Assembly: GCF_008065375.1 (NCBI RefSeq)
Contig: NZ_VJYI01000001.1
Coordinates: forward strand, 868,001 to 932,000
Source: Nonomuraea sp. SYSU D8015
Lineage (GTDB): Bacteria > Actinomycetota > Actinomycetes > Streptosporangiales > Streptosporangiaceae
Direction of reading: 5' to 3'
Length of the DNA stretch: 64,000 bases
Part shown: piece after piece, positions 1-64,000 of the stretch
Numbering within the stretch: the first letter of the stretch is position 1
Layout: the number at the start of each line of letters is the position of its first letter
The notes under the pieces: generated by a model
Told to the model about the DNA's origin: nothing
The model's database searches: none
What the model saw: the letters and a program-made list of their open reading frames with translations, nothing else
Made by a program: the position numbers and the translations under genes

Positions 1-1098
1 CAGGCCCGCGACCGGCCAGTAGCCCAGCGGCGCGGGCGCCACGACCAGCAGCAGGAAACCCGCCGCCATCACCGCCAGCCCGCCCGCGAGCACCGCGCGG
101 GCGCCGATCCTGGCCGCGAGCGCCGGGGCGAGCGGCGAGGCCACGAGCGCGGCCAGCGCGGCGGGCAGCAGCCGCACGCCCGCCTCCAGCGGCGAGTAGC
201 CCTGCACGAGCTGCATCCACTGCGCGAGCAGCAGCAGAACCGCCCCCATCGCGATCGACGTGGCCAGCGCCGTCGTCACCCCGGCGGAGAACGGCCCGCT
301 GCGGAACAGCCTGAGCTCCAGCAGCGGATCGGGCCTGCGCAGGCACCGCGCGGCGAACCAGCCCAGCGCCACGGCCGCGACCGCCGTCGCCACCAGTGCG
401 CCCGGCGAGGTGAGGCCGTGCTTGCCGAAGCTCTTGACCGCGTACACCAGCGCCACCATGCCCGCCATCGACAGGACCGTGGCGAGCGCGTCCCAGCGGC
501 CGGGGCGCGGATTCCTGGACTCCGGCAGCAGGAACAGCCCGGCGCCGATCGCGGCCGCCATGACGGGGACGTTCAGCAGGAACGCCGAGTGCCAGGTGAA
601 ATGCTCCAGCAGGAACCCGGCCAGGATGGGCCCCAGCGCGGCGCCCACCGCGGCCATCGCCGACCACACGCCCAGCGCCCTGGCGCGCTCACCGGGGTCG
701 GCGAACAGGTTGCGGATCATGGAGAGCGTGGAGGGCATGATCATCGCACCGCCGACGCCGAGCAGCGCCCGTACCGCGATCACCTCCGCCGGGCTGCCGG
801 CGAGCAGCACCGTCAGCGAGGCCAGCCCGAACACCGCCAGCCCGGTCAGCAGCATCCGCTTGCGTCCCCACCGGTCGCCCAGCGCGCTCACCGTGACCAG
901 CAGTCCGGCCAGCACGAGCCCGTACGCGTCCACGATCCACAGCTGCTCGATCGAGCTCGGCCGCAGGTCCGCCGAGAGTGCCGGCAGCGCGACGTTGAGC
1001 ACGGTCATGTCCATGACCACGAGCAGCACGCCGGCCGACAGCACGACCAGGCCGGCCCAGCGGCGCCTGGCCGAGACGGGTGGTGTGGTGATCGTCAT
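1..1098 (-). CDS. MFS drug-efflux transporter (DHA2/EmrB-QacA type), 3' end cut by window edge
   Basis: Inner-membrane proton-coupled exporter. The visible 366 codons begin MTITTPPVSARRR and run through hydrophobic helices with the family motif around LGDRWGRKR (the loop 2-3 motif A region) and a motif C-like GPILAGFLLEH segment near helix 5. The start at 1098 is fixed by an ATGA overlap with the stop of the TetR gene upstream, so both are probably one transcript and the exporter is the likely target of that repressor. The substrate cannot be read from sequence. The C-terminal helices lie outside the window; DHA2 proteins have 14 helices, so roughly a quarter or more may be missing. Confidence 0.85.
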   Translation of the reverse strand, partial: MTITTPPVSARRRWAGLVVLSAGVLLVVMDMTVLNVALPALSADLRPSSIEQLWIVDAYGLVLAGLLVTVSALGDRWGRKRMLLTGLAVFGLASLTVLLAGSPAEVIAVRALLGVGGAMIMPSTLSMIRNLFADPGERARALGVWSAMAAVGAALGPILAGFLLEHFTWHSAFLLNVPVMAAAIGAGLFLLPESRNPRPGRWDALATVLSMAGMVALVYAVKSFGKHGLTSPGALVATAVAAVALGWFAARCLRRPDPLLELRLFRSGPFSAGVTTALATSIAMGAVLLLLAQWMQLVQGYSPLEAGVRLLPAALAALVASPLAPALAARIGARAVLAGGLAVMAAGFLLLVVAPAPLGYWPVAGL

Positions 1099-1670
1099 GA
1101 GTCCCCCCGCCGGGATGCGGCGCCATACAGGAAGGTGTCCATGAGCAGCCTCGGGGCGTCCCTGCGGGCGAGGTCGCCGCGGCGCAGGCCGTCGCGCACG
1201 GCCACCAGCAGCCCGTACATCACGTAGCCCACCCAGGGGGCGGGCAGCCGGTCGCTCAGCAGGCCCGCGCGCTGGGCGGCGGCGTAGAAGGCGTTCTCGC
1301 GCGCCTCCAGCTCCTCGGCGCGGCGCAGCAGCTCGGGGTGGACCGCGAGGGTGTAGTCGGTCAGGCCGAATCCGTACTCGTCGGCGATCTCGATGAAGGC
1401 GGCGAGCAGGGCGTTCAGCGCCTTCTCGAGCTCGTCCCGGTCACCGGAGGCGGTGGCCGCGTCGAGCCCGGCGGCCAGCTGGGCCTGCTCCCACTGATCG
1501 TGGGCGCGGTGGCCGAGGGCCACCATCAGCTCCTCGCGGCTGCTGAAGTGCCGGTGCAACGTGGCCCTGCTGATGCCGACCGCCTCGGCGAGCTGCGCCA
1601 TGGAGGCGGACGGATCCTTGTTGAGGTGGTGGATCGCCGCGGTCATGATCTGGTCCCGGCTCATCGCCAT
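1095..1670 (-). CDS. TetR/AcrR family transcriptional regulator
   Basis: A 191-residue one-domain repressor. Residues about 5-50 form the TetR helix-turn-helix (ITAAIHHL, then VGISRATLHRHFSSREEL, a textbook recognition helix); the rest is an all-helical ligand domain without recognisable features. It is the first gene of a two-gene operon with the MFS exporter, whose ATG overlaps its stop, so it probably controls export in response to the exported compound. An inverted repeat GAGAC-N6-GTCTC lies just upstream at 1691-1706 and is the likely autoregulatory operator. The ligand is unknown. Confidence 0.88.
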   Translation of the reverse strand: MAMSRDQIMTAAIHHLNKDPSASMAQLAEAVGISRATLHRHFSSREELMVALGHRAHDQWEQAQLAAGLDAATASGDRDELEKALNALLAAFIEIADEYGFGLTDYTLAVHPELLRRAEELEARENAFYAAAQRAGLLSDRLPAPWVGYVMYGLLVAVRDGLRRGDLARRDAPRLLMDTFLYGAASRRGDS

Positions 1671-1690
1671 AAGACATCACCGTATCAATC

Positions 1691-1706
1691 GAGACATTTT
1701 CGTCTC
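1691..1706. promoter_or_regulatory. Inverted repeat, probable TetR operator
   Basis: GAGAC, six bases ATTTTC, then GTCTC form a 5-bp-arm inverted repeat 20 bp upstream of the TetR start at 1670, inside the divergent region shared with the TetR gene at 1767. Position and symmetry suit a TetR dimer. Which of the two TetR proteins binds is inference; closeness favours the leftward one. Confidence 0.5.
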
Positions 1707-1766
1707 AGATGCTACATCATTGTGTCGTTCGGCCGGTGTCGTAGCCATGAAGCCGCAGGTGGCGCT

Positions 1767-2324
1767 ATGGTTCGTGCTGTGGTGACGGGTGACGCGCGCA
1801 CGCGCATCCTGGACGCGGCAGAGGAGCTGTTCGCGGGCTCCGGCTACGAGGCCACTCCGACTGCGGTCATCGCCAGGCTCGCGAAAGTGCCCAAAGGGCT
1901 GGTCTTTGACTATTTCCCGCGCAAGATCGACGTGCTCGTCGCTCTTGTGAACGAGCGCACGCACATCGAGGAGGGGCGCGAGGTCGACGCGGTCCCCGGC
2001 GATCCGGCCGGCACACTGGCCAGGCTCGCCCGCGGGCTGCCGCTGCGGGCCTCACCGGCGATGCGGCGCATCCTGTTCCGCGAGGCCGACACGCACGGCT
2101 CGGTCAAAGAGCGGCTCAGCCGCCTCAACGGCGAGCTGGCCCGGCGGGCCCGGTTCGCGCTGGAGCTGGCGTTGCCCGGGGCGCGCGGCGACGCGGCCAG
2201 GCTTGAGGCGGCGGCCGCCATGTTCGCCGCCGTCCTCATCTACCAGGAAAACCTCTGGCAGCTAACCGGCCACCAGATCGACCCCGACGCCGTCGCGGAA
2301 CTCATCGCCCACGCACTCGTCTAG
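1767..2324 (+). CDS. TetR/AcrR family transcriptional regulator
   Basis: A 185-residue regulator. The start was placed at the ATG giving MVRAVVTGDARTRILDAAEELF, because the conserved TetR N-terminus begins there and longer in-frame sequence is antisense to the neighbouring regulator. The HTH spans about residues 12-55 (FAGSGYEATPTAVIARLAKVPKG, then VFDYFPRKIDVL). It is transcribed divergently from the TetR-MFS operon. Its 3' end overlaps the convergent wax-ester synthase gene by 63 bp. Effector and targets are unknown. Confidence 0.82.
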   Translation: MVRAVVTGDARTRILDAAEELFAGSGYEATPTAVIARLAKVPKGLVFDYFPRKIDVLVALVNERTHIEEGREVDAVPGDPAGTLARLARGLPLRASPAMRRILFREADTHGSVKERLSRLNGELARRARFALELALPGARGDAARLEAAAAMFAAVLIYQENLWQLTGHQIDPDAVAELIAHALV

Positions 2325-3902
2325 CAGCTCCTCCAGCGCCGTACGCAGGTGGGCGAGCAGGCCCCACACGTCGTCCACGCGCTCGGGGCAGGCGACGATG
2401 CCGAAGTCGAGCATGCCGTCGTACGAGAAGCAGGTGATGTTGAGGCCGCCGCTCATGTCGGTCAGGACCGACAGCGGGTAGTACGACAGCACCCGCCCGC
2501 CGCACAGGTACAACGGGAACTGCGGGCCCGGGACGTTGCTGACGATCAGGTTGATCGGCGGGAACGCCAGGCCCGCCAGCCGGAAGATCGCCGGCGTGGC
2601 CAGGCCGGACACCGGGGCGGGCAGCACGGAGCACAGCTCGCTCAGCCACGTCGCCGGGGCCAGCGCGAACCGCCGCTTGGCCCGGCCCATGGTCGCGCCG
2701 ACCGCCTCCAGGCGCTCGCGGGGGTCGGAGACGTTCGTGGGCATGGGGGCGACCATGGCGGAGATCTGGTTGCCCACCACGTCCTTCGCCCCCGCCGTGC
2801 GGACCGCCACGGGGACGGCGACGATCAGCGGCTCCTCCGGCAGCGCGTCGCGCTCGCTCAGCCACGAGCGCAGGGCCGACGTGCACAGGGTCATGACCAC
2901 GTCGTTGACGCTCATGCCGTTGGCCTTGGCGACGTTCTTGACGTCCTTGAGCGGGACGGAGCCGAAGGAGAGGTGGCGGCGGGCGCTGATGGGGCCGTTG
3001 AACGGGGTACGGGGGACGGACAGTTTCGGCAGCTCGGGGCGGTCGGGCCGGTCGCGGGCCACCATCCGCGCCGCCCTGGCGATGAGTTTCGCGCCGGGCA
3101 GGGACGCCGCCAGCGGAATGGCGTCCAGGTCCCCGGCCACCCTGACCACCGACTGGACGGCCTGGACCGGGTGCGTGGCCGTCCGCACGGCGGCTCCCGC
3201 CAGCATGCCGATCACTCCGGGAGTCTTGTGGTCTGCGCCGGGCGTGAGCCGCTCACCGTCGGACGCGTCGGCGTCCTGGCCCGTCGCCTCGCTCCGATCG
3301 GCGGGTCCTCCGCCGGGGACGCATCCGCTCCGCCGGCCCCGGCCGGCGAGGTCGCCGTTCGAGGACTGCGCAGGCTGCTCGCGGGCCGCCTGGTCGGTCG
3401 TGCGGAGCCGGCGGCGAGTGAGGTGGCCGTCCGGGGTGAGGTCGAGCAGGGCGGCCAGCGTCTCCGCGCCGGAGACGCCGTCGATCGCGGCATGGTGCAC
3501 CTTCGTGTAGATGGCGACCCTCCCGCCCGGCAGCCCGTTGATCAGGTGCATCTCCCACAGCGGGTGCGCCCGGTCGAGCCGGCGGGCGTGGAGCCGCGCC
3601 ACCGCCTCCGCCAGTTGCCAGTCGTGACCCGGCGCGGGCAGCGTCAGCTCGAACAGATGATTGCCGAGGTCGAAGTCCGGGTCCGGCACCCAGTAGGGAC
3701 GGTCCAGCCCCAGGGGCACCTCGGCCAGTCGCAGGCTGAGCGCGGGGGACAGGTGCAGCCGGTCGAGCAGCAGCTCCGTGAGCGCCTCCCTGTTGACCGC
3801 CCCGTCCGCCGAGTCGAGGATCGCCAGTCCGGCCACGTGCGCGGCGGTGGTCGCCGTCTCGACGTTGAGGAACTGGGCGTCGAGTGCGGTCAGCTGGCGC
3901 AT
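2262..3902 (-). CDS. Wax ester synthase / diacylglycerol acyltransferase (WS/DGAT)
   Basis: Acyl-CoA:alcohol or diacylglycerol O-acyltransferase that makes wax esters or triacylglycerol at the membrane. The catalytic HHxxxDG motif is seen as HHAAIDG at residues 136-142, within the conserved LWEMHLINGLPGGR and YTKVHHAA context; the C-terminal half has the family's NxxSNVPGP element (IVSNVPGPQFPLYL). At 546 residues it is longer than usual because of a low-complexity, charged insertion of about 65 residues after residue 165. This insertion sits between the N- and C-terminal domains, where the fold normally has a flexible linker. Its end overlaps the convergent TetR gene. Confidence 0.92.
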   Translation of the reverse strand: MRQLTALDAQFLNVETATTAAHVAGLAILDSADGAVNREALTELLLDRLHLSPALSLRLAEVPLGLDRPYWVPDPDFDLGNHLFELTLPAPGHDWQLAEAVARLHARRLDRAHPLWEMHLINGLPGGRVAIYTKVHHAAIDGVSGAETLAALLDLTPDGHLTRRRLRTTDQAAREQPAQSSNGDLAGRGRRSGCVPGGGPADRSEATGQDADASDGERLTPGADHKTPGVIGMLAGAAVRTATHPVQAVQSVVRVAGDLDAIPLAASLPGAKLIARAARMVARDRPDRPELPKLSVPRTPFNGPISARRHLSFGSVPLKDVKNVAKANGMSVNDVVMTLCTSALRSWLSERDALPEEPLIVAVPVAVRTAGAKDVVGNQISAMVAPMPTNVSDPRERLEAVGATMGRAKRRFALAPATWLSELCSVLPAPVSGLATPAIFRLAGLAFPPINLIVSNVPGPQFPLYLCGGRVLSYYPLSVLTDMSGGLNITCFSYDGMLDFGIVACPERVDDVWGLLAHLRTALEELLDECVGDEFRDGVGVDLVAG

Positions 3903-4044
3903 CTGCTCTCCTTTTCCCGGCGTGTAGGCAGCATCACATGGGGGGATTTCGAGAAGGTTTCCGCGAGAGTCTTTCAGATGAATTCAGCTTCGCCGAACAG
4001 GCGTAAAGGGAATCTCCAGCTCAGCCGGGATAAGTGACATTTAC

Positions 4045-5088
4045 CTATCCGATGACAACCTGAATCGGGTGTTGCACGACCGCGTCGAAGTGATAGCCGG
4101 AAGGATGCCGGGGCGTGAACAGGGGCTGTGTGGCGCCGGTCTCGTCGGTCGCCCTGGCCATGAGAAGGTATTTTCCGGGGCGGCGCGGGGCCCACGAGAC
4201 GTGCCACGGCAACCAGGCGCCGACCAGGTGATGCCCGTGATGTGCTGCCTCCCGCCAGTGGAGGCCGCCGTCGAAGCTGACCTCGACCCTGACGATCCTG
4301 CCCCGCCCCGACCAGGACCGGCCGTGCAGGACGAGCGGGCCGTCGAGAGGCAGGCGGGCATTCCAGGCGAGCTCGAAAGCGCTCTTCACCGGATTCGTCG
4401 TGACGTCCGCGTAAAAGACCGTGTTCCACGGGGTGAAGAGCTTCGTGGTTGAAACTTCTATGTCACCGAGCCATTTGATGGAGGCTATTCCCACCCACCC
4501 CGGCACCACCAGTCGCACCGGAAATCCATGGTCCGGCGGCAACGGCTCGCCGTTCATCTCGTAGGCCACGAGCACGTCGGCCATGGCCTTGCCGATCGGC
4601 AGCGGCCTGCGTACGTGGCCGTAGTGCTCGAAGGGCGCGTCGAGGCCGGACGGCAGCACGTCCACCGCCTCGGGCAGCACTCCGGCCTCCTCGAGCAGGT
4701 GTTTCAGCGGCACCCCTCGCCACCGCGCCACCCCGATCGCCCCCAGGCCCCACTGCGTGCCGGGGGCGGGGGCGTGCTGCTGCGTCCCGTAGAAGCGCCG
4801 CCCGTTCCCCGCGCACTCGATCGCCACGTCGTACGTGCGCGACGGCATGGCGCGCAACTCGTCGTAGCCGAGCTCGCGCGGGCGCCGGATCCCCGCGCCG
4901 TGCAGGCGCAGGCGCCAGGTGGTGACGTCGATGAGAGGTGTGGAGGTGTGGTTGCGCACGAAGAAGCGGTCGACCGGGGTGTGGTAGCCCTGCCCTGACA
5001 TGGCCTCCCATCGCATCTCGGCACTCCCGTCGTGCACCTTGAACAGGTGGCCGGGCAGCGGCTTCACGATCGTCGCCGTGGCTTGCAT
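4045..5088 (-). CDS. Sulfite oxidase-family molybdopterin oxidoreductase
   Basis: Mo-pterin enzyme of the sulfite oxidase fold. The molybdenum-ligating cysteine lies in the conserved IECAGNG segment (Cys92 from the chosen start). A PGWVGIASIKWLGDIEVS segment marks the Mo-pterin domain end, and a C-terminal dimerisation domain of the Mo-co type runs from about 235 to the end (GRIVRVEVSFDGG). A strong GGAGGTGAG ribosome site 8 bp before the ATG at 5088 decides the start; an upstream in-frame ATG at 5115 has a poorer site. No Tat signal or haem domain is visible, so it is probably cytoplasmic with an unknown electron acceptor. Sulfite is inferred only from the family. Confidence 0.87.
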   Translation of the reverse strand: MQATATIVKPLPGHLFKVHDGSAEMRWEAMSGQGYHTPVDRFFVRNHTSTPLIDVTTWRLRLHGAGIRRPRELGYDELRAMPSRTYDVAIECAGNGRRFYGTQQHAPAPGTQWGLGAIGVARWRGVPLKHLLEEAGVLPEAVDVLPSGLDAPFEHYGHVRRPLPIGKAMADVLVAYEMNGEPLPPDHGFPVRLVVPGWVGIASIKWLGDIEVSTTKLFTPWNTVFYADVTTNPVKSAFELAWNARLPLDGPLVLHGRSWSGRGRIVRVEVSFDGGLHWREAAHHGHHLVGAWLPWHVSWAPRRPGKYLLMARATDETGATQPLFTPRHPSGYHFDAVVQHPIQVVIG

Positions 5089-5227
5089 CACCGAACTCAC
5101 CTCCACAACACTCATTCCCTATCTGTAAACCATTTAATCTCCTCCGTTGTCTCTCCGTCCGGGAGAGCTCGGGAACGTTCTCTCTACCCGCCCTCTCCTC
5201 CTCCGCAACCGCCCGATGATCGCGGAG

Positions 5228-6352
5228 CTATCTTCCGGGGCAGATCACCGCCTCCGCCGCCCCGTTGATCGCGCGACTGATGGCAAGGGGGGAGTCGGTG
5301 CTGGTCGTGACCGACAGGGCGAACTGCAGGCGGCCGTCGGAGGTGGTGAACGTGACCGCGTTGAACCCCGGTGCGCCGCCCGCCTGCGCCTGCAGCGCGG
5401 GCTCACCCCCGCAGAGGCGCTCGGAGGGAGGCGGTGGGGCGGGAGCGTTGTCCGGCGGGTCGGTGATCACCCGCTGCAGGTCCGCGGGCAGCAGCCTGCC
5501 CTGCTGGAACGCCCGGGAGAACGCGCTGACGTCGCGCGCCGTCGAGACCACTCCGCCGGCCCCGTTCCCGTAGCTGGCGTTGAGCCGGTGCATGTCGTGC
5601 CGCACGCCCTGCGCGTCGGTGTGGTAGCCGTGCCCGTGCGGCCCCTTGATGCCCTGGGGCGGCCTGGCCGGCAGGTACGTCCGGCTCATCTTCAGCGGAG
5701 CGAAGAGCCGCCGGGAGAACTCGGCGGCCAGTGCATGGCCGGTCACCCTCTCGATGATCATTCCGAGGAGCGTGTAGTTGGTGTTGGAGTAGGTGAACTT
5801 CTCGCCCGGCTCCCCGGTACGCGGCCGGCTGCGTGACTTCTTCACCAGGTCCATCGGCGGGATGTACGTGGTCGTGTCGTAGATGTCGACCAGCGCTGGG
5901 TCGAACCAGTTGGGGATGCCGGACGTGTGCCGGATCAACTGCCGTACCGTGATCTCGCCGGCCCGCTCCACGGCGTCCTGCGCGACCACCTCCGGCAGGA
6001 CGTCCGCGAGCTTGTCCTCCAGGCCCAACCTGCCCTCTTCGACCAGTTGCAGGACGATCGTGGCGGTCATCCGCTTGGTCTGGGAGCCGATCCGGAACCG
6101 CGAGTCTGCGGGGATCCGCCCGCCCTCGCCGTCGAGCAGCCGCGACCCGGCGGAGCCCTGGCCGGCCCGCTTCCCGTCCACGTACACCTCCCCGATCGCC
6201 CCCACCACGCCGGCGTTCGCGGCGAGGGCCTCCAACGCCGCCTGAACATCGCCCAGCCGGGGTGTGGCTGCGGCGGGGGCGGTGAGGCCCGTTGTCGTCA
6301 TCAGCACCGCGCAGGCCAGAGCGGCGGCGCGTGCGGACGTCGAATGCTTCAC
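5228..6352 (-). CDS. Secreted serine hydrolase (beta-lactamase / D-Ala-D-Ala carboxypeptidase family)
   Basis: A 374-residue exported protein with an N-terminal signal peptide (MKHSTSARAAALACAVLMTT, cleavage probably after APAAAT near residue 30). The catalytic SxxK is Ser90-Gln-Thr-Lys93 (RIGSQTKRMTA) and the second motif is Tyr188-Ser-Asn190 (FTYSNTNY). The third KTG-like motif is not obvious near the C-terminus, as is common in class C-like esterase/peptidase relatives. It starts with GTG at 6352 behind GGAAGGGA. It may act on peptidoglycan stem peptides or on a small ester; it is not evidence of beta-lactam resistance. Confidence 0.88.
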   Translation of the reverse strand: MKHSTSARAAALACAVLMTTTGLTAPAAATPRLGDVQAALEALAANAGVVGAIGEVYVDGKRAGQGSAGSRLLDGEGGRIPADSRFRIGSQTKRMTATIVLQLVEEGRLGLEDKLADVLPEVVAQDAVERAGEITVRQLIRHTSGIPNWFDPALVDIYDTTTYIPPMDLVKKSRSRPRTGEPGEKFTYSNTNYTLLGMIIERVTGHALAAEFSRRLFAPLKMSRTYLPARPPQGIKGPHGHGYHTDAQGVRHDMHRLNASYGNGAGGVVSTARDVSAFSRAFQQGRLLPADLQRVITDPPDNAPAPPPPSERLCGGEPALQAQAGGAPGFNAVTFTTSDGRLQFALSVTTSTDSPLAISRAINGAAEAVICPGR

Positions 6353-6666
6353 AACAGTGATCCCTTCCGTGCGGGGACACGCGGGATCGTCCGTTCGGGG
6401 GCGGCCCGCGGACGGTCCCTGGCGACGATCATGTGCGGAGTCCGTTCTAGGCCCACGGGTGTTTCGTCGCCGTTTCCGTCAGGGGATGCCTCGCCGCCTG
6501 CGGCCGCCTCAGCAGCCTGGGTGTGATCAGCGGCCCATGCCGCCGAGCCCGCCGCAGTGGCTACAGCCGTGGAGCGGGTGGTCCCGTGACCGTCCGGAGG
6601 CCGTCCCCCACCAGGGCGTCATTGCGGGTCCCAGGTCAGGCGGCACGCCGGACGGGCCAGGCGGTG
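6353..6666. other. 314-bp intergenic stretch
   Basis: This region lies between the divergently spaced serine hydrolase start and the PolX stop. No convincing full gene, tRNA or strong hairpin was seen. The only coding-like signal is a minus-strand micro-ORF described separately (6527-6622). Confidence 0.5.
6527..6622 (-). CDS. Possible 31-residue micro-ORF with CxxC motif
   Basis: Begins MTPWWGTASGRS and ends HGCSHCGGLGGMGR before a TGA. The Cys-x-x-Cys followed by glycines resembles a zinc-knuckle or redox turn. No clear ribosome binding site is visible and the ORF stays open upstream, so it may be chance or the tail of a lost gene. Lying immediately downstream of polX, it could be co-transcribed with it. 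Confidence 0.2.
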   Translation of the reverse strand: MTPWWGTASGRSRDHPLHGCSHCGGLGGMGR

Positions 6667-8346
6667 TCAGCGGCCCAGGAAGGACAGCAGGCGGTCCAGG
6701 GGCCAGGTGTTGATCACGTCGTCCGGGGTCAGCCACGCCCGCTGCGCGATCCCGATGCCGAACCGCTGGTGCGCCAGGTGCGGGATCGCATGCGAGTCGC
6801 TGTCGATCGAGAACTTCACCCCGTGGTGCTTGGCCAGCCGCACCAGGTCTGACGGAAGATCAGACCGGTCGGGAAAGGAGTCGATCTCCATGGCGGTGCC
6901 CGTGCGGGCGGCCGCGCGGAAGACGGCCTCCCAGTCGGCGTCCACCGCCGCCCGCTTGCCGATCTTGCGGGTCGTCGGGTGGCCGATGATGTCGACGTAA
7001 GGATTTTCGCAGGCGGCGATGAAGCGCCGGGTCATCTCGTCCCGTGACATCCCGAAATGCGAGTGCACCGACGCCACGCACACGTCGAACTCCCGCAGGA
7101 TCTCCCCGGGCCAGTCGACGGATCCGTCGGGGGCGATGTTGAGCTCGGTGCCGTGCAGGAGCCGCATGTCGGGATATTTCTCTTGGAGCCGGGACAGCTG
7201 CCCGCGCTGCTCCAGCGCCTTCTCCAGCGTCATCCGCTGCATCACCAGGTCCGGCGCGTGGTCGGTGACGGCGTAATAGGCGTAGCCGCGGGCGTGGCCG
7301 GCCGCCACCATGTCGTCCAGCGAGGCGATGCCGTCGGTCAGGTCGGTGTGCGTGTGGAGGTCGCCCTTGAGGTCGGACAGCTCTACGAGCTCGGGTAGCT
7401 CACCCCGGAGCGCCGCCTTCACCTCGCCGCCGTCCTCCCGCATCGGCGGCGGGACGTACTGCATGCCCAGCGCCGCGTAGATGTCCTCCTCCGACTCGGC
7501 GGCGATCACCCGCTCGCCCTCGAACAGCCCGTACTCGGAGAGCTTCCAGCCCTTCTTCACCGCCATCTCCCTGATGGCGACGTTGTGCTCCTTGGAGCCG
7601 GTGAAATATTGCATGGCCGCGCCCCACGACCCGGCCGGGACCACGCGGAGGTCCACCTGGATGCCGGAGGTGGTGCGGATCGAGGTCTTCTTGTCGCCGG
7701 CCGCGATCACCTCGGCGACGTAGGGCTGGGCGCGGAGCTCCTCCATGATCGACTCGGGCGCGACCGCGAGGACGTCGATGTCGCCGATCGTGTCCTTCAT
7801 CCGCCGCAGCGACCCCGCGTACGCGATGCGCTCGGCCGCCAGCGAAGCCATCACCTGCTCGGCCAGCGACATGGCGACGCCGATGTGCACCCGCCGGCCG
7901 GACTGCTCCAGCTGCTCGATGCCCTTGAGCAGATTGGCCAGCGTCTTCGCGCCGAGGCCCTTGACGCCGTCGAGGCGGCCGGAGGTGATCGCCTCGCGCA
8001 GCGCGCCGGTGGAGTCGATGCCGTAGTCCTCGAACAGCATGATCGCCGTCTTCGGGCCCAGGGTGGGCACCTTCGTCAGCCTGCGCACGCCATCGGGGAC
8101 GCGCCCCCGCAGGTCGTCGAGCTGGCGGAAGCTCCCCCGCTGCAGGAACTCCTCCATCTTCTTGGCGATCGCCTCGCCGACGCCGGGGACGCTGCGCACG
8201 TCGACGACCGAGATGTCCTCGGGGAAGCCCGCGATGGCCTTGGCCGCCTTCTGGTAGCTCCGCACCCGGAAGGCGTCGCCGCCGCAGAGCGCGAACAACT
8301 CCGCGTATTCCTGCAGCGCCGACGCCGCCTCCTCATTTGCCCGCAT
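6667..8346 (-). CDS. polX: DNA polymerase/3'-5' exonuclease PolX
   Basis: Family X DNA repair polymerase fused to a PHP nuclease. Residues 1-150 hold the 8-kDa and fingers HhH motifs (VRSVPGVGEAIAKKMEE, VPTLGPKTA). The polymerase palm has GSLRR at 179-183 and the metal-binding DID at 189-191, with a further Asp in VDLRV. The PHP domain starts at about 329 with DLHTHTDLTDG and continues with HGTELNI, SVHSHF, IGHPTTRKIGKR and SDSHA, a complete set of metal ligands. The 559-residue length matches bacterial PolX. It acts in base-excision or gap repair in the cytoplasm. Confidence 0.95.
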   Translation of the reverse strand: MRANEEAASALQEYAELFALCGGDAFRVRSYQKAAKAIAGFPEDISVVDVRSVPGVGEAIAKKMEEFLQRGSFRQLDDLRGRVPDGVRRLTKVPTLGPKTAIMLFEDYGIDSTGALREAITSGRLDGVKGLGAKTLANLLKGIEQLEQSGRRVHIGVAMSLAEQVMASLAAERIAYAGSLRRMKDTIGDIDVLAVAPESIMEELRAQPYVAEVIAAGDKKTSIRTTSGIQVDLRVVPAGSWGAAMQYFTGSKEHNVAIREMAVKKGWKLSEYGLFEGERVIAAESEEDIYAALGMQYVPPPMREDGGEVKAALRGELPELVELSDLKGDLHTHTDLTDGIASLDDMVAAGHARGYAYYAVTDHAPDLVMQRMTLEKALEQRGQLSRLQEKYPDMRLLHGTELNIAPDGSVDWPGEILREFDVCVASVHSHFGMSRDEMTRRFIAACENPYVDIIGHPTTRKIGKRAAVDADWEAVFRAAARTGTAMEIDSFPDRSDLPSDLVRLAKHHGVKFSIDSDSHAIPHLAHQRFGIGIAQRAWLTPDDVINTWPLDRLLSFLGR

Positions 8347-8385
8347 GCGCCTACCTTAGGGGCTGGGGCCGACAATCCGGGATGG

Positions 8386-9366
8386 TCAGAACTGCACCTC
8401 GCGCGGCCGGTACGGCTCCGCCAGGAACGCCAGCTCCTCCTCCGACAGCGGCACGTCCACGGCGGCCACGGCGTCGTCGACGTGCCGGTCCTTCGTCGCC
8501 CCCACGATCGGCGCGGTGACGGCCGGCTGGTGCAGCAGCCAGGCCAGGGCGACCTGAGCGGCGGGCCGCCCGCGCTCGGCCGCCACCTGCGCCACCCTGT
8601 CGAGGATCAGCTTGTCGTTCTCCGGGTCGTAGAGGGCGTCGATGCGCGGGTCGGAGCCCGCCCTCGCGGTCGTGGCCGCCGCGCCCGCCCGGGCCAGCAC
8701 GCCGCGGGCCAGCGGGCTCCACGGGATCACGCCCACACCCTGGTCGAGACAGAGCGGCAGCATCTCGCGCTCTTCCTCCCGGTAGAGGAGGTTGTAGTGG
8801 TTCTGCATCGAGACGAATCGCGTCCAGCCGTTGCGCTCGGCCACCTGCTGAGCCTTCGCGAACTGCCACGCCCACATGGACGACGCGCCGATGTAGCGGA
8901 CCTTGCCCGCCTTCACCACGTCGTGCAGCGCCTCCATGGTCTCCTCGACGGGCGTCTCGTCGTCCCACCGGTGGATCTGGTAGAGGTCGACGTAATCGGT
9001 GCCCAGCCGGTCGAGCGAGGCGTCGATCGAGGACAGGATGTGCTTGCGCGACAGCCCCTGGTCATTGGGCCCCTTGCCCATCGGGAAGTACACCTTGGTC
9101 GCCAGCACGTAGTCCTCGCGCCGCGGGAAGATCCCCCGCAGCACCTTGCCCGTCACGACCTCGCTCTCGCCCTGGCTGTAGACGTCGGCGGTGTCGAAGA
9201 ACGTCACACCCGCCTCGGCCGCCCGCCGGATGATCGGCTCGGCCTGGTCCTCCGGCAGCGCCCACTCCTGCTTGGCGGGATCGCCGTAGCTCATCATGCC
9301 CAGGCATACCCGCGAGACCTTCAAGCCCGTGTCACCAAGTCGCGTGTAATCCATACGGCCCACCAT
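8386..9366 (-). CDS. Aldo/keto reductase
   Basis: NADPH-dependent carbonyl reductase of the AKR TIM-barrel family (YajO/Tas-like subgroup). Catalytic residues appear in order: Asp and Tyr in FFDTADVYSQGESE, Lys in VLATKVYFP, His in LYQIHRWDDETP; the C-terminal cofactor segment is APIVGATKDRHVDD. Two starts are possible: ATG 9366 (with GGGAG four bases before it) and ATG 9354, which gives the more typical MDYTRLGDTGLKVS N-terminus. It closely resembles the reductase at 17781-18761 along its whole length, so the two are paralogues. It is followed upstream on the same strand by a zinc alcohol dehydrogenase. Confidence 0.92.
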   Translation of the reverse strand: MVGRMDYTRLGDTGLKVSRVCLGMMSYGDPAKQEWALPEDQAEPIIRRAAEAGVTFFDTADVYSQGESEVVTGKVLRGIFPRREDYVLATKVYFPMGKGPNDQGLSRKHILSSIDASLDRLGTDYVDLYQIHRWDDETPVEETMEALHDVVKAGKVRYIGASSMWAWQFAKAQQVAERNGWTRFVSMQNHYNLLYREEEREMLPLCLDQGVGVIPWSPLARGVLARAGAAATTARAGSDPRIDALYDPENDKLILDRVAQVAAERGRPAAQVALAWLLHQPAVTAPIVGATKDRHVDDAVAAVDVPLSEEELAFLAEPYRPREVQF

Positions 9367-9402
9367 AGGACTCCCAAGGGAGCGGCCGATTCTCCGGCCC
9401 GC

Positions 9403-10440
9403 TCAGAGCGGCGACCGAGGAGTGATCATCGTGATGCCCGGCACGGAGCCGATCGAGGCCAGCGCCTTGCCGGCGTCGGCGAGCCCGATCGTGCGGGTGA
9501 CGAGCTGGTCGGGATGCAGCACCCCCGCCCTGATCAGCTCGAGCATCTGCGGGTAGGCGTGCGCGGCCATGCCGTGGCTGCCCAGCAGGCGCAGCTCGTA
9601 GGAGATCACCCGGTCCATCGGCACCGGCGTCGGCCCGCCGGGCAGCAGCCCCACCTGGACGTGCCTGCCCCTGCGGCGCAGGCTCTCGACGGAGGCGGCG
9701 CAGGTCTGCGGGCTGCCGAGCGCGTCGACGGACACGTGGGCGCCGCCCCTGGTCAGCTCCCTGACCTGGGCCGCGGCGTCGCCGGCCGAGGCGTTGACGA
9801 AATGCGTGGCGCCCGCCAGCTCGGCCATGTGGAGCGCGTCGCCGCTGATGTCGACGGCCACCACGCGGGCCCCGGCCGCGGTCGCGATCATCACGGCGGA
9901 CAGCCCCACGCCGCCGCAGCCGTGCACGGCCACCCACTCGCCCGGCCGCACGCGGCCCACCTGGGCCACGGCGCGGAACGCGGTGGCGAAGCGGCAGCCC
10001 AGCCCGGCCGCCGTGGCGTACGCCATGTCCTCGGGGACCGCGATCAGGTTCACGTCGGCGTGGTCGACGGCGACGTACTCGGCGAAGGAACCCCAGTGGG
10101 TGAAGCCCGGCTGCGTCTGCCGCTCGCACACCTGCTGGTCTCCGGTGGCGCAGGACGGGCACGTGCCGCAGGCGCAGACGAACGGGACGGTCACGCGCGC
10201 TCCGGGCCGCCAGCCGCGCACGTCGGAGCCGACGGCCTCGACCACGCCCGCGAACTCGTGCCCCGGCACGTGGGGCAGGGCCTTGATGTCGGGGTCGTGA
10301 CCCTGCCAGCCGTGCCAGTCGGACCGGCACAGACCGGTCGCCTCGACCCTGATCACCGCTCCGTGTGGGGCCGGGGCGGGGGCGGGCAGCTCCCGCACGT
10401 CGAGGTCGCCCCCGAAGCTTTCAAACGCAACCGCTCGCAT
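9403..10440 (-). CDS. Zinc-dependent alcohol dehydrogenase (MDR family)
   Basis: A 345-residue medium-chain dehydrogenase. The catalytic zinc ligands are Cys38 (GLCRSDWH) and His61-Glu62 (VPGHEFAG). The structural zinc cysteines are at 91, 94, 97 and 105 (CGTCPSC...C). The Rossmann nucleotide site reads [15 protein letters not shown], followed by an Asp in VVAVDISGD that favours NAD(H). All catalytic parts are present. It lies 36 bp upstream of the aldo/keto reductase on the same strand, so the two may be co-transcribed and act on related alcohol and carbonyl substrates. The substrate is unknown. Confidence 0.93.
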
Positions 10441-10521
10441 CTCACAAGCGTAGCTTCAGCGCCGGTTGCCGCAGGTCGCGCACTTCCTGCCGAGCAGGCG
10501 TGTCGACCGATAAGGCGTTGA

Positions 10522-11349
10522 TCAGCGCAGGGTCAGGTGCCGCAGCTCCCGCAGGGCCTGATGCGAGGGAGATCCGGGTTCGGTCGTGTAGAGCACGAGA
10601 CGGAGGTCGTCGCGGTCGGGCACGGGCATGACCTGGCAGATCGCGTCGATCGTGCCGACGAGCGGGTGGACGATCCGCTTGCGCTGCTCCCTGCGGACCT
10701 CGACCTCGTGCCGGTCCCACAGGTCGGCGAACTCGGGACTGAGCGCCAGCATCTCGGCGACCAGCGCCTGCAGCCTGCGGTCGCCGGGGTAGCGGCCGGC
10801 GGCGGCGCGCAGGTCGGCGACGGAGGCGCGGGCGAAGCGGCCCTTCTCCTCGTCGTCGAGGTATTCGGCGATGTCGGGGGACATGAAGACCCAGCGGATG
10901 ACGTTCAGCCGCTCGGGCGGCTGGTCGTCCAGGCCGCCCATGATCGCACCGGCCATGGGGTTCCAGGCGAGGATGTCGTAGCGGGCGTTGAGGACGTAGG
11001 CGGGGACCTCCTCCAGGAACGCCAGCAGGTGCAGCATCCCGCCGGGCACGTCGTCCCTGATCGCCGGCGCCTCCAGCGTCTGCCCGGCCAGGTGGAACAG
11101 GTAGCCGCGCTCGTCCTGGCTGAGCATGAGGGCCCTGGACAGCGCGTTGAGCACCTGCCGCGACGGGTGCGGGCCGCGGCCCTGCTCCAGCCGGATGTAG
11201 TAGTCGACCGACATGCCCGCCAGTTGAGCGACCTCCTGCCTGCGCAGGCCCGGGGTGCGGCGGCGCTCGCCACCGGGCAGCCCCACCTCGGCCGGGGTGA
11301 CGCGGGCGCGCCGGCTGCGGAGGAATTCGGCCAGTTGGTCGCGGTTCAT
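10522..11349 (-). CDS. MmyB-like XRE family transcriptional regulator
   Basis: Residues about 10-80 are an XRE helix-turn-helix (RRTPGLRRQEVAQLAGMSVDYYIRLEQGRG, given here as features only: recognition helix around SVDYYIRLE). The rest is the PAS-like MmyB ligand domain with the typical LAWNPMAGAIMG and NVIRWVF segments. Family members of this type bind fatty acids or act as repressors of a divergent oxidoreductase. The start is the ATG at 11349, giving MNRDQLAEFLRSRR. It is divergent from the SDR at 11453, a pairing common in actinomycetes, with 103 bp of shared control region. Confidence 0.9.
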   Translation of the reverse strand: MNRDQLAEFLRSRRARVTPAEVGLPGGERRRTPGLRRQEVAQLAGMSVDYYIRLEQGRGPHPSRQVLNALSRALMLSQDERGYLFHLAGQTLEAPAIRDDVPGGMLHLLAFLEEVPAYVLNARYDILAWNPMAGAIMGGLDDQPPERLNVIRWVFMSPDIAEYLDDEEKGRFARASVADLRAAAGRYPGDRRLQALVAEMLALSPEFADLWDRHEVEVRREQRKRIVHPLVGTIDAICQVMPVPDRDDLRLVLYTTEPGSPSHQALRELRHLTLR

Positions 11350-11452
11350 GCCTTCATCCTGCGGCATGGCGGGCCGATCGTGGGTGGTACCGCCGATCCC
11401 AGCCTTTCCAGGTCTCTCCCGCACCCCCTCGGGCCTGCGCCAGCGTGGAGGC

Positions 11453-12163
11453 ATGACGAAGATCGCCCTCATCACCGGTGCGAACAAGGGAATCGGCTAC
11501 GAGATCGCGCGGTTGCTCGCCGGGCAAGGCGTCACCGCGATCGTGGGAGCGCGCGACGAGCAGCGCGGGCGGGCCGCCGCCGAGCGGCTCGGGCAGCCGT
11601 ACGTGCGGCTCGACGTGACCGACGAGGACGGCGTGGCCGCCGCCGCCAAGTGGATCGAGCAGGAGTACGGCAGGCTCGACATCCTGGTCAACAACGCCGC
11701 CATCGCCGGCGACCCGGCCCAGGCCGTGCCCAGCGCCACCCCGGCGCGGGCGCTCAGGGACCTCTACGAGACGAACGTGTTCGGCGTCGTCACCGTGACC
11801 AACGCCATGCTGCCACTGCTGCGCACCTCGCCGGCCGGCCGGATCGTGAACATGTCGAGCGAGCTCGGCTCGCTGAGCATGGCGGCGGGCGCGGACAGTC
11901 CCTTCGCGGAGGCCACCTTCCTCGCCTACAACTCCTCCAAGTCCGCGCTCAACATGATCACCGTCCTGTACGCCAGGGAGCTCAAGGACACCCCGATCAA
12001 GGTGAACGCCGCCAACCCCGGCTACTGCGCCACCGACCTCAACGGTCACACCGGCTTCCGTACGGCCGAACAGGGCGCGGCGATCGCGGTGAAGCTGGCG
12101 ACGCTGGACGAGGACGGTCCTACCGGGGCTTACCTGCAGGATGACGGCGTGCTGCCCTGGTGA
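11453..12163 (+). CDS. Short-chain dehydrogenase/reductase (carbonyl-reductase-like)
   Basis: A 236-residue classical SDR. The cofactor motif is TGANKGIG (TGxxxGxG) at residues 8-15, then a DVTD segment and NNAA. The catalytic Ser is in IVNMSSELG, and the Tyr-x-x-x-Lys is YNSSK. A GTGGAGGC ribosome site precedes the ATG at 11453. The regulator transcribed in the other direction probably represses it. It ends four bases into the region upstream of the GCS2 ligase. The NADPH preference suggested by ARDEQRG after strand 2 is inference. Confidence 0.92.
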   Translation: MTKIALITGANKGIGYEIARLLAGQGVTAIVGARDEQRGRAAAERLGQPYVRLDVTDEDGVAAAAKWIEQEYGRLDILVNNAAIAGDPAQAVPSATPARALRDLYETNVFGVVTVTNAMLPLLRTSPAGRIVNMSSELGSLSMAAGADSPFAEATFLAYNSSKSALNMITVLYARELKDTPIKVNAANPGYCATDLNGHTGFRTAEQGAAIAVKLATLDEDGPTGAYLQDDGVLPW

Positions 12164-12198
12164 GGTGTCAATCCCGGCGAAGCGGACAGAAGGGGGTG

Positions 12199-13596
12199 AT
12201 GGGACGAGATCTGGATAAGGAGCGATTTACCGAAGCGGAGTACGTCCGCTTCGGGGAACGCCTCCGGGAGCAGCTCGGCGTGCTGCGCGAGCTGCTCGAC
12301 ACCCCCGGCTTCGGCCAGGGCCCGGCCACGATCGGGGCCGAGCTGGAGCTGTTCCTCATCGACGGGCGGGGCCGGCCGCTCCCGCGCAACAGCCAGGTGC
12401 TGGAGGCCCTCGGGGACTCCCGCGTGGTGCTGGAGCTGGGCCGCTACAACATCGAGGTGAACCTGACCCCGACGCCGCTGGAGGGCAGGCCCTTCGAGCT
12501 GCTCAGCGCCGAGGTCCAGGAGGCGATCATGAAGGTGGACGGCGCGGTCGAGGGCGGCGGCGCCGTGCCCATCGGCATCCTGCCCACTCTGGGGACCGAG
12601 GACTTCACCGTGGGCGCCATGAGCGACCAGAACCGCTACCGGGCGCTGAGCAGGGGCATGAGGCGGCTGCGGCTGGAGCCCTTCCTGGTCAAGATCGACG
12701 ACCTGGAGCTGGCCGTGGAGGACGTGATCCTCGAGGCCGCCAACACCTCCTGGCAGGTGCACATCCGCACGCCGCCGGAGCGGTTCGCCCGGCTGTTCAA
12801 CGCCGCGCAGCTCGCCATCGGGCCGGTGCTGGCCGCGTGCGGCAACTCGCCGTTCTTCCTGGGCCGGCAGCTGTGGGAGGAGACGCGCATCGCGCTGATG
12901 GAGGAGGCCGCCGACGACCGCGACGTGGAGCGGCGCGGGCGCAGGGACGGGCGGGTGACGTTCGGCTCGGACTGGGTGCGCGAAGGGGCGCACGAGTTGT
13001 TCGAGCGGTACGTGCGCGACTACGAGCCCATCGTGCCGGACCTGCACGAGGACGCCGAGCCGCACGACGTGCCCGAGCTGCGGCTGCACCAGGGCACGAT
13101 CTGGCAGTGGAACCGGCCCGTCTACGACCCGGCCGGCGGCGGGCACCTGCGGATCGAGATGCGGGCGCTGCCGGCCGGGCCGACGTGCGCGGACATGGCC
13201 GCCAACACGGCGTTCCTGCTGGGGCTGACGTTGTCGCAGGCCGAGCGGGATCTGACCGGCTACCGGTTCGCGGAGGCGTACCAGAACTTCTACCGGGCCG
13301 CCATGGACGGGCTGGACGCCAAACTCTCCTGGCCGGGAGTGGACGGCGAGTTCGCGGCCGCCGACCTGGTGCTGCGCCTGCTGCCCGAGGCGCGGGAGGG
13401 GCTGCTCGGAGCCGGGGTGACGCCGAGCGACGCCGACCGCGCGCTGGGCGTCATGGAGCAGCGGACCCGGCTGCGCCGCACGGGGGCGGTGTGGCAGCGG
13501 GAGGCGCTGGCGCGGTTCGGCGGCGACCGGGAGCGGCTCGTACAGCGGTATCGCGAGCTGGCGTTGTCCGGACTTCCGGTGCATTTGTGGCGCTGA
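12199..13596 (+). CDS. Carboxylate-amine ligase, glutamate-cysteine ligase family 2 (GCS2/YbdK-like)
   Basis: ATP-dependent ligase joining a carboxylate (classically gamma-glutamate) to an amine. Visible landmarks are the N-terminal TIGAELELFLID, in which the acidic residues bind metal-ATP, then LGRYNIEVNLTPTPLEG, and the C-terminal LRIEMRALPAGPT. The ATG at 12199 was chosen because AGGGGGTG lies just before it; a longer in-frame start at 12160 would overlap the SDR. It is 465 residues long. Actinomycetes use mycothiol rather than glutathione, so the real amine substrate is uncertain. Confidence 0.88.
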   Translation: MGRDLDKERFTEAEYVRFGERLREQLGVLRELLDTPGFGQGPATIGAELELFLIDGRGRPLPRNSQVLEALGDSRVVLELGRYNIEVNLTPTPLEGRPFELLSAEVQEAIMKVDGAVEGGGAVPIGILPTLGTEDFTVGAMSDQNRYRALSRGMRRLRLEPFLVKIDDLELAVEDVILEAANTSWQVHIRTPPERFARLFNAAQLAIGPVLAACGNSPFFLGRQLWEETRIALMEEAADDRDVERRGRRDGRVTFGSDWVREGAHELFERYVRDYEPIVPDLHEDAEPHDVPELRLHQGTIWQWNRPVYDPAGGGHLRIEMRALPAGPTCADMAANTAFLLGLTLSQAERDLTGYRFAEAYQNFYRAAMDGLDAKLSWPGVDGEFAAADLVLRLLPEAREGLLGAGVTPSDADRALGVMEQRTRLRRTGAVWQREALARFGGDRERLVQRYRELALSGLPVHLWR

Positions 13597-13659
13597 CGCC
13601 AACCGTCGCCGTTCCCGTTCCGTCACACTTGGTAAAGCGACGGGAAAAGAGAGGAAGAT

Positions 13660-14688
13660 ATGGCGGCAACGGGGATGGTTTCCACGGACAAAGCGCCCTA
13701 CGCCCTGAACCGGGCGACGGGCGACCTCGCCGACGGGGCGGCCAAGCTCGCGGGGGAGATCGGCGGCACCGCCGTCGAAGCGCTGCTGGCGCAGGCCAAC
13801 AGGACCGCCGTCCGCCGGGGCGCGGCGGCGGCGCTCGGCTCGATGCGGGCCAGGCCGGCCGAGTGGTACGCGTTCGACGCCAAGGACCAGGACACCGCCG
13901 ACTGGTATCCCCAGGGCCTGTCGTGCGGCGAGGAGTCCGGCTCCATCGGGGTGCCGGTGTTCGTGGCGAGCTGGTATTTCAAGCCAGAGGCGGGCGAGCG
14001 CGGGATCAGGGTGTCGTTCCTGAGCCCGCAGACGCTGAAATACCAGCACGCGCTGCTGGTGGCGGCCAAGCCGGACGGCACGTACGCGCCGATCGACATC
14101 CACGCGGGCGGCATCGCGATCGACGGCGACCTGCTCTACGTGGCCGACACGTACAGAGGACTGCGCGTCTTCGACCTGAACAACCTGCTCGACCTGCGCA
14201 CGGCGCAGAACGACCTCGGCGACCCCACGCGGATCGGCCGGCACGGCGGCAAGTTCCACGCGTTCGGCTACCGGTACGTCATCCCGCAGACCGATTCCTG
14301 GCAGCTCGCGCAGCGGGGGCCGCACTTCTCGTTCGTGTCGATCGACCGCAGCGGCGGCACGGGCCGGCTGATCTCCGGCGAGTACATGAAGGACGACCCC
14401 GGTGGCTGGGTGGCGCACTGGGGCCTCCCCTTCTCCGGCGGAGAGCCCGACGAGGCCTTCGTGATGGGGCACCCCAAGATCCAGGGAGCCATCTCGCACG
14501 GCGGGAAGTGGTACCTGAGCCAGGCCGCCGACGCCACCACCAACGGCAAGCTGATCGTCTACGCCGACGGCGAGCCGCAGACCAGGCCGTTCCCGATCGG
14601 CCCCGAGGACCTGACGGTGCAGGGCGGCAAGCTGTGGAGCGTCACCGAGTTCAGGAACAAGCGGGTGATCTTCGGTGTGGCTCTTTGA
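13660..14688 (+). CDS. Conserved hypothetical protein with beta-propeller-like repeats
   Basis: A 342-residue protein with no signal peptide or membrane segment. The middle and C-terminal parts contain strand-rich repeats such as GGIAIDGDLLYVADTYRGLRVF, HGGKWYLSQAADATTNGKLIVY and VQGGKLWSVTEF, the pattern of a YVTN/NHL-like propeller that reads 'display value, then name'. The N-terminal 70 residues are helical. No catalytic motif was recognised and no function is proposed. Its stop lies in the first copy of a 20-bp tandem duplication shared with the convergent PaaX gene. AGAGGAAG precedes the start. Confidence 0.75.
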   Translation: MAATGMVSTDKAPYALNRATGDLADGAAKLAGEIGGTAVEALLAQANRTAVRRGAAAALGSMRARPAEWYAFDAKDQDTADWYPQGLSCGEESGSIGVPVFVASWYFKPEAGERGIRVSFLSPQTLKYQHALLVAAKPDGTYAPIDIHAGGIAIDGDLLYVADTYRGLRVFDLNNLLDLRTAQNDLGDPTRIGRHGGKFHAFGYRYVIPQTDSWQLAQRGPHFSFVSIDRSGGTGRLISGEYMKDDPGGWVAHWGLPFSGGEPDEAFVMGHPKIQGAISHGGKWYLSQAADATTNGKLIVYADGEPQTRPFPIGPEDLTVQGGKLWSVTEFRNKRVIFGVAL

Positions 14689-14722
14689 GAGCCGTGGTCA
14701 GTCTTTGAGAGCCGTGGTCAGT
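14683..14722. repeat. Two-copy 20-bp tandem duplication at a convergent gene junction
   Basis: CTTTGAGAGCCGTGGTCAGT occurs twice head to tail (14683-14702 and 14703-14722), followed by a third partial CTTTGAG. The first copy holds the TGA of the plus-strand gene (14686-14688). The stop of the minus-strand PaaX gene lies in the second copy (14718-14720), and an identical TCA occurs in the first. The duplication therefore separates two 3' ends that would otherwise overlap. Confidence 0.9.
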
Positions 14723-15437
14723 CTTTGAGGTGCCGCAGGAGCACCTCGCGGTAGCGGGTGTCGAAGTCGTCGTAGCGGGCCCGCAGCTCCGCGCCGGGCC
14801 AGTCGGCCGGCAGCAGCTCCTCCGGCAGCAGCGGGTCGGCCAGCAGGTGGCGCAGCACCGCGGCCGACACCAGGAAGCCCTCGGCCAGCCCGTCGGCGCG
14901 CTCCAGCGCCCGCTTCAGCCGGCGTGCCTCGGCGGCCCAGCCGTCGAGGTCCCACAGCAGCGGAGTGGGGTCGCGGTGCGGGCGGCCGTCGATCAGCGTG
15001 CACTGCGCGGTGACGATCTCCGGCCACTCGCGCACCAGGTTGGCGGGCCGCAGCCAGGTGCCCTCACGGAGCTCGGCCAGGCGCAGCGCGGTCATGGTGT
15101 GCCGGAACGCGGCCCGGTCGGCCGGCGCGCGCCGCTCGGCGGTCACCACGGCCACCTCCCACGTGCCGTCCCACGGCCTGGTGTGCGGGTCGCGGCTCTC
15201 GTCCTGCCTGGCCTGGCGCTCGACCAGGCGCTCCGACAGCGTGTAGTAGCGGCCTTCCTGGAGCAGGTCGCCGGCCGCCACCATGCGCGACAGCGCCACC
15301 CGCACCGTGCCCTCGGCGATGCCGAACAGCGCGCCGATGCGCACCAGGTGGCGGGCCGGCAGGCGCGGGGGATGGTGGCCCAGCAGCGCGCTCAGCACGG
15401 CCGAGCGCGCGCTCAACGAATTATTACGCTCTTCCAT
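14718..15437 (-). CDS. PaaX family transcriptional regulator
   Basis: Residues about 8-70 form the winged-helix PaaX N-domain (RSAVLSALLGHHPPRLPARHLVRI, then EGTVRVALSRMVAAGDL). The C-terminal PaaX_C part contains DLDGWAAEARRL and PADWPGAELRARYDDFD. Known PaaX proteins repress phenylacetate degradation and respond to phenylacetyl-CoA; here the divergent partner is an acyl-CoA dehydrogenase, so an acyl-CoA effector is likely but unproven. The ATG at 15437 lies nine bases after a TATACT hexamer with no ribosome site, suggesting a leaderless message. It shares a 31-bp region with the neighbour. Confidence 0.88.
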   Translation of the reverse strand: MEERNNSLSARSAVLSALLGHHPPRLPARHLVRIGALFGIAEGTVRVALSRMVAAGDLLQEGRYYTLSERLVERQARQDESRDPHTRPWDGTWEVAVVTAERRAPADRAAFRHTMTALRLAELREGTWLRPANLVREWPEIVTAQCTLIDGRPHRDPTPLLWDLDGWAAEARRLKRALERADGLAEGFLVSAAVLRHLLADPLLPEELLPADWPGAELRARYDDFDTRYREVLLRHLKD

Positions 15438-15468
15438 CGCGTGTCGAGTATATGTAACACTCGCAGAC
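15438..15468. promoter_or_regulatory. 31-bp bidirectional, probably leaderless promoter with operator
   Basis: This is the whole space between two divergent ATGs. On the minus strand TATACT (15447-15452) sits nine bases before ATG 15437. On the plus strand a TAACAC-like element (15455-15460) sits eight bases before ATG 15469. Neither side has room for a Shine-Dalgarno. CGAGT and ACTCG (about 15445-15463) make an inverted repeat over both -10 elements, a natural site for PaaX. Confidence 0.55.
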
Positions 15469-17172
15469 ATGGGGCGCTATCTCATCGAACCCTTCGACCG
15501 CAGCCACCGCTACGCCACCGAGCGCTACCAGGGCGCGACCGGCCGCAACTGGTGGACCTGCGATCCCACGCTGCGCCTGCTCATGCGGCGCCATCTCGGC
15601 GAGGGCTACGCCTGGGCCGAACCACACCTCGACCGGCTGGGCGCGCTCATGGGCGGGCTGGTGGCCGAGTGCGCCGAGGAGACCGACCGCAACCCGCCGC
15701 GGCTGGAGAAGTACGACAAATGGGGCAGGGACGTCAGCGAGGTCGTCATGCCGCCGTCGTTCCTGGCCGCCCGGCAGGCGCTCATGGAGGACAACTTCAC
15801 CTCGCCGTCGTTCGCCCAGCAGGCCCGCGCCCATGGAGCGGATCCGGCCGCGCTGGGCGCCGCGTGGACGTACCTGCTGGACCAGGCCGACATCGGGATG
15901 GGGTGCGCGCTCGGCACGGGCGGCGACATGGTGGTGCAGCTCGCCGAGCAGCACGCGCCCGAGGACGTGCGCGCACGGGTCCGGGATATCTTCGCCAACG
16001 GCTACTTCTCCGGCGAGGCCGCTCAGATGCTCACCGAGCGGACGGGCGGCTCGGACCTGGCCGCGTTGGAGGCCTCGGCCGTGCCCGCAGGGGACGCGTG
16101 GCTGCTGTCGGGGTTCAAGTGGTTCGCCTCCAACGCCAACGGGTCCGCGTTCGTGGTGCTGGCGCGGCTTCCCGACGGGGCGGTGGCGCCGTTCCTGGTG
16201 CTGTGGGAGCGGCGGGACGGCAGCCGCAACGGGGTGCGGATCCGCAGGCTCAAGGACAAGCTCGGCACCAGGTCGGTCGCGTCGGCGGAGGTCGAGTTCA
16301 CCGAGGCGGAGGCGTTCCTGCTCATGGACCTGCCGTCCGGGCAGTCCGAGGGCACCGGGGAGGGCGCGGGCTCTCGGTCGTCCGGGCTCGGCGTCATGAT
16401 GAGGCTCACCAACGCCTCCAGGCTCAGCGTGGGCATGATGGGCGTCGGCGTGGCCAGGCGCGCCCTGGTCGAGTCGGTCTGCTACGCCCGCGCCCGGGAG
16501 GCGTTCGGCCGGCCGCTCATCGACCAGCCGCTGATGCGCCGCAAGCTCGCCGAGCTGATCGTCGAGGTCGAGGCCGCACAGGCGCTCGTCTTCGACGGGC
16601 TCGTCGGCCCGCGGCTGCGCCTCGCGCCCGCCCTGGTCAAGCTGCGCGCCGCCCGGCTCGGCGTGACGGCCGCCAGCGACGCGATCGAGGTGCACGGCGG
16701 CAACGGCTACATCGAGCAGTGGCCGGTGGCCAGGCTCCTGCGCGACGCCCAGGTCAACCCGATCTGGGAGGGCGGCGACAACATCCTCTGCCTCGACGTG
16801 CGCCGGGCCATGGCGCGCGAGCGGGCCCACGAGCCGTTCCTCGATCGGCTGCGCGCCGCGGCCACCTCCGATCTCGTGCACGCCCGCGTCGACGACCTGG
16901 CCAAGGCGATCGCCGCGTGGGCCGCGCTGGAGCCCGCGGTGGCCGAGGCGCGGCTGTATCCGCTGGCGCAGTTCATGGCCGACGTGTACGCCGCCGCGCT
17001 GCTGGAGGAGCAGGCCACGTGGGGGCTGGACGACGGACGGAAGGCGGTCGTCGCCCGCCTGTACGCCGAGGCGCACCTCGCCGACCACGGCCCGCTGCGC
17101 GGGATCGACCGCGCGGGAGAGGAACTGGAGCTCTTCGACGACCTCCTGGAGGGAGCCGTCGTCCTCCACTAA
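15469..17172 (+). CDS. AidB-type acyl-CoA dehydrogenase
   Basis: A 567-residue FAD flavoprotein of the acyl-CoA dehydrogenase superfamily. It has the extra C-terminal helical domain and the N-terminal extension typical of AidB. FAD-contacting segments include ERTGGSDLAALEASA and FASNANGS. IEVHGGNGYIEQWPVARLLRDAQ and the following NPIWEGGDNILCLD are hallmark AidB sequences. AidB proteins protect DNA from alkylation or act as isovaleryl-CoA-like dehydrogenases; which applies here is not decided. It is divergent from PaaX, whose promoter it shares, and has no ribosome binding site. Confidence 0.9.
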   Translation: MGRYLIEPFDRSHRYATERYQGATGRNWWTCDPTLRLLMRRHLGEGYAWAEPHLDRLGALMGGLVAECAEETDRNPPRLEKYDKWGRDVSEVVMPPSFLAARQALMEDNFTSPSFAQQARAHGADPAALGAAWTYLLDQADIGMGCALGTGGDMVVQLAEQHAPEDVRARVRDIFANGYFSGEAAQMLTERTGGSDLAALEASAVPAGDAWLLSGFKWFASNANGSAFVVLARLPDGAVAPFLVLWERRDGSRNGVRIRRLKDKLGTRSVASAEVEFTEAEAFLLMDLPSGQSEGTGEGAGSRSSGLGVMMRLTNASRLSVGMMGVGVARRALVESVCYARAREAFGRPLIDQPLMRRKLAELIVEVEAAQALVFDGLVGPRLRLAPALVKLRAARLGVTAASDAIEVHGGNGYIEQWPVARLLRDAQVNPIWEGGDNILCLDVRRAMARERAHEPFLDRLRAAATSDLVHARVDDLAKAIAAWAALEPAVAEARLYPLAQFMADVYAAALLEEQATWGLDDGRKAVVARLYAEAHLADHGPLRGIDRAGEELELFDDLLEGAVVLH

Positions 17173-17193
17173 AGATCACTAGACTGTGCCGCC

Positions 17194-17667
17194 ATGATCC
17201 AAGCGACCGGGCAGGAGCGGGTGGCGGCGCTGACGCCGCTGATCGAGGCGGGCCGGATCGACGAGCTGGCCGAGGAACTGGTCCGCCTCAAGCAGGACGT
17301 CAGCCTGGACTTCAGCTTCTGGGGATACGGCCCCGGTGAGTCCCTCTACGACACCCTCAAGCAGATGCCGGCCGGGTCCCGGGTGGAGCTGGTCACCCGC
17401 CTGCTGTCCCGCGCCGACGACGAAGTCGCGTCCGTCGAGGGCCTGGCCAGGGTCATCACCGACGGCATCTCCGTCTCGTGGACTCCCGAGGCCGCCGGGC
17501 TGTTCCTGACCCGCGCGGCACGTCACGAGACCTACTGCCACGGGAGTCTCTCCTGGATCCTGCAGTGCTGGCTCAAGACCGGCAACTCCCTCACCCCCGC
17601 CCAACTCGCGGCCCTCAGGCGCACGGCCGGTCGGCGTGTCCGGTCAGTGCGACCAGGCGGGTGGTGA
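17194..17667 (+). CDS. Hypothetical protein, 157 residues
   Basis: Starts MIQATGQERVAALTPLIEAG. It is helical throughout, with pairs of amphipathic helices (RVELVTRLLSRADDE, ASVEGLARVITDG, GLFLTRAARH) that resemble HEAT- or immunity-protein-like repeats. A short aromatic FSFWGYGPGESLYDTL loop is present. No signal peptide or catalytic motif is seen. It lies 21 bp after the acyl-CoA dehydrogenase stop on the same strand and may be co-transcribed. Function is not recognised. The arginine-rich last 15 residues look less typical and may be a drifted C-terminus. Confidence 0.65.
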   Translation: MIQATGQERVAALTPLIEAGRIDELAEELVRLKQDVSLDFSFWGYGPGESLYDTLKQMPAGSRVELVTRLLSRADDEVASVEGLARVITDGISVSWTPEAAGLFLTRAARHETYCHGSLSWILQCWLKTGNSLTPAQLAALRRTAGRRVRSVRPGGW

Positions 17668-17780
17668 TCTGGTCCAGCAGCGATGAAGACGACAAAGACA
17701 AGGAGTCTCCCGGCAGGCGACGCGATGGTTACCTGGTGAAACGTCTGGACACGGACGATAGGCTCCTCAATGCAGATGCC

Positions 17781-18761
17781 TCAGGAGTGCCCGATGATCT
17801 GGTGTGGCCGGTATGGGGCCTCCAGTCGGGCCGCCTCCTCTCCGCTCAGGGACACATCCACCGCCGCGATCGCATCGTTCAGATGATCCACCTTGCTCGC
17901 CCCGACGATCGGCGCGCTCACGCCAGGCCTTCCGAGCAGCCACGCGAGCGCGAGCTGCGCTGGTGGCAGGCCTCGTTCGCCGGCGACCGCACGCACCACG
18001 TCGACGACGTCGAAATCTGCGTCCTCGTACATGCTGTCGGCCAGCCGGTCGCTGCCTGATCGAACCGTGCGCGGCCGGCTGTCGCGGTGGCGGCTCCCGG
18101 TGAGCAGTCCGCGTGCCAGTGGGCTCCACGGGATGACGCCCACCCCCTGGTCCACGCAGAGCGGGATCATCTCTCGCTCCTCCTCCCGGTACACGAGGTT
18201 GTAGTGGTTCTGCATCGACACGAACCTGGTCCAGCCGGCCGTCTGAGCAGTGTGCTGGGCTTTGGCGAACTGCCAGGCGTACATGCTGGAGGCCCCGATG
18301 TAGCGTGCCTTACCGGCCCGCACCACGTCGTGCAGGGCCTCCATGGTCTCCTCGATCGGCGTCTCATGGTCCCAGCGGTGGATCTGGTACAGATCGACGT
18401 AGTCGGTTCCGAGCCTGGTCAGCGAGGCGTCGATGGCGGTCAGCACGTGCTTGCGGGACAGCCCTCGGTCGTTCGGGCCCGGCCCTGTCGGGAAGTAGAC
18501 CTTCGTGGCGAGGACGTAGTCGTCGCGGCGTGCGAAGAGCTTGGCGAGCAGCCGGCCGGTGATCTCCTCGCTCGCGCCGTCGGAGTACATGTCGGCGGTG
18601 TCGAAGAACGTCACACCGGCCTCGACCGCGCGCCGGACGATCGGCTCGGCCGCGTCCTCGCGCAGCAGCCACTCCCAGGAACCTGGATCGCCGTACGTCA
18701 TCATGCCCAGGCAGATCCGGGAGACCTTCAGCCCCGACGAGCCCAGCTTCATGTATCGCAT
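17781..18761 (-). CDS. Aldo/keto reductase (second copy)
   Basis: A 326-residue AKR with the catalytic set Asp and Tyr in FFDTADMYSDGASEE, Lys in ATKVYFPTG, His in LYQIHRWDHETP and the C-terminal APIVGASKVDHLNDA. The start at 18761 is fixed by AGGAAGG nine bases upstream and overlaps the stop of the DMT exporter by 13 bp, implying translational coupling in a two-gene operon. The protein follows the reductase at 8386-9366 almost segment by segment and is a paralogue. Its carbonyl substrate is unknown, but an exporter-reductase operon suggests detoxification or metabolite disposal. Confidence 0.92.
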   Translation of the reverse strand: MRYMKLGSSGLKVSRICLGMMTYGDPGSWEWLLREDAAEPIVRRAVEAGVTFFDTADMYSDGASEEITGRLLAKLFARRDDYVLATKVYFPTGPGPNDRGLSRKHVLTAIDASLTRLGTDYVDLYQIHRWDHETPIEETMEALHDVVRAGKARYIGASSMYAWQFAKAQHTAQTAGWTRFVSMQNHYNLVYREEEREMIPLCVDQGVGVIPWSPLARGLLTGSRHRDSRPRTVRSGSDRLADSMYEDADFDVVDVVRAVAGERGLPPAQLALAWLLGRPGVSAPIVGASKVDHLNDAIAAVDVSLSGEEAARLEAPYRPHQIIGHS

Positions 18762-19684
18762 TTCGTCGTACCTTCCTGTGAGAGCGTGGTCTTCGCCGCG
18801 GCTAGAGGAGGCCGAAGTTCCCGATGGAGCGCGACCGAGAGCACCACGAGCCCGACTCCGGCGAGCTCGGCGAGTGAGGGGAGTTGCCGGAGCACCACGA
18901 TGCCGATCACCGTTGCCGCGGCCGGAAGCAGCGCCACCAGCAACGCGTACGTAGACCGAGCCATGCGTGCCATGGCGAGTTGATCGCACACGTACGGGAT
19001 CATCGACGAGCAGATCCCCACCCCGATCCCCGCGGCGAGCGCGATCGGGTCGATCATCGCGGGAGCGGCCTGCCAAACACCCACCGGCGCGACACACACG
19101 CAGGCGACGAGCATGGCGGCGGCGAGCCCGTCGATGCCGCCAACGCCGCGCAGACGCCGAGCCGTACGGTGGGCCAGCACGATGTAGGCGGCGAACAGCA
19201 CCGCGTTGGCGAAGGCGAACACCAACCCCAGCGGCTCCCCCGTCGGCCGGATGCCGGTCAGCACGTAGACACCACCGACGGCCGCCACGAGTGCCGCGAG
19301 GTTACGCGCCGTACGGGCACCGAGCGCGGCCAGCACGATGACCGGCAGAAACTCGATCGCGGCGACGGTCCCCAGGGGCACGCGGGCGATCGCCAGATAG
19401 AAACAGACGTTCATGGCCGCGAGCACCGCGCCCCAGGCGATGATCGTACGACGACCCTCGGCATCGAGCCGGGTGAGCGTCCGCCAGGGGCGACGCCAGA
19501 GCGCGAAAACGAGTGCGGCGCTCCAGATCCTCAGTGCCGCGACCCCGAGCGGGGCGAGCCTGGTGAACAAGAGTACGGCGAAGGCCGGGCCGAGGTAGTG
19601 GAAAACGGCGCTCCCGATGAAGTAGGTCCATGGAGGCGCCGCGGACAGGACGGCGCGAGGACCGGTGGGCGGCATGACCCCCAT
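18749..19684 (-). CDS. EamA/DMT family exporter (RhtA-like)
   Basis: A 311-residue inner-membrane protein of ten hydrophobic helices in two EamA repeats. Repeat one runs through AVLLFTRLAPLGVAALRIW and repeat two through GICSSMIPYVCDQLAMARM and TYALLVALLPAAATVIGIVVL, very like the threonine/homoserine exporter RhtA. The divergent Lrp/AsnC regulator supports amino-acid export, because Lrp proteins of this type often respond to the amino acid they help export. Substrate is inferred. The stop overlaps the start of the aldo/keto reductase. Confidence 0.88.
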   Translation of the reverse strand: MGVMPPTGPRAVLSAAPPWTYFIGSAVFHYLGPAFAVLLFTRLAPLGVAALRIWSAALVFALWRRPWRTLTRLDAEGRRTIIAWGAVLAAMNVCFYLAIARVPLGTVAAIEFLPVIVLAALGARTARNLAALVAAVGGVYVLTGIRPTGEPLGLVFAFANAVLFAAYIVLAHRTARRLRGVGGIDGLAAAMLVACVCVAPVGVWQAAPAMIDPIALAAGIGVGICSSMIPYVCDQLAMARMARSTYALLVALLPAAATVIGIVVLRQLPSLAELAGVGLVVLSVALHRELRPPLAAAKTTLSQEGTTKCDT

Positions 19685-19710
19685 CGTTGGCCAAAGCGTA
19701 ATTTAGGAGA

Positions 19711-20193
19711 ATGGCGAATCGAAGGATCAGACCCGAGCGGGCATACGAATCCAAGGAAATGGACGCCCTCGACCTTCGTATTCTGGCCGAGCTGCAGGTC
19801 GACGCCAGAGTGAGCTTCGCCGAGCTGGGCCGCCGGGTCGGTCTGTCGGCTCCCGCGGTGGCTGATCGGGTGCAGCGGCTGGAGGAGGCGGGGGTGATCA
19901 TCGGCTATCGCGCCGAGGTCGACCCGCGGGCCCTGGGCTTTCCGGTCACCGTGATGGTGCGGATCCGTCCGGCGATCCGGGAGCTGCACCGCATCTCCAA
20001 GATCGCCCAGGAGGTTCCCCAGATCGTCGAGTGCTACAGAATGACCGGCGACGACTGCTTCTACTTCACGATGCACCTGCGGGCGGTCGACGAGCTCGAA
20101 CCGATCCTCGACCTGTTCACCCCGTACGGTCACACGACCACGTCCCTCATCCACACCGCGCCCGTGCCACGCCGCCCCCTGCCCCTCGAGTGA
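19711..20193 (+). CDS. Lrp/AsnC family transcriptional regulator
   Basis: A 160-residue feast/famine regulator. The HTH runs over about residues 17-60 (MDALDLRILAELQVDARVSF, then GLSAPAVADRVQRLEEAGVI). The RAM/AsnC ligand domain follows (VTVMVRIRP, VECYRMTGDDCFYFTMHLR). It is divergent from the DMT exporter with only 26 bp between starts; that space includes TTGGCCAA (about 19688-19695) and an AGGAGA ribosome site. It probably controls the exporter-reductase operon in response to an amino acid. Confidence 0.92.
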   Translation: MANRRIRPERAYESKEMDALDLRILAELQVDARVSFAELGRRVGLSAPAVADRVQRLEEAGVIIGYRAEVDPRALGFPVTVMVRIRPAIRELHRISKIAQEVPQIVECYRMTGDDCFYFTMHLRAVDELEPILDLFTPYGHTTTSLIHTAPVPRRPLPLE

Positions 20194-20219
20194 GACTCGG
20201 GCCCGTCTTCCGATCGCCC

Positions 20220-20402
20220 TTACGGAGAGCCCTTGCCCAACAACTGCATGATCGGGATCTGATCTCCAAGTGCCCAGGTGCGGCCCTCTGGGCAGTCCCA
20301 AGCCTGTCCGGACTCGTCGGCGAAATACACCGGCGCCGACTCCTCAGCAGGCACCCGGCTGGGCTGTTCGGCAAGGATTTCCTTGACGACCTGCTCGGCC
20401 AC
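20220..20402 (-). CDS. Hypothetical small acidic protein, perhaps 5'-truncated or frameshifted
   Basis: The 60 codons from a GTG read VAEQVVKEILAEQPSR and end IPIMQLLGKGSP before TAA. Codon usage looks coding, and in-frame sequence continues upstream as LAEAEDDLDRLR, a good coiled-coil register, back to a stop at about 20466. An ATG with MTEFQIVIPAS lies there in another frame, so one frameshift could join them. No family was recognised. It is either a real small protein of 60-80 residues or the remains of one. Confidence 0.4.
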   Translation of the reverse strand: MAEQVVKEILAEQPSRVPAEESAPVYFADESGQAWDCPEGRTWALGDQIPIMQLLGKGSP

Positions 20403-20488
20403 ACGAAGCCGGTCCAGGTCGTCTTCGGCCTCGGCTAGCTGGGATAACGATCTGGAACTCTGTCATTGACCGCCCGTCCAGTTCCGCG

Positions 20489-20518
20489 GAGCCCCTGACG
20501 GAGATCCGTCCGGGGCTC
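20489..20518 (-). terminator. Hairpin, probable terminator of the secreted-protein gene
   Basis: GAGCCCC (20489-20495) pairs with GGGGCTC (20512-20518). An inner stem of GACGG with CCGTC follows after one mismatch. It lies 21 bp past the stop of the secreted-protein gene. There is no U-run, as is common in high-GC actinomycetes. Confidence 0.6.
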
Positions 20519-20539
20519 GGGTGCCGCTTGCGATGGTCG

Positions 20540-21010
20540 CTAGTCGAGTGCCACGCGAACCTGCGGTGACCAGCGGGTGCAGGTGGACCGGTGGAGGAGC
20601 TCTCCCCTCCTGCAGAGCTGGACCATGGCGGTCATATATGTCCCCCCGGGAGCCCTCATCGTGTACTTGCGGGCGCTGCCCGGTTGCACTTCCCACTGCG
20701 CTCCGGCGCCGGTGCGGAGGTTGTAGTAGTAGCCGGGGGCGGCAGAATAGCCGCCGTAATAGAGCGTGACCTTGTTCGTGCACGAGTTGTACCGGGCACC
20801 CAGGTACGGGGTGTCGTCGTACGTGTACCTCGTGGGGTTGCTGCCGACCCGGTAGCCCTTGCTTGACGTGCCGTCCCGGATGACGCACGGGTCTGCCGTG
20901 GAGGCCTGTGCCGTCGTGACGGCCCCGGCCGATGTCGCGGATGCCGACAGCAGTCCGGCGCCCATTAATGTCGACGCCATGACGGCGACGGCGAGCCTGC
21001 TAGCCTTCAT
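20540..21010 (-). CDS. Secreted small protein of unknown function
   Basis: A 156-residue exported protein. The signal peptide spans about residues 1-30 (MKASRLAVAVMASTLMGAGL, cleavage near SAGA or TTAQA). The mature part is rich in Tyr, Gly and Thr and carries Cys pairs (DPCVIRD, NSCTNK, LCRRG, STCTRW) that could form two disulfides; it looks strand-rich (VTLYYGGYSAAPGYYYNLR). The start at 21010 has a G-rich GGGGGG ribosome site eight bases before it. No enzyme motif was recognised. A small extracellular binding or inhibitor-like role is possible but unsupported. Confidence 0.75.
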   Translation of the reverse strand: MKASRLAVAVMASTLMGAGLLSASATSAGAVTTAQASTADPCVIRDGTSSKGYRVGSNPTRYTYDDTPYLGARYNSCTNKVTLYYGGYSAAPGYYYNLRTGAGAQWEVQPGSARKYTMRAPGGTYMTAMVQLCRRGELLHRSTCTRWSPQVRVALD

Positions 21011-21249
21011 GAGATTCCCCCCTGTCGAAACTGCCTTCCCCGACGACTTTGAAGGCGCGACTTCCCGGGCGCATGAGTAGCCCCTACTCAACCCGGCGCG
21101 GATCGTGTCCCGTCGCGCGGCGTCACTCGCACCCGTAGCGATCTTGCATGCGCATGACCTTGGGCCGGTCGCTGGCCGGGGCATCGGCATAGACGTACGC
21201 TCGGCACGTTTCCCCTTGGAGAATTCGCACGTCCCCCGAGGAGGGTCGC

Positions 21250-22005
21250 ATGGCCGTACGCGTGGAGCGCCAGGGGCCGGTCGCCACCGTGGTGATCAGC
21301 CGGCCGGAGGCGCGCAACGCCGTCGATCGCAAGACCGCCGACGCGCTGGCCGAGGCGTTCCGGGACTTCGAGGACTCCGACGCCGACGTGGCGGTGCTGT
21401 GGGGTGAGGGGGGTACGTTCTGCGCCGGGGCCGATCTCAAGGCGCTCGACAACCACGTCGGCGAGGAGGGCGACGGGCCCATGGGGCCGACCAGGATGCG
21501 CCTGTCCAAGCCCGTGATCGCCGCCGTCGCCGGACACGCCGTCGCCGGCGGGCTGGAGCTCGCCCTCTGGTGCGACCTGCGGGTGGCGGAGGAGGACGCG
21601 GTGTTCGGGGTGTTCTGCCGCCGGTGGGGCGTGCCGCTGATCGACGGCGGAACCGTGCGGCTGCCCAGGCTCATCGGGGCGTCCAGGGCCATGGACATGA
21701 TCCTCACCGGGCGGCCGGTCGGCGGGCGGGAGGCGTACGAGATGGGGCTGGCCAACCGGCTCGTCCCCGCCGGCACGGCGCGGCGGCACGCCGAGGCCCT
21801 CGCGCGGGAGATCGCACGCTTCCCGCAGACTTGCCTGCGCGGCGACCGGATGTCCGTTCTGGAGCAGGACGGGCGGGGGGAGGCGGAGGCCATGCGGAAC
21901 GAGCTGCGTCACGGCCTGGTCTCGCTGCCGGACGCGATCGAAGGGGCGGCGCGCTTCGCGGCGGGCGCCGGCCGTCACGGCGATTTCTCCCACACCGGCG
22001 GCTGA
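21250..22005 (+). CDS. Enoyl-CoA hydratase/isomerase (crotonase) family protein
   Basis: A 251-residue crotonase fold enzyme. The oxyanion-hole segments are TFCAGADLKAL and VAGHAVAGGLELALWCDLRVA. The catalytic Glu position of hydratases is seen in FCRRWGVPLIDGGTVRLPRLIG, where it is not a clear Glu, so isomerase or hydrolase activity is as likely as hydration. It starts at ATG 21250 behind GAGGAGGG. It stands alone between a secreted-protein gene and the LigD-type polymerase; the acyl-CoA substrate is unknown. Confidence 0.9.
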   Translation: MAVRVERQGPVATVVISRPEARNAVDRKTADALAEAFRDFEDSDADVAVLWGEGGTFCAGADLKALDNHVGEEGDGPMGPTRMRLSKPVIAAVAGHAVAGGLELALWCDLRVAEEDAVFGVFCRRWGVPLIDGGTVRLPRLIGASRAMDMILTGRPVGGREAYEMGLANRLVPAGTARRHAEALAREIARFPQTCLRGDRMSVLEQDGRGEAEAMRNELRHGLVSLPDAIEGAARFAAGAGRHGDFSHTGG

Positions 22006-22085
22006 TCGCCTCGGGCTTCCTCCAAGCCAGGCCCGCCCAGCGGTCGTGTCGGCTGATTGTCGGGGCGCCCGCGTATCGTGACCCT

Positions 22086-23282
22086 ATGCCTGACATCGAG
22101 GTCGCCGGGCGTGAGGTCCGCGTCACCAGCCCCGACAAGGTGGTCTTCCCCCAGGCCGGGCACACCAAGCTCGACCTGATCCGGTTCTACCAGGCCGTGG
22201 GCGAGGCCGCGCTGCGGGGCGTCTACGGGCGGCCGATGGTGCTCAAGCGGTTCGTGCACGGCATCGAGAAGGAGGCGTTCTTCCAGAAGCGCGCCCCGGC
22301 CAAGCGGCCCGACTGGATCGAGGTGGCCGAGCTCAAATACCGGTCAGGGCTGAGCGCGGAGGAGGTCGTGTGCACCGACCTGGCGCAGTTGGTGTGGGTG
22401 GTCAATCTCGGGTGCGTCGATCTCAACCCGCATCCGGTGCGCTCCGACGACCTCTCCCGGCCCGACGAGCTGCGCATCGACCTCGATCCGGTGCCGGGGG
22501 TCGAGTGGAGCGACGTGCTGAAGACCGCGCTGGTGGCGCGGGAGGTGCTCGCCGACTACGGGCTGGTGGCCTGGCCCAAGACGTCGGGGTCGCGCGGGTT
22601 CCACGTGTACGCGCGGATCGAGCGGCGCTGGCCGTACGCCAAAGTGCGCAAGGCGGCCGAGACCGTGGCGCGCGAGGTCGAGCGGCGCGCCCCCGACCTG
22701 GCCACCAGCCGGTGGTGGAAGGAGGAGCGGCACGGGGTGTTCGTCGACTTCAACCAGAACGCCTATGACCGCACCGTGGCCTCCGCCTACTCGGTGCGCG
22801 CCGTGCAGGACGCCCGTGTGTCCACGCCGCTGACCTGGGACGAGGTGCCCGGCTGCAGGCCCGAGCTGTTCACGATCGAGTCCGTGCCGCGGCGGCTGGC
22901 CGAGATCGGCGATCCGTGGGAGGACATGGATCTGCACGCCGGGTCCCTGGACGGGCTGCTGGAGCTGGCGGAGGAGCTCGGGCCCGCGCCCAAACCGCCC
23001 AAGGGGACGGGGCGCCGGCAGCAGACGATGCCCGTCATCGAGATCGCCAGGGCCGAGCACAAGGACGAGGCCATGGCCGGGTTCGAGCGGTGGAAGGCGC
23101 GGCATCCCGAGGTGGCGGCCAAGCTGGAGCCCGCTGACGTGCTGGTCGACGGGATGCGCGGGCGCAGCAGCGTCTGGTATCGGATCAGGGTCAACCTGCA
23201 GCACGTTCCGGAGGGGGAGCGGCCGCCGCAGGAGCCGCTGGAGGTGGACTACGACCCCTGGCGCGGCGCCGGTCCGGGGTGA
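22086..23282 (+). CDS. LigD-type polymerase/primase (NHEJ), stand-alone
   Basis: A 398-residue AEP-superfamily polymerase of the LigD PolDom type, used in Ku-dependent end joining. Landmarks are SPDKVVFPQAGHTKLDL, the catalytic acidic pair in ELRIDLDP, the SGSRGFHVYARI motif with its conserved Ser and His, and VFVDFNQNAYDRTVASAYSVR. There is no ligase or 3'-phosphoesterase domain. The C-terminal 90 residues (FERWKARHPEVAAKL to LEVDYDPW) are a lineage-specific tail. Ku and the ligase must be elsewhere in the genome. Confidence 0.9.
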   Translation: MPDIEVAGREVRVTSPDKVVFPQAGHTKLDLIRFYQAVGEAALRGVYGRPMVLKRFVHGIEKEAFFQKRAPAKRPDWIEVAELKYRSGLSAEEVVCTDLAQLVWVVNLGCVDLNPHPVRSDDLSRPDELRIDLDPVPGVEWSDVLKTALVAREVLADYGLVAWPKTSGSRGFHVYARIERRWPYAKVRKAAETVAREVERRAPDLATSRWWKEERHGVFVDFNQNAYDRTVASAYSVRAVQDARVSTPLTWDEVPGCRPELFTIESVPRRLAEIGDPWEDMDLHAGSLDGLLELAEELGPAPKPPKGTGRRQQTMPVIEIARAEHKDEAMAGFERWKARHPEVAAKLEPADVLVDGMRGRSSVWYRIRVNLQHVPEGERPPQEPLEVDYDPWRGAGPG

Positions 23283-23397
23283 TCTGCCGCGGTGGCGTCG
23301 CGTGGTCCAGGGCGATCCGCCGCGGCGCTGTCCCGGCGGTCCAGCCGCTCCCTCGGCGTCGGTCACGCGGTCCGGGCGTGACGGGCGCGCAGGCGGG

Positions 23398-24291
23398 TCA
23401 GCCGCGGGTCGGGCGGTTGTAGCCCTCGTCGCCCCCGTAGACGTGCAGGTCAGGGTCCTGCTCGGGCTGGGTGGCGGGGCTGGTGGGGGAGGCGGTGTGC
23501 TCGGACGCGAAGTCGTCCGACGGCACCGGCGGGGGCGGCACCAGGTAGTCCTGCCAGGTGATCTCGCCCTTCGGCGTCGCGTCCGTGGTCAGGTCGCCGG
23601 CGCGCTGGGCCGCGTACAACCGGCCGGGGTAGTGCACCGAGAGGCACACCCGGCGCAGGTGCTGGGCGTGGCACCACGTCCGTACCAGCTCCGCGGTGTT
23701 CAGCACCTGCGGGCCGCCGAACTCGACCTCCGCGCCCAGAGGCCCGGCCCTGAGCAGCTCGGCCGCTCGCGCGGCCACCTCGCCCGCGTGGACGGGCTGC
23801 CAGAGCACGGTCGGGTCCACCGGCAGCACGGGGAGCGCGGCGAAGTCGCGCAGCCGCCGGTTGAGCCACTGGTGGAACGGGGTGGCGCGGAGGACCGTCC
23901 AGCCCAGGCCGCTCTCGCCGACCAGCCGCTCGGCCTCCAGCTTGTACCGGAGGTAGCCGACCGGCGCGCGGTCCGCGCCGACCACCGAGGTGAGCAGCAG
24001 GTGCCCGACCCCGGCCTCGCGGGCGGCGACGATCAGCAGCCGGGTGCCCGGGATGTCCACGGCGCCGCGCCCCTTGCGGCCGCTCGTGGCCAGGTGCGCG
24101 ACCGCGTCCACGCCCTGCACGGCCTCGTCGACGCCCTTGCCGGAGAACAGGTCGCCCCACGCCCATTCGACGTTCCCGCGGCTCTCCCTCTTGGTACGGC
24201 TCAACGCCCGCACCTGATGACCCGCCTTGACCAGTGCGGGCACCAATGCCCTGCCGAGCGTGCCCGTGGCTCCCGTGACCAGAATGCGCAT
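23398..24291 (-). CDS. NAD(P)-binding Rossmann protein (NmrA/atypical SDR)
   Basis: A 297-residue protein. It begins with MRILVTGATGTLGRALV, whose TGxxGxxG site is the atypical-SDR signature, followed by VRALSRTKRES, which is Arg-rich and suggests NADPH. The catalytic Tyr-x-x-x-Lys equivalent is YLRYKLEAERLV. The last 50 residues are a proline-rich, probably disordered tail. The family includes NmrA-like redox sensors and nucleotide-sugar epimerase relatives. It is divergent from the TPP enzyme gene with 67 bp between them. Function beyond NAD(P) binding is unknown. Confidence 0.85.
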   Translation of the reverse strand: MRILVTGATGTLGRALVPALVKAGHQVRALSRTKRESRGNVEWAWGDLFSGKGVDEAVQGVDAVAHLATSGRKGRGAVDIPGTRLLIVAAREAGVGHLLLTSVVGADRAPVGYLRYKLEAERLVGESGLGWTVLRATPFHQWLNRRLRDFAALPVLPVDPTVLWQPVHAGEVAARAAELLRAGPLGAEVEFGGPQVLNTAELVRTWCHAQHLRRVCLSVHYPGRLYAAQRAGDLTTDATPKGEITWQDYLVPPPPVPSDDFASEHTASPTSPATQPEQDPDLHVYGGDEGYNRPTRG

Positions 24292-24320
24292 GCCAGGCCA
24301 CTACCCCCGAATCCGCACCA

Positions 24321-24351
24321 TTGACATGGGCGAGTCAGAGCGGGGTAGTGC
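24321..24351 (+). promoter_or_regulatory. Possible leaderless promoter of the TPP enzyme
   Basis: A perfect TTGACA (24321-24326) is followed after 19 bases by TAGTGC (24346-24351), seven bases before ATG 24359. A leaderless transcript would explain the missing ribosome site. An alternative start at 24326 overlaps the -35 element. Confidence 0.4.
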
Positions 24352-24358
24352 CGCTGGC

Positions 24359-26125
24359 ATGGCTCGAATCGCATCAGAATCGCTGATAGAACGGCTCGCG
24401 GAGTGGGGCGTCGACACCGTCTTCGGCCTGCCGGGCGACGGCATCAACGGCATCATGGAGGGGCTGCGGCGCCATCGCGACCGGGTGCGCTTCGTCCTCG
24501 TGCACCACGAGGAGGCCGCGGCCTTCATGGCCACCGGTTACGCCAAGGCCACCGGACGCCTCGGCGTCTGCCTGGCCACCTCCGGGCCGGGCGGCGTCCA
24601 CCTGCTCAACGGGCTCTACGACGCCAAGCTCGACCACATCCCCGTGCTAGCGATCACGGGGATGCAGGAGACGTCCGTGCTCGGCACCGGCTACCAGCAG
24701 GAGGTCCACCTGGACCGGCTGTACGCCGACGTGGCCGAGTACAACATGATGATCACCAACCCGGTGCAGCTGCCGTCGCTGGTCGACCTGGCGGTCAGGA
24801 CGGCGTACGCGCGGCGCGGCGTCGCCCATCTCACCCTGCCCAACGACATCCAGGTGGCCGAGGCCGGCGCGGAGCCGTACAAGAGCGTGGCCCCGGTCAG
24901 GACGCCGCAGACCACGCCCCTCTACCTGCAGCCGTCCGGCATCCCGCGGCAGGAGGACCTCGAGTGGGCGGCCGAGGTGCTCAACAACGCCGAACGCCCC
25001 GCCATGCTGGTCGGGCGCGGCGCCCTGCACGCCCGCCAGGAGGTCCTGGCCGTGGCGGAGGCGCTCGGGGCGCCGGTGGTCAAGACGCTGCCCGGCAAGG
25101 CGGTCATCCCGGACGACTCGCCGTACACGACCGGAGGGATCGGGCTGCTCGGCACCCGGCCGAGCGAGGAGCTCATGGACGACGCCGACGTGCTGTTCAT
25201 GGTCGGCACGAACTTCCCGTACTCGAAGTTCCTGCCCGAGCCGGGCAAGGCGCGGGTGGTGCAGTTCGAGGCCGACCCGACCAGGGCGGGGGCGCGGATC
25301 CCGACCGACGTCCCGGTCGTGTGCGACGCCAAGGAGGGGCTGGCGGCGCTGCTGCCGCTGCTCAGGGGCCGGGACAGGAGCGCCCACCTGGCGAAGTACC
25401 AGCGGAAGATGGCCGACTGGCGGGCCGACATGGACGCGCTCGAGAACCCCGACCGCGACCCGATCGCCCCGCAGTATCCCGTCTCCATCCTCGACGAGCT
25501 CGCCGCCGACGACGCCATCCTGACCTGCGACACCGGCACCGTCGCCACGTGGGCGGCCAGGCACTGGACGATCCGCGGCGGGCGCGAGTTCTACCTGTCG
25601 GGGACGCTCGCGACGATGGCGAACGGCCTGCCGTACGCGATCGCGATGCAGCACGCGTTCCCCGGCCGGCAGGTCATCGCGTACGTCGGCGACGGCGGCT
25701 TCTCGATGCTCATGGCCGAGTTCCTGACGGCGGTCCAGCAGCGGCTGCCGGTCAAGGTGATCATCAGCAACAACAACTCGCTCGGCCAGATCCTGTGGGA
25801 GCAGATGGTGCTCGGCTACCCCGAGCACGGCGTGCGCTACGCCCAGCCGGAGGCCGACTTCTCGGCCTGGGCACGGTCGTGCGGCGGGTTCGGGGCCAAG
25901 GTCAGCAAATCCGAGGACGTGGCCCAGGCGATCGGGCAGGCCCTCGCGCACGACGGCCCGGCGCTGGTGGACGTGGACGTCAACCCGGACGAGCCGCCCA
26001 TGCCCGGCAAGGTCTCCTACGAGCAGGCCAAGAACTTCGCCCAGGCGTTCCTCAAGGGGCAGCCGCACCGGGCGGCCATCGCGACCACGCTGTTCAAGGA
26101 CCGGATCCAGAAGATGGGGGACTAG
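24359..26125 (+). CDS. Thiamine pyrophosphate-dependent enzyme (pyruvate oxidase / acetolactate synthase-like)
   Basis: A 588-residue TPP enzyme with the usual three domains: an N-terminal Pyr domain (FGLPGDGINGIMEGL; the catalytic Glu in HHEEAAAFMA at about residue 50), a central domain, and a C-terminal PP domain with the TPP motif GDGGFSMLMAEFLTAVQQ...NNNSL. TSGPGGVHLLNGLYDAK and ITGMQETSVLGTGYQQEVH match pyruvate oxidase/ubiquinone oxidoreductase (PoxB-like) relatives more than biosynthetic acetolactate synthase. The C-terminus may contact the membrane. The end overlaps the convergent IclR gene by 32 bp. Confidence 0.9.
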   Translation: MARIASESLIERLAEWGVDTVFGLPGDGINGIMEGLRRHRDRVRFVLVHHEEAAAFMATGYAKATGRLGVCLATSGPGGVHLLNGLYDAKLDHIPVLAITGMQETSVLGTGYQQEVHLDRLYADVAEYNMMITNPVQLPSLVDLAVRTAYARRGVAHLTLPNDIQVAEAGAEPYKSVAPVRTPQTTPLYLQPSGIPRQEDLEWAAEVLNNAERPAMLVGRGALHARQEVLAVAEALGAPVVKTLPGKAVIPDDSPYTTGGIGLLGTRPSEELMDDADVLFMVGTNFPYSKFLPEPGKARVVQFEADPTRAGARIPTDVPVVCDAKEGLAALLPLLRGRDRSAHLAKYQRKMADWRADMDALENPDRDPIAPQYPVSILDELAADDAILTCDTGTVATWAARHWTIRGGREFYLSGTLATMANGLPYAIAMQHAFPGRQVIAYVGDGGFSMLMAEFLTAVQQRLPVKVIISNNNSLGQILWEQMVLGYPEHGVRYAQPEADFSAWARSCGGFGAKVSKSEDVAQAIGQALAHDGPALVDVDVNPDEPPMPGKVSYEQAKNFAQAFLKGQPHRAAIATTLFKDRIQKMGD

Positions 26126-26861
26126 CGTTCGCGATCCCCGACGCGGTGTTCAGCAGCGGGTCGACCAGACGCGGCAGCTCGCGGGCGCGCCGTGAGGACA
26201 CCACGATGCCCACGGCCGCCACGGCCCGCCCGTCCACCAGGATCGGCGCCGCCGCCGAGCACGAGCCCAGGGTCATCTCCTCGTACGTGAACGCGTAGCC
26301 CTGGGCCCGGACCGTGGCCAGCTCCCTGGCCAGCCGGCCAGGCTCGATGATCGTGTGCGGGGTGGGGCGTTCGAGCTTGCGGGCCAGGTAGGACTTGACG
26401 AACCAGTCCGGCTCGTACGCCAGCAGCGCCTTGCCCACGCCCGTCGGGTGCATCGGCAGGCGGCCGCCGGTCCTGGAGACGATGGGGACGGCGCGGCGGC
26501 CGTACACCTTGTCCACGTACAGCACCTCGAGCCCGTCGCGGACGGCCAGGTGCACGTTCTCACCCGTGGTGACGAACAGCTCCTGCAGCCACGGATGGGC
26601 CTGGCTCATCAGCCTGCCGGGGGCGAGCTGGCCCAGCTCCCACAGCCGCAGCCCCACGCGCAGCCGCCCGTCGGGGTCGCGGCTGAGCGCCTGCCACTCC
26701 TCCAGCTCGGCCACCAGCCGGTGCGCCGTGCTCAGCGGCACGCCGCTCCGCCTGGCCACATCCGTCAGCGTGAGCTGGGGGTGGGCGGCGTCGAACGCGC
26801 CGAGGATGGCCAGGACCTTCGACGTCACGGTGCGGCCCGGCTCGCGGGACCCTCCTGCCAT
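26094..26861 (-). CDS. IclR family regulator of pobA
   Basis: A 255-residue IclR protein. The N-terminal winged helix (TSKVLAILGAFDAAHPQLTL, then ARRSGVPLSTAHRLVAELEEW) precedes a GAF-like ligand domain with the family's PMHPTGVGKALLA and TYEEMTLGSCSAAAPI segments. It is divergent from the 4-hydroxybenzoate 3-monooxygenase gene, and a perfect 17-bp palindrome lies 11 bp before its own start. It is therefore very likely the 4-hydroxybenzoate- or protocatechuate-responsive PobR/PcaR-type regulator that also controls itself. Confidence 0.88.
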   Translation of the reverse strand: MAGGSREPGRTVTSKVLAILGAFDAAHPQLTLTDVARRSGVPLSTAHRLVAELEEWQALSRDPDGRLRVGLRLWELGQLAPGRLMSQAHPWLQELFVTTGENVHLAVRDGLEVLYVDKVYGRRAVPIVSRTGGRLPMHPTGVGKALLAYEPDWFVKSYLARKLERPTPHTIIEPGRLARELATVRAQGYAFTYEEMTLGSCSAAAPILVDGRAVAAVGIVVSSRRARELPRLVDPLLNTASGIANASPPSSGSGP

Positions 26862-26871
26862 GACGGCAATT

Positions 26872-26888
26872 CTTCCACTCAGTGGAAG
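26872..26888. promoter_or_regulatory. Perfect 17-bp palindrome, IclR operator
   Basis: CTTCCACT-C-AGTGGAAG, arms of eight bases around one central base. It lies in the 70-bp divergent region between the IclR gene and pobA. TTCC...GGAA half-sites are typical of IclR-family operators. Confidence 0.75.
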
Positions 26889-26931
26889 TGCACGCTCGGC
26901 GCGGGTCGCCTCGACGCAGCATGCTTCCCTC

Positions 26932-28107
26932 ATGCGAACTCAGGTCGGGATCATCGGCGCGGGCCCCGCGGGCCTGCTGCTGTCTCATTTGCTGCACCTG
27001 CGCGGCATCTCCTCCGTGGTGCTGGAGAAGCGCAGCCGCGACTACGTCGAGCGGCGCGTGCGGGCCGGCGTGCTGGAACAGGGCACGGTCGACACGCTCG
27101 TCGAGGCGGGCGTCGGCGAGCGCATGCTGCGCGAGGGGCTGCCGCACCACGGCATCGAGCTCAGGTACGGCGGCGCGGGCCACCGCATCCCGTTCGAGAA
27201 GCTCGTGCCGGGCAGGGCGATCACCGTGTACGGCCAGCAGGAGGTGGTCAAGGACCTGATCGCGGCCCGGCTCGCGGCGGGCGGCGACGTGCGGTTCGAG
27301 GTCGAGGACGTGGCCGTGCACTCGCTGGAGCCAGGGTCGGACACTGGGCCCTATGTGACGTTCGGCGGACAGCGGCTCGACTGCGACGTCATCGCCGGGT
27401 GCGACGGCTTCCACGGCGTGTCGAGGCCGTCGATCCCGGAGGGCGTTCTGACCGTCTTCGAGCGGGAGTATCCCTTCGCCTGGCTCGGCATCCTGGCCGA
27501 CGTCGCGCCGTCGTCCGAGGAGCTGATCTACACCAGGACCGATCGCGGCTTCGCGCTGCACAGCATGCGCTCGCCCACCGTCAGCCGCTTCTATCTGCAG
27601 GTTCCGGCCGACACGAAGATCGAGGACTGGCCCGACGAGCGGATCTGGGACGAGCTGCGGGCGCGGCTGGAGAGCGTGCCCGGCTTCACGCTGACGACCG
27701 GCGAGATCACCGAGAAGGGCGTCACGCCGATGCGGTCGTTCGTGGTCGAGCCCATGCAGTACGGGCGGCTCTACCTGGCCGGGGACGCCGCCCACATCGT
27801 GCCTCCCACCGGCGCCAAGGGGCTCAACCTGGCCGTGGCCGACGTCCGCCTGCTGACCGAGGCGCTGGCCGCGTACTTCTCGACCGGCTCCACCGAGCTG
27901 CTCGACGGGTACTCCGAGGCGTGCCTGAAGCGGGTGTGGCGGGCGCAACACTTCTCGTGGTGGATGACGACGCTGCTGCACACCTTCGAGGACGACGACG
28001 CCTACGGGCGGCGGCTTCAGCTGTCCTATCTGGACTACGTCACCTCGTCGGAGGCGGCCGCCACGACGCTGGCCGAGAACTACGTCGGGCTGCCTTTTGG
28101 CCCCTGA
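26932..28107 (+). CDS. pobA: 4-hydroxybenzoate 3-monooxygenase
   Basis: FAD- and NAD(P)H-dependent aromatic hydroxylase converting 4-hydroxybenzoate to protocatechuate. The FAD site is GIIGAGPAGLLLSHLLH (GxGxxG at 8-13). ERRVRAGVLEQGTVDTL is the characteristic PHBH substrate-loop sequence, and the DG motif CDGFHGVSRPSI and RLYLAGDAAHIVPPTGAKGLNLAV complete the family set. At 391 residues it matches the usual 394. Other protocatechuate genes are not in the window, so ring cleavage must be encoded elsewhere. Its regulator is divergent. Confidence 0.96.
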   Translation: MRTQVGIIGAGPAGLLLSHLLHLRGISSVVLEKRSRDYVERRVRAGVLEQGTVDTLVEAGVGERMLREGLPHHGIELRYGGAGHRIPFEKLVPGRAITVYGQQEVVKDLIAARLAAGGDVRFEVEDVAVHSLEPGSDTGPYVTFGGQRLDCDVIAGCDGFHGVSRPSIPEGVLTVFEREYPFAWLGILADVAPSSEELIYTRTDRGFALHSMRSPTVSRFYLQVPADTKIEDWPDERIWDELRARLESVPGFTLTTGEITEKGVTPMRSFVVEPMQYGRLYLAGDAAHIVPPTGAKGLNLAVADVRLLTEALAAYFSTGSTELLDGYSEACLKRVWRAQHFSWWMTTLLHTFEDDDAYGRRLQLSYLDYVTSSEAAATTLAENYVGLPFGP

Positions 28108-28131
28108 CCTTGGAAAATGCTTTAGGGTTGT

Positions 28132-28446
28132 TTGGTGGTCTTTGAGGAAGGATGGGCGGCTTCGCCCCTTCGGTGGTTGATGAACGTGCTCGGGCACTCC
28201 CAGCTCGCCAGGATGGGCAGCGATCCGGGGCTGGTCGCCGCGGTGGATCAGCACGCGGCGGTGCTGCGTGACGCGATCCCGCTGGATCGCGAGACCCTGG
28301 GCGACTACCTGCTCGGCTTCCTCGACGAGCTCCGGCACCGCGGCTGGTCCTTCACCGGCGAGCCCGACGCCGCGGCGCTGCGGCTCACGGCGGTGTGCTG
28401 GCTCGCCCGCGAACGCGGCTTCCTGAGCGACGAACTCCCCGCCTGA
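28132..28446 (+). CDS. Small conserved actinobacterial protein (104 residues)
   Basis: Starts MVVFEEGWAASPLRWLMNVL. It is mostly helical, with the stretch GLVAAVDQHAAVLRDAI and a C-terminal LRLTAVCWLARERGFL. It resembles a small protein type often found near actinomycete metabolic genes (possibly the DUF6401 type; identification not certain). It lies 24 bp after pobA on the same strand. No catalytic motif is seen and no function is proposed. Confidence 0.6.
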   Translation: MVVFEEGWAASPLRWLMNVLGHSQLARMGSDPGLVAAVDQHAAVLRDAIPLDRETLGDYLLGFLDELRHRGWSFTGEPDAAALRLTAVCWLARERGFLSDELPA

Positions 28447-28594
28447 CGCCTGACGGCTGACGCCCGGCGCCTGACGACGTCCGCTCGAGCCCCTCCCACC
28501 GGCCGCTCGGCTGTCTTGCCCGCCGCGTCCGCCGCTCGACGGGGCGCGGGCCCGCCGGCGGAACGGGCGCGTTGTGGCGGGCGTGTGGACCCTT

Positions 28595-28632
28595 CTCACG
28601 CGACGTGCGTTCGCTCACGCGATGTGCGTTCG
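28595..28632. repeat. Two-copy 19-bp direct repeat
   Basis: CTCACGCGAYGTGCGTTCG occurs twice in tandem with one C/T difference (28595-28613 and 28614-28632), in the non-coding gap between the small protein gene and the MscS-like gene end. Confidence 0.8.
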
Positions 28633-28637
28633 GCGGG

Positions 28638-28675
28638 CATGCCCCGCGGCGAGGATGGCTCGTCCGCGGGGCATG
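28638..28675 (-). terminator. Strong GC hairpin terminator
   Basis: CATGCCCCGCGG pairs perfectly with CCGCGGGGCATG across a 14-base loop. It lies 47 bp past the stop of the membrane-protein gene at 28722 and could also end the transcript from pobA. No U-run is seen. Confidence 0.7.
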
Positions 28676-28721
28676 GATGGCTGGCCCCGGAGGCGGGGCT
28701 GGGCGGGGCCGTTCCGGGTGC

Positions 28722-29561
28722 TCAGCCGGGAGGCATGTCGGAGCGCGGCGGCATGTCCGGGCGCGGCGGCGTCTCCGAGCGGGGCGGTGCCTCCGAGGGC
28801 GGCGGAGCCCCCGGCGTCGTGCGGATGGGCTCCGTCGGCTGGCTCATCGCCGCGGCGTCCTGACGCCCGCGCTGGTACGCCTCGGCCTGCGCCCTGGCCT
28901 GCGGGGCCTCCTCCTCGATCCGGCCCAGCCAGCGCTCCCAGCGCTGCTGCATCGGCCGGACCATCCCGCCGCCGACGCCGATGGCCACGATCGCCCCGAT
29001 GGTGGCCAGGACGGTGATCAGGACCGGGGTCGTGACGGTGGTGGCCACGCCGATCTGGTTGAGCGCGGCGATGATGCCGAGCGCCCAGATGAACACGGAT
29101 GCGGCGAGCGCCAGCCAGCGGCCGTAGGACAGCCCGCCGAGCGCGCCGTCGAGGACGTCCCTGACGGCCCTGGCGATGGCCCCGGCCACCACGACGATCA
29201 CGATGGCGACGAGGGCCCTGGGCAGCCACGCCACCACGCCGTTCAGCAGCGCCGAGATCGGGTTCGGCCCGAAGACGCTGAAGGCTATCTGCAGGGTGAT
29301 CAGGATGATGGCGTAGAAGACGATTCTCGCCAGCAGGCTGCTCGCGTCGTATTTGCTCCGCTCCAGCCAGCGGCGGACGCCGCTGCGCTCCACCGCCCGG
29401 TCGAACCCGACCCGTTCCAGGATCTTGTCGACGATCTTCTCCAGGACCTTGGCCACGATCCATCCGATGATGAGAATCACCAGGAAGGCAGCCAGCCGCG
29501 GAACGAACGTCGCGATCATCCGCCAGGCGTCTTGAAGGCCTTGGCCTATGTTGATATCCAC
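28722..29561 (-). CDS. TM-helix-repeat membrane protein (mechanosensitive-channel-like, CmpX type)
   Basis: A 279-residue integral membrane protein. Four to five hydrophobic helices are visible: AAFLVILIIGWIVAKVLE, LLARIVFYAIILITLQIAF, ALVAIVIVVVAGAIARAVRD, WLALAASVFIWALGIIAALN and TPVLITVLATIGAIVAIGVG. The GWIVAKVLEKIVDKILERVGFD and GGLSYGRWLALAASVFIW pieces are the conserved TM-helix repeat seen in CmpX-like proteins. It lacks the MscS beta domain. The C-terminal 50 residues are proline-rich repeats (PPRSETPPRPDMPPRSDMPP). It starts with GTG behind GGAGGAGG. Confidence 0.8.
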   Translation of the reverse strand: MDINIGQGLQDAWRMIATFVPRLAAFLVILIIGWIVAKVLEKIVDKILERVGFDRAVERSGVRRWLERSKYDASSLLARIVFYAIILITLQIAFSVFGPNPISALLNGVVAWLPRALVAIVIVVVAGAIARAVRDVLDGALGGLSYGRWLALAASVFIWALGIIAALNQIGVATTVTTPVLITVLATIGAIVAIGVGGGMVRPMQQRWERWLGRIEEEAPQARAQAEAYQRGRQDAAAMSQPTEPIRTTPGAPPPSEAPPRSETPPRPDMPPRSDMPPG

Positions 29562-29695
29562 GGTTTCCTCCTCCGAGGAGCCAATGCCACGGCGCTACCC
29601 GGACTGCAACGTTGTATGCACGCAGCGACACCTAAAGTTCGCGCTGGGCGACATTTCGCACGCAGGTCCGCAGTGCGCCCCGCTAGGGTGATCCC

Positions 29696-30076
29696 GTGCA
29701 TCGCAGCCGTGTCTACGCCCTCCTCATCGACACCCCCACCCCCGAGGCCGAGCGCGCGGCGGCCTTCTGGGCGGCCGCGCTCGGCGCCAGCGCCCGCCCG
29801 CTCCCGGGCGAGGAGCAGTTCACCTCGCTCCACCAGGCCATCTCCGGACTGGTCACGGCCGTCCAGGCGGTCGACGACGCGCCCCGCTTCCATCTCGACA
29901 TCGAGACCGACGACGTCGAGGCCGAGACCGCCCGCCTGGTGGCGCTCGGAGCGACCCAGGTGTCGCAGTGGATGGAGTGCCGCGTCCTGCGCGCGCCCGG
30001 CGGGCACCTGCTGTGCGTGCTGCCCGTGGAGAGCGACAGGGCGGTGTTCGAGGCCGAGGCCAACACCTGGCCGTGA
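29696..30076 (+). CDS. VOC family (glyoxalase-like) protein
   Basis: A 126-residue vicinal-oxygen-chelate fold protein with two beta-alpha-beta modules: VYALLIDTPTPEAERAAAFWAAALG, then FHLDIETDDVEAETARLVALGATQV and RAPGGHLLCVLPVES. The first metal ligand is not obvious near the N-terminus; His and Glu of the second module (FHLDIET) are present. It starts with GTG at 29696. Members range from dioxygenases to drug-binding proteins, so no specific role is assigned. Confidence 0.82.
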   Translation: MHRSRVYALLIDTPTPEAERAAAFWAAALGASARPLPGEEQFTSLHQAISGLVTAVQAVDDAPRFHLDIETDDVEAETARLVALGATQVSQWMECRVLRAPGGHLLCVLPVESDRAVFEAEANTWP

Positions 30077-30100
30077 CCGCCGCCGACGGCCGGCCGAGGG

Positions 30101-30450
30101 TCAGAACGGGTTGGGGTCGAGGACGTCCGGCAGCGCGTACCCGCCGAGGAACGTGACGGCGGCGCGGCCCAGCACCAGGGCGACGGTCAGCAGGGGACTG
30201 CCGCGGCAGCAGGGGTCCACACCGGTGCGGCGCAGGCGCCATACCGCTCCGTGCTCGGCGATGACCCGTAGCCGCTTGCCGCCCGCGATGACCTCCTCGG
30301 GGTGACCGGGGTCCATCCCGACGATCACCGCGTCGGCCTCGGCGATGTCGTCCAGTCGGCCGGTCTCGACCGCGCAGCCGCCCTCGTGGAGCACGCGCCG
30401 GGCTCGCCGGAATGCCTGGCGAAGGTGGGCGTCGTGACGAGGACCCTCAT
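30101..30450 (-). pseudogene. D-2-hydroxyacid dehydrogenase remnant, frameshifted and internally deleted
   Basis: The ATG at 30450 overlaps the stop of the aldolase gene (ATGA). The first frame reads MRVLVTTPTFARHSGEP. After a frameshift at about 30398 the second frame continues RRVLHEGGCAVETGRLDD, AEADAVIVGMDP and GGKRLRVIAEHG, the standard N-terminus of phosphoglycerate-dehydrogenase-like enzymes. The NAD-binding core and catalytic residues, about 200 residues, are then missing. It ends with a 40-residue tail (VTFLGGYALPDVLDPNPF). It once formed an operon with the aldolase. Confidence 0.7.
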
Positions 30451-31214
30451 GCGCCGCCCCGCACGGCCTTCAGGTGGGCGGCCGCGGCCTGCTCCAGGTG
30501 GACGAGGTCGGAGGCGACCGTGGCGAAGGTGAAGCCCTCGGCGAGGCGGCGGGCGGCCTGCTCCCCGGTCGGGTTGTGGATGCCGGCCGCGATCCCGGCC
30601 CGCTCGGCGGTCGTGCGGATGCGTTCCAGCGCCTTCTCGAACACGTCGGCGACCTGGGGATCGTTGGGGAACCGGCCGCCCACGGCCAGGCACAGGTCGG
30701 ACGGGCCGACGTACACGCCGTCCAGGCCGGGCGTGGCGCAGATGGCCTCGAGGTTCGCCAGCCCCTCCGAGGTCTCGATCATGGCCAGGACCAGCACGCT
30801 CTCGTCCGCCTCCGCCGGGGTGGGGCCGATCCTGAGCATGGACCGCATGGGGCCGTAGGAGCGGCGGCCCGTGCCGGGGTAGCGGGCGGCGGACACGGCG
30901 CGGGCCGCGTCCTCGGCCGTGTCCACGAGCGGCACGATCACGCCCCCCGCGCCGTAGTCCAGCGCCCGGCCGATCACCGCCGGGTCACCGGACTCGACGC
31001 GCACCAGGCCCACCGATCGGCCGCCCGCGTCGACGGCCATGAGGTTCGCCAGCAGGCCCGCGTGGCCGATCAGCCCGTGCTGGCCGTCCACGGCGATGTA
31101 GTCGTACCCGAGCCTGGCCAGGCGCTCGGTGGCGACGGGGGCGTCGAGCACCACCCAGTAGCCGACGGCCTGTTCCCGGTTGCGGATCTTCCTGGCGAGC
31201 TCGGCTGCGGTCAT
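30447..31214 (-). CDS. HpcH/HpaI family aldolase/citrate lyase-like protein
   Basis: A 255-residue class II aldolase of the TIM-barrel HpcH/HpaI family, cleaving 2-keto-3-deoxy or related acids to pyruvate plus an aldehyde. It has the conserved YDYIAVDGQHG near residue 45, metal-binding Glu in AMIETSEGLANLEAI, and GVYVGPSDLCLAVG. GAGGAGA lies upstream of ATG 31214. The former downstream partner is a broken D-2-hydroxyacid dehydrogenase, so the original pathway here was probably a sugar-acid or hydroxy-acid route. Confidence 0.9.
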   Translation of the reverse strand: MTAAELARKIRNREQAVGYWVVLDAPVATERLARLGYDYIAVDGQHGLIGHAGLLANLMAVDAGGRSVGLVRVESGDPAVIGRALDYGAGGVIVPLVDTAEDAARAVSAARYPGTGRRSYGPMRSMLRIGPTPAEADESVLVLAMIETSEGLANLEAICATPGLDGVYVGPSDLCLAVGGRFPNDPQVADVFEKALERIRTTAERAGIAAGIHNPTGEQAARRLAEGFTFATVASDLVHLEQAAAAHLKAVRGGA

Positions 31215-31257
31215 GGCGGATCGATCTCCTCTGCGGCGATGCGGACGTGCTTGATGA

Positions 31258-31398
31258 CTTTGCGGTGGTAGGTGTAGGGGACGTGCGGGCTTGCTTCGCC
31301 GGCTGCCCGGCCTGCGGTTCGCCGTTCCGCTGTCACAGGTCCGCTTCAAGCACGACATGGCCATGTTCGGGGTGCACGAGCTCTCGGAGGAGTGGTGA
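31258..31398 (+). pseudogene. Cytochrome P450 C-terminal remnant
   Basis: After two adjacent TGA stops, the frame reads LLRRLPGLRFAVPLSQVRF and then KHDMAMFGVHELSEEW before a TGA. This is the usual last 35-40 residues of bacterial P450s (LPGLRLAVP...RxHDxxxxGVxELPVxW). The haem-cysteine loop and everything before it are absent. Identification rests on pattern recognition over a short stretch. Confidence 0.5.
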
Positions 31399-31416
31399 CC
31401 GGACACGTCCTTCCGG

Positions 31417-31785
31417 TCAGGTGGAGGCGAGCCCGCGCCCGAGCGTCCGATCGAGGGCGATGCGGGTGAGCCAGGCCAGCCCGGCCGTGAAGAGCGGGGG
31501 CCACACGATCGGCCCGAAGGTGTAGCCGACCAGCACCGCGAGCGGGATCCACACGCGGTTCACGGCCTGGTGGAGCGTGCCGGGCGGGCGAACCCCGGCG
31601 AGCCGTGTCAGATCGGGCAACACGAAGAACACCAGCGCGGCGACCGTGGTCGGCAGGCCGTACTTCTGGCTCTCGAAAACGGCGAATGCGGCAAGGAACA
31701 GCGCGAAAGCGCCCCAGGCGATCCTCCTAGATCGGCTGCCCACGCCGGGGGTGCGTCGGCGAGGTGCGGCGGGTTCAGTGGTCAC
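31417..31785 (-). CDS. Small membrane protein, DUF4260-like
   Basis: A 122-residue protein starting with GTG (VTTEPAAPRRRTPG). Four hydrophobic segments follow: RIAWGAFALFLAAFAVF, TTVAALVFFVLPDLTRLAG, VWIPLAVLVGYTFGPIV and PPLFTAGLAWLTRIALDRTLG. The FVLPDL and IALDRTLGRGL elements fit the DUF4260 family. A TACGCT element lies six bases before the GTG, with no ribosome site, suggesting leaderless expression. Function is unknown. Confidence 0.65.
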   Translation of the reverse strand: MTTEPAAPRRRTPGVGSRSRRIAWGAFALFLAAFAVFESQKYGLPTTVAALVFFVLPDLTRLAGVRPPGTLHQAVNRVWIPLAVLVGYTFGPIVWPPLFTAGLAWLTRIALDRTLGRGLAST

Positions 31786-31909
31786 GCGCACAGCGTACAG
31801 ATGACCTTCGCCAGAACACGGGCGAAGTTCGCATTCTGGGACGTGCTGGGCGGCGTTCCTTCTGGGCCTCGGGTGCCGACGACGATCGTGATCGACCCTG
31901 GGCAACAAG

Positions 31910-31948
31910 AAGCCCCAGCTCCCTGGCATGCGCCATGGGCTGGGGCTT
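31910..31948 (-). terminator. Intrinsic terminator of the tRNA operon
   Basis: AAGCCCCAGC pairs perfectly with GCTGGGGCTT; the loop itself can pair partly (CCTGGC with GCCATGG). On the minus strand it is followed by CTTGTTG, a weak U-run. It lies 34 bp after the tRNA-Val end. Confidence 0.75.
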
Positions 31949-31981
31949 TGCTTGCTGTTTGACCTGGCCTGCTGGAGAGCC

Positions 31982-32056
31982 TGGTGGACGATACTGGGAT
32001 TGAACCAGTGACCTCTTCCGTGTCAGGGAAGCGCTCTCCCGCTGAGCTAATCGTCC
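31982..32056 (-). tRNA. tRNA-Val (GAC), CCA encoded
   Basis: Acceptor GGACGAT/ATCGTCC, D arm AGCTCAGCGGGAGAGC, anticodon arm CTTCC-CTGACAC-GGAAG with anticodon GAC, T arm CACTGGTTCAATCCCAGT. The 3' CCA (31982-31984) is genome-encoded, unlike the three neighbours. It is the last gene of the leftward tRNA operon. Confidence 0.93.
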
Positions 32057-32075
32057 GTATTGAGTTGGAACTCAG

Positions 32076-32147
32076 AGCGGAAGACGGGATTCGAACCCGC
32101 GACCCTCACCTTGGCAAGGTGATGCTCTACCACTGAGCCACTTCCGC
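32076..32147 (-). tRNA. tRNA-Gly (GCC), copy 2
   Basis: Acceptor GCGGAAG/CTTCCGC, anticodon arm TCACC-TTGCCAA-GGTGA with anticodon GCC, T arm GCGGGTTCGAATCCCGT. It is 72 bases with no encoded CCA. It is identical to the copy at 32283-32354. Confidence 0.95.
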
Positions 32148-32196
32148 ATGGCGCTGCCCTTACTTTAGCGGATCCCGGAGGGTCCGCCGGTCGCCG

Positions 32197-32267
32197 AGGT
32201 GGAGACGGGATTTGAACCCGTGTAGACGGCTTTGCAGGCCGCTGCCTCGCCTCTCGGCCACTCCACC
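32197..32267 (-). tRNA. tRNA-Cys (GCA)
   Basis: Acceptor GGTGGAG/CTCCACC, anticodon arm GCGGC-CTGCAAA-GCCGT with anticodon GCA, T arm ACGGGTTCAAATCCCGT. It is 71 bases, no encoded CCA, and lies between the two glycine tRNAs. Confidence 0.94.
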
Positions 32268-32282
32268 AGGAGTCTCGCTCCG

Positions 32283-32354
32283 AGCGGAAGACGGGATTCG
32301 AACCCGCGACCCTCACCTTGGCAAGGTGATGCTCTACCACTGAGCCACTTCCGC
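32283..32354 (-). tRNA. tRNA-Gly (GCC), copy 1
   Basis: First gene of the Gly-Cys-Gly-Val operon. Same sequence as 32076-32147. A TATGGT element about 40 bp upstream on the minus strand may be its -10. Confidence 0.95.
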
Positions 32355-32361
32355 GTGAACC

Positions 32362-32380
32362 CCGGGCGACGTGCGCCCGG
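32362..32380 (-). terminator. Hairpin between amidase gene and tRNA operon
   Basis: CCGGGCG-ACGTG-CGCCCGG, a perfect 7-bp stem with a five-base loop. It lies 66 bp past the amidase stop and seven bases before the first tRNA, so it could end the amidase message. Confidence 0.5.
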
Positions 32381-32445
32381 CCACGGGAAAACCATATCGT
32401 CTCCGCGGAGTGCCCGTGCGCACTCGGCGGTCCACGGGCCGAAAT

Positions 32446-34872
32446 TCAGCCGATCATGCGGACGTCCTTCGCCATGACGAACATCACGCGGTGGCCGAGC
32501 TGGATCTGGTGGTAGCGGGTCTTGCCTGTGGTGGTGACGTGCCTGGACGGGCTGAAGGCGCCCGCGGCGTAGTAGGAGCCGGTGATGGTGTCGCCCACCG
32601 TGTACGTCTGCCCGGGGGCGATCGTGTACTGGAGTGGCGTCAGCGGCTGGTACGAGGCCTGCGTATAGGCGGACTTTTCGGGATAAGCCCGGCCGTACAC
32701 CTTCGTGTCGGGCTTCAGCGGCGTGACCAGCGGGGCCTTGGCCGGGACGGCGGTGGGATTCGAGGCCGGATTGTGGAACCACGCCTTCTGGCCCAGGTAC
32801 CAGATGGCCGTCCAGTCGCCCCGTCGCTCCGCGACCGCGAAGCGCTGGCCCGTCGAGGCGCGTGCGGCGTGGTCGTACACGCTGTACGAGCTCGGCTTGC
32901 CCCCGTGCTTGCCCACGTCGGTGACCAGCGGGGCGCTCTCGCTCGGCTCCGTGTGCAGCCACACGGTGGAGGCGCCGTGCGGCGGGCACTCCTTGCCGGA
33001 TTTGGTGCTCTCGCAGCCGGTGAAGCGAGGCCGGTTGGCGTCGTACGAGGGGCGGATCATGACGGAGTCGCCCTCCTTCACGCCCCTCAGCGGCTTCTTC
33101 AGCAGGTCGAAGTAGTGGGCCCAGTCCCAGTACGGCCCGGGGTCCTCGTGCATGCCGGCGACGGTCTTGGGGGTGGTGCCCGGCACGTTGTCGTGGCCGA
33201 GGATGTGGTCGCGGTCGAGCGGGATCTGATGCTTGTCGGCCAGGTATCTGACGAGCTTGGCCGACGCCCGGTACATCGCCTCCGTGTACCAGGCCCCGCC
33301 CTTGGCCAGGTATCCCTCGTGCTCGATGCCGATCGAACGGGTGTTGACGTCCCAGTTGCCCGCGTGCCAGGCGATGTCATTCGTCGCCACGTGCTGGGCG
33401 ACATGTCCGTCGCGAGAGCGGATCGTGTAGTGCCAGCTCACGTACCTGGGGTTGCGGACCAGGGCGGGGATGCCCTGGTAGGTGCCCTCGGTGTCGTGGA
33501 TGACGATGTAGTCGATGTTCCGTGAGCGGAACAGGCGGTCGTGGTTGCCGTAGTCCCTGTTCTTCTTCTTGCCGAATTGCTGGTAGGCGGCGGGCATCCA
33601 TTCGCAGGCCAGTGAGGTGGGGCACTCCGCCTGCGTCGCCGTCGGCACCGGCGGGCCGGCCTGCTCCGCCAGCCCGTTCTGGGAAAGCGGCCCGCTCATG
33701 GACGGTGGCAGCGCTTCACCCGCGCTCTCTCCGCCCAGGCTCTTCTCGCCCGCGCCCGGTTGCGCCCCGTCTGCGGTGCCGGGCTGCCCGTCGACGTCGA
33801 GCTCCTCCTCCTGGGCACCGACCGGCCCTCCGGCGGCGGAATCGATCCCTGCCCCGGTTTCCGTCCCGGCGGGGGAGCCCGTCCGGACCCCGGTTTCCGT
33901 CCCGGCGGGAGAGTCCTTCCCGATGGCGGAGTTCGCACCGACCGCGGGCACCGTCCCTATCCCAGGCGTTGCCTCGGCTCCGGGCGACGCTGCGATCTCC
34001 GGTGATGCTGCGACCTCGAGGGAGGCTGCGGTCGCGGGGGATGCCGCGGCTCCCGGGGATGCTACTGCCCCGGGTGATGCTACGACCTCGGGCGAGCCTG
34101 CGACTCCGGAAGTAGCCTCGACCGCCGGCGACGCCCCGGCACCAGGGTCCGCTCCGCCGTCCACGGCCCTGGCGGCGCCCAGGGAGGACTTGGCCTCCGG
34201 TCCTGCGCCCGCCTGTTCGCCCACCATCCGCGGCGGCCGCAGATCCGGTACGGGGTCGAGCCGCACCAGGTGGCCGTCGTCGGTGCGCCGCACCATCCCC
34301 TCCCGGATCACCGCGAACACCTCGTCGGCGAACTCCCGCGCCGCGACCGGATCGTCCGCCCCCGAGAAGCGGGCGATCGCCCCGTGCCAGGCGGCGGGGT
34401 CGCTGCTCGGCCGCTCCTGGAAGGAGGCGAGCAGGGCGGCACCGGCGCGGATGTTCGCGACGGGGTCCTCCCGCAGCCGGGCGGGTTCGACCCCGACCAG
34501 CCGCCCGGCCTCGGGCAGCGTCGTCCGCGGCGGGGACATGCGCAGCGCCGAGACCGGAGGGACGGCGGGCCGGCGCGGCATCGGGCGGGCGTCGTCCCCC
34601 CGGGCGTCCCCCAGCGCGTCGCCGATCGCGGAGGCGGACACCGGCAGCGCGTCCACCAGGTGCATCGGCCCGTACCCACCGGCCGTGCTGGGCAGCCCCG
34701 CGTGCGCGTCCCAGCGGGACCCGAGGTAGGCGACCCCGAGCAGCACGCTCACCGGCACCCCGAACTCCCGCGCGGCGGCGGCGAAGTCGCCCTGCCGGCC
34801 GGAGGAGGCGAGGGCGTTCCCAGGCGCGGTGAGCACACTGGCGGTGAGGACGGCGGCGAGCCAGAGGCGCAT
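32446..34872 (-). CDS. Secreted N-acetylmuramoyl-L-alanine amidase, multidomain
   Basis: An 808-residue exported cell-wall hydrolase. A signal peptide (about 1-23, MRLWLAAVLTASVLTAPGNALAS in part) is followed by a transglycosylase-like helical domain (about 27-195; VSVLLGVAYLGSRWDAH, ANIRAGAALLASF). Next comes a 170-residue Ala/Ser/Pro/Gly low-complexity linker with SPGA-type repeats. The Amidase_2/PGRP domain (about 450-610) has zinc ligands in YIVIHDTEGTYQG, WHAGNWDVNTRSIGIEHEGY and HILGHDNVPG. SH3-like modules fill the C-terminus. It cleaves the MurNAc-L-Ala bond of peptidoglycan outside the cell. Confidence 0.92.
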   Translation of the reverse strand: MRLWLAAVLTASVLTAPGNALASSGRQGDFAAAAREFGVPVSVLLGVAYLGSRWDAHAGLPSTAGGYGPMHLVDALPVSASAIGDALGDARGDDARPMPRRPAVPPVSALRMSPPRTTLPEAGRLVGVEPARLREDPVANIRAGAALLASFQERPSSDPAAWHGAIARFSGADDPVAAREFADEVFAVIREGMVRRTDDGHLVRLDPVPDLRPPRMVGEQAGAGPEAKSSLGAARAVDGGADPGAGASPAVEATSGVAGSPEVVASPGAVASPGAAASPATAASLEVAASPEIAASPGAEATPGIGTVPAVGANSAIGKDSPAGTETGVRTGSPAGTETGAGIDSAAGGPVGAQEEELDVDGQPGTADGAQPGAGEKSLGGESAGEALPPSMSGPLSQNGLAEQAGPPVPTATQAECPTSLACEWMPAAYQQFGKKKNRDYGNHDRLFRSRNIDYIVIHDTEGTYQGIPALVRNPRYVSWHYTIRSRDGHVAQHVATNDIAWHAGNWDVNTRSIGIEHEGYLAKGGAWYTEAMYRASAKLVRYLADKHQIPLDRDHILGHDNVPGTTPKTVAGMHEDPGPYWDWAHYFDLLKKPLRGVKEGDSVMIRPSYDANRPRFTGCESTKSGKECPPHGASTVWLHTEPSESAPLVTDVGKHGGKPSSYSVYDHAARASTGQRFAVAERRGDWTAIWYLGQKAWFHNPASNPTAVPAKAPLVTPLKPDTKVYGRAYPEKSAYTQASYQPLTPLQYTIAPGQTYTVGDTITGSYYAAGAFSPSRHVTTTGKTRYHQIQLGHRVMFVMAKDVRMIG

Positions 34873-35073
34873 GACATCTCCCCGTAGAACGTCACGATAC
34901 GACTACTCACCGTAGCCATTCTCGGCAGAGGAATGTGTCAGACGGGGCGGATGATACGCATGGGATCCGCTAAATCGCCATCCAATTCGGCATCCCAGTC
35001 ATCGGGTGCAACACGCCCGCCGGCCGCCGATGAGCCCCCGCGTCGGCCCAATCGGCGGCATCACGGGCCCTCT

Positions 35074-35103
35074 AGAGTTAAACTCTGCCCGATATCGGGC
35101 AGA
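35074..35103. promoter_or_regulatory. Overlapping palindromes with -10 element
   Basis: AGAGTT-A-AACTCT (35074-35086) runs into TCTGCCCGATATCGGGCAGA (35084-35103), a perfect 20-bp palindrome. TAAACT (35079-35084) is a plausible -10, which would put the transcription start inside the long palindrome, nine bases before the GTG at 35112. Confidence 0.65.
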
Positions 35104-35111
35104 AAGTTGGC

Positions 35112-35420
35112 GTGTCTCGTTCCAGATGCGTAGTGTCCTCCTCTGTGTCCCCGGCCCGGCATCCCTACGAAGATCTCATCACGCACCTCACCAGGACGAG
35201 CCCGCTCGGTCCCGGCGAGGCGGCCCGCGTGATCGCCGACGTGCTGGCGTACTTCTCCGAGACCGTCGAGGAGTTCGTCCGCCGCCGTCACGGCGAGCTG
35301 AAGAAGCGCGGCCACACGAACGACGAGATCTTCCCCAGGATCAGCGCCGAATTACGCGTACGGCGGGTGGCCGGACCGGAGCTGTCACTCCGACAGCTCC
35401 GCAGGATCGTCTATGGATGA
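35112..35420 (+). CDS. Hypothetical protein upstream of glmS
   Basis: A 102-residue protein from GTG 35112. The N-terminal 15 residues look unstructured. The rest is helical, including HPYEDLITHLTRTSPLGPGEAARVI, VLAYFSETVEEFVRRRHGELKKRG and the C-terminal ELSLRQLRRIVYG. The basic RRRHGELKKRG and a helix-turn-helix-like layout could allow nucleic-acid binding, but this is inference. It lies 14 bp before glmS, so it is probably co-transcribed and under the palindromic operator upstream. Confidence 0.7.
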   Translation: MSRSRCVVSSSVSPARHPYEDLITHLTRTSPLGPGEAARVIADVLAYFSETVEEFVRRRHGELKKRGHTNDEIFPRISAELRVRRVAGPELSLRQLRRIVYG

Positions 35421-35434
35421 CGGAGGAGACCTCG

Positions 35435-37255
35435 ATGTGCGGAATCGTGGCCTACGTAGGCCCCAAGGACGCGGCGCCCATCCTGCTGGAGGGCATGCAG
35501 CGGCTTGAATACCGGGGCTACGACTCGGCCGGGATCGTGGTGTCCAACAAGGGGCTGAAGGTCCGCAAGTGCAAGGGCCGGGTGGCCGACCTGGCCAAGG
35601 TCGTGCCGGCCAGGTTCAAGGGCGGCCTCGGCATCGGCCACACCCGGTGGGCCACGCACGGCGTGCCGAGCGACGAGAACGCCCACCCCCACCTGTCGGC
35701 CGACCAGCGCATCGCGGTCGTGCACAACGGCATCATCGAGAATGCCGGCGAGCTGCGCGCCAAGCTGATCGCCGACGGCGTCGAGTTCGCCTCCGAGACC
35801 GACACCGAGGTGCTCGCCCACATGATCGCCCACGCGGTCGACGAGAACGACTCGCTGGAGGAGGCGGTCAGGAAGACGCTCAAGAGCATCGTCGGCACGT
35901 ACGGCATCGCGGTCATCGACTCCGAGCGGCCCGGCGAGGTGGTCGTGGCGCGCAACGGCAGCCCGATCGTGCTCGGCATCGGCGAGAAGGAGATGTTCGC
36001 CGCCTCCGACGTGGCCGCGCTGGTCCGCTACACCCGCCAGGTCGTGCACCTGGAGGACGGCGAGCTGGCCGTGCTCAAGGCCGACGGCTTCCACACCTTC
36101 GCCAGCGACGCCCGCGAGACCGCCAAGGAGCCGCTGACCGTCGACTGGGACGCCGGCCACTACGACACCGGCGGCTACGAGCACTACCTGCTCAAGGAGA
36201 TCTCCGAGCAGCCCGAGACGGTCACCCGCACCATGAGCGGCCGCCTCGACGAGCGTTTCCACGTCGCGCACCTCGGCGGGCTCAACATGGACGCCCGCGA
36301 GACGCGCGGCTTCCGCCGCGTGAAGATCATCGGTTGTGGGTCCGCGTACTACTCGGGGCAGATCGGCGCGCAGCTCATCGAGGAGCTGGCGCGCATCCCG
36401 TCCGACGCCGAGCCGGCCAGCGAGTTCCGCTACCGCAACCCGGTCGTCGACCCCGACACGCTCTACGTCGCGATCAGCCAGTCGGGCGAGACGTACGACA
36501 CGCTCGCCGCCGTCCAGGAGCTCAAGCGCAAGGGCGGCCGGGTCATCGGCATCGTCAACGCCGTGGGCAGCGCCATCGCCCGCGAGGTCGACGGCGGCAT
36601 CTACCTGCACGCGGGCCCCGAGGTCTCGGTGGCCTCGACCAAGGCGTTCACCTCCACCGCGGTGGCGTTCGCGCTGCTCGCGCTGCACCTGGGCCGGGTG
36701 CGCGACCTGTCGCCGGCCGACGGGCGGCGCATCGTGGAGGGCCTGCGCCGGCTGCCCGGCCAGATCGAGGACATCCTCACCCAGAGCGACAAGATCGCCG
36801 AGCTGGCGCAGAAGTACGCCCACCACCCGAGCATGATGTTCGTCGGCCGCGTGCGCGGCTACCCGGTGGCCAGGGAGGGCGCGCAGAAGCTCAAGGAGAT
36901 CTCGTACGTGCACGCCGAGGCGTATCCGGCCAGCGAGCTCAAGCACGGGCCGCTCGCGCTGATCGGCCCCGACATGCCGACGGTCGCGGTCGTCCCCGAC
37001 GACGAGCTGCTCGACAAGAACCTCACGACGCTCGGCGAGATCCGCACCCGCGGCGGCCAGGTCCTCATGGTCGGCCACCGCGAGCCGGAGGGCAAGCTGG
37101 CCGACGACGTCATCGTGATCCCCAAGAACGAGATCGAGCTCGACCCGATCCTGCTCACGATCCCCCTTCAGCTGCTCGCTTACCACGCCGCGGTCGCGCT
37201 CGGCCGTGACGTGGACAAGCCGCGCAATCTCGCCAAGAGCGTTACGGTCGAGTAG
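35435..37255 (+). CDS. glmS: Glutamine-fructose-6-phosphate aminotransferase (isomerizing)
   Basis: Makes glucosamine-6-phosphate from fructose-6-phosphate and glutamine, the first step to UDP-GlcNAc and cell wall. Cys1 of the mature class II glutaminase is Cys2 in MCGIVAYVG, and the HTRWATHG and HNGIIEN motifs follow. Two SIS domains (about 285-600) contain GCGSAYYSGQIGA and SQSGETYDT with the catalytic Glu and Lys region KEISYVHAEAYPASELKHGP. The end DKPRNLAKSVTVE is invariant in GlmS. GGAGGAG precedes the ATG at 35435. Its 606 residues are standard. Confidence 0.97.
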   Translation: MCGIVAYVGPKDAAPILLEGMQRLEYRGYDSAGIVVSNKGLKVRKCKGRVADLAKVVPARFKGGLGIGHTRWATHGVPSDENAHPHLSADQRIAVVHNGIIENAGELRAKLIADGVEFASETDTEVLAHMIAHAVDENDSLEEAVRKTLKSIVGTYGIAVIDSERPGEVVVARNGSPIVLGIGEKEMFAASDVAALVRYTRQVVHLEDGELAVLKADGFHTFASDARETAKEPLTVDWDAGHYDTGGYEHYLLKEISEQPETVTRTMSGRLDERFHVAHLGGLNMDARETRGFRRVKIIGCGSAYYSGQIGAQLIEELARIPSDAEPASEFRYRNPVVDPDTLYVAISQSGETYDTLAAVQELKRKGGRVIGIVNAVGSAIAREVDGGIYLHAGPEVSVASTKAFTSTAVAFALLALHLGRVRDLSPADGRRIVEGLRRLPGQIEDILTQSDKIAELAQKYAHHPSMMFVGRVRGYPVAREGAQKLKEISYVHAEAYPASELKHGPLALIGPDMPTVAVVPDDELLDKNLTTLGEIRTRGGQVLMVGHREPEGKLADDVIVIPKNEIELDPILLTIPLQLLAYHAAVALGRDVDKPRNLAKSVTVE

Positions 37256-37315
37256 TTGGCGTCAATTCAGCCTCAAACCTCGTTATCCGGCTGAAGACGA
37301 CATAAATTCGATACT

Positions 37316-38104
37316 GTGCGGCAGTTCGACCAACAGAGGCCCAATCTCGCACGCATGTACGACTACATGCTCGGCGGGACGGACAACTTCGCGGTCGACC
37401 GCCAGGCCATCGAGCAGCTCGCGGAGCTGATCCCGGAGGCGGTCCCGCTGGCCCGCGCCAACCGGGCCTTCCTCCAGCGCGCCGTGCGCTACGTGGCCGC
37501 CGCAGGCGTCCGTCAGTTCCTCGACCTGGGCAGCGGGCTGCCGACACAGGGCAGCGCGCACGAGGTCGCGCCCGAGGCCCGGGTCGTCTACGTCGATCAC
37601 GACCCCGTCGTGGCCGCGCACGCCACGGCCCTGCTCGACGGAGCTCGAAATTGGGGCAGGGCCGTCTGCGTCGAGGCGGACCTGCTGGACGCCGACGACG
37701 TGCTGGCCAAGGCCGGGGCCTTCCTCGACCTGGACGAGCCGGTCGGGGTGCTGCTGGTGTCGATCCTGCACTTCGTGCCCGACTCCGCGCGGCCGCAGGA
37801 GACAGTGGCTCGGCTGCGCGAGCGGGTCGCCCCCGGCAGTTATCTGGTGATCAGCCACGCCACCACGAGGGGCCGCCTGGACGACGAGGAGCGTTCCAGG
37901 GGCGTGCACCGCGGCGCGGCCACCGCCTCCGGTGGGGCCGACCGCACGCCCGCCGAGATCCGCGCGTTCTTCGGCGACTTCGCGCTGGATCCGCCGGGGC
38001 TGGTGCAGGCCGTGGACTGGCGGCCCGACCGGCCGAAATTGGTCGGCGACTGGTCACTGCCGTCATCGCTTATGGCGGGCGTGGCGAAAAAACCGGCTAT
38101 TTGA
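37316..38104 (+). CDS. SAM-dependent methyltransferase, DUF574/PF04672 type
   Basis: A 262-residue class I methyltransferase typical of actinomycetes. The N-terminal LARMYDYMLGGTDNFAVDR is the family's fingerprint. The SAM site is FLDLGSGLPTQG, then VYVDHDPVVAAHA. It begins with GTG, and TAAATT (37303-37308) lies seven bases before it, so the mRNA is probably leaderless. It stands alone; family members have no firmly known substrate in most genomes. Confidence 0.88.
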   Translation: MRQFDQQRPNLARMYDYMLGGTDNFAVDRQAIEQLAELIPEAVPLARANRAFLQRAVRYVAAAGVRQFLDLGSGLPTQGSAHEVAPEARVVYVDHDPVVAAHATALLDGARNWGRAVCVEADLLDADDVLAKAGAFLDLDEPVGVLLVSILHFVPDSARPQETVARLRERVAPGSYLVISHATTRGRLDDEERSRGVHRGAATASGGADRTPAEIRAFFGDFALDPPGLVQAVDWRPDRPKLVGDWSLPSSLMAGVAKKPAI

Positions 38105-38227
38105 GCGAATAAATCGCGATATTTCGGGCGTGATGCCGTGATGATGGCGTGCGTATATGTGTATCTCTGTGTAATGCGTCAATAACTTGGAGTAAGGGGG
38201 ACTCGGCGAAGCTCGGGGGAGAGGCAC

Positions 38228-39175
38228 ATGCGCCGTCGGCGGTTCTTCGCATGGTGGCTGGGCGTGGCCGCGTGCGCGGCCGGCTGCGGCACCCGGCACG
38301 TCACCGGCGGAGCCGCGGGGCTGGGGGCCGCGTTCTCGATCAATCCGGGCGGACGCCGCTGGAGCAAGGTCGGGCAGGCGTTCGCCGGCGCGGCCCGCGC
38401 GGCCGGGTACGAGACCGCCGCCGGCACGAAGATCACCGTGACCGGCCTGCCCGCGCTGGCCGCCGCCGAGCTGAACGACGGCCAGACGCTGCTCGAGACG
38501 GCCACCCCGCTGTCCAGGCTCTCCGGCCACGTCGAGGTCGTGGTCGTGCCGGAGAGCTCCCGCTTCAAGGACTTCGAGTCCTTCGGCGCCCACCTGCGTG
38601 ACCGGCCCGGTCAGACGCTGCTGGCCGGCGCGCCGCAGGGGGAGCCCGCCCACCTGCTGTTCGGCCTGATCGCCAAGGGCCTCGGCGCGGACACCCGGCG
38701 GGTCGACTACACCGGCTACCCCAGCATCCAGGAGATCATGATGGCGCTCCTGTCCGGCAAGGCCGCGGCCGCCGCGGGACCGCTCGCTTACTGGCGCGAG
38801 AGCATCGGCGCGGGCCGGATGCGGGCGCTGGCGGTGTCCTCGGCCCGCCGGGTGCCCGGGTTGGACGTGCCGACGCTGCTGGAGTCCGGCGTACGGGTCG
38901 ACTTCGCCGACTGGTCGGCCGCCTTCGGCCCCGACGAGATGCCGGACGACAGCCGCGAATCGGCCATCCGCATGTGCGAGGAGGTGACCGGCTCGCCCGG
39001 CTGGCAGGCCGCCTGCCGCGCGGCCGGGTGGCTGTCGATCCCGCTCAGCGGAGACGACTTCGCGCTGTGGCTCGCCTCCGAGATCGCGCGCACGCGGGGC
39101 GTGCTGCGGGACCTCGGGCTCATCGACTCCACCAAAGCCACAACATGCTGGGGTAGTTGCAGGCGCGGCCACTAG
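38228..39175 (+). CDS. Tripartite tricarboxylate transporter substrate-binding lipoprotein (Bug/TctC family)
   Basis: A 315-residue extracytoplasmic solute-binding protein. The lipobox VAACAAGC near residue 20 makes it a lipoprotein. TTT features follow: VVVPESSRFKDFESF, then VDYTGYPSIQEIMMALLSGKAAAA, and RRVPGLDVPTLLESG. The permease genes TctA and TctB are not next to it, so it is an orphan receptor, as is common in this family. Its end lies just upstream of the B12 riboswitch. Confidence 0.83.
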   Translation: MRRRRFFAWWLGVAACAAGCGTRHVTGGAAGLGAAFSINPGGRRWSKVGQAFAGAARAAGYETAAGTKITVTGLPALAAAELNDGQTLLETATPLSRLSGHVEVVVVPESSRFKDFESFGAHLRDRPGQTLLAGAPQGEPAHLLFGLIAKGLGADTRRVDYTGYPSIQEIMMALLSGKAAAAAGPLAYWRESIGAGRMRALAVSSARRVPGLDVPTLLESGVRVDFADWSAAFGPDEMPDDSRESAIRMCEEVTGSPGWQAACRAAGWLSIPLSGDDFALWLASEIARTRGVLRDLGLIDSTKATTCWGSCRRGH

Positions 39176-39189
39176 ATGTAGGATCCTGC

Positions 39190-39375
39190 TCGTCGCTGGT
39201 TCGCCTCCTCGGGGGCGGAGCAAAAGGGAACCCGGTGCGATTCCGGGGCTGCCCCGCAGCGGTGAGCGGGAACGACCGCCGTCATTGTGCACTGGAGCGA
39301 TCTGGGAAGCGACGGCCATTAGGAGCTCGATCGAGCGTGCCCGCGAGCCCGAAGACCTGCCGGCGGCTGAGACTG
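39190..39375 (+). promoter_or_regulatory. Cobalamin (B12) riboswitch
   Basis: The core elements appear in order: AAAAGGGAACCCGGTGCGA (39222 on), TTCCGGGGCTGCCCCGC, GGTGAGCGGG, CACTGG, TCTGGGAAGCG and the 3' GCCCGAAGACCTGCCGG. This is the B12-box layout of adenosylcobalamin riboswitches. It leads into the class Ia ribonucleotide reductase operon. In Streptomyces the same arrangement shuts nrdAB off when B12 is present and the class II enzyme can work. Ends are approximate. Confidence 0.92.
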
Positions 39376-39467
39376 TCCATGGCCTCGAGGGAGGGCCGGG
39401 GGAGCGTCGCGGCCTGCCCGCCTGCTCTCGCGTGCCCTCACGGGGAGAGCTCGCGAGGAGAGAGCAC

Positions 39468-41615
39468 GTGACGCAGGTCATCGAGACCGATCGACGGCTG
39501 GCCATCGAGGAGGCCGCCGCCCGGGTGATCACCGATCCCGCCAACTCCCGGGTGGCCGCCCGGCTGCTGGCCGACGAGATCGCCGACGAGGCGGCCGGGC
39601 ACGGGGTGCGGTCGTTCTCCGAGTCGATCGCCGCCACCCACGCGGCCGGGCTGATCCACGACCGGCTGGCCGGGTTCGTCGCCGCGCACGCCGCCGAACT
39701 GGACGCGCTGGTGTCGGAGGAGGCCGACGGGCGCTTCGAGTACTTCGGCCTGCGGACCGTCCACGACCGCTACCTGCTGCGCCACCCCGAGACGCGGGCG
39801 GTGCTGGAGCGGCCTCAGCACTTCTTCCTGCGCGTGGCCTGCGGCCTGTCGGAGACCGTCGAGGAGGCCGCCGAGCTCTACGCGCTGATGTCCACGCTGT
39901 CGTACCTGCCCAGTTCGCCCACGCTGTTCAACTCGGGCGCGCGCCGGCCGCAGCTGTCGTCGTGCTTCCTGCTCGACTCGCCGCGCGACGAGCTGGAGGC
40001 GATCTACGAACGGTACGGCCAGGTCGCGCGACTGTCCAAGTACGCCGGCGGCATCGGCATCTCCTGGACCCGGGTGCGCTCGCGCGGCTCCCTGATCCGG
40101 GGCACGAACGGCCACTCCAACGGCATCGTCCCGTGGCTGCGCACGCTCGACTCCTCGGTCGCGGCGGTCAACCAGGGCGGCCGGCGCAAGGGCGCGGCCT
40201 GCGTCTACCTGGAGACCTGGCACGCCGACATCGAGGAGTTCCTGGAGCTGCGCGACAACACCGGCGAGGACGCCCGCCGCACCCACAACCTCAACCTGGC
40301 CAACTGGGTGCCCGACGAGTTCATGCGCCGGGTGGAGGCCGACGAGGTCTGGTCGCTGTTCGACCCGAAGGAGGTGCCCGACCTCACCGACCTGTACGGG
40401 GAGGCGTTCACGGCCGCGTACCGCGCCTACGAGGCCGCTGGGCGATACGTCCGGCAGATCCCCGCCCGGACCCTCTACGGCCGCATGATGCGCACCCTCG
40501 CCCAGACCGGCAACGGCTGGATGACGTTCAAGGACGCCGCCAACCGCACCTCCAACCAGACCGCCCGCCCCGGGAACGTCATCCACCTGTCGAACCTCTG
40601 CACAGAGATCCTCGAGGTCACCAGCGACGCCGAGACGGCCGTGTGCAACCTCGGCTCGGTCAACCTGGCCGCCCACCTGACCGGCGGTGACATCGACTGG
40701 GAGCGGCTGCGCCGCACCGTCCGCACCGCCGTGCGCTTCCTCGACCGGACCATCGACCTGGGCTTCTACCCGACGCCCGAGGCCGAGGCTGCCAACAAGC
40801 GGTGGCGGCCGATCGGGCTCGGCGTGATGGGCCTGGCCGACGTGTTCTTCACGCTGCGGCTGCCGTTCGACTCCCCGCAGGCCCTCGCCCTGTCCACGCG
40901 GATCGCCGAGGAGATCGCGCTGGCCGCGTACGACACCTCGGCCGACCTGGCCGCCGAGCGCGGCCGGCACCCGTCGTACGCCGACACCCGCGCCGCCGGG
41001 GGAGTGCTGCACCCCGACCACTACGTGGGCAGCACGCCGCCCTGGGACGCCCTGCGGGAGAAGATCGCGGTCACCGGCCTGCGCAATTCCCTCATGATCG
41101 CCATCGCGCCCACCGCCACGATCGCCTCCATCGCCGGCTGCTACGAGTGCATCGAGCCGCAGGTGTCCAACGTGTTCAAGCGCGAGACCCTGTCCGGCGA
41201 GTTCCTGCAGGTCAACCGCTACCTGGTGGCCGACCTGCAGGCCCGAGGGCTCTGGACGCAGCAGATGCGCGACGCCATCAAGCGGGCCGACGGCTCGGTC
41301 CAGTCGATCCCGGACATCCCCGACGACCTGAAGGTCCTCTACCGGACGGCGTGGGAGCTGCCGCAGAAGGCGCTGATCGACCTGGCGGCGGCGCGGCAGC
41401 CGTACATCGACCAGTCGCAGTCGCTCAACCTGTTCATGGCCAGCCCGACCATCGGCAAGCTCTCCTCGATGTACGCCTACGCGTGGAAGAAGGGCCTGAA
41501 GACGACGTACTACCTGCGCTCGCGCCCCGCCACCCGCATCGCCCAGACCACAGTGCAGGCCGCCGCCGTCGCGTGCTCCCTCGAGAACCCCGAGACCTGC
41601 GAAGCCTGCCAGTAA
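39468..41615 (+). CDS. nrdA: Ribonucleoside-diphosphate reductase class Ia, alpha subunit
   Basis: Reduces ribonucleotides to deoxyribonucleotides. Active-site landmarks are LSSCFLLD with the first redox cysteine, then HLSNLCTEI and NLGSVNLA. The core pair NxCxE is NLCTEI, and the second redox cysteine is in AVCNLGS. The C-terminus ends CEACQ, a swapping CxxC that takes electrons from thioredoxin or glutaredoxin. The start is GTG at 39468 behind GCGAGGAGAGAG. No ATP-cone is obvious in the first 60 residues. It has 715 residues. Confidence 0.95.
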   Translation: MTQVIETDRRLAIEEAAARVITDPANSRVAARLLADEIADEAAGHGVRSFSESIAATHAAGLIHDRLAGFVAAHAAELDALVSEEADGRFEYFGLRTVHDRYLLRHPETRAVLERPQHFFLRVACGLSETVEEAAELYALMSTLSYLPSSPTLFNSGARRPQLSSCFLLDSPRDELEAIYERYGQVARLSKYAGGIGISWTRVRSRGSLIRGTNGHSNGIVPWLRTLDSSVAAVNQGGRRKGAACVYLETWHADIEEFLELRDNTGEDARRTHNLNLANWVPDEFMRRVEADEVWSLFDPKEVPDLTDLYGEAFTAAYRAYEAAGRYVRQIPARTLYGRMMRTLAQTGNGWMTFKDAANRTSNQTARPGNVIHLSNLCTEILEVTSDAETAVCNLGSVNLAAHLTGGDIDWERLRRTVRTAVRFLDRTIDLGFYPTPEAEAANKRWRPIGLGVMGLADVFFTLRLPFDSPQALALSTRIAEEIALAAYDTSADLAAERGRHPSYADTRAAGGVLHPDHYVGSTPPWDALREKIAVTGLRNSLMIAIAPTATIASIAGCYECIEPQVSNVFKRETLSGEFLQVNRYLVADLQARGLWTQQMRDAIKRADGSVQSIPDIPDDLKVLYRTAWELPQKALIDLAAARQPYIDQSQSLNLFMASPTIGKLSSMYAYAWKKGLKTTYYLRSRPATRIAQTTVQAAAVACSLENPETCEACQ

Positions 41616-41626
41616 GGAGACATGTC

Positions 41627-42622
41627 GTGCTGCTCGACCCCGGAATGGACCTGACCCTCCGCCCGATGCGCTATCCGGACTTCTACGAGCGCTACCGCGC
41701 CGCCATCCGGAACACGTGGACGGTCGAGGAGGTGGACCTGCACTCCGACCTGGCCGACCTGGCCAAGATGACGCCGCAGGAACGGCACCTGATCAACCGT
41801 TTGGTGGCGTTCTTCGCCACCGGCGACTCCATCGTGGCCAACAACCTCGTGCTCAACCTCTACCAGCACGTCAACGCCCCGGAAGCCCGCCTCTACCTCA
41901 GCAGGCAGCTGTTCGAGGAGGCCGTGCACGTGCAGTTCTACCTGACCCTGCTCGACACCTATCTGCCGGATCCCGACGAGCGGGTGAAGGCCTTCGCCGC
42001 GATCGAGCACATCCCCTCGATCCGGGACAAGGCGGAGTTCTGCTTCAAGTGGATCGACTCGGTCAACGGGCTGGAGCGTCTGGAGACCGCCGCCGAGCGC
42101 CGCCAGTTCCTGCTCAACCTGATCTGCTTCGCCGCCTGCATCGAGGGCCTGTTCTTCTACGGCGCGTTCGCGTACGTGTACTGGTTCCGCTCCCGCGGCC
42201 TGCTCGGCGGCCTGGCCACCGGCACCAACTGGGTGTTCCGGGACGAGTCCATGCATATGGAGTTCGCCTTCAGCGTGGTGGACACGGTGCGGGCCGAGGA
42301 GCCGTCGCTCTTCGACGACGAGCTGGGCAAGCAGGTCACCGGCATGCTGGAGGAGGCCGTGGCCGCCGAGCTGGCCTTCGCCGAGGACCTGTGCGGCGAC
42401 GGCATGCCGGGCATGGGTGTGGACCAGATGCGTCAATACCTCGAATACGTCGCCGACCAGCGATTGGTTAGACTCGGCCTGCCCCGCCGCTACGGCTCCG
42501 CCAACCCGTTCGCTTTCATGGAGTTGCAGGACGTGCAGGAGCTGGCGAACTTCTTCGAAAGGCGCGTCTCGGCTTACCAAGTGGCGGTTGAGGGCAATGT
42601 GACCTTTGACGAGACCTTCTAG
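41627..42622 (+). CDS. nrdB: Ribonucleoside-diphosphate reductase class Ia, beta subunit
   Basis: A 331-residue diiron protein that stores the radical. Metal ligands fall in FFATGDSIVANN (Asp), EEAVHVQFYLTLLDTY (Glu, His, and the radical Tyr four after the His), CIEGLFFY (Glu) and FRDESMHMEF (Glu, His). The tyrosine is present, so this is a tyrosyl-radical, not a phenylalanine-type, enzyme. The C-terminal EGNVTFDETF binds NrdA. It starts with GTG 41627, nine bases after AGGAGA, 11 bp after nrdA; ATG 41646 is an alternative. Confidence 0.94.
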   Translation: MLLDPGMDLTLRPMRYPDFYERYRAAIRNTWTVEEVDLHSDLADLAKMTPQERHLINRLVAFFATGDSIVANNLVLNLYQHVNAPEARLYLSRQLFEEAVHVQFYLTLLDTYLPDPDERVKAFAAIEHIPSIRDKAEFCFKWIDSVNGLERLETAAERRQFLLNLICFAACIEGLFFYGAFAYVYWFRSRGLLGGLATGTNWVFRDESMHMEFAFSVVDTVRAEEPSLFDDELGKQVTGMLEEAVAAELAFAEDLCGDGMPGMGVDQMRQYLEYVADQRLVRLGLPRRYGSANPFAFMELQDVQELANFFERRVSAYQVAVEGNVTFDETF

Positions 42623-42640
42623 GACATTGGGGGCATAAAC

Positions 42641-43714
42641 GTGCAGTCTCCGGCGGACTGGCCGATTCTCGTGATTTCGGTGATCGGGTCGATCCTCCTG
42701 GTGGAAGTCGTGCGGCGGATGCTGAACAGGGCCGGGCGCAAGTTCGCGCTCGCCCGGCATCTGGTGGAGCACTGCACGTGGCCCGCGTTCACCGTCGCCG
42801 CCGTGGTGGCGTTCAACCTGGCCTTCCGGCCGGGCATGTTCGGCGACGCGCCGAGCGAGCGGGCCGTCGCGGGCACGGTGGAGCGGGTGCTCGGGCTGGT
42901 CACGATCGCCGCGGTCACGTGGCTGATCGTTCAGGCCGCGTACGCGCTGACGGACGTCATCCTCGAGCGGCTGGTGCAGGTCGAGGGCGAGCGCAACCGA
43001 CGGGCGCGGCGGATCATGACGCAGATCGCGCTGGTCCGCCGCGTCGCCGCCGCGATCATCATCGTGATCGCCCTCGGCGCGATGCTCTTCTCGTTCCCGC
43101 AGGTGCGCGCGCTCGGCGCCGGCCTGCTGGCCTCGGCCGGGATCGCGGGCGCCATCGTCGGCATCGCCGCCCAGCCGACGATCGGCAACATGCTCGCCGG
43201 GCTCCAGCTCGCCTTCAGCGACGCGCTCCGCCTCGACGACGTCGTCGTGGTCGAGGAGGAGTGGGGCCGGATCGAGGAGCTCACGCTCACGTACGTGGTG
43301 CTGCGCCTGTGGGACGAGCGGCGGCTGGTCCTGCCGGTGAGCTATTTCACCCAGAACCCGTTCGAGAACTGGACCCGGCACGGCAGCCGGGTGCTCGCCG
43401 TGGTGTTCCTGCGCGTGGACTGGGCGGTGCCGGTGAAGAAGCTCCGGGAGGCCTTGTACGAGTTCCTGCAGGGCAACCCGCTGTGGGACCAGAAGGACTG
43501 GACGCTCCAGGTGACCGACGTGCTGCCCAACGGACTGGTCGAGCTCCGCGCCCTCATGAGCGCCGCCGACTCGCCGTCGGCGTGGGACCTCAAGTGCGAC
43601 GTACGGGAATTCCTCGTCGACTACGTACGGGACAACTTCCCGGAGTCCCTGCCCCGCTTCCGCGTCGAGACCCCGGAGACGCGCGCCGGCGTCCCCCTCG
43701 ACCAGATGCTGTAG
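42641..43714 (+). CDS. MscS-family mechanosensitive ion channel
   Basis: A 357-residue membrane channel that releases osmotic pressure. There are four hydrophobic helices; the last is the pore-lining TM3 (GAGLLASAGIAGAIVGIAAQ), with the typical glycine/alanine pattern. The pore helix continues into GNMLAGLQLAFSDALRLDDVV and then the beta domain VVEEEWGRIEELTLTYVVLRLWDERRLVLP. The C-terminal cytoplasmic vestibule domain is complete. It lies 18 bp after nrdB on the same strand. Confidence 0.93.
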   Translation: MQSPADWPILVISVIGSILLVEVVRRMLNRAGRKFALARHLVEHCTWPAFTVAAVVAFNLAFRPGMFGDAPSERAVAGTVERVLGLVTIAAVTWLIVQAAYALTDVILERLVQVEGERNRRARRIMTQIALVRRVAAAIIIVIALGAMLFSFPQVRALGAGLLASAGIAGAIVGIAAQPTIGNMLAGLQLAFSDALRLDDVVVVEEEWGRIEELTLTYVVLRLWDERRLVLPVSYFTQNPFENWTRHGSRVLAVVFLRVDWAVPVKKLREALYEFLQGNPLWDQKDWTLQVTDVLPNGLVELRALMSAADSPSAWDLKCDVREFLVDYVRDNFPESLPRFRVETPETRAGVPLDQML

Positions 43715-43717
43715 CCC

Positions 43718-44518
43718 TCACCTCCTGGCGCGCGTGAGCCGCCAGGCGGTGACCCCCAAGAGGACGAGCAGCGCACCCCCGACCACCCACAGATCGGGCA
43801 ACCGCACCCGCGCCGCCACCTCCTCCAGCCCCGTCTCCGGGACGGGCAGTCCCGCCATGCCGTCCGTGAGCAGGAACATCACCCCCAGCCCCGCGAACAC
43901 CGCCCCCGACAGCAGCGACGAGCTGTGCACCCGCAGCCGCCCGACCGCGAACCCCCGGCCCCGCAACCACCGCCTGCGCCCCAGGTCGTAACGCTGCCAC
44001 AGCCCGGCGAGCACCAGCAGCGGCGCCGCCATGCCCGCCGCGTACACGGCCAGCAGCGCCGCCCCCCGCACCCCGTCACCCGAGGCGGCCGCCACCGTCA
44101 GCACCGCGCCCAGCACCGGCCCCGCACAGAACCCCGCCAGCCCCGACACGGCGCCGAGAGCCAGCACGGCCCCCGCCGAATCGCCCTTGACGTGGGCCCT
44201 GAGCCGCTCCACCGGCCCGCCGAGGCTCCAAGCACCCCCGGTCGCCTGCACCACCCCCAGCCCGATCAGCGTCCACCCGGCAACCTCGACCAGCAATTCC
44301 TGACGTCCGTAGAAGAGCCGGCCGACCTGCGCGGACCCCATCCCGAGCGGCACCAGCACCGCGCACAGCCCGGCGTAGAACAGCAGCGTCCGCCCCACCA
44401 ACTCCCTGCGCCCGGGAAAGGCATAGGCGAAGAACGCCGGAAGCAGCAGCGCGCCGCATGGGCTGACCAGGGAGAACAGCCCGCCGAGAAAGGCGGCCGC
44501 GTATCCGACGTCCGTCAT
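43718..44518 (-). CDS. ccdA: Cytochrome c biogenesis/thiol-disulfide transporter (CcdA/DsbD type)
   Basis: A 266-residue membrane protein of six hydrophobic helices. It carries reducing equivalents across the membrane to extracytoplasmic thiols. LFSLVSPCGALLLPAFF and GLAGFCAGPVLGAVL each place a cysteine in a transmembrane helix, the pair needed for DsbD/CcdA action. The ATG at 44518 overlaps the stop of the DsbA-like gene upstream (ATGA), so they form one operon: a transporter and its thioredoxin-fold partner. Confidence 0.88.
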   Translation of the reverse strand: MTDVGYAAAFLGGLFSLVSPCGALLLPAFFAYAFPGRRELVGRTLLFYAGLCAVLVPLGMGSAQVGRLFYGRQELLVEVAGWTLIGLGVVQATGGAWSLGGPVERLRAHVKGDSAGAVLALGAVSGLAGFCAGPVLGAVLTVAAASGDGVRGAALLAVYAAGMAAPLLVLAGLWQRYDLGRRRWLRGRGFAVGRLRVHSSSLLSGAVFAGLGVMFLLTDGMAGLPVPETGLEEVAARVRLPDLWVVGGALLVLLGVTAWRLTRARR

Positions 44519-45255
44519 CGCTCGCGGCGGGCCTTCTCGATCGCCTTCTCGAAGGCCGCCACCGGCTGCGCCCCGAACAACAGCTCCCCATTGATCAGGA
44601 ACGCGGGCGTGCCGGGCATGCCGAGCCGCAACGCGAACTCCATGTCCATCGCGACCGCCTCCCGCACGGCTTTGTCCCGCCGGTCGGCGTCGAACCTGCC
44701 CACATCGAGCCCCGCCCGCCGTGCCGCCTCCCGCAGCCCGTCCCCGTCGAGCCGCACCTCCCCGGAGTAGAGCACGTCGTGGAACTCCCAGAATCTGCCC
44801 TGCCTGGACGCGGCCCGCGCCGCGACCGCCGCGGCCTCGGACGCCCGCCCCCGAATCGGGTAGTCCCTCCAGAACATCCGCACCACCCCCGGCTCCACAT
44901 ATTTCCGCCTGAGCACCGGCGCGATGTCCTGCGCGAACGTCCGGCACTTCGGGCACCGGAAGTCACCGAACTCCACGATCGTGACCGGCGCCTGCGCCGA
45001 CCCCATGGCCAGCCGCATGTCGACAGGCGGCGGCGTGGGACCCTCCCACACCGGCGGACCGGAGCCGGCGGTCGGAGCCGGAGAGGTCTCCACGCCACTC
45101 GGCGAACTCACCGCGACCGCGGGCCTGGTCGCCTCCGCCCCGTCTCCGTCTTCCCGGTCGTCCGGCAGGGCGGCGACGGCCAGCATCCCCAGCACCGCCA
45201 CCCCCGCCAGCGCCCCCACTGTGATCCGCCGCCGTTCGTTCCACACCCGCCCCAT
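44515..45255 (-). CDS. Membrane-anchored DsbA/thioredoxin-like protein
   Basis: A 246-residue protein. An N-terminal hydrophobic segment (ITVGALAGVAVLGMLAVAA, residues about 11-30) anchors it, followed by a Pro/Ser-rich linker and a DsbA-family thioredoxin domain from about 85. The active site is FRCPKCRTF, a CPKC pair. The cis-proline loop is MPGTPAFLINGE. It acts outside the membrane on disulfides, supplied by CcdA. The ATG at 45255 or GTG at 45246 may be the start; GGGGGAG lies just upstream. Confidence 0.9.
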   Translation of the reverse strand: MGRVWNERRRITVGALAGVAVLGMLAVAALPDDREDGDGAEATRPAVAVSSPSGVETSPAPTAGSGPPVWEGPTPPPVDMRLAMGSAQAPVTIVEFGDFRCPKCRTFAQDIAPVLRRKYVEPGVVRMFWRDYPIRGRASEAAAVAARAASRQGRFWEFHDVLYSGEVRLDGDGLREAARRAGLDVGRFDADRRDKAVREAVAMDMEFALRLGMPGTPAFLINGELLFGAQPVAAFEKAIEKARRER

Positions 45256-45366
45256 TCTCCCCCAGCCCGAATAAATGTGTGGCACGCGCGCCGATCACCC
45301 GTTTACCGTAGACATTGTCCAACGACGAAGGAGAACGCCGGCGGAGGCGGAAAGGGAGGCGGCGAA

Positions 45367-45435
45367 GTGCGCGACCTGAGCATCACGCGACCGCTCGCGG
45401 CCCTCCCCGAGCTGCCGCGAAGGCTTTCCGGATAA
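45367..45435 (+). CDS. Leader peptide ORF, 22 codons, Pro/Leu-rich
   Basis: GTG start with GGGAGG seven bases upstream (45354-45359), an excellent ribosome site. It begins MRDLSITRPLAALPEL and ends PRRLSG, then TAA. It has three proline codons (CCG, CCC, CCG) within 11 residues. Its last codons overlap the 5' arm of the first hairpin, so a ribosome at the stop would block that hairpin. It looks like an attenuator leader rather than a functional protein. Confidence 0.45.
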   Translation: MRDLSITRPLAALPELPRRLSG

Positions 45436-45486
45436 TCCACAAAGGATCGCCGGAAAGCCGTCTCGAACATATCCGAGGCGGCTTTT
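45422..45486 (+). promoter_or_regulatory. Two mutually exclusive hairpins (attenuator) before tRNA-Pro
   Basis: Hairpin 1: GGCTTTCCGG (45422-45431) pairs perfectly with CCGGAAAGCC (45450-45459). Hairpin 2: GCCGTCTCG (45457-45465) pairs with CGAGGCGGC (45474-45482) with one G-U pair, followed by TTTTCC, an intrinsic terminator. AAAGCC (45454-45459) belongs to both, and GGCTTT occurs at both ends, so only one hairpin can form at a time. Confidence 0.65.
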
Positions 45487-45496
45487 CCATTCGTAG

Positions 45497-45572
45497 CCGA
45501 GTGTGGGGGAGTTTGGTCACCCCGCCTGCCTTGGGAGCAGGAGCATCGCAGGTTCGAATCCTGCCACTCGGA
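45497..45572 (+). tRNA. tRNA-Pro (TGG)
   Basis: Acceptor CCGAGTG/CACTCGG, D arm GGGGAGTTTGGTCACCCC, anticodon arm CCTGC-CTTGGGA-GCAGG with anticodon TGG, T arm GCAGGTTCGAATCCTGC. It has G37 as expected for proline. No CCA is encoded. The acceptor begins with C rather than the more usual CGGGGTG of actinomycete proline tRNAs, and the D loop is unusual. It is preceded by the attenuator and followed by a hairpin at 45576-45597. Confidence 0.82.
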
Positions 45573-45575
45573 CGA

Positions 45576-45597
45576 CGGCCCTGAAAGAAAAGGGCCG
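45576..45597 (+). terminator. Terminator hairpin after tRNA-Pro
   Basis: CGGCCCT pairs perfectly with AGGGCCG around GAAAGAAA. It starts four bases after the tRNA end. No U-run. Confidence 0.6.
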
Positions 45598-45811
45598 CGG
45601 GCAACGGCCTGGCCGACGGGAATGGCGCCCCCCGGCCGGACCAAGCCCTCACCCCGGGCCCGGCCCACGCCAGCCCCGCCCGGGGTCCAGCGCTCCAGCC
45701 CAACCGGCAGAGAGGTGCCGTCTTGCCGCCGAAGTTCATCGCCGTCTCGGACTCAAGTACAAGATGAACAACGAGCTGGGCGAAAGAACGGCCGACGTAG
45801 GCCGGTACCAG
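45598..45811. other. 214-bp gap with a degenerate tRNA D-arm
   Basis: No protein gene was recognised. AGCCCAACCGGCAGAG (45697-45712) looks like a tRNA D arm of the same kind as in the tRNA at 45855, and the following 60 bases cannot be folded into a good cloverleaf. It may be a decayed tRNA. Confidence 0.35.
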
Positions 45812-45852
45812 TCGCTTGTGGCGAAACTTCGGTAGACGCGCCGGACTCAGCT
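45812..45852 (+). pseudogene. tRNA-Leu (CAG) 5'-half remnant
   Basis: TCGCTTG-TG followed by GCGAAACTTCGGTAGACGCG is the leucine-tRNA D arm (GCGGAATTGGTAGACGCG in standard genes). CCGGA-CTCAGCT is the 5' anticodon stem and loop with anticodon CAG and U33. The 3' stem that should read TCCGG is missing and the sequence passes straight into the next tRNA. Confidence 0.5.
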
Positions 45853-45854
45853 AA

Positions 45855-45929
45855 GCCCTTCTAGCCCAACTTGGTAGAGGCCCACGGCCCAGACCCGTGG
45901 TGTTCGGGGTTCGAGTCCCCGGGGGGGCA
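45855..45929 (+). tRNA. Atypical tRNA, anticodon CAG (Leu-like, short variable loop)
   Basis: Acceptor GCCCTTC pairs with GGGGGGC (two G-U pairs). D arm GCCCAACTTGGTAGAGGC, anticodon arm CACGG-CCCAGAC-CCGTG, five-base variable loop, T arm CGGGG-TTCGAGT-CCCCG, discriminator A. Position 33 is C, not the near-universal U, and a CAG anticodon would be leucine, yet the long leucine variable arm is absent. Short-armed leucine tRNAs of this form occur in actinophage and plasmid tRNA arrays. It may be non-functional. Confidence 0.55.
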
Positions 45930-46131
45930 CACACTTATAGGGAAATTGCACAGCGCCCTCTGCGAGGGACCCAGAGCAGGAACTTCCCCAGCCGGTAGGG
46001 CGGAGCAGCGAAGGGACCAGAGCACGGGACTGCCCGGCTGGAATTGGCCGGGGAGTGACCCGGGCGGCAGGCGCCACAGCCACGGCATCACCACGATTGC
46101 CTCCTATAGATTGCCGAACCCCCATCAGGCG
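45930..46131. other. 202-bp gap
   Basis: Nothing was recognised between the atypical tRNA and the transporter pseudogene. Confidence 0.5.
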
Positions 46132-46870
46132 CTAGCTGGAAGATGCCGGCGTCTTCCGCTCCTCGCTCTCCGCGGCCTCCGCCTCCGGCGTGTCGATCTT
46201 CCGGACACCGAGCACGGACACCAAGCTGACCAGCGACAGCGCGGCCACATACAGCGCGATCGCGGTCGAGGAGCGGTACGTCGCGAACAGGGTGGTCGCC
46301 ACGATGGGGGTGAGCGCGCCGCCGACCATGCCACCGATCGTGTAGGCGATGGAGATCCCGCTGTACCGGAAGCGCACGTCGAAGATCTCGGTGAGCAGGC
46401 CGCCCTGGGCGCCGGCCATGATGCCCTGCACGATCGCGGCAATGGTGAACGCCAGCGGCGCCAGACCCGCGTCGCCCGTGTTGACCAGGCCGAACATCGG
46501 CAACGGCCAGAGGACGGCGGTCAGCGCGCCCAGGATGTACATCCGCTCGGAGCCGAACCGGTTGGACAGGACCGCAGACGCGATGATCGTGCCGATCCAC
46601 ACCACGGTGGGATCAGCATGAGCAGTGTGCCGCGCTGGAAGCCCACCACGGTCGTGCCGTACGTGAGCATGTAGACGATCACGGTGGAGCCGACCGCGGG
46701 CGGCGCTATCGAGGCCAGGCCCGCCAGCACCAGATTGCGCGGCTGCCGCCGGACCAACTCGGCGAAGGGCACCTTGCTGATGGCGTTCTGCTGCTTGATC
46801 CGCTCGAACTCGGGCGCATCCTGCAGCCGGCCGCGGACCACGAACCGAGGATCACCAGCAGCAGGCGGTG
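46132..46870 (-). pseudogene. MHS-family MFS metabolite:H+ symporter, 5'-truncated and frameshifted
   Basis: The minus strand keeps the C-terminal half of a ShiA/ProP-like transporter. It starts inside TM6 (LLLVILG), shifts frame to FVVRGRLQDAPEFERIKQQ, continues through KVPFAELVRRQPRNLVLAG and LTYGTTVVGFQRGTLLMLI, then shifts again near 46611 into VVWIGTIIASAVLSNRFGSERMYILG and on to the natural C-terminus. About 240 N-terminal residues are missing. The break point at about 46870 coincides with the 5' break of the divergent acyl-CoA ligase remnant. Confidence 0.75.
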
Positions 46871-47813
46871 GTCCCGCTCATGCACGGCACCGGCCTGTTC
46901 AACACGTTCGGGACGCTGCTCACCGCCGGAGAGGTGGTCTTCCCCGGCGGGACGAGGCTGGAGGCGGCGCGGGTCTGGCACGCCGTGGAGCGCCACCGCG
47001 TCACCAACCTCCTCATCGCGGGGAACGCGGTCGCGCGGCCCGCTGGTGGATGAGCTGGTCGAGGCCGAGAAAGAGGGCCGCCCGTACGACCTGTCGTCGC
47101 TGCGGACGGTGATCAGCTCCGGTACGACGTTCACCGACGACCTCAAGCGCGAGCTCCATCGTCGTAGCGGGGTGACCATCTACGACGGGCTGGCGGCCAG
47201 TGAGGGCGGACCCTTCGCGTTCGCCGTCACCGCCTCGGAGCACGACCTGCCCGGCCGTTTCCGCCCGGCGCTGGAGACGCTGGTCGTCGACCCGAACGGC
47301 GATCTCGTCCCGCCCGGCAGCGGTGAGGTCGGCATGCTGGCCTTCGGCGGAGGACTGCCGCTCGGCTACCACAAGGACCCCGCGCGCACGGCGTCGGCCT
47401 ACCGGACCATCCAGGGCCGGCGGCACGTCATCGTGGGCGACTACGTCACATACGAGGCGGACGGCACGCTGCGCTTCCTCGGCCGCGGCAGCGGTGTGAT
47501 CAACACCGGCGGCGAGAAGGTGTACCCGGCGGAGGTGGAGGAGCTGCTGATGGAGCACCCCGCCGTCGCCGACGCGGTCGTCATCGGGGAGCCGGACGAC
47601 ACCTGGGGCGAACGGGTCACCGCAGCGGTCACGCTGTCCCCGGGCGCCGCGGCGACAGCGCAGGAACTGCGGGATTGGCTACGCCCCCGGCTCGCCGGCT
47701 ACAAGCTGCCGCGCCGGCTGGCCATCGTCGCGGAGCTCCCGCGCACCCCGAGCGGAAAGCTCGAGATCAGCCGCGTCCGCCGGCTGCTGCAAGAAGCCGA
47801 GGCGCCCCGGTGA
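46868..47813 (+). pseudogene. Acyl-CoA synthetase (AMP-binding), 5'-truncated and frameshifted
   Basis: Begins abruptly with VVPLMHGTGLFNTFGTLLTAGE, the middle of the ANL N-domain. Near 47040 one extra base breaks the frame (NAVARP, then VDELVEAEKEGRPYDL). The rest is intact: GVTIYDGLAASEGGPFA, GRGSGVINTGGEKVYPAEVEE and the catalytic-lysine motif PRTPSGKLE. About 230 residues, including the ATP P-loop TSGTTGxPK, are missing. Confidence 0.8.
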
Positions 47814-47936
47814 GGCCCACGCGGCCACCCGGTGACGAGATCGTCGTCTTCGCCGTGGACACCACAGCCACCGGTCACCCCGCACAAGCCGCGGCAGGCC
47901 GGTCATTCACCCACATCGACGTAACAGAGGCACCAC

Positions 47937-49126
47937 ATGACTGAGCTGTCAGAAGCCAAGCAGGCGGACGGTGGCACACCGATCCCGTCAGGCCAGTTGT
48001 GGATCGACGGCGGCGCCGTCGCAGCGTCCAGCGGTCGCCGGAGGGATGTTCTCGATCCCGCGACCGGTGAACCGGTCACGACCATCGCCGACGCCGGCGA
48101 CGCCGACGTCGCGCGAGCAGCGGCGGCCGCGCGAACCGCCTTCGACGACGGCCGCTGGTCCGGCCTGACCCCGCGCAAGCGCGCGGCGGTGCTCCTGCGG
48201 GCGGCCCAGCTGCTCCGCGAGCATGCGGAGGAGTTCGCCCGGCTGGAATCGCTGGACGTCGGCAAGCCCCTGATGTTCACCCGCACCGTCGACGTCCTCA
48301 ACGTCGTCACCGGCGGCGGCGCGGCCGGAGCGGCCCTGGTTCGCGACCCCAACGTCGACAAGATCGCCTTCACGGGGTCCACCGCGGCCGGACGGACCGT
48401 CGCCGCCAGCGCGGGGGAGCACCTCAAACACGTCACCGTAGAACTGGGCGGCAAGGGCGCGAACATCATCTTCGCCGACGCCGACCTGGAGGCGGCGATC
48501 AACACCGCGGTGGCCGCCTTCGTCTTCAACACCGGCCAGTTCTGCATGTCCGGCAGCCGGCTGCTGGTGGAGCGTCCGGTCTACGACACCGTCGTCGAGG
48601 CGTTGCACGGCGCGGCCCAGCACGTCCCCGTCGGCGACCCCTTCGCCGAGGGCACGGTGGTCGGTCCGATGGCCGGGCCGCGGCATCTGGCGAAGGTGCG
48701 CTCCTATCTGGACCGGGCGGCTGACGCCCCGGTACAGGTGGTGTCCGGCCCCGCTCACGACGGCGGCGGCTTCTTCGTCCCTCCGACGGTCATCGCCGGG
48801 GTGACTCAGGACTCGCCCTTCGTCCAGGAAGAGATCTTCGGCCCAGTGCTCACCGTGCAGCCGTTCGACACGGAGGACGAGGCGGTGCGCTGGCCAACGG
48901 CACGCCGTACGGCCTGGCGGCGGGACTGCAGACCAGCGACATCACCCGTGCCCACAGGGTGGCCGCCGCCCTGCGGGCGGGAATCGTCTGGGTCAACGGC
49001 TGGTCTCTGCTCGACCCGTCCATGCCCTTCGGCGGCACGGGGCAGTCCGGTTACGGGCGGGAGAACGGCCCGGAGGCACTCAACGAGTACCTGCAGACCA
49101 AGTCCGTCGTCGTCAAGCTCGGCTGA
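47937..49126 (+). pseudogene. Aldehyde dehydrogenase with internal deletion and frameshift
   Basis: N-terminus WIDGGAVAASSGRRRDVLDPATG is normal. After DVGKPLMFTRTVD the sequence jumps directly to VLNVVTGGG, omitting about 80 residues that hold the PWNFP and KPAEQTP segments of the NAD domain. The general-base Glu (VELGGKGANIIF) and catalytic Cys (TGQFCMSGSR) remain. After EDEAVR at about 48889 one base is lost; the original C-terminus (LANGTPYGLAAGLQTSD to SVVVKLG) reads on in another frame to TGA 49126. Confidence 0.8.
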
Positions 49127-49180
49127 GCCGTCCCCGTGTAAGGCAAGCAGGTGCATGCGTCTGGCATCCGACGATCTCTG

Positions 49181-49975
49181 CTACTCGGACAGGTGGCGGT
49201 TGGCTCGGCTCCAGGCCATCCTCCGGTCCGCTTCGTCGAGGAAGCCGTTGGCGACCCAGTGAGCTTGGGGCTGGTGCCCGGCGTCAGCCAGCAGGCGGAC
49301 CTGCTCGATGACGTCCCGCTGAACTTCGATGACCGCATCGACCAGGCCCGTGGTCGAAGTCAGGCCGTAGGCCGCGGCGAACGTCTCCAGGCGATGACGC
49401 CGATCGGGGGGCGTGGGGTAGCGCAGCCAGCGCAGGCATTCGGCATCGTCGCGGAATGGTGCAACGTACTCGAGCGCGTAGGCGATGTCGTGCAGCCGAG
49501 GCCTGGGCCGGGCGTAATCCCAGTCCAGGATCCCGACGGGGCGCTTGTCGCGCCAGACGATGTTCCACGGGCCGAAGTCCCCGTGGCAGATCACCTCGTC
49601 ATCGCGTGGTTCCGCCTCGCCGCTGGACCATCTGAGTCCCTGAGGCGGGCGAAAGCCGACGACCGCGTCGTGATAGTCGCGCAGCAGGCGGGCGAAGGAC
49701 GCCAAACCCGAATCCTCGACCACCATGGCCCAGCCCTGAGGGCCAGATTCGCCGTCCAGGTAGGTGAGGATCTCACGGCCCTCCTGATCGATCCCCAGCA
49801 CCCGCGGAGAGTAAGGGAAAGCCACCTCCTCCAGGTGCTGAAGCAACGCATGGACAGCCGGTGTCCAGGGGTGTGCGGGCCTGCGAACCGTGTTGCCGAG
49901 GCGCACCACCCTGCGATGCGCGGAATCCTGCAAGATCTCCTCATCCGCCACGTGATCAGAGATTACCTGCGGCAC
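49181..49975 (-). CDS. Aminoglycoside/homoserine-type phosphotransferase (APH family)
   Basis: A small-molecule kinase of the APH fold. The catalytic loop is VICHGDFGPWNIVW (HGDxxxxN) and the metal-binding DxD is GILDWDYARPRP. The N-terminal part GNTVRRPAHPWTPAVHALLQHL is typical of the wide actinomycete subgroup whose substrate is unknown, so resistance should not be assumed. The start is uncertain: GTG 49975 (behind GAGGAG) was chosen, but GTG 49951 would give VADEEILQ, which resembles relatives, and the frame stays open to 50074. Confidence 0.82.
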   Translation of the reverse strand: MPQVISDHVADEEILQDSAHRRVVRLGNTVRRPAHPWTPAVHALLQHLEEVAFPYSPRVLGIDQEGREILTYLDGESGPQGWAMVVEDSGLASFARLLRDYHDAVVGFRPPQGLRWSSGEAEPRDDEVICHGDFGPWNIVWRDKRPVGILDWDYARPRPRLHDIAYALEYVAPFRDDAECLRWLRYPTPPDRRHRLETFAAAYGLTSTTGLVDAVIEVQRDVIEQVRLLADAGHQPQAHWVANGFLDEADRRMAWSRANRHLSE

Positions 49976-50083
49976 CCACTCCTCTTTCTGATGTTTGGGG
50001 AGGAAGGTGACCAAGTACGGGCGAAAGGGGGAGTGGTAGCCCTCTGGTCTGCCTCCGAACGTCCGGCCGCGCACGCGGATACT

Positions 50084-50821
50084 TCACAGGCGCACGGTGA
50101 CGCCCCTCGAGGCGACGGCCAGGTCACCGGAGTACGACTGCGCCGCCGCGGCCAGCGCGGGCTCGGGCGGGGTGCCGGGCCACAGGTGCGTGAGGAGAAG
50201 CCGCGCCACTCCAGCCGCCGCCGCGGTACGCCCTGCCTGGAGGGCGGTGGAGAGATAGGGCGCGTCCTCTTCGGGCACCTCCTCCGGGTAGGTCGCCTCG
50301 GCCAGCAGCAGGTCGGCGTCTCGGGCCAGGTCCACCAGCGTGCCGGCCGGACCGGTGTCACCCGTGTAGGCCATCGTCTTTCCCGCGCCGCTCAACCGCA
50401 GCCCGGCGTTCGGCACGTGATGGGGCAACGCCCAGGTGTTCAACCGGAACGGCCCGATCTCCAACTCGCGCGAAGGGGCCAGGTCGTGCAGCACGAAGCT
50501 GTCTGCCAGCATCCGTTCGTCCAGCCGTAGAACGGCGTCGAGTGCTCCCGGCGGCGCGTACACCGGCAGTGCGGGCGGGCGCGCCTCCCCCAGAGCGCGG
50601 GCGCGCAGCAGCGGGTTCAGGTCGGCGCAGTGGTCGGGATGGCCGTGGCTGACCAGGACCGCGTCGATCTCCTCGGCCCTGGCGAGTGCCAGCAACCTGG
50701 GCATCGTGGCATACCCCGGATCGATCAGGACGCTGAACCCCTCCTGTTCGACCAGATAACCACTGCAGGCCTGATCGGCCGCGGGCCACGCCCCGCATCC
50801 TCCGAGCACGGTGAGCTTCAC
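50084..50821 (-). CDS. MBL-fold metallo-hydrolase
   Basis: A 245-residue metallo-beta-lactamase-fold enzyme. The signature SHGHPDHCADL (HxHxDH) gives five zinc ligands. Further ligands are the His in ALPHHVPN, the Asp in AYTGDTGPA and the His in LLLTHLWPG, as in tRNase Z/ArsA-like hydrolases. It starts with GTG (VKLTVLGGCGAWP), which is the usual N-terminus of this actinomycete subgroup. Substrate is unknown. It is one of the two intact genes in an otherwise decayed region. Confidence 0.9.
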   Translation of the reverse strand: MKLTVLGGCGAWPAADQACSGYLVEQEGFSVLIDPGYATMPRLLALARAEEIDAVLVSHGHPDHCADLNPLLRARALGEARPPALPVYAPPGALDAVLRLDERMLADSFVLHDLAPSRELEIGPFRLNTWALPHHVPNAGLRLSGAGKTMAYTGDTGPAGTLVDLARDADLLLAEATYPEEVPEEDAPYLSTALQAGRTAAAAGVARLLLTHLWPGTPPEPALAAAAQSYSGDLAVASRGVTVRL

Positions 50822-51278
50822 AACGCGCGAAGATACCGACCGAGTGGACTGGCGGCGCAGAGCCACTTCAGTGCCGTTCCAGGAGACCACTACCTTGCCG
50901 ACCGTGGCGATGAGGGGCAGACCAAGTACAGATGAGAAGGGCGGGAGGCCGTGGTCTGGCCGGAACACGCGCATCGCCGCGCCCGGTTGCGGGCCGCAGC
51001 CGGCCGTCGGGGCGGCCGACGCGCCACTGTTGGCGCGGGGGATCTGGTCGACGACCTATCGGCACTGGCCGCGCAGCCCCCGTCGGGCGCGACGCTGATG
51101 GTGTTCCAGCGCTCGGTGCTGTACCAGGGCCTGTACGGGGTTCAGATCTCAAGTGGGTCTGGTCGGCGAACATCTCCTCGGGAACAGCTCATCACGATGC
51201 TCGGCCAAGAACGCGTGGATGCTGCCTGCCGGGATCAACTCCCGGCAGGTGCTCCACATATCCGGCCCCCAGAAGCTC
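50822..51278. other. 457-bp stretch with a DUF2332 remnant
   Basis: Holds the plus-strand DUF2332 remnant (50936-51121) described separately. The rest, 51122-51278, shows no gene. Confidence 0.6.
50936..51121 (+). pseudogene. DUF2332 protein remnant
   Basis: In one frame after a TGA at 50933: REAVVWPEHAHRRARLRAAA, then VGAGDLVDDLSALAAQPPSG and ATLMVFQRSVLY. This is the last third of a DUF2332 protein (VWPEHxxRRARLxAAA ... LPPxATLVVFHSAVL). The N-terminal two-thirds and the extreme C-terminus are missing. Confidence 0.55.
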
Positions 51279-51560
51279 CTAGCCAGAGCCGAGCGAGCCG
51301 ACCGTCACACGCCATTCGCGCAGCTTGCGATCCTTGGTGACCTCCAGCTGTGTGTAGGGGTCCTGGTCGACGAGCGCCTGCGCCGCGGTCTCGTCCTCCG
51401 CTCGCAGGACGATCATCCCGGCCGTCAGGTCCGTGTACGGGCCGGCCGCGACGAGGCTGCCCTGCTCCAGGAGCTTGTTCAGGTGTGCGAGATGATCCTC
51501 GCGGCGCTCCGCCCTCAGTGGGGTGTCGTTGTATCCGTAGGTCAGGACGAACAGTGCCAT
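51279..51560 (-). CDS. YciI family protein
   Basis: A 93-residue protein of the YciI fold, which is related to muconolactone isomerase dimers. MALFVLTYGYND and RREDHLAHLNKLLEQGSLVAAGPYTD contain the conserved His (DHLAHL) and the GP(Y/F) turn of the family. AAGGAGT lies eight bases before ATG 51560. It is the last gene of the molybdenum-hydroxylase operon, 23 bp after the amidohydrolase. A lactone- or acid-handling step is likely but unproven. Confidence 0.85.
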   Translation of the reverse strand: MALFVLTYGYNDTPLRAERREDHLAHLNKLLEQGSLVAAGPYTDLTAGMIVLRAEDETAAQALVDQDPYTQLEVTKDRKLREWRVTVGSLGSG

Positions 51561-51583
51561 GCCGGGATACTCCTTGTCTGCCT

Positions 51584-52507
51584 TTACCTTGGACGAATCG
51601 GGCCGGAGAGCCCGTACACCCGCCGGGCGTTGCCGGCGAAGACGGCGTGCTGGTCGGCGGGCGGGAGGTGAGCCAGCGCGTCCTTCCATGCGCCGACCAG
51701 TTGCGGCATGGTGGTCCAGATCTTCTCGACCGGGAAGTTGGTGCCGAACATGGCCCGGTCGGCGCCGAACCAGCCGATCACCTCGCCGGCGACCAAGGAG
51801 ATGAGGTCGGGATCCACCCGGTGGACGAAGGTGCCCTGCCCGGTGAGCTTGACGACGATGTTCGGCCGCTCGGCGAGCGCGGTCATCCCGGCCCGCCACG
51901 ACTCGAGGTACTCGTGGCCGATGAGCATGCCCGCGTGCACGAGGACGAAGGTGACGTCGGGGAAGGCCGCCGCCAGCTCGACCGCATTCGCCATCTGTTC
52001 GGGGAAGAGCTGCAGCTCGAACAGCCAGCCGAGGTCGGCGAGCGCGCCGATGTTCTTGCGGAAGATCGGATCCTTCATGCGGTCGGGCGCGGTGGCGAAG
52101 CGGAACTCCGGGCGCTCGTGCCAGTGCAGTTGCTGCCGGATCCCCCGGATCAGCGGCGTGAGCGCGGCCTGCCGGCGCATGATCTCCGGAGCGTCCTCGT
52201 CGAACATGTCGGCCGACGCGATGACGGCCATCGGCCGGCCCGTCTCCTGATGAACGTCGCGGAGCCATCGCACCTCGTCCACGACCCGGTCGAGCGGCCA
52301 GTTCGTCTGCACGTAGACCGACTCGGTGATGCCCGAGGCCGTGGCGTCGGCGACGTACTCGTCGATCAGGTAGTCCCGCCTGATCGGCTCGTACGGGCCG
52401 AAGATCCGCGGCACCATCGGCCCGGACAGCCACGGCAGGTCACCGGCCCGCCAGATGTGATGGTGCGAGTCGACGATGTCGCCCGTGTAGCGGGTCGCCT
52501 CCGACAT
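51584..52507 (-). CDS. Amidohydrolase 2 family hydrolase (lactonase-like)
   Basis: A 307-residue TIM-barrel hydrolase. The metal-binding HxH is VDSHHHIWR at residues about 12-20, with later His in VLVHAGMLIG and an Asp/Asn-type ligand in MFGTNFPVEK. It resembles L-fuconolactonase and 2-pyrone-4,6-dicarboxylate lactonase relatives, which open lactone rings. The position after the molybdenum hydroxylase, MoxR and VWA genes suggests that it hydrolyses the hydroxylated product or a later lactone. It starts five bases after the VWA stop. Confidence 0.88.
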   Translation of the reverse strand: MSEATRYTGDIVDSHHHIWRAGDLPWLSGPMVPRIFGPYEPIRRDYLIDEYVADATASGITESVYVQTNWPLDRVVDEVRWLRDVHQETGRPMAVIASADMFDEDAPEIMRRQAALTPLIRGIRQQLHWHERPEFRFATAPDRMKDPIFRKNIGALADLGWLFELQLFPEQMANAVELAAAFPDVTFVLVHAGMLIGHEYLESWRAGMTALAERPNIVVKLTGQGTFVHRVDPDLISLVAGEVIGWFGADRAMFGTNFPVEKIWTTMPQLVGAWKDALAHLPPADQHAVFAGNARRVYGLSGPIRPR

Positions 52508-52512
52508 GACGA

Positions 52513-53625
52513 TCACTCCCCGTCCAAGGTCTGTACCTGCTCGTACGCCGTACGCAGGTCGCGTACGCCCGCGAGCGCGTCGACACTGCCGAGCACGGCC
52601 GACATGCCGCGGGTGACCGGCCGGTACGCCGGGTCGCAGGCGAGCGGCGACCACCACAGCAACCGGTGGCTCAGCGACGACAACCGCCGGACGGCCGCCT
52701 GCATGGGCCCGCAGTCGCCGCGTTCCAGGCCGTCTGAGAGCACGATCACCAGGGCGCCGCGCGCCACGGTGACATATCGGGCGTTGCCGAGGAACTCCTG
52801 GAGCGAGGCGCCGATCCGCGTCCCGCCCTCGGCGTCCAGGACGACGTCGCTCAGCGAGCCGACGGCCGCGTCGACGTCCCGTGCGCGCAGCGGCTCGGTG
52901 ACGCGGGTCAGCCGGGTGCCGAAGGTGAACACCTCGACGCGGTCGAGGCGGCCGACCGCCGCGTGGGCGAAGCGAAGGTAGTCGGCGCTGTGCTGCTTCA
53001 TCGACCCGGACACGTCGATGAGCAGCAGGACACGGCGTTGCCGCCGCGGACGGTTCCGCCGGCGCAACGTCACGATCTCGCCGTGGCCGCGCCAGGACTC
53101 ACGGCAGATTCTGGCGAGGTCGATCCACGGACCTCGCCGGGCGGGCCGCCGGCGGCGCGACCGGACCGTCGGCACCGCGCCGGGCAGTTCCCGCCGCAGC
53201 AGCGAGAGCAGCGCCCGGTCCTCCCCGCTCGCCGGGCCGAACACCGGGCGTCTCTCGCGCTCCGAGGAGCCGGCCTTCAGGCCCGCTTCCCCGCCGAACG
53301 CCGCCGTGAGAGGAGCCTCGTCTCCCTGCCCGGGCGCGGGGGTCTCGTCGTCGGGGGACTCCTGATCGCGGACGGGCCGTGCCGTGACCTCCCCGAACCA
53401 GCGCTGGAACGTGGGGGAGTACACCTCCAGGTCCTCGCGGGATGCGGTGAGCGTGGCCGCCCCGATCCAGTAGAGGTGCGCGGCGTCGCGCGGCCCGACG
53501 GCCTCGATCGCTTGAAGGAAGACCTGCTGTTTGGGCACCGGCACGCGCAGGCCCTGATCGTGCAGGTCCCGCAGGAACCCGTGCACATGATCGCCGATGC
53601 GCACGACGAGGGACCGCTCAGTCAC
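52513..53625 (-). CDS. VWA domain protein, CoxE-like
   Basis: A 370-residue protein. The C-terminal VWA domain (from about residue 195) has the MIDAS LLLIDVSGSMK (DxSxS) and a distal GGTRIGASLQEFL and IVLSDGLERGD, both with metal residues. The first 190 residues are the helical CoxE N-domain with a charged linker. CoxE proteins work with a MoxR/CoxD ATPase in maturing the metal site of a molybdenum hydroxylase. Here its start overlaps the MoxR gene by 8 bp. It is soluble and cytoplasmic. Confidence 0.88.
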   Translation of the reverse strand: MTERSLVVRIGDHVHGFLRDLHDQGLRVPVPKQQVFLQAIEAVGPRDAAHLYWIGAATLTASREDLEVYSPTFQRWFGEVTARPVRDQESPDDETPAPGQGDEAPLTAAFGGEAGLKAGSSERERRPVFGPASGEDRALLSLLRRELPGAVPTVRSRRRRPARRGPWIDLARICRESWRGHGEIVTLRRRNRPRRQRRVLLLIDVSGSMKQHSADYLRFAHAAVGRLDRVEVFTFGTRLTRVTEPLRARDVDAAVGSLSDVVLDAEGGTRIGASLQEFLGNARYVTVARGALVIVLSDGLERGDCGPMQAAVRRLSSLSHRLLWWSPLACDPAYRPVTRGMSAVLGSVDALAGVRDLRTAYEQVQTLDGE

Positions 53626-54475
53626 CGAACACCTCCGCGGCGTGGCGGCCGAGCAGCGCGAGATCCTCCTCGTGCTTGACGAGCAGCCCCGCGGACCGGC
53701 GCATCGCCTCCAGCCAGCTCGAACCCTCGCCGGCCAGCGCCTGCACCCCGCGGGCCCAGGAGACCGACTCCGCGATGCCCGGGCGCTTCAGCAGAGCCAG
53801 TCCGCGGATCCGATGCACGGCGGCCACGAGCCGGGCCGCGCTCCTCTCGTCCAGGCCAGGGGCCTGCGCCCGCAGGATCGCTCGCTCGCGTCCGGCGTCG
53901 GGGAAGGGGATCCAGTGGTAGAGGCACCGGCGCTTGAGCGCGTCGTGAAGTTCGCGGGTCCGGTTCGAGGTGAGGACGACGAAAGGGGCGCTCGCCGCTC
54001 TGATGGTGCCGATCTCCGGGATGGTGATCTGGAAGTCGCCGAGGAACTCCAGCAGAAAGGCCTCGAACTCGCTGTCCGCGCGATCGATCTCGTCGATCAG
54101 CAGCACCGCGCCGGAGGCCGCCCGCAGCGATCGCAGCAGCGGGCGCTGCAGCAGGAACTCCTCGCGGTACAGGTCGCCGACGGCGCGTCCCTCCACCTCG
54201 GCGGCCCGCAGGGACAGCAGTTGCTTGGGGTAGTCCCATTCGTACAGGGCCTGGGAGGCGTCCAGCCCCTCGTAGCACTGCAGCCGGATCAGCTCGCGGC
54301 CGAGGACTCGGGCCAGGACGTTCGCGACCTCGGTCTTGCCGACCCCCGGCTCACCCTCCAGCAGCAGCGGAAGCCCGAGCGTGCCGGCCAGGTGGACGGC
54401 GGTGAGCAGGCCCTCGTCGGCGAGGTAGCCCTCCGCGGCCAGCCGCAGATCCAGCGCGTCCCGGTCAGCCGGCAC
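53618..54475 (-). CDS. MoxR-family AAA+ ATPase, CoxD-like
   Basis: A 285-residue AAA+ chaperone. Walker A is LLLEGEPGVGKTEVAN at residues about 36-51, Walker B is VLLIDEIDRADSEFEAFLLE, sensor 1 is VLTSNRTRELHDALKRRCLYHW. Family members use ATP to reshape a partner enzyme together with a VWA protein. It begins with GTG 54475, 11 bp inside the end of the second large-subunit gene, and overlaps the VWA gene. It is therefore the likely maturation factor for this hydroxylase. Confidence 0.92.
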   Translation of the reverse strand: MPADRDALDLRLAAEGYLADEGLLTAVHLAGTLGLPLLLEGEPGVGKTEVANVLARVLGRELIRLQCYEGLDASQALYEWDYPKQLLSLRAAEVEGRAVGDLYREEFLLQRPLLRSLRAASGAVLLIDEIDRADSEFEAFLLEFLGDFQITIPEIGTIRAASAPFVVLTSNRTRELHDALKRRCLYHWIPFPDAGRERAILRAQAPGLDERSAARLVAAVHRIRGLALLKRPGIAESVSWARGVQALAGEGSSWLEAMRRSAGLLVKHEEDLALLGRHAAEVFGD

Positions 54476-55481
54476 GGCCGGCCCGCAGTTCGTCGAGTCC
54501 GCGCAGCACCTTCTCCGGGGTGAACGGCATGCTCGTCAGCCGTACGCCGACCGCGTCGTACACGGCGTTGGCGATCGCGGGGATCGGCGCGTTCGCCGTC
54601 ATCTCGCCGATTCCCTTGGCCCCGAACGGCCCGTTGCCGGCGGGCCGTTCGAGGAACACGCTCGTCTGCGCCGGGATGTCGGCCGGCCCCGGCATCAGGT
54701 ACTCGGTGAAATCGACGGGGCCGTGCTCGCGCGAGTGCGGATAGTACGGCTCGGTCGACTCGAACAACGCGTGCGACAGGCCCATCCAGGCGCCGCCCTC
54801 GACCTGCTGCGTCGCGAGGGCCGGGTTGAGCGCCCGGCCGATCTCGTACGCGTTGTAGAGCCGCAGCACCTCGACCACGCCGGTCTCGTCGTCGACCGCG
54901 ACCTCGGCCACCGTGCACGCGTGCGCCTGGCAGGAGTCCGGGTCCATCTCGCCGGTCTCCGGCACCGGGGTGCTCGGCTCCTTGAGGAAGATGCCCCGGC
55001 CGGAGATGGTCCGGCCCTGCCGGAAGTGCGCGGCGAGCGCGACCTCGCTGATGTGGATCTTCTTTTCCGAGGACCCTTTGAGGCGGACGAAGCCCGTGCC
55101 GTCGGTCTCCAGATCCTCCGCGTCGACCTCCAGCTCGTCGGCGGCGACCTGGAGCATGACGTCCCTGGCCTCGCGCGCCGCCACGATGACGGCGTTGCCG
55201 ACCCGGTGGGTGCCGCGGCTGGCGAACGTCCCCATGCAGTGCGGGCCGGTGTCCGTGTCGGCGGTGTCGACGATGACGTTCTCGAGCGGGATGCCGAGGG
55301 TCTCGGCCGCGCATTGGGCGACGACCGTCCGCAGCCCCTGGCCGAGATCAACCGAGGAGAGCGTGACGACGAATCCGCCCATCGTGGTGGCGTGGACGAG
55401 TGCCTGCGACGGGTCGCCGCCGAGGTTCATCCCGGTCGGGTAGTTGACCGCCGCGTATCCGCGCCCGTGCCGTAACGCCAT
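54465..55481 (-). CDS. Molybdenum hydroxylase large subunit, C-terminal part (NdhM-like)
   Basis: A 338-residue polypeptide carrying only the third and fourth domains of the large subunit. It begins MALRHGRGYAAVNYPTGMNLGGDPS, where full-length enzymes pass from domain 2 to 3. It has VDLGQGLRTVVAQCAAETLG and the catalytic glutamate region GAKGIGEMTANAPIPAIANAV. Size and break point match the NdhM subunit of Eubacterium barkeri nicotinate dehydrogenase. It starts three bases after the N-terminal-part gene. No frame is open across the gap, so the split is real in this sequence. Confidence 0.88.
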   Translation of the reverse strand: MALRHGRGYAAVNYPTGMNLGGDPSQALVHATTMGGFVVTLSSVDLGQGLRTVVAQCAAETLGIPLENVIVDTADTDTGPHCMGTFASRGTHRVGNAVIVAAREARDVMLQVAADELEVDAEDLETDGTGFVRLKGSSEKKIHISEVALAAHFRQGRTISGRGIFLKEPSTPVPETGEMDPDSCQAHACTVAEVAVDDETGVVEVLRLYNAYEIGRALNPALATQQVEGGAWMGLSHALFESTEPYYPHSREHGPVDFTEYLMPGPADIPAQTSVFLERPAGNGPFGAKGIGEMTANAPIPAIANAVYDAVGVRLTSMPFTPEKVLRGLDELRAGRAG

Positions 55482-55484
55482 CGC

Positions 55485-56864
55485 TCAGCCCTCCGATCGC
55501 TCGGTCGACGACATCGCCCGGTACTCCGGTGGAAGGTCGTGTCCCACCAGGTCGGCGGCGCTCTGGATCACCTCGACCAGCGCCGTGCCGGAGGCGATCT
55601 TGCGATGTGCCTTCATGTCGCCGTCCCGGTAGGCGTTCTTGAGCCGAAGCCGCAGCGGGTCCATGTTCAGCTCCCGGGCGACGTGGTCCATGTGCGACTC
55701 CAGGGCGAAGTCGCCGATCGTGACGCCGAACCCGCGCATGGCGCTGGACGGTGTGCGGTTGGTGTAGACGCAGTAGGCGTCGACGTGGACGTTCGGGATC
55801 GTGTACGGGCCGGGCATGTGCGCCGCCGCCTTGGTGGTGCCGTACGGGCTGTGCCGGGAGTACGCGCCCGCGTCCACGTACAGCGTGATCTTGCGGGCGA
55901 CGATCCGGCCGTCGTCCATGACGCCGTCCTTGATGGAGATGCGCTCGGCCGCCCGCGGGGACGACACCTGCATCTCCTCCGCGCGGCTGAAGACGTACTT
56001 GGCGGGCCGGCCGGTGAGCATGGCGGCGAGGCAGGCGAGCGGCTCGACGATGACGTCGACCTTGCCGCCGAAGCCGCCGCCCACGGTGCCCCCGACGACA
56101 CGCAGGCTGGTGGGCGGGACGCCGAGGATGAGCGCGGTGTTGTCGAGGGTGAAGAAGGCGGCCTGGGTGTTGGTGTGGATGCGCAGCCGGCCGTCGCCCT
56201 GGGGGACGACGATGCAGCCGGTGGGCTCGGTCGGCGCGTGCTCGATCGGCGAGGAGCTGTAGCGGCCCTCGATGATGCGGTCCGCCTCCGCGAAGCCCCG
56301 CTCGACGTCGCCGAAGCGGATCCGGCGGCAGTGGTGTCCCTCGTACACGAAGTGGTTGGTGCCCGCCTGCTTGATGATCGGGGCGCCGTCGGCCAGTGCT
56401 TCTTCGACGTCCAGGACGGCGGGCAGGTCGGTGTAGCCGACCGCGACCCGGGCCGCGCCCTCGCGGGCGGCCTCCTCGGTCTCGGCGACCACGGCGACGA
56501 TCGGCTCGCCGCGGTAGAGGACCCGATCCTCGGCCAGCACGGGCTCGTCGTCGGGCCCCACGCCGATCAGGCGCAGCACGGTGTACCAGTTGTTCGGCAC
56601 GTCCTCGTGGGTGATGACCCGGAGCACGCCCGGGACCTCGAGGGCGCCGGAGACGTCGACCCGGTCGATGAGGGCGTGGTGCCGCGTGGACCGGTGGATC
56701 TTGACGTGCGTCATCTCCGGCAGCGTCATGTCCTCGAAGAAGACCGTGCGGCCGGTGACGTGACCGCGGGCGTCCGAGCGCGGGACGGCGGAGCCGATGA
56801 CGGCGAAGTCGCCCGCACGCTCGCCCTTGAAGTACGCGGTGTCGATCGGGGTGACGCGCGCCAT
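55485..56864 (-). CDS. Molybdenum hydroxylase large subunit, N-terminal part (NdhL-like)
   Basis: A 459-residue polypeptide with domains 1 and 2. Landmarks are VIGSAVPRSDARGHVTGR, the molybdopterin loop GTVGGGFGGK and TPSSAMRGFGV, with the Arg that contacts the substrate site. The CODH-specific AYxCSFR loop is absent, so this is not form I CO dehydrogenase. The length matches NdhL of nicotinate dehydrogenase. Its ATG overlaps the iron-sulfur subunit stop (TGATG). Confidence 0.9.
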   Translation of the reverse strand: MARVTPIDTAYFKGERAGDFAVIGSAVPRSDARGHVTGRTVFFEDMTLPEMTHVKIHRSTRHHALIDRVDVSGALEVPGVLRVITHEDVPNNWYTVLRLIGVGPDDEPVLAEDRVLYRGEPIVAVVAETEEAAREGAARVAVGYTDLPAVLDVEEALADGAPIIKQAGTNHFVYEGHHCRRIRFGDVERGFAEADRIIEGRYSSSPIEHAPTEPTGCIVVPQGDGRLRIHTNTQAAFFTLDNTALILGVPPTSLRVVGGTVGGGFGGKVDVIVEPLACLAAMLTGRPAKYVFSRAEEMQVSSPRAAERISIKDGVMDDGRIVARKITLYVDAGAYSRHSPYGTTKAAAHMPGPYTIPNVHVDAYCVYTNRTPSSAMRGFGVTIGDFALESHMDHVARELNMDPLRLRLKNAYRDGDMKAHRKIASGTALVEVIQSAADLVGHDLPPEYRAMSSTERSEG

Positions 56865-57427
56865 CAGACCTCGGCCTCCGTGGGCGCGGGCCGGGCGGGC
56901 ACGGTCGGGGTGGGCACGGTCGGGGTGGGCACGGTCGGGGTGGGCACGGCCGGATCGCCGCGACGGCGTTCCGCGGCGGCGAGGACGGCGGTGATGATCG
57001 GCTCGTATCCGGTGCAGCGGCAGACGTTGCCGCAGATCGCCTCGGTGACATCCTGACGGGTCGGATCCGGCTTCCGGTTGAGCAGCGCCGTGGCGGACAT
57101 GATCATCCCAGGGGTGCAGAACCCGCACTGCGTCGCGAAGTGGTCGACGAACGCCTGCTGCACGTCGTCGAGCCGCTCGCCGTCGGCCAAGCCCTCGATG
57201 GTCTCCACGGCGGAGCCGTCGACCGTCACGACGGGGATCAGGCACGAGACCACGGGCCGGCCGTCCAGCAGCACCGTGCAACTGCCGCACCCTCCTTGCG
57301 CGCAGCCGCGCTTGGCCCCCATCAGCCCGAACGTCTCACGCAGGGCGCTCAGCAGCGTCGTCGACGGCCGGGCGATCAGCTCCCGATCGGTGCCGTTCAG
57401 TTCGATCGTGACGATTGTCGAGGGCAT
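56864..57427 (-). CDS. Molybdenum hydroxylase small [2Fe-2S] subunit
   Basis: A 187-residue protein with two [2Fe-2S] sites. The plant-type cluster cysteines are in GCAQGGCGSCTVLLDG and VSCLIP; the second cluster is in QCGFCTPGMIM and CGNVCRCTGYEPI. It passes electrons from molybdenum to FAD. The last 30 residues are an unusual Pro/Thr/Val repeat tail (VPTPT three times) from a 15-bp DNA repeat. It lies ten bases after the FAD-subunit stop. Confidence 0.94.
   Translation of the reverse strand: MPSTIVTIELNGTDRELIARPSTTLLSALRETFGLMGAKRGCAQGGCGSCTVLLDGRPVVSCLIPVVTVDGSAVETIEGLADGERLDDVQQAFVDHFATQCGFCTPGMIMSATALLNRKPDPTRQDVTEAICGNVCRCTGYEPIITAVLAAAERRRGDPAVPTPTVPTPTVPTPTVPARPAPTEAEV
56901..56945. 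repeat. Three perfect 15-bp tandem repeats in the iron-sulfur subunit tail
   Basis: ACGGTCGGGGTGGGC occurs three times without change and is followed by a partial copy. On the minus strand it encodes PTPTV repeated in frame, so copy number can change without breaking the gene. Confidence 0.92.
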
Positions 57428-57437
57428 GCGATCCCCT

Positions 57438-58241
57438 TCAGGCCCCGAGCAGGGCGCGACGCAGGTGGACGGGGTAGACCCGGGCGCGGTACCAGGCGGA
57501 GGCGTAGGCGTCGTCGAACGGCTCGATGACGTCCGCTTCGGCCGCCCGGGCGACGACCTCGGCGTTCAACGGCGCGCCCAGCAGCACGCGCTCCGCGCCG
57601 GCCGCACGCATCACGCGGCGTGCCAGGCCGCCGAGCGCGAGACGGATGTCGGCGACCAGGCCGTCCTCGATCGTGATCCGGGCCGCCACCGTGACGATGG
57701 ATCCTGAGTTGAGGCGTCGTCGGCTCGCCTTGTGGAACCGGAACGTGTCCTCGGCCGGAGCGGCGAACCGGACCCGGGTCACCAGGTCGCCCGCCCGCAG
57801 GCCGTCGGTGACGACCCGCTCGAGCGGCTCCCGGCGTGCGCCGTCGGCGCCGAGCACGTCCAGCTCCGCGTCCAGGGCCAGAAGGGCCGCCGCCAGGTCG
57901 CCGTACGGCTGCGGCACGAAAAGGTTGCCGGCCACGGTGGCGAGGCTGCGGACCGGGGGAGAGGCGATCGAGCGCACACAGCCGGACAGGTAGCTCAACC
58001 GGGCGTCGTCCTCGATGTCCGCGAGCGTGGTGGCCGCGCCTATGGCGACCGTGTCGCCTTGGACGTCGATGCCGGACAGTCCCGCTCTGCGCAGGCTGAC
58101 CAGCCGCAGGTCGCCGCCGGCTCGATCGTTCAGCCGGGCCATCAGGGAGGTGCCGCCGCCGAGGGGCACGGCCCCGGCCTGAAGTGCCGCCCGAGCCGCC
58201 TCAGGGCTCCCAGGTGTCTGAACGGATGTCAGCATGTGCAC
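57438..58241 (-). CDS. Molybdenum hydroxylase FAD-binding subunit
   Basis: A 267-residue CoxM/NdhF-type subunit. The FAD pyrophosphate loops are VPLGGGTSLMARL near residue 30 and SPPVRSLATVAGNLFVP near residue 98, and the C-terminal CO-dehydrogenase flavoprotein domain carries LGGLARRVMRA. It transfers electrons to an unknown acceptor. It is the first gene of the operon. The start is ATG 58241, or 58235 giving MLTSVQTP. Confidence 0.92.
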   Translation of the reverse strand: MHMLTSVQTPGSPEAARAALQAGAVPLGGGTSLMARLNDRAGGDLRLVSLRRAGLSGIDVQGDTVAIGAATTLADIEDDARLSYLSGCVRSIASPPVRSLATVAGNLFVPQPYGDLAAALLALDAELDVLGADGARREPLERVVTDGLRAGDLVTRVRFAAPAEDTFRFHKASRRRLNSGSIVTVAARITIEDGLVADIRLALGGLARRVMRAAGAERVLLGAPLNAEVVARAAEADVIEPFDDAYASAWYRARVYPVHLRRALLGA

Positions 58242-58245
58242 CCCA

Positions 58246-58265
58246 AATTATTGATATCGATAATT
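58246..58265. promoter_or_regulatory. 20-bp near-palindrome, probable GntR/FCD operator
   Basis: AATTATTGATATCGATAATT, two mismatched positions around the central GATATC. It begins five bases before the first gene of the hydroxylase operon and lies about 60 bp upstream of the GntR gene. It is very AT-rich against a GC-rich background. Confidence 0.7.
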
Positions 58266-58326
58266 AACATACGTGGCATGATCTAAGAGTCAAGGGCGAT
58301 CTGGGCACTCGGATGTCGCAGGAGGG

Positions 58327-59013
58327 TTGTTGTCAGAACCCACGGGGAACCCGTCCACCGTCCCGCGCTCCGCGCGACCGACGCTGAGCCAGCAGATCCG
58401 CGACGGTCTGCTGCAACGGATCGTCTCCGGCGAGCTAGGCGAGGGCGACCGGCTGATCGAGACGAAGATCGCCGCCGAGTTCGGGACGAGCCAGGCACCG
58501 GTCAGGGAGGCGCTCCGGCAGCTCGAGGGCCTCGGCCTCATCGAGGGCCAGCCTCGTCACGGCAGCCGGGTGCTTCCCTTCGCCGAGCAGACGATCCGCG
58601 AGGCGTACATCGTGCGGGCGGCCCTTGAGGAGACCGCGACGCGGCTCGCCATGCTGGCCGGAACCCTTCCCGCGGACCGGCTGGAGGAGGCGGTCGAGGA
58701 GATGTACCGCTGCGCCCGGGACAACGACGTGCACGGCATCGGCCTGGCCAGCGCGCGGTTCCACCGGCACGTCGTGCAGGCCGGCGGCAACGGGCTGCTG
58801 ACCCGCGCCTGGGAGGCGCTGCAGATCGAGGCGCGCACGGCCATCGCCCTGGTGGTCGCCAGGCCGGAACTCGAGCGGGTCGCCGATGAGCACCGCGAGC
58901 TGCTGGACGTCATGCGCGCTGGGGACGTGGAGGTGGCCTGCAGGCACGCCCGCGACCACCAGTGGGCCTACGCCGACACGCCGCACGACCCGTACGGAAC
59001 GCCGAAACGGTAG
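58327..59013 (+). CDS. GntR family regulator, FCD (FadR-like) subfamily
   Basis: A 228-residue regulator. The winged helix is at about 18-85 (LSQQIRDGLLQRIVSGELGEG, then FGTSQAPVREALRQLEGLGLI). The FCD ligand domain follows, with its metal ligands in ASARFHRHVVQA and VADEHRELLDVM. FCD regulators bind organic acids and usually repress catabolic operons. It begins with TTG behind AGGAGGG and is divergent from the hydroxylase operon, which it most likely controls. Confidence 0.9.
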   Translation: MLSEPTGNPSTVPRSARPTLSQQIRDGLLQRIVSGELGEGDRLIETKIAAEFGTSQAPVREALRQLEGLGLIEGQPRHGSRVLPFAEQTIREAYIVRAALEETATRLAMLAGTLPADRLEEAVEEMYRCARDNDVHGIGLASARFHRHVVQAGGNGLLTRAWEALQIEARTAIALVVARPELERVADEHRELLDVMRAGDVEVACRHARDHQWAYADTPHDPYGTPKR

Positions 59014-59189
59014 GCCCCCTACCGGCATGCGCGAGCGCTGCCGGCTGCCGGGCGGAGAGCTCGACGCCGGGCCGCTCCCGGGCGGCCGGGTTCGAAGTCA
59101 GGGCACGCCTGCCCCTCGCGCCGAGCGGGTCGCGCCTGTGAACGCGGCGGTGCAGTCCGCCGGGAGCGCACTGCTCGCCCTCCAGCGCC
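59014..59189. other. Non-coding gap before the ArsR promoter
   Basis: No gene or structure was recognised between the GntR stop and the ArsR promoter. Confidence 0.5.
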
Positions 59190-59211
59190 TATAATTTCGA
59201 CAGGTGTCGAA
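59190..59211 (+). promoter_or_regulatory. ArsR promoter -10 and operator
   Basis: A perfect TATAAT (59190-59195) is immediately followed by TTCGACA-GG-TGTCGAA (59196-59211), a perfect inverted repeat with seven-base arms. The transcription start would fall inside the palindrome. AAGGAG precedes the ATG at 59227. No good -35 is seen. Confidence 0.78.
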
Positions 59212-59226
59212 GTAAGGAGTGCTGCC

Positions 59227-59610
59227 ATGGCCGCCCCCACACCCGTCCCGTGCTGCGCCCCGATCGCCCGCGCGCCGCTGGCCGAGACGGAGGCAGCCGA
59301 GCTGGCCGGCCTGCTGAAGGCGGTGGCCGACCCGGTCCGGCTGCGGCTGTTGTCGATGATCGGCTCCCACCCGGGCGGGGAGGCGTGCGTGTGCGACCTG
59401 ACCGACGCCTTCGACCTGACCGCGCCCACCATCTCCCATCATTTGAAGGTGCTGCGCACCGCCGGTCTGATCGACGGGGAGCGGCGCGGCACCTGGGTCT
59501 ACTACTGGATCATTCCCGAGACCGTGGCCAGGCTCGGAGCCTTGTTCATCCCGCTGGCCGAGCCTGCCCCCGCCGCAGGTCCGGTCGACGTGGAGCTCCT
59601 CCCGGCCTGA
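59227..59610 (+). CDS. ArsR/SmtB family metalloregulator
   Basis: A 127-residue winged-helix repressor. VCDLTDAFDLTAPTISHHLKVLRTAGLI is the recognition region. ACVCDLT places a CxC motif in the DNA-binding helix, and another Cys pair is near the N-terminus (PVPCCAP), as in arsenic(III) or antimony sensors. No ars transport gene is next to it, so its target may be elsewhere or itself. Autoregulation is indicated by the palindrome at 59196-59211. Confidence 0.9.
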   Translation: MAAPTPVPCCAPIARAPLAETEAAELAGLLKAVADPVRLRLLSMIGSHPGGEACVCDLTDAFDLTAPTISHHLKVLRTAGLIDGERRGTWVYYWIIPETVARLGALFIPLAEPAPAAGPVDVELLPA

Positions 59611-59828
59611 GCGCCCCGCCACAACCGGCACCTCCCGCTCCGGCGCACCCTGCGTCGGTGAGGAGGCGGCGCCGGTCATCGCCCAACCAGGCGAGCCCAC
59701 CTCGGGGTTCTTCCGCGCGCGCTCGTCAGTGACGCACATCACACTGCCGATTTCGGCTGCGGCGACGGATTCCCCCGCGGCGGCTGGTCTTGATCCGGAC
59801 AGAACCGACCACCACTTCGGAGTATCCG
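59611..59828. other. 218-bp gap
   Basis: No gene or strong structure was recognised between the ArsR gene and the SDR. Confidence 0.5.
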
Positions 59829-60569
59829 ATGTCCGATTCCTTCAAGACCGCCGTTGTCACCGGTGCCAGCCGCGGCTTCGGGCGCGCGATCGCCGCCGCA
59901 CTCGTCGCCACGGGTGCCGGCGTCGTTGGCATCGCCCGCGACGAGCAGGAGTTGCGTGCCGTACGCGACGAACTCGGCGACGGCTTCACCCCCGTCGCCG
60001 CGGACGCCACCGACGAAGCGCTCGCGCAGCGCCTGATCCGTGAGCACCGTCCTGACCTGCTCGTCCTCAACGCCGGGGCCACGCCCCACATGGCGCCCCT
60101 GCACGAGCAGACCTGGGAGACCTTCAGCCGCCATTGGCACACCGACACCCGGCACGTCTTCACCTGGACCCGGGCGGCGCTGCGGGAGCCGCTGGCGCCG
60201 GGCAGCGTGGTCGTCGCGATGTCCAGCGGCGCCGCCCTGGGCGGATCCCCGCTCAGCGGCGGATACGCCAGCGCCAAGGCGGCCATCAGATACATGCGCG
60301 GCTACGCGGCCGACGAGTCGGAGCGGGCCGGGCTGAACATCCGGTTCGTCGCGCTGCTTCCCCAGCTGACCCCACTGGGAGGCGTCGGCTCGGCCGGGGT
60401 CGACGGCTACGCCGCGCGCCAGGGCGTCGATCGGGACACCTTCGTCGAAGGCCTGCGGCCGATCCTCACCCCGGACCAGGTCGCCAAGGCCGTCGTGGAG
60501 ATCGCCGGCGATCCGGGCAGCGCTCCGGAGTACCTGGTCGGCGGGGCCGGATTGCGCCCGGTCGACTGA
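59829..60569 (+). CDS. Short-chain dehydrogenase/reductase
   Basis: A 246-residue SDR. The cofactor motif is [12 protein letters not shown] at 12-23. NAG is found in VLNAGATPH, the active-site Ser in [11 protein letters not shown], and Tyr-x-x-x-Lys in YASAKAA. ARDEQEL after the second strand suggests NADP(H). The start at 59829 gives [10 protein letters not shown]; an earlier in-frame start adds 13 poorly conserved residues. It lies 46 bp before the sigma factor, with no clear partner. Confidence 0.92.
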
Positions 60570-60615
60570 GCCGCCGCCTACAGTGGACCGCACAGCACCT
60601 CCGGGAGAAGCCGCC

Positions 60616-61578
60616 ATGCACTCGGACGCCGAGTTCGCCGCCCTGACCGAGCCCTTCCGGCCGGAGTTGCTCGCCCACTGCTACCGGATCCTCGGCTCGA
60701 TCCATGACGCCGAGGATCTGGTGCAGGAGACCTACCTGCGGGCGTGGCGCGCGTTCGGCCGGTTCGAGGGCCGGTCTTCGGTACGCCGCTGGCTGTACAA
60801 GATCGCCACCATGGCCTGCCTGACGGCGCTGGGCACGCGCTCGCGGCGGCCGCTCCCGTCGGGATTGGGCGCGCCTTCGGACGATCACCGGGTGGCCCTG
60901 GCTTCCCCGGAGCCGTCGGTGGCGTGGCTCCAGCCGGCGCCCGACGCGCTGTTCAGGGCCGGCGATCCGGCGGCGATCGTGGCAGGGAGGACCGGGGTGC
61001 GGCTCGCGTTCATCGCCGCGCTCCAGCTCCTGCCCGCCCGGCAGCGGGCCGTGCTGACGTTGCGCGATGTGCTGGAGTTCCGGACGGCCGAGGTCGCCGA
61101 GATGCTCGACACGACGACCACGGCCGTCGACAGCGCGCTCCGCCGCGCCCGGGCCCGCCTCGCCGAGGCCGGACCGGTCGAGGACGACCTGGCCGAGCCG
61201 GAGGAGGAAACCCGGCGGACCCTCCTCGACGGTTACGTCGACGCGTTCACCCGGGCCGACGCCGACGCGCTGGTCGACCTGCTGCGAGCCGATGTCGAGC
61301 TGGAGATGCCGCCGAACCCGATGTGGTTCACCGGCCGGGGGGCCGTCGTGGGGTTCCTGGCAGGCCGGGTGCTGCGCAGGGATCGGTTCCGGATGGTGCC
61401 CACCCTCGCCAACGGCCAGCCGGCGGTCGTCGCCTACCAGCGCGCGGGCGACGGCCGGTACGAGGGGCACGGTGTCCAGGTCCTGACGGTGATCGGGGCC
61501 CGGATCGCCCGCATCACGGCATTCAACGACCCCAGCCTGGTGCCCACGTTCGGTCTCGCGCCCGCGCTCATCCCCTGA
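60616..61578 (+). CDS. ECF-type RNA polymerase sigma factor with SnoaL-like C-terminal domain
   Basis: A 320-residue sigma factor. Region 2 (about 10-75) has [34 protein letters not shown] in outline, with the DAEDLVQE signature. Region 4 (about 135-190) has [16 protein letters not shown] and the [24 protein letters not shown]. From about residue 205 comes a SnoaL/NTF2-like domain ([32 protein letters not shown]), as in ECF41/ECF56-like groups where it controls sigma activity. No anti-sigma factor gene is adjacent. Confidence 0.92.
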
Positions 61579-61698
61579 GCGGCCGGCCACGGCGCCTCCC
61601 ATCGAACGGATTCGACGAGCGCCGCCCGCAGATCACCGGCGTGGGGCCCGCCGCAAAGCCGAATGCTGACAGGTGCTCCCGTGACCTACGCTGTACGC

Positions 61699-62676
61699 AT
61701 GCGCGTGACGATGCGGGAGGTGGCGGACCGGGCCGGCGTCTCGATCAAGACCGTCTCGCGTGTGGTGAACGGCGAGCCGCACATCCGTCCCGAGAAGGTG
61801 CGGCGGGTGCACGCGGCGATCGACGAACTCGGCTGGGTCCCGAACAGGACCGCCCGGGCGCTCAGGACCGGGCTGGTCGGGGTGGTCGGGATCGCCGTCA
61901 CCGAACTGCGCCGCCCATACCTGGCGGGTCTCGTCGAGGCGCTCGTCACCGAGGCGGATCGCCGGGGAATGCTCGCCGCGGTCGAGCCGACGCGCGGCGA
62001 TCCGGCCCGGCTCGAGGCGGTCCTCGCCGCCCGGGGGAAGACGTTCGACGGCGTGGTGGTCATCGGCCCGACGGCGCCGGTCGCCGACGGGCTGGACGAC
62101 CGCCCGGTGGTCGTCGTGCAGGGTGGCTCATCGGACAGCACTGCGGACAGCGTCGATGAGGATGTCGCGGAGGCGGCGGCCCTGGTGGCGCGTCACCTCG
62201 CCGTCATGGGCCGGTCCCGCCCGGCTCTGCTCGGCGCCGACCAGCCTCAGATGCGCACCGCTCTGGCCCAATCCGGCATCGACCCCGCTGCCGTACCGTG
62301 TGTGGATCTCGGTGAGGTGGCCGACCGGCGTGCGGGCGCGCGAGCCGCCGCACAACTGCTGGAGCAGCATCCGGACGTCGACGCGCTGCTGTGCGTCAAC
62401 GACGAAGTGGCGCTCGGAGCTCTCGCGGCGCTGGTCAAGCATGGAGTCGACGTCCCCGGACGGGTGGCGGCCGTCGGGTACGGCAACCTGGAGGACGGAC
62501 GGTTCTCGACGCCGTCGCTCACCACGATCGACCCCGGACCGGCCCGGCTGGCGCGCAGCGCACTGGAATTGCTCGCCGACCGCCTCGCCGGTACGGCGCC
62601 GCGACGGCCGCGCGCGGTCGTGTCGCCCGTCGAGCTGGTGCGGCGTGAGTCCACGCTGGGCCGGGATCCGCGATGA
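61699..62676 (+). CDS. LacI family transcriptional regulator
   Basis: A 325-residue regulator. The HTH is MREVADRAGVSIKTVSRVVNGEPHI, followed by the hinge helix. The periplasmic-binding-like domain includes VVGIAVTELRRPYLAGLV, ALLCVNDEVALGAL and VPGRVAAVGYGNLEDG. TACGCT lies six bases before ATG 61699 and no ribosome site is seen, so it may be leaderless. Its stop overlaps the start of a second LacI gene (ATGA), so both are made from one message. Confidence 0.88.
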   Translation: MRVTMREVADRAGVSIKTVSRVVNGEPHIRPEKVRRVHAAIDELGWVPNRTARALRTGLVGVVGIAVTELRRPYLAGLVEALVTEADRRGMLAAVEPTRGDPARLEAVLAARGKTFDGVVVIGPTAPVADGLDDRPVVVVQGGSSDSTADSVDEDVAEAAALVARHLAVMGRSRPALLGADQPQMRTALAQSGIDPAAVPCVDLGEVADRRAGARAAAQLLEQHPDVDALLCVNDEVALGALAALVKHGVDVPGRVAAVGYGNLEDGRFSTPSLTTIDPGPARLARSALELLADRLAGTAPRRPRAVVSPVELVRRESTLGRDPR

Positions 62677-63692
62677 AGCGCCCGACGCTCGCGGACGTCG
62701 CCGCTCGGGCCGGGGTCTCGGCGAAGACCGTGTCCAACGTCCTCCTCGGCCGCCCGCAAGTCTCGGTCACGACCCGGGCCAGGGTTCAGGCCGCGATCGA
62801 CGAGATCGGCTACGAGGCCGGACACGCCACGAGCCAGGCCGGACGCGGGCTCGCCTCTGGCCGGACCGGCCGCATCGCCGTCGTCGTGCCGAACCTCTAC
62901 CAGCCGTACTTCGCGGAGAACGCCGAGCGCCTCATCCTCGCCCTGGCCGAGCGCGGGTTCACCAGCACGCTCCGGATCGCCCATGGCGAGGCCGGCGAAC
63001 GCGACGCGGTCCTCGGTGTGACGACCGCCGACGTCGACGGCGTCATCATCTGCCCCCACCACTTGAGCGACCAGCTGCTCGCCAGTGCCGTCCTGCGCCG
63101 CCCGGTGGTGGCCCTCGGCGGCCCGCCGCTCAAGACGCTCGATTGTGTGCTGATGGGGGAGCACGCGGGCTTCCTGGCGATCACCCGGCATCTGCTGGCC
63201 ACCGGCCGGCGCCGGCCGGCGTTCGTGTGGAACGGTCCGGCAGGCGCCGTCCCGACCGGCAACCGGTACGCCGGCTTCGTCGCCGCCCTGGAGGAGTACG
63301 GCATCGAGCACGACCCGTCGCTCGTCGCCAACAGCTCGGACTGGGACCGCAGGGCCTCGGGTTACGAGGCGATGGCAGGCCTGCTGCGGCGTTCCGGCCC
63401 CAGCTTCGACGCCGCGGTGTGCGTCAACGACACGATCGCCGTAGGCGCGATGAAAGCCCTGCACGCGCACGGGATCCGCATCCCCGAGGATGTCGCGGTC
63501 ACCGGCTTCGACGACACGGACGAGGGTGAGTTCACCATCCCGTCGCTGTCGTCGGTGAGCCCCGATCAGGGCGAGATGGTCGCCGCCGCCGTCCACCTGC
63601 TGATCGAGCGCCTCGACGGGTACGACGGCGAGCCCCGCCAGGTGCACACCGGTACGCACCTGCTGATCCGCGACTCGTCCGCGACCGCCTGA
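62673..63692 (+). CDS. LacI family transcriptional regulator (second of a pair)
   Basis: A 339-residue regulator. The HTH is LADVAARAGVSAKTVSNVLLGRPQV. The ligand domain contains IAVVVPNLYQPYFAENAERLI, AAVCVNDTIAVGAMKAL and VAVTGFDDTDEGEF. Its ATG overlaps the first LacI stop. The next gene downstream is a sugar-binding lipoprotein with a strong operator, so one of the pair probably senses that sugar. Confidence 0.9.
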   Translation: MKRPTLADVAARAGVSAKTVSNVLLGRPQVSVTTRARVQAAIDEIGYEAGHATSQAGRGLASGRTGRIAVVVPNLYQPYFAENAERLILALAERGFTSTLRIAHGEAGERDAVLGVTTADVDGVIICPHHLSDQLLASAVLRRPVVALGGPPLKTLDCVLMGEHAGFLAITRHLLATGRRRPAFVWNGPAGAVPTGNRYAGFVAALEEYGIEHDPSLVANSSDWDRRASGYEAMAGLLRRSGPSFDAAVCVNDTIAVGAMKALHAHGIRIPEDVAVTGFDDTDEGEFTIPSLSSVSPDQGEMVAAAVHLLIERLDGYDGEPRQVHTGTHLLIRDSSATA

Positions 63693-63743
63693 TCCACCTT
63701 CACGACCGTGATCCGGCCACGTGCACCGCTGATTGTCTTGTCA

Positions 63744-63791
63744 TTGACATCGCTGAACTAGCGCACCTAACATCGCTGAAACATTCAGCGA
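63744..63791 (+). promoter_or_regulatory. Promoter and LacI-type operator of the sugar-transport gene
   Basis: TTGACA (63744-63749), 18 bases, TAACAT (63768-63773). TCGCTGAA-ACA-TTCAGCGA (63773-63791) is a perfect palindrome overlapping the expected transcription start. A further TCGCTGAA half-site lies within the spacer (63750-63757). Repression by steric block is expected. Confidence 0.78.
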
Positions 63792-63831
63792 GATCTGGGT
63801 CACCCCCTCCGTCCCCCTTAGGAGGACCCCC

Positions 63832-64000
63832 ATGGCCACGTCCCCGGTTCTGTCCCGTCGGGCCTTCGTCGTCGCAGCCGGCCTCACCGCGATCGCGGGC
63901 TGCTCCGGCAACAGCTCCAGAAGCGATCCGAACACGCTCCGGATCGCCGTCACCAAGCACGCGTTGACCAAGCCGATGAGCACGATGGAGTGGCCCAAGC
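63832..64000 (+). CDS. ABC transporter substrate-binding lipoprotein, 5' part (cut by window edge)
   Basis: The first 56 codons are visible. A Tat-like SRRAFVVAAGL and lipobox AIAGC at about residues 9-24 mark an exported lipoprotein; NTLRIAVTKHALT is the start of a sugar-binding domain. AGGAGG lies six bases before ATG 63832. Promoter and operator are described separately. It is probably the first gene of a sugar ABC operon controlled by the upstream LacI pair. Confidence 0.82.
   Translation, partial: MATSPVLSRRAFVVAAGLTAIAGCSGNSSRSDPNTLRIAVTKHALTKPMSTMEWPK

Follow-up and report, generated by a model that had tools for sequence, protein, structure and literature searches.

A predicted leader-peptide attenuator ahead of an auxiliary tRNA-Pro gene in Nonomuraea, with related units before other spare tRNA sets

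Results

Organization of the tRNA-Pro unit

The window, that is, the whole stretch of 64,000 nucleotides analysed here, comes from the 12.4-Mb genome of Nonomuraea sp. SYSU D8015, and all the features of the unit described below lie on its forward strand. After a divergent dsbA-type gene, the unit comprises, in this order, a promoter-like element, a leader ORF, a first hairpin (hairpin 1), a terminator and a tRNA-Pro(UGG) gene. The promoter-like element, TAAATnnGTGGC-N20-TACCGT (45272-45309), was recognized as a sequence pattern with fixed spacing. The ribosome-binding site AAAGGGAGG (45351-45359), a GGGAGG site, precedes a leader ORF of 22 codons, VRDLSITRPLAALPELPRRLSG, which runs from the GTG at 45367 to the TAA at 45435, contains three Pro codons and is assigned from its sequence, from its relatives and from a frame control across the family. 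Hairpin 1, the predicted antiterminator (45422-45459, by folding), pairs GGCTTTCCGG at 45422-45431 with CCGGAAAGCC at 45450-45459, its 5' arm being the end of the leader ORF beside the stop codon. The terminator hairpin (45452-45487, by folding and covariation) pairs 45452-45465 with 45474-45487, has AAAGCC in common with hairpin 1 and carries a short U-run that lies partly within the stem. The tRNA-Pro(UGG) gene, an auxiliary copy at 45497-45573, was identified by both ARAGORN and Rfam (tRNA, 59.9 bits).

The ORF with its good ribosome site and three Pro codons, the 10-bp hairpin on its end, the terminator sharing AAAGCC and the tRNA-Pro gene behind it had all been proposed in a first, sequence-only reading of this DNA and were recovered here. 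The hairpin which that reading took to close the tRNA does exist (45577-45597), but it lacks a U-run and belongs, as the first of several hairpins, to a longer conserved RNA. The latter, termed RNA X (45573-45688), is a conserved structured RNA with three hairpins predicted from alignment and folding. Further downstream, ARAGORN calls a tRNA-Leu(CAG)-like gene without a long variable arm, probably decayed, at 45855-45930, and a fragment similar to a class II tRNA-Leu 5' half is seen at about 45815-45850. Elsewhere in the window, a Cobalamin riboswitch at 39181-39378 (Rfam, 102.5 bits) lies upstream of what appears, from a look at the sequence, to be a ribonucleotide reductase gene pair.

A simple terminator and promoter scan did not list the window terminator and gave no sigma-70 promoter match for the window unit. 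The pattern WAAWNNNGTGGC-N20-TANCGT, on the other hand, occurs at exactly two sites in the window genome, namely in the window unit and upstream of a seven-tRNA array on contig C37. The leader is placed between this promoter element and the tRNA, and the gap from terminator to tRNA amounts to 9 bases, which leaves no room for a promoter there. In other genera, the same pattern is also found upstream of ordinary protein genes (L224-L249), and it may therefore be recognized by one specific sigma factor.

Two competing hairpins conserved across the genus

Folded alone, hairpin 1 reaches -25.3 kcal/mol (z -5.45 against shuffles) and the terminator hairpin -23.8 kcal/mol (z -5.02). Since they share AAAGCC, the two structures are mutually exclusive, and the competition postulated between them is borne out in the predictions, where the winner depends on the folded length: the terminator prevails over hairpin 1 in a 76-base piece, and hairpin 1 is retained, with a shortened second hairpin, in a 191-base piece.

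A DNA match to the window unit is present in 38 of the 54 genomes of the genus (E <= 0.001). It extends to the hairpins in 28 of the 30 loci that were fetched, the weaker matches covering little beyond the tRNA. In the alignment of the Nonomuraea loci, the ribosome site, the ORF end and both hairpins are preserved. When frames were traced upstream from the stop motif in hairpin 1, 27 of the 30 loci gave an ORF with a ribosome site, one locus being left out for too little upstream sequence (L020) and two because they have no leader motif (L029 and L030). These 27 orthologous leaders have 12 to 26 codons, end in TAA, TAG or TGA, and are preceded by ribosome sites of the AAAGG/GGCGG type upstream of the start.

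The covariance analysis suggested earlier, carried out with 28 sequences, favours the terminator, formed in 94.6% of pair cells and with a covariation score above all slid controls. For hairpin 1 the outcome is mixed, since pairing is kept in 93.5% of pair cells but covariation does not exceed the slid controls. Two-sided changes are few in both hairpins and covariation is weak overall. Both hairpins are nonetheless kept across the genus, whereas their lack of conservation would have told against the attenuator. A covariance model of the hairpins (R1) yields a single strong match in the window genome, which is the window unit itself. Furthermore, single-base codon differences among close leaders are synonymous in 44 of 101 cases versus 29.8 expected, a modest signal as the pairs are non-independent.

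The codon content of these leaders is distinctive. Pro is present in all 27 and makes up 18.8% of their residues versus 6.5% in the long ORFs of the window, and Leu accounts for 16.8% versus 9.3%. A Pro codon is located at position -8 or further upstream of the stop in 27 of 27 leaders, so that a ribosome stalled there would leave hairpin 1 free, and at -9 in 20 of them. This -9 codon is CCC or CCT in 19 of the 20 cases, although the tRNA has the anticodon UGG, with which CCC and CCT could be read if U34 were modified. Arg is likewise abundant (21% of residues versus 9.4% in long ORFs) in a unit without tRNA-Arg. Its strong enrichment is seen just before hairpin 1, at codons -6 to -4: of the 27 leaders, 23 have Arg at -5 and 22 have it at -4.

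RNA products of the unit

The tRNA-Pro(UGG) gene shares 74% identity with the ordinary tRNA-Pro(UGG) of the genome, which is located elsewhere, and is, judged by sequence, a diverged second copy. Downstream of it, about 115 bases are common to all 30 loci. In the 29 loci aligned, after exclusion of L021 because of an insertion, RNA X shows a mean column identity of 89%, a conservation so high that covariation says little about its structure. Its loops include two, UGGCG and CGCCA, that by eye complement each other, and no relevant Rfam family was found for RNA X or the leader. An RNA X model matches 21 of the 24 genus genomes that had not yet yielded a good locus (E <= 1, several matches being weak) as well as one genome of another genus. 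A pattern search returned 40 stretches, of which 34 belong to Nonomuraea, three to Spongiactinospora and one each to Microtetraspora and Thermocatellispora, the last stretch being unrelated. In all, the element was recorded at 45573-45688 of the window and in L002-L030, L043, L044 and L095-L115.

Among 23 RNA X loci classed by eye, 12 have the promoter followed directly by RNA X, with neither leader nor tRNA; 10, including one duplicate, have leader and attenuator with no tRNA-Pro between; and one has tRNA-Pro. By these classes, RNA X is the more constant product of the two, with tRNA-Pro being optional. Nine leaders without tRNA-Pro keep 12% Pro, a figure drawn from few sequences. Leaders are also present in L043 and L098, where no tRNA is called nearby.

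In 21 of the 30 related loci ARAGORN reports a tRNA-Leu gene downstream, and leucine therefore probably also counts among the amino acids sensed. The tRNA-Leu(CAG)-like gene of the window itself falls below the Rfam tRNA gathering score and has, by eye, a C at position 33. In L006, L012 and other loci, a tRNA-Leu(CAG) with a canonical cloverleaf and no long variable arm (class I) is found past RNA X, and class I tRNA-Leu(UAA) and tRNA-Leu(CAA) genes also occur in the window genome (L084, L093).

A wider family of leader units

Ten further R1 matches were inspected, of which six lie ahead of tRNAs and four do not. Some of the leaders seemed to fit the tRNAs behind them: VKFETIMRRRMRRILLMPRQASG is upstream of tRNA-Leu, Met and Arg, and VNTMPKRGTQPGQGPMSRQASG is upstream of tRNA-Pro, Met and Gly. 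The match between leader and tRNAs was written down as a hypothesis, and the family (341 genomes) was then searched with three queries, one for the attenuator pattern, one for the promoter with its constant spacing of 20 bases, and one for TTGACAACTCCANAGNGNAA after the terminator. The last sequence follows the terminator in many arrays and resembles the boxA antiterminator of rRNA operons. In total, 17 further groups of auxiliary tRNA genes or arrays, spread over eight genera of Streptosporangiaceae and one of a second family, were found to be preceded by the layout of the window unit. RNA X is absent from these other units, whose tRNAs match their leader. The window unit is thus best described as one case of a family of predicted switches, present in Streptosporangiaceae and, outside them, in one genus at least.

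The second unit of the window genome, on contig C37, has seven tRNAs and the leader MRYAATTLEQERHLFRRTGVYGCALIGPASG, in which 7 of 7 amino acids of the array are found. It was detected through the promoter and tRNA search and is missed by R1, which is therefore a poor detector of the wider family. The reversed control of the attenuator pattern gave about 22 matches, implying that most matches outside the genus arise by chance, and only L184 and L215 were accepted from it. The promoter pattern had 6 control matches, and its matches outside the genus were set aside, those listed being mostly before protein genes. Of 31 boxA-like matches, 12 were set aside as having no tRNA arrays and one was not fetched. 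The sequence TTGACAACTCCACAGNGGA, which also resembles the rRNA boxA antiterminator, lies between terminator and array in L258, L259, L261, L266, L267, L271, L274, L275, L277, L304-L306 and others, and similar sequences are also found ahead of some protein genes (L276, L284, L288 and others). L263 was dropped because its leader is lost, and L115 because its sequence is that of L100.

A search at the level of the class (345 genomes, 126 genera) returned three arrays with leaders, all in one genus of the second family; the pattern was strict, so that rarity there says little about other families. The same three arrays came back when the search was repeated over 35 genomes of the second family. 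Viral contigs gave one match, without tRNAs, and phages 102 matching records, the match covering no more than about 10% of the query in any of the 15 listed. For plasmids, 22 records match, only two of them, both from Nonomuraea, over a substantial part. A linear plasmid of Nonomuraea sp. NBC_00507 (NZ_CP107854.1, L308) carries 35 tRNA genes for 20 amino acids behind one attenuator leader.

The leader peptide matches the tRNA array

Across 18 groups with full arrays, 102 of the 113 array amino acids are found in the leader body, defined as the leader minus the first and the last three residues. When arrays are permuted among leaders, the mean is 74.0 (sd 4.8, maximum 95), and none of 20,000 shuffles reaches 102. 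The grouping was made by hand: the first member of the C37-type group represents 12 units, and L117 and L120 were counted with the window-type group, not as separate groups. Of the 247 amino acids missing from an array, 114 (46%) are present in its leader. Arrays with 12 amino acids or fewer score 59 of 60 versus 40.6 when shuffled, and the 13 units found after the hypothesis had been noted score 87 of 97 versus 66.0 (maximum 83).

Leaders were picked by eye, from a ribosome site and a stop in hairpin 1, a possible bias that is only partly removed by the frame control: the leader frame covers 73 of 74 amino acids, versus 41 and 48 for the other forward frames and 44-55 for the antisense ones. 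This control used the arrays as first fetched, cut at locus ends, with L215 represented by the first 4 of its 35 tRNAs. With full arrays coverage goes down from 73/74 to 102/113 and significance is kept. Thirty random choices of group representatives were applied only to the cut-array version (73/74) of the permutation test.

The misses within the test set are Tyr in L118, Asp and Val in L277 (2 of 15) and Lys, Met and Val in L304 (3 of 18). In addition, the leader of the NBC_00507 plasmid array, also in the test set, misses 5 of 20 (Glu, Asn, Thr, Val and Tyr), and an array that covers all 20 amino acids tests little. Outside the test set, L305 misses 5 of 19, L306 2 of 18 and L275 1 of 10. 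A Trp-like gene seen by eye in L274, L275 and L277, with no ARAGORN call, was left uncounted.

Among the 12 C37-like arrays, Cys is found in 6 of 6 leaders with tRNA-Cys versus 1 of 6 without (Fisher P 0.015, with related sequences), and the corresponding match is not significant for Tyr (P 0.15) or Val. Codons of the isoacceptors present are not preferred (91 of 146 versus 85.3 expected, P 0.165); in this test the window ORF, which supplies 2 of the 146 codons, was read one base off. The match between leader and array is at the level of the amino acid and not of the isoacceptor.

Geometry of the predicted attenuator

In folding predictions, the ORF end base-pairs with the 5' arm of the terminator in 68 of 70 leaders, L272 and L024 being the failures. 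At least 7 pairs are formed in 65 of the 70, versus 26% after shuffling of the upstream part; shuffled sequence of equal G+C content pairs over at least 3 bases in 51% of cases. When the bases up to +12 are masked, as by a ribosome at the stop, the terminator is predicted in 69 of 70, a result of geometry only; the exception, L102, is a decayed case that was kept among the 70. The footprint of a ribosome reaches about 12 bases ahead of its A site. With such a footprint, a ribosome stalled at -9 would free the arm of hairpin 1 and one at the stop would cover it, so that stalling would permit and completion of the leader would stop transcription.

Divergence of the auxiliary tRNAs

Seven auxiliary tRNAs of the window genome have an ordinary counterpart bearing the same anticodon, with which they are 54-74% identical. 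This is about or below the median of 72% between ordinary isoacceptors that differ in anticodon (51 pairs). In the anticodon loop, three of the seven differ from the ordinary copy at position 32, one differs at position 37 and three do not differ. These seven tRNAs constitute an extra set distinct from the ordinary one, a feature of sets of the Anabaena trn type.

Discussion

The reading that we hold with good confidence is that a trp-type, ribosome-mediated transcription attenuator controls these spare tRNA genes, where transcription, stalling and the direction of regulation are what we infer. A peptide-controlled attenuator for a tRNA, as first suggested for the window unit, remains the best explanation of leaders that contain Pro in 27 of 27 cases and of matched leaders ahead of other tRNA sets. 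RNA polymerase would start at the upstream promoter and a ribosome would follow on the leader ORF. With ample charged tRNAs, the ribosome would reach the stop and cover the 5' arm of hairpin 1, upon which the terminator would fold and the downstream RNAs would remain unmade. If it stalled at a codon that cannot be decoded (Pro or Leu in the window), hairpin 1 would form and block the terminator, and tRNA-Pro(UGG), RNA X and, where intact, tRNA-Leu would be transcribed. Each unit's leader holds codons for the amino acids of its own tRNAs, up to about 15 before long arrays, and production of the spare tRNAs would probably be restricted to conditions in which the cell has trouble translating these amino acids.

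Any block of leader translation would also free hairpin 1, and the leader could accordingly act as a uORF attenuator of the antibiotic type, which senses ribosome inhibitors or failed initiation in general and not a shortage of particular charged tRNAs. Leaders of whiB7 or erm genes are attenuators of this type. A functional parallel exists in the trn array of Anabaena, which is induced by translation inhibitors according to passages of PMC10272220. However, peptide sequence varies among units and peptide composition follows the set of tRNAs; codon sensing accounts for this pattern, and neither a general nor an arrest-peptide sensor does. We consider such a general sensor improbable.

Less probable still is that the attenuator serves RNA X, with tRNA-Pro as a passenger and the richness of the leader in Pro as an incidental trait. 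More genomes carry RNA X than tRNA-Pro, and the loci in which RNA X directly follows either the promoter or the leader and attenuator would suit this explanation. Against it, the other units carry tRNAs that match the leader and yet have no RNA X, and the Pro content of the window-type leaders is higher with tRNA-Pro than without it, a comparison that involves few sequences in the latter class. Finally, terminators upstream of genes are common and that of the window has a short U-run, but the idea that the hairpins are a mere terminator or processing site, with an untranslated ORF and a tRNA transcribed from its own promoter, is very unlikely in view of the frame-specific match of leader to tRNAs, the position of the promoter element upstream and not downstream of the leader, and the slight excess of synonymous changes among non-independent pairs.

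Under the attenuator reading, the natural trigger deserves comment. More tRNA helps against a lost tRNA and helps poorly against a missing amino acid, and for this reason we favour tRNA damage as the trigger, with lower confidence than the attenuator itself. Tentatively, the units may be seen as test-sentence circuits, in which one unread word would free the whole set, the trigger would be the destruction of housekeeping tRNAs and the diverged spares would escape the attack. In that event, each spare set in actinobacteria or on their plasmids would be guarded by a peptide gene that spells its amino acids, and the destroyers of housekeeping tRNAs would be tRNA-cutting toxins or defence nucleases.

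Attenuators are a textbook control of biosynthesis genes; here they would control the adaptors of translation itself, and one leader would read many amino acids. Spare sets under attenuation would offer a directly testable reason for the large divergent tRNA arrays of bacteria and plasmids, a long-standing question. The leader would also predict which shortage each array answers.

Several known systems can be compared with these units. The T-box riboswitch also couples tRNA charging to transcription termination, and it does so by binding uncharged tRNA directly, without translation. Rfam matched no T-box in the window at the gathering score, and none within 45290-45960 at E <= 5. As to tRNA arrays, the units of Mycobacterium (PMC5966550) are similarly dense clusters of extra tRNAs in actinobacteria, unlike the window unit, which is not itself an array; the words promoter, leader, attenuator and terminator are absent from the portion of that article covered. 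The trn operon of Anabaena sp. PCC 7120 is silent until translational stress and is repressed by TrcR, as reported in passages of PMC10272220. Like the units described here, it is a second tRNA set, some of them on a plasmid, silent in ordinary growth (which for the present units we infer) and meant for translational stress. Its control is by the repressor TrcR, whereas the present units would be under a predicted leader-peptide attenuator, and leader, attenuator and terminator have 0 occurrences each in those passages.

The closest relatives in mechanism are the classical leader-peptide attenuators, such as those of the trp and his operons in enterobacteria. Both have a short translated leader with regulatory codons and competing antiterminator and terminator structures, with the position of the ribosome as the sensor. 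Within Actinobacteria, leader-peptide attenuators of trp, leuS and trpS genes have been described (PMC1262725), in passages that hold nothing on leaders that target tRNAs or contain codons for many amino acids; four tRNA terms are absent from PMC2965389. No earlier report of such leaders before tRNA genes was found in the open-access literature, most subscription journals being outside its scope. The mechanism is therefore classical, and the tRNA-gene target together with the many-amino-acid leader is, as far as we searched, undescribed. While classical attenuators target biosynthesis or synthetase genes, the present units would target a diverged extra tRNA set, and their leaders, unlike the classical ones, combine codons for several amino acids, as many as about 15, in agreement with the array that follows.
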